The translations under genes were made by a program, and so were the position numbers. Below the pieces are notes generated by a model. The model saw nothing but the letters and a program-made list of their open reading frames with translations. It did not search any database and was not told where the DNA came from. Source: Candidatus Desantisiibacteriota bacterium (GTDB lineage: Bacteria; JACRDZ01). From it: a stretch of DNA of 5,318 nucleotides. Of this stretch, positions 1-5,318 are shown piece after piece (positions within the stretch are counted from its first letter, which is position 1; every line of letters begins with the position of its first letter). The stretch spans positions 1-5,318 of the forward strand of contig JACQWU010000167.1 of NCBI GenBank assembly GCA_016209155.1, in the 5' to 3' direction.

Positions 1-236
1 TGATTGCTAAAAACAGTGTAAACACTTTACCTCATGAGACAGTCATTGCTTTCCTTGATCACGGTAATCCGAAAATTACAATAGAAGACAATATAAAAGA
101 AGCAGGAGAAGACTTAAAACAGCTTGAAAAATTTGGAATAGATATAGAAAAAGTATGTTCTCAAATCCAACTTGACGGAATTAAAGCTTTTCAGGATGCT
201 TTTAACAAACTTATTAAATCAATTGAAAATAAATGA
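1..236 (+). CDS. tal: Transaldolase, C-terminal part (5' end outside window)
   Basis: Seventy-seven codons are visible, read from base 3 to a TGA at 234-236. The peptide contains NTLPHETVIAFLDHGNP near its start and later a stretch reading LEKFGIDIEKV, followed by DGIKAFQDAFNKLI. This pattern (NT-P-T--AF-DHG, then L--GID---V, then G--AF--A---L) is the C-terminal signature of the longer transaldolases of the TalB-like/actinobacterial-cyanobacterial type. The family is cytosolic and moves a dihydroxyacetone unit from sedoheptulose 7-phosphate to glyceraldehyde 3-phosphate in the non-oxidative pentose phosphate pathway; the catalytic lysine would lie upstream of this window. The protein ends shortly after this motif, so it is not the transaldolase/phosphoglucose isomerase fusion seen in some bacteria. 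The next gene starts 20 nt downstream with no terminator between, which suggests co-transcription. The identification rests on recognition of the C-terminal motif only. Confidence 0.85.
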   Translation, partial: IAKNSVNTLPHETVIAFLDHGNPKITIEDNIKEAGEDLKQLEKFGIDIEKVCSQIQLDGIKAFQDAFNKLIKSIENK

Positions 237-241
237 TAATT

Positions 242-249
242 AGGGAGGT
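242..249 (+). promoter_or_regulatory. Ribosome binding site deciding a TTG start
   Basis: AGGGAGGT is a near-perfect Shine-Dalgarno sequence, seven bases upstream of a TTG at 257. No ATG or GTG in this frame lies at a usable distance, and the TTG start gives a complete signal peptide, whereas the first internal ATG (305) would cut it away. TTG is therefore the likely start codon. Confidence 0.75.
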
Positions 250-256
250 ATAAATA

Positions 257-1171
257 TTGGGATTAAGATATAAAAAAATTATAGTATCAACTATTATATC
301 TGTCATGCTTTTATCTTTACCGGTCATAGCTCAGGAGGAGGATGAAAATCCGCCTGTTCGCAATATGGATGAATTTGTTGAAAAAACTGTAAATAAAATA
401 TCAAAAGTAATACCTTTTATTTCCGGATATGTAATATATAAAAAAGATAATGATATATATATAGATTTAGGGAGAAAACAAAGTGTTATACAGGATATGG
501 AATTTGAAGTATATAGAGAAGGAAAAGACATAAAGCATCCTGTTCGAGATGAATATACCGGAAAAGTTGAAGAAAAAATAGGAGAATTAAAAACAAAAAT
601 CCTGCGTGATACACTTTCTATAACAGAAGCTGTAAATTTAATACCAGACCGGCAGGTGGAGGCCGGGGATAAGGTATACTCAAAAAAAAGATGGGACAAA
701 ATAGCTATTCTTCCTATTGCCAATCCAAAAAAAGAGCAGAACTATTTCACTAAAATTCTATATGATTTAATAAGGGATAAAATTGTTCACACAACTTCTC
801 TTACTATTATAACCAAAAATGATGTTGAAAAAGCACTTTATGATCTGGGACTCGAAAATTCAAATAATTTTCTTTCAGATAAAGCTGTCAGAGCTATTGG
901 AAATAAATTAAAAGCAGAAATAATAATCTTCGGGAATCTGCTGGATATCGGAGAAAACCTTTTTTTAACTCTGCGTTTTGCAAACTCTGAGGACGGAAGC
1001 ACTTTTTTTGTAGTAAATACTGAACTTAAAAAAGAAAGATCCCTGCGGGCTTTAATATATACTATGTCACAGACGGAAGAAGCTGTACCTGTTGAAAAAA
1101 AGATGAAGATAATTAAAGCGCCTCTTTTTTATTCCACAATGGTGATGCTTTTACAGCAAAAGATATCATAG
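257..1171 (+). CDS. Secreted FlgT/CsgG-like (TolB-N-like) envelope protein, probably the 5' half of a disrupted fusion gene
   Basis: The TTG-started frame encodes 304 residues. Residues 1-25 form a Sec signal peptide: basic MGLRYKK, a hydrophobic core, and a likely cleavage after VIA. There is no lipobox cysteine. Residues 55-142 resemble a small beta-rich FlgT-type domain (GYVIYKKDNDIYIDLG, then FEVYREGKDIKHPV, closing at AGDKVY). Residues 147-258 resemble the CsgG/TolB-N fold: KIAILPI strand, IITKNDVEKAL helix, then AIGNKLKAEIIIFGNLL and a strand reading LFLTLRF. Such domains act in the periplasm or outer envelope of Gram-negative bacteria; a specific role cannot be assigned. After about residue 290 the protein no longer looks natural. 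From base 1132 the solute-binding-protein frame takes over one base out of phase, so the last 14 residues are probably a frameshift product. Downstream of transaldolase by 20 nt, likely the same operon. Domain calls are by pattern only. Confidence 0.7.
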   Translation: MGLRYKKIIVSTIISVMLLSLPVIAQEEDENPPVRNMDEFVEKTVNKISKVIPFISGYVIYKKDNDIYIDLGRKQSVIQDMEFEVYREGKDIKHPVRDEYTGKVEEKIGELKTKILRDTLSITEAVNLIPDRQVEAGDKVYSKKRWDKIAILPIANPKKEQNYFTKILYDLIRDKIVHTTSLTIITKNDVEKALYDLGLENSNNFLSDKAVRAIGNKLKAEIIIFGNLLDIGENLFLTLRFANSEDGSTFFVVNTELKKERSLRALIYTMSQTEEAVPVEKKMKIIKAPLFYSTMVMLLQQKIS

Positions 1172-2424
1172 ATTCATGGCAATATGAAATTTTAAACGGA
1201 CAATCCTACGGAGCAAAATTTATACTGGGTAAAATAGCTGGAGTTCAAAATTATAAAAACAAAGAGGATAAGCTTGAAGGACTTGAAATTCTCGATGACT
1301 ATACACTCCAGATATCTTTAAATGAAGCAGACTATGATTTTTTGTATAAACTTACACACATTAATACTTCTGTTTTTTCAGCTAAATCTTTTTCGAATGA
1401 AAATCCAAAAAATTTAATAGGTACAGGTCCTTTTAAATTAATAGATCAAACAAACGAAAAAATAACTCTTGAATTAAATAATAATTATTTTCAAGGAGCA
1501 CCGTCTGTCGATAGGATCGAATATACTACTATTACAAATCCTGCTGCTGAGTACCAAAAATTTCTTGCCGGAGAAATTGATTATTATCATCAAAGTATAA
1601 CTAAAGACGGGAAAAAATACGAAAATATTATTAATTCTGATTTCCCTGATATTTACTATATAGCCATTAATTGCCAGTACGCGCCTTTTAACAATGAAAA
1701 AATACGTCAGGCTTTGAATTATGCTGTTAACAGAGAAAATTTCACAAAATTTTTTAATAGTGTATCCATTTCAAATACAATTCTTCCTTCGAACATACAA
1801 CAATCCGACAGCTCAAAAATTGTATTTCCGTACATTTTTAATCCTCAAGAGGCTCGCAAAATACTGGATGAAAACGGATACTCCTCAACTTATTTAGGTC
1901 AGGAGTTTACTCTTGTTTATCCGGATTCTGATCCGTCATTTAAAAGCATTGCTGAAAAAGTTCAGGAAAATTTGATAGATATAGGGATCAACCTGCGCCT
2001 CGAAAGTAAAAACGCAAAGGAATTAGCCGTTATATATGAATCTTCCGCCCAGCCGGCATTTTTGTTGACTTCATTTCAATATATACCTTTTCCCGGCAGT
2101 GAACTTTACTTTTTAAAATCAGCATTCTCAACCCAAAATAAAGGCAATTACGGTAATTATGGATTATTCAGCAGCTCCATTGTCGACGCATTACTGTCTT
2201 CGTATAACGAAATCACTGAAAAAGAAAAAAAGACCGGCGCATACATAGAAATTGAAAATACTCTTCTGCGTGAAGCACCATGGATATTTATGATGAGCAG
2301 AAATAAAAAAATTATCAGGCAAAATTATTTATCAGGAATCAGCATTGGACAATATGGAATAAACTTAAGAAAAACATTTTTAATAAATAGCGGTGAACCT
2401 TCACCCGCAGAAGAAAAAAATTAG
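1117..2424 (+). pseudogene. Family 5 extracellular solute-binding protein (Dpp/Opp-type), 5'-truncated, out of frame with the preceding gene half
   Basis: This frame is open for 435 codons from just after a TAA at 1114-1116 to a TAG at 2422-2424. It is clearly SBP_bac_5: FHNGDAFTAKDIIDSW (from 1132), LEILDDYTLQISL, GTGPFKL at about 1420-1440, AGEIDYY, then APFNNEKIRQALNYAVNRE. These are the conserved landmarks of periplasmic peptide/nickel-type binding proteins that deliver substrates to an ABC importer. The family normally has some 80-90 residues before the FH-G motif, forming the start of lobe I. They are absent here, and no permease or ATPase genes are nearby. There is no ATG, GTG or ribosome binding site at the 5' end. 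The first TTG (1342) lies inside conserved sequence and is not a credible start. The likeliest reading is the C-terminal part of one protein with the 257-1171 frame, separated by a one-base shift at 1125-1131 or by a deletion that also removed the missing segment. A gene expressed by recoding cannot be excluded. Confidence 0.75.
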
Positions 2425-2452
2425 TCCCACAACTAAATGAAATCAATATAAT

Positions 2453-2540
2453 TAACCGCAAATGAACGCGAATAAACGCGAATTAGAATAAAAAAATTAG
2501 CGTCCATTAGCGTTTATTCGCGGTTAATTTAGTTTAATTT
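2453..2540. repeat. 88-bp imperfect inverted repeat, copy 1
   Basis: This copy matches 4019-4106 in the same orientation without gaps at 85 of 88 positions. The left arm is three consecutive decamers at 2456-2465, 2466-2475 and 2476-2485 (CCGCAAATGA, ACGCGAATAA, ACGCGAATTA). The right arm is three decamers in reverse complement at 2494-2503, 2504-2513 and 2514-2523. The arms can fold into a long imperfect hairpin around an A-rich loop. A non-palindromic tail, TAATTTAGTTTAATTT, follows in both copies, which fixes the orientation. Similar AACGCGAATAAACGCGAAT-type repeats are, from general recollection, found between genes of diverse environmental bacteria. Function is unknown. Confidence 0.9.
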
Positions 2541-2571
2541 TATGGTTAAAAAAAAGAAATAGAGAAAATAA

Positions 2572-2600
2572 TTGACTGATATTTCATTCTATGCTACCAT
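2572..2600 (+). promoter_or_regulatory. Sigma-70-type promoter with extended -10, for the ATPase gene
   Basis: TTGACT at 2572-2577 matches five of six -35 consensus bases. After exactly 17 bases comes TACCAT at 2595-2600 (four of six for -10), preceded by TG at 2592-2593 in the extended -10 position. Transcription would start near 2607, giving a leader of about 29 nt before the ATG at 2636. The promoter sits downstream of the repeat and is not part of it. Confidence 0.6.
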
Positions 2601-2624
2601 GATAGCTGTAAATGTAACAAATAT

Positions 2625-2630
2625 AGGGGA
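2625..2630 (+). promoter_or_regulatory. Ribosome binding site of the ATPase gene
   Basis: AGGGGA lies five bases upstream of the ATG at 2636 and supports that start codon. Confidence 0.6.
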
Positions 2631-2635
2631 TTGTT

Positions 2636-4015
2636 ATGGACTTAGAGGCAATAAAAACTTTTAATCCATGGTGGATAAATACGAAATATAGATTCGATTT
2701 GCAAAATTATATTGAAAGACATGTCCATAAAGAAATAGAAAAATATTTTAATGTCCCGCAAATAATTTCTTTATTAGGATTAAGACGAAGCGGGAAAACA
2801 ACATTGATGCAGCAGTATATCAACAAATTATTAAATGCTCAAACCCCTTCCGAATCTATTTTCTTTTTTTCTTTTGAAGATTATTTGGGTAAAAATGAAC
2901 CTGAAATTCTTGAAGATATTATCAATATCTATTTGCAAAAATTTTTACAAAAAGACATCTGGGATATAAAATCAATTCATTATATCTTCCTGGATGAAAT
3001 ACAATATATTAATCATTGGCAGGATTTAGTTAAAAGATTTTATGATAAAAATAGAAATTTAAAATTTATTATATCCGGTTCTTTTAGTTCTGTGATTAAA
3101 AAAAAATCAACCGAAAGTCTGGCAGGAAGAATATTTGAAATAAATATACCCCTTCTTTCATTCTCTGAGTATTGTTCTTTAAAAAATGTATTTCAAGAAA
3201 TCCCATTTTTCAGTATTAAAAATTTATTAGATATTTCTTCCTCTGATATAAAAAAAATAGAAAAATTCAATGATTTAAATTCAAGAAAGATAGAAATTAT
3301 ATATAGTGATTATTTATATAAAGGACAATTCCCTGAAATTAGTTTATTTAAAGATGAATCAATGGTAAATAATTATATTAGAGGTTCTATTCTGAAAAAA
3401 ATATTAACGGAAGATGCGCCTAAAATTTATAAAATTGAAAAGATTGGCGAGTTTGCAAGTATTTATAAAATAATTTCAAAAGAAACAGGAAATTTATTTG
3501 AAATACTTAATTTAGCCCGGGAAGTTGGAATAAATAAAGATACTTTAAATAATTACTTATATTATATGGAACAATTATTTTTAATAAGATTAATTTATAA
3601 TTATACGAGAAAATTAAGGCATCAATATCGTATCCAAAAAAAAATATATATTAGCAGCCCAAATTTTACCTGTAATGAGTTAAATATAAATAGTAATTCC
3701 TCGGCATTTTCTTTAATAGTTGGCAATCTTGTTGAAACTGCTGTTTATCAAATTATAAGCAAAGAATTTGAAAATGTATCTTTCTGGCGATATAGGGATA
3801 AAGAAGTAGATTTTATAATAGAAGACGGAGAAAATGTTATACCAATAGAAGTTAAATATGTAAATAAACTCCTGCCAAAACATTTGAAAAATTTATTGTA
3901 TTTTTTAGAATATAATAAGCTGGGATATGGGATTGTTATAACAAAGAATGAAATCAATTTGACAACAATAGACGGGAAAAAGATTTTGTTTTTGCCGGTT
4001 TGGGCTTTGGAGTAG
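2636..4015 (+). CDS. AAA_14/DUF4143-type ATPase with PD-(D/E)XK-like C-terminus
   Basis: A complete 459-residue protein, a usual length for this family. The N-terminal ATPase domain has Walker A GLRRSGKTT (residues 48-56), Walker B IHYIFLDEIQ (114-123, with D120 and E121), and the family's FIISGSFSSVI (145-154) followed by LAGRIFEINIPLLSFSEY (162-179). The middle, about 220-320, is helical and includes a segment at 286-319 that looks like a winged-helix. The C-terminal DUF4143 region carries GNLVETAV (E367), KEVDFII (D392) and IPIEVKY (E405, K407), spaced like a PD-(D/E)XK nuclease core. The family is widespread, cytosolic and often present in many copies. A DNA- or toxin-related role is often proposed, but the substrate is unknown. 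It has its own promoter and stands alone, bracketed by direct copies of the 88-bp repeat; the downstream copy begins three bases after its stop. It is intact, unlike its neighbours. Function beyond ATP binding and possible nuclease fold is inference. Confidence 0.9.
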   Translation: MDLEAIKTFNPWWINTKYRFDLQNYIERHVHKEIEKYFNVPQIISLLGLRRSGKTTLMQQYINKLLNAQTPSESIFFFSFEDYLGKNEPEILEDIINIYLQKFLQKDIWDIKSIHYIFLDEIQYINHWQDLVKRFYDKNRNLKFIISGSFSSVIKKKSTESLAGRIFEINIPLLSFSEYCSLKNVFQEIPFFSIKNLLDISSSDIKKIEKFNDLNSRKIEIIYSDYLYKGQFPEISLFKDESMVNNYIRGSILKKILTEDAPKIYKIEKIGEFASIYKIISKETGNLFEILNLAREVGINKDTLNNYLYYMEQLFLIRLIYNYTRKLRHQYRIQKKIYISSPNFTCNELNINSNSSAFSLIVGNLVETAVYQIISKEFENVSFWRYRDKEVDFIIEDGENVIPIEVKYVNKLLPKHLKNLLYFLEYNKLGYGIVITKNEINLTTIDGKKILFLPVWALE

Positions 4016-4018
4016 GGG

Positions 4019-4106
4019 TAACCGCTAATGGACGCGAATAAACGCGAATTAAAATAAAAAAATTAGCGTCCATTAGCGTTTATTCGCGGTTAATTTAGTT
4101 TAATTT
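4019..4106. repeat. 88-bp imperfect inverted repeat, copy 2
   Basis: This copy is identical in length, orientation and tail to 2453-2540, with three substitutions. Left-arm decamers are at 4022-4031 (CCGCTAATGG), 4032-4041 (ACGCGAATAA) and 4042-4051 (ACGCGAATTA). Right-arm decamers are at 4060-4069, 4070-4079 and 4080-4089 on the opposite strand. It lies between the converging ends of the ATPase gene and the SEC-C gene, where a hairpin could act as a two-way transcription stop. That role is inference, because no strong U-tract follows directly. Confidence 0.9.
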
Positions 4107-4115
4107 ACTCAGTTC

Positions 4116-4232
4116 TTATTTTCCAAGACAGCATTTTTTGTATTTCCTTCCACTGCCGCACGGGCATGGATCATTTCTACCTACTTTTTTTTCAGAAGAT
4201 AATTGTATTGTTTCATTCCGATACTTTTTTTT
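4116..4232 (-). pseudogene. Detached SEC-C zinc-binding tail, in frame beyond a TAA stop
   Basis: Read on the minus strand, the codons after the TAA at 4233-4235 stay open for 38 residues to a TAA at 4116-4118. They end in [17 protein letters not shown] followed by CCLGK. This is an essentially perfect SEC-C motif, the zinc-binding module first known from the SecA C-terminus and found at the end of many unrelated proteins. It has the same frame as the 4233-4988 gene and no start or ribosome binding site of its own, so it is almost certainly that gene's original C-terminus. A substitution to TAA next to a run of ten A's, a sequencing error, or readthrough could explain the interruption. Confidence 0.8.
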
Positions 4233-4988
4233 TTAATTTTTATAAAGAATTCGCAGTTGGTTATGTCTTTTGGAGAATATTGACGCCCAGTTTTTCTGGC
4301 TAAAAAGTTCAGCCATTAATTTTTTAGGAGTAATTTCTATGTCTTTACTTAATTCTTCAACTTTCCATGAATTATTTTTATAATCTAAATATATAGTAGT
4401 ATAAAACTCTTCAAGACTATCCGCTTCGGTTATAGGAATAAAATTAATAAATGTACCAGTGCAATCGCATGAACTCGATACACAATATTGGTCATCAATA
4501 AGAAATTTTTTATTATCAATTTCAAAGATTATATTTTCAGAGAATGGCAATATCTCATAAAAACCAACATTAAGAGCATCCTCTTCAATTTCGTCCATTG
4601 GGAATTCTGTTTCCATTTTTTCTATGTCTGTTGTTTTTGTGCAAAATATTTTATAATCTGTATAAAGTTTGTGAAAGAAATCCCAATCTTCTTTTTTTAA
4701 TTCTTTTACAAAATCTTTTGCAAATTTGATGTCAAAATTAGAATTATCATCAACTTTATCCTTATCTATATTTTTTTGAAAAACATCAATACTAAATTCA
4801 TGTGTTTTCTGTTCACCGTTGTTTTTTGATTGTTCATTTATAAGATTAAAATATATTGTCCCGCAATTACAGGAAAGGTTGTGACATATCTTAAGTTCTC
4901 CTGAAAATTGTTTTCCTTTAAATTCACCTTCATCAAAAATAAAACTGATTTTATCCGGTTTGTTTTTTTTAATGACATTTAAAATCAT
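4233..4988 (-). CDS. Cysteine-rich SEC-C-family protein of unknown function, lacking its SEC-C tail because of a TAA stop
   Basis: The 251-residue frame starts at an ATG (4986-4988) with AAAGGA five bases upstream. It contains two copies of one short motif: C35-x4-C40-x-C42, followed by GTIYFNLI, and C169-x4-C174-x-C176, followed by TGTFINFI. The identical cysteine spacing and the aromatic beta strand that follows suggest an internal duplication of a small metal-binding beta domain. A helical, acidic and lysine-rich stretch (about 85-140) separates them. There are no signal peptide or membrane segments, so a cytosolic location is likely. With the in-frame SEC-C tail (4116-4232) the full protein would be about 290 residues with three putative metal sites. 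I recognise it as a SEC-C-containing protein of unknown function. It converges with the ATPase gene and lies 147 nt downstream of the RecG-like gene on the same strand. Confidence 0.75.
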   Translation of the reverse strand: MILNVIKKNKPDKISFIFDEGEFKGKQFSGELKICHNLSCNCGTIYFNLINEQSKNNGEQKTHEFSIDVFQKNIDKDKVDDNSNFDIKFAKDFVKELKKEDWDFFHKLYTDYKIFCTKTTDIEKMETEFPMDEIEEDALNVGFYEILPFSENIIFEIDNKKFLIDDQYCVSSSCDCTGTFINFIPITEADSLEEFYTTIYLDYKNNSWKVEELSKDIEITPKKLMAELFSQKNWASIFSKRHNQLRILYKN

Positions 4989-5016
4989 GGTAATCCTTTC
5001 ATTTTTATTATAAAAA

Positions 5017-5046
5017 AATATAAATTGAGCATATTTGGAATGGGAA
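5017..5046 (-). promoter_or_regulatory. Weak candidate promoter for the SEC-C gene
   Basis: On the minus strand, TTCCCA (5041-5046, four of six -35 bases) is followed after 18 bases by TATATT (5017-5022, five of six -10 bases), about 30 nt before the start codon. In DNA this AT-rich such matches arise easily by chance, so this is only a candidate. Confidence 0.25.
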
Positions 5047-5119
5047 AACCAATGAAGCTACAAATATTGTCCTACCTTTTCAGGTTATTGAACAAGTATC
5101 GAAGTTAACCCTTATGTAA
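5024..5119 (+). pseudogene. Possible remnant of a protein-coding gene
   Basis: A frame bounded by a TAA just upstream (5021-5023) and a TAA at 5117-5119 reads IWNGKTNEATNIVLPF, then QVIEQV, before ending in SKLTLM. It has no start codon or ribosome binding site, yet the composition is more protein-like than expected by chance in such AT-rich DNA. It loosely recalls segments of restriction-modification or methyltransferase proteins, but I cannot assign it. It lies in the gap between two minus-strand genes and runs opposite to them. It may be a decayed fragment or chance. Confidence 0.25.
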
Positions 5120-5135
5120 AAAAGAAACAGATACA

Positions 5136-5318
5136 TTAATTTTGTTTACGTGGTATAGTTAATATAAATTCACTAGATGTTAATTCAAAACTAACATCTT
5201 TACCAAGAGATTCTTTTACAGTCTTAATGATTCTTTTTACTCCGCTGCCCATATCGGTTACCATTTTCATTTTTATAAGAAGATTATAAATTGTTGGATT
5301 GCGTAACACGTGTGATCC
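5136..5318 (-). CDS. RecG-like/AlbA-type ATP-binding regulator, C-terminal part (5' end outside window)
   Basis: Sixty codons are visible on the minus strand, from the window edge to a TAA at 5136-5138. The peptide reads LRNPTIYNLLIKMKMVTDMG, then SGVKRIIKTVKES, then a strand ending FELTSSEFILTIPRK. This fits the C-terminus of proteins annotated as putative transcriptional regulators or RecG-like helicases with an N-terminal AlbA_2 (Schlafen-type) domain and a C-terminal HATPase_c_4 domain. Their usual pattern is RNP-I---L-R-G-ITD-GTGI-RI followed by a final beta strand ending TIPR. Here SG replaces the usual TG in that motif. These proteins are common in accessory regions, and their target is usually unknown. 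The nucleotide-binding core lies upstream, outside the window, so activity cannot be judged. Confidence 0.65.
   Translation of the reverse strand, partial: GSHVLRNPTIYNLLIKMKMVTDMGSGVKRIIKTVKESLGKDVSFELTSSEFILTIPRKQN

Follow-up and report, generated by a model that had tools for sequence, protein, structure and literature searches.

The window, that is, the whole stretch of DNA analyzed here, is the entire contig C91 (5318 bases) of a draft genome of 3.08 Mb in 352 contigs that is 79% complete. On its forward strand, remnants of two protein-coding genes, one for a protein with FlgT_C-like and FlgO/LpoB-like domains (hereinafter gene 1) and one for a solute-binding protein (SBP) of the SBP_bac_5 family, meet in different reading frames. 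The relevant features are:

257–1125, forward strand: 5' part of gene 1, coding for a signal peptide, an N-terminal FlgT_C-like domain and a FlgO/LpoB (CsgG-like) domain; the C-terminal FG-GAP half is absent.
1117–1143, forward strand: junction, where the homology of gene 1 ends, that of the SBP begins and the frame changes.
1126–1171, forward strand: run-on in which the gene 1 frame continues out of register to an accidental stop (YSTMVMLLQQKIS), with a low coding score after about 1125.
1132–2424, forward strand: SBP_bac_5 gene, without a signal peptide and the first ~85–100 residues, and with no start codon before 1342.

The phylum is very small, and the three other genomes compared from it are G001, G002 and G003. 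Since scans of genome contigs and viral contigs recovered no close relative of the window, all comparisons with relatives were made at about 24–31% identity. The contig begins inside a transaldolase/fructose-6-phosphate aldolase gene (PF00923), whose 3' end occupies 1–236; thus, the upstream neighbor of gene 1 differs from that in G001 and G003, where it is rsmA. Downstream of the SBP remnant, two copies of a near-palindromic repeat of ~90 bp (2453–2540 and 4019–4106, 97% identical) flank a gene for an AAA_14/DUF4143 ATPase (2636–4015); weaker copies occur on contigs C23 and C66 of the draft genome, and the arrangement resembles a small repeat or mobile unit with the ATPase gene enclosed. On the reverse strand, an ORF at 4233–4988 stops at a TAA, and the same frame runs on into a SEC-C type zinc-binding tail (4116–4235). 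Hence, this gene too appears to be interrupted, by an in-frame stop before the tail.

Two gene remnants and their junction

The ORF at 257–1171, as read directly from the sequence, begins at a TTG codon preceded by an AGGGAGG motif. Its N-terminal domains are homologous to those of proteins from G001, G002 and G003, which places it in the same family, and its FlgT_C-like and FlgO/LpoB-like regions were assigned via this homology (e.g., 28% identity to residues 42–273 of the G002 protein, E 8.5e-27). The aligned homologues, with 477 aa in G001, 478 aa in G003, 591 aa in G002 and 640 aa in genome G034, all extend into a C-terminal half, in which Pfam detects FG-GAP repeats in each of the three homologues scanned (G001, G002 and G034); the long C-terminal half is also present in the homologues from genomes G008 and G024. 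This FG-GAP half was found neither in the window nor in the rest of the draft genome, and the residues encoded by the run-on at 1126–1171 match nothing in the aligned relatives.

The SBP frame opens at 1117, directly after a TAA (1114–1116), and its first possible start codon is the TTG at 1342. It matches the Pfam profile PF00496 with an E-value of 2.9e-58 (198.2 bits, cut-off 32.4) over profile positions 29–367 of 368, whereas the match begins at position 2 in the G002 SBP and at position 4 in that of G001. The best Opp-type NCBIfam match (Opp4A) covers model positions 105–550 of 556. Homology to relatives restarts exactly at the FHNG motif at 1132. The remnant is 31% identical to the G002 SBP (E 3.2e-46), and the SBPs of relatives (475–552 aa) have a complete N-terminus. 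A complete SBP with a start codon, a signal peptide and an N-terminal lobe is thus not found in the window. An additional SBP on contig C348 was rejected as the missing segment, being complete and an unrelated paralogue.

A codon-periodicity model, for which the draft genome itself served as training set, scores both remnants as coding (+53.6 for 257–1123 and +47.8 for 1132–2421) and locates the best frame switch around 1138–1147; the Viterbi version of the model assigns 260–1142 to one frame and 1143–2421 to the next. The ORF at 257–1171 and the SBP frame overlap near 1117–1171, and the G+C contents of the two remnants are similar (0.317 and 0.325). Microhomology and repeats were sought at the join, with only chance matches of 9–10 bp as the outcome, and no further copy of the junction DNA was detected. 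These results bear out what the initial annotation had read from the locus: it had the 257–1171 frame losing its coding appearance near 1124–1131 (here near 1125–1143), the SBP frame becoming recognizable one base back at 1132, and ~80–90 residues missing before FHNG, for which relatives give 85–100.

The gene pair in relatives and the size of the loss

In both G001 (contig C41) and G003 (contig C14), the FlgO/LpoB-like and FG-GAP protein (477–478 aa) and the SBP (475–490 aa) are encoded by separate, complete genes that adjoin on one strand, in the order pdxA–rsmA–FG-GAP protein–SBP–serS (names given by reading translations). In G002, both genes are present, on different contigs. More generally, rsmA is succeeded by an uncharacterized FlgO-like/FG-GAP gene in all three genomes, and in G001 and G003 an SBP gene comes next (L040, L041), making up a conserved neighborhood.

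In G001 and G003, the alignment to gene 1 ends 1241 and 1407 bases, respectively, before the first SBP residue that aligns (FHN/FQN); in the window, the same distance is 68 bases. Measured in this way on the sequences, the window contig is shown to be without about 1.17–1.34 kb that G001 and G003 carry. As read from the alignments, gene 1 has lost its FG-GAP half and stop, the SBP gene lacks its start, signal peptide and first ~85–100 residues, and the spacer between the two genes is gone as well. That the missing stretch spans two neighboring genes is thus very probable. Neither missing segment was detected elsewhere in the draft genome.

The initial annotation had described a single fusion gene that lost the start of its binding domain through one deletion of a length not divisible by three. 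That one missing stretch of such a length explains the absent segment as well as the shift of frame is supported; however, the source is two adjacent genes rather than one, and the loss, correctly placed at the SBP start, is larger than supposed and takes in the FG-GAP half of gene 1 as well. The fusion gene itself is contradicted by the two separate genes of G001 and G003, an arrangement that the annotation had named beforehand as speaking against it. Its alternative, a native fusion with a homopolymer error added to it, is likewise unsupported, as roughly 1.2 kb of homologous sequence is absent, a loss that a single base cannot explain.

Frame breaks across the draft genome

We scanned the draft genome and its relatives for frame switches inside coding sequences that leave the new frame with no potential start codon close by. 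A first, looser scan also picked up ordinary neighboring genes and failed to distinguish the genomes, upon which the criteria were tightened. With the tightened criteria, the 82 contigs (751 kb) of the draft from which its rate was taken contain 20 such breaks versus 3 in 513 kb of the three same-phylum genomes (0 in 117 kb of G001, 1 in 207 kb of G003 and 2 in 189 kb of G002). The excess has a binomial p of 0.004 (0.0065 with the window itself left out), which is indicative, as the criteria were chosen after the loose result had been seen. The scan is an uncurated screen that may include, in all four genomes alike, some normal gene boundaries or genuine pseudogenes; going by the two rates, roughly three quarters of such breaks in the draft would not be expected from biology. 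Further, the sample of this assembly holds 19 scaffold N gaps (8–106 bases) versus one in the relatives, indicating that it was scaffolded.

Similar breaks strike single-copy essential genes. The ffh (SRP54) gene (L159:2839–4009, on G000:C127) is broken with a frame change and the loss of 52 internal residues: its pieces align to residues 27–270 and 323–463 of the G002 protein, and its SRP_SPB domain lies in a 143-aa frame, as against ffh frames of 447–463 aa in relatives. Likewise, the gene for an oadA-like carboxylase subunit (L084:896–2612, on G000:C93) is single-copy and broken, with about 77–87 internal residues missing; its pieces align to residues 9–187 and 275–629 of the G001 protein (629-aa frame), leaving 188–274 unaligned. 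Since a living cell could not survive with all such essential genes disrupted, many of these breaks must be assembly errors. The frame of nnr (YjeF_N plus Carb_kinase; L058:6354–8076, on G000:C1) is broken at an exact tandem duplication of 29 bp. A further broken gene looks like secD, by reading its translation. A second pgk (L096:3073–4259, on G000:C302) is also broken, with profile positions 54–90 missing; it could be a paralogue or lie on a contaminating contig, and is excluded as proof of damage to an essential gene because an intact pgk exists on C228.

Origin of the missing stretch

The excess of similar breaks in the draft indicates assembly rather than biology, and we regard an assembly error that joined neighboring genes as the probable cause of the missing stretch. 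Under this proposal, the metagenome assembler or scaffolder would have joined two non-contiguous pieces, leaving no Ns; the stretch between gene 1 and the SBP would have been lost at that join, so that the remnants meet near 1125–1143 in different frames, and the cell would carry two complete, separate genes, one for a secreted FlgT/FlgO-like FG-GAP protein and one for an extracellular solute-binding protein. The apparent fusion is not a real functional feature but an ordinary gene pair broken in the contig, most likely through an artefact of assembly. Against this stands the size of the loss, which exceeds the ~110–260 bases at the other measurable breaks and is explained less easily by a short-insert scaffolding join. 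The same size, large for a scaffolding slip, favors a real deletion of about 1.2–1.3 kb in the strain, which would have taken away the 3' part of gene 1 together with the beginning of the SBP gene and left two pseudogene remnants. This is possible because both genes are probably dispensable, and it is consistent with the colinearity of the remnants with the neighboring genes of G001 and G003, with their good coding character and similar G+C content, and with the in-frame stop before the SEC-C tail in the same contig, which could be real decay. However, the many identical-looking breaks in the draft, including those in the single-copy ffh and oadA, give artefacts a high prior, and the remnants have no extra stops or other decay over 867 and 1290 bases, such that a deletion would have to be recent. 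We hence consider a real deletion a serious but distinctly less probable explanation than the assembly join; if real, it would amount to an ordinary double pseudogene.

The discrepancy in size would shrink if gene 1 natively lacked the FG-GAP half and only the SBP start, roughly 250–350 bases, were lost in assembly, a loss near the sizes at other breaks. There is a precedent for such a short form in a distant homologue from genome G051, which has the same two domains in a 362-aa frame without the FG-GAP part. Yet the long C-terminal half is present in all three homologues from the phylum as well as in those of G034, G008 and G024, and the frame from 257 has no natural stop ahead of the junction, making this reading unlikely. 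Far less credible still is a native fusion that makes one working protein, its frames being separated by a homopolymer error of one base or bridged through programmed –1 frameshifting at the T run. This reading draws on the one-base offset between the two frames at a stretch of six T; however, the joined product would have neither the N-terminal part of the SBP nor the FG-GAP half, and no fusion was seen among the relatives searched. Programmed frameshifting was rejected, as U UUU UUA (1125–1131) lies in the SBP register rather than the required register of the 257 frame, and the downstream RNA structure does not exceed chance (fold z –0.10). A surface protein in which frameshifting truly fuses a FlgT/FlgO-like envelope domain to an incomplete solute-binding domain is, accordingly, hardly to be expected.

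The two remnants have clear counterparts among known families. Gene 1 shares its N-terminal domains, at about 24–28% identity, with the FlgT_C/FlgO-LpoB-like/FG-GAP proteins of G001 (C41), G003 (C14) and G002 (C97), but differs from these proteins of 477–591 aa in lacking the C-terminal FG-GAP half; in G001 and G003, the next gene encodes the SBP. The SBP remnant, in turn, matches most of the SBP_bac_5 profile (Opp4A/DppA/NikA-like) over 1132–2421, but is without a complete N-terminal lobe. At a rate of roughly 2.7 frame breaks without a start codon per 100 kb, the draft genome calls for caution, and apparent fusions, truncations and frameshifts in it should not be taken as biology without read support. 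The lack of such support is also the definitive sign of local assembly errors. Local assembly errors are a known class that places incorrect protein-coding sequences in databases, and they are suspected to be commonest in IDBA-UD assemblies (reviewed in PMC7111523). The junction in the window resembles the errors of this class described for metagenome-assembled genomes (PMC7111523) in that coding genes are broken at an unmarked join, and in that such breaks are enriched in the draft.
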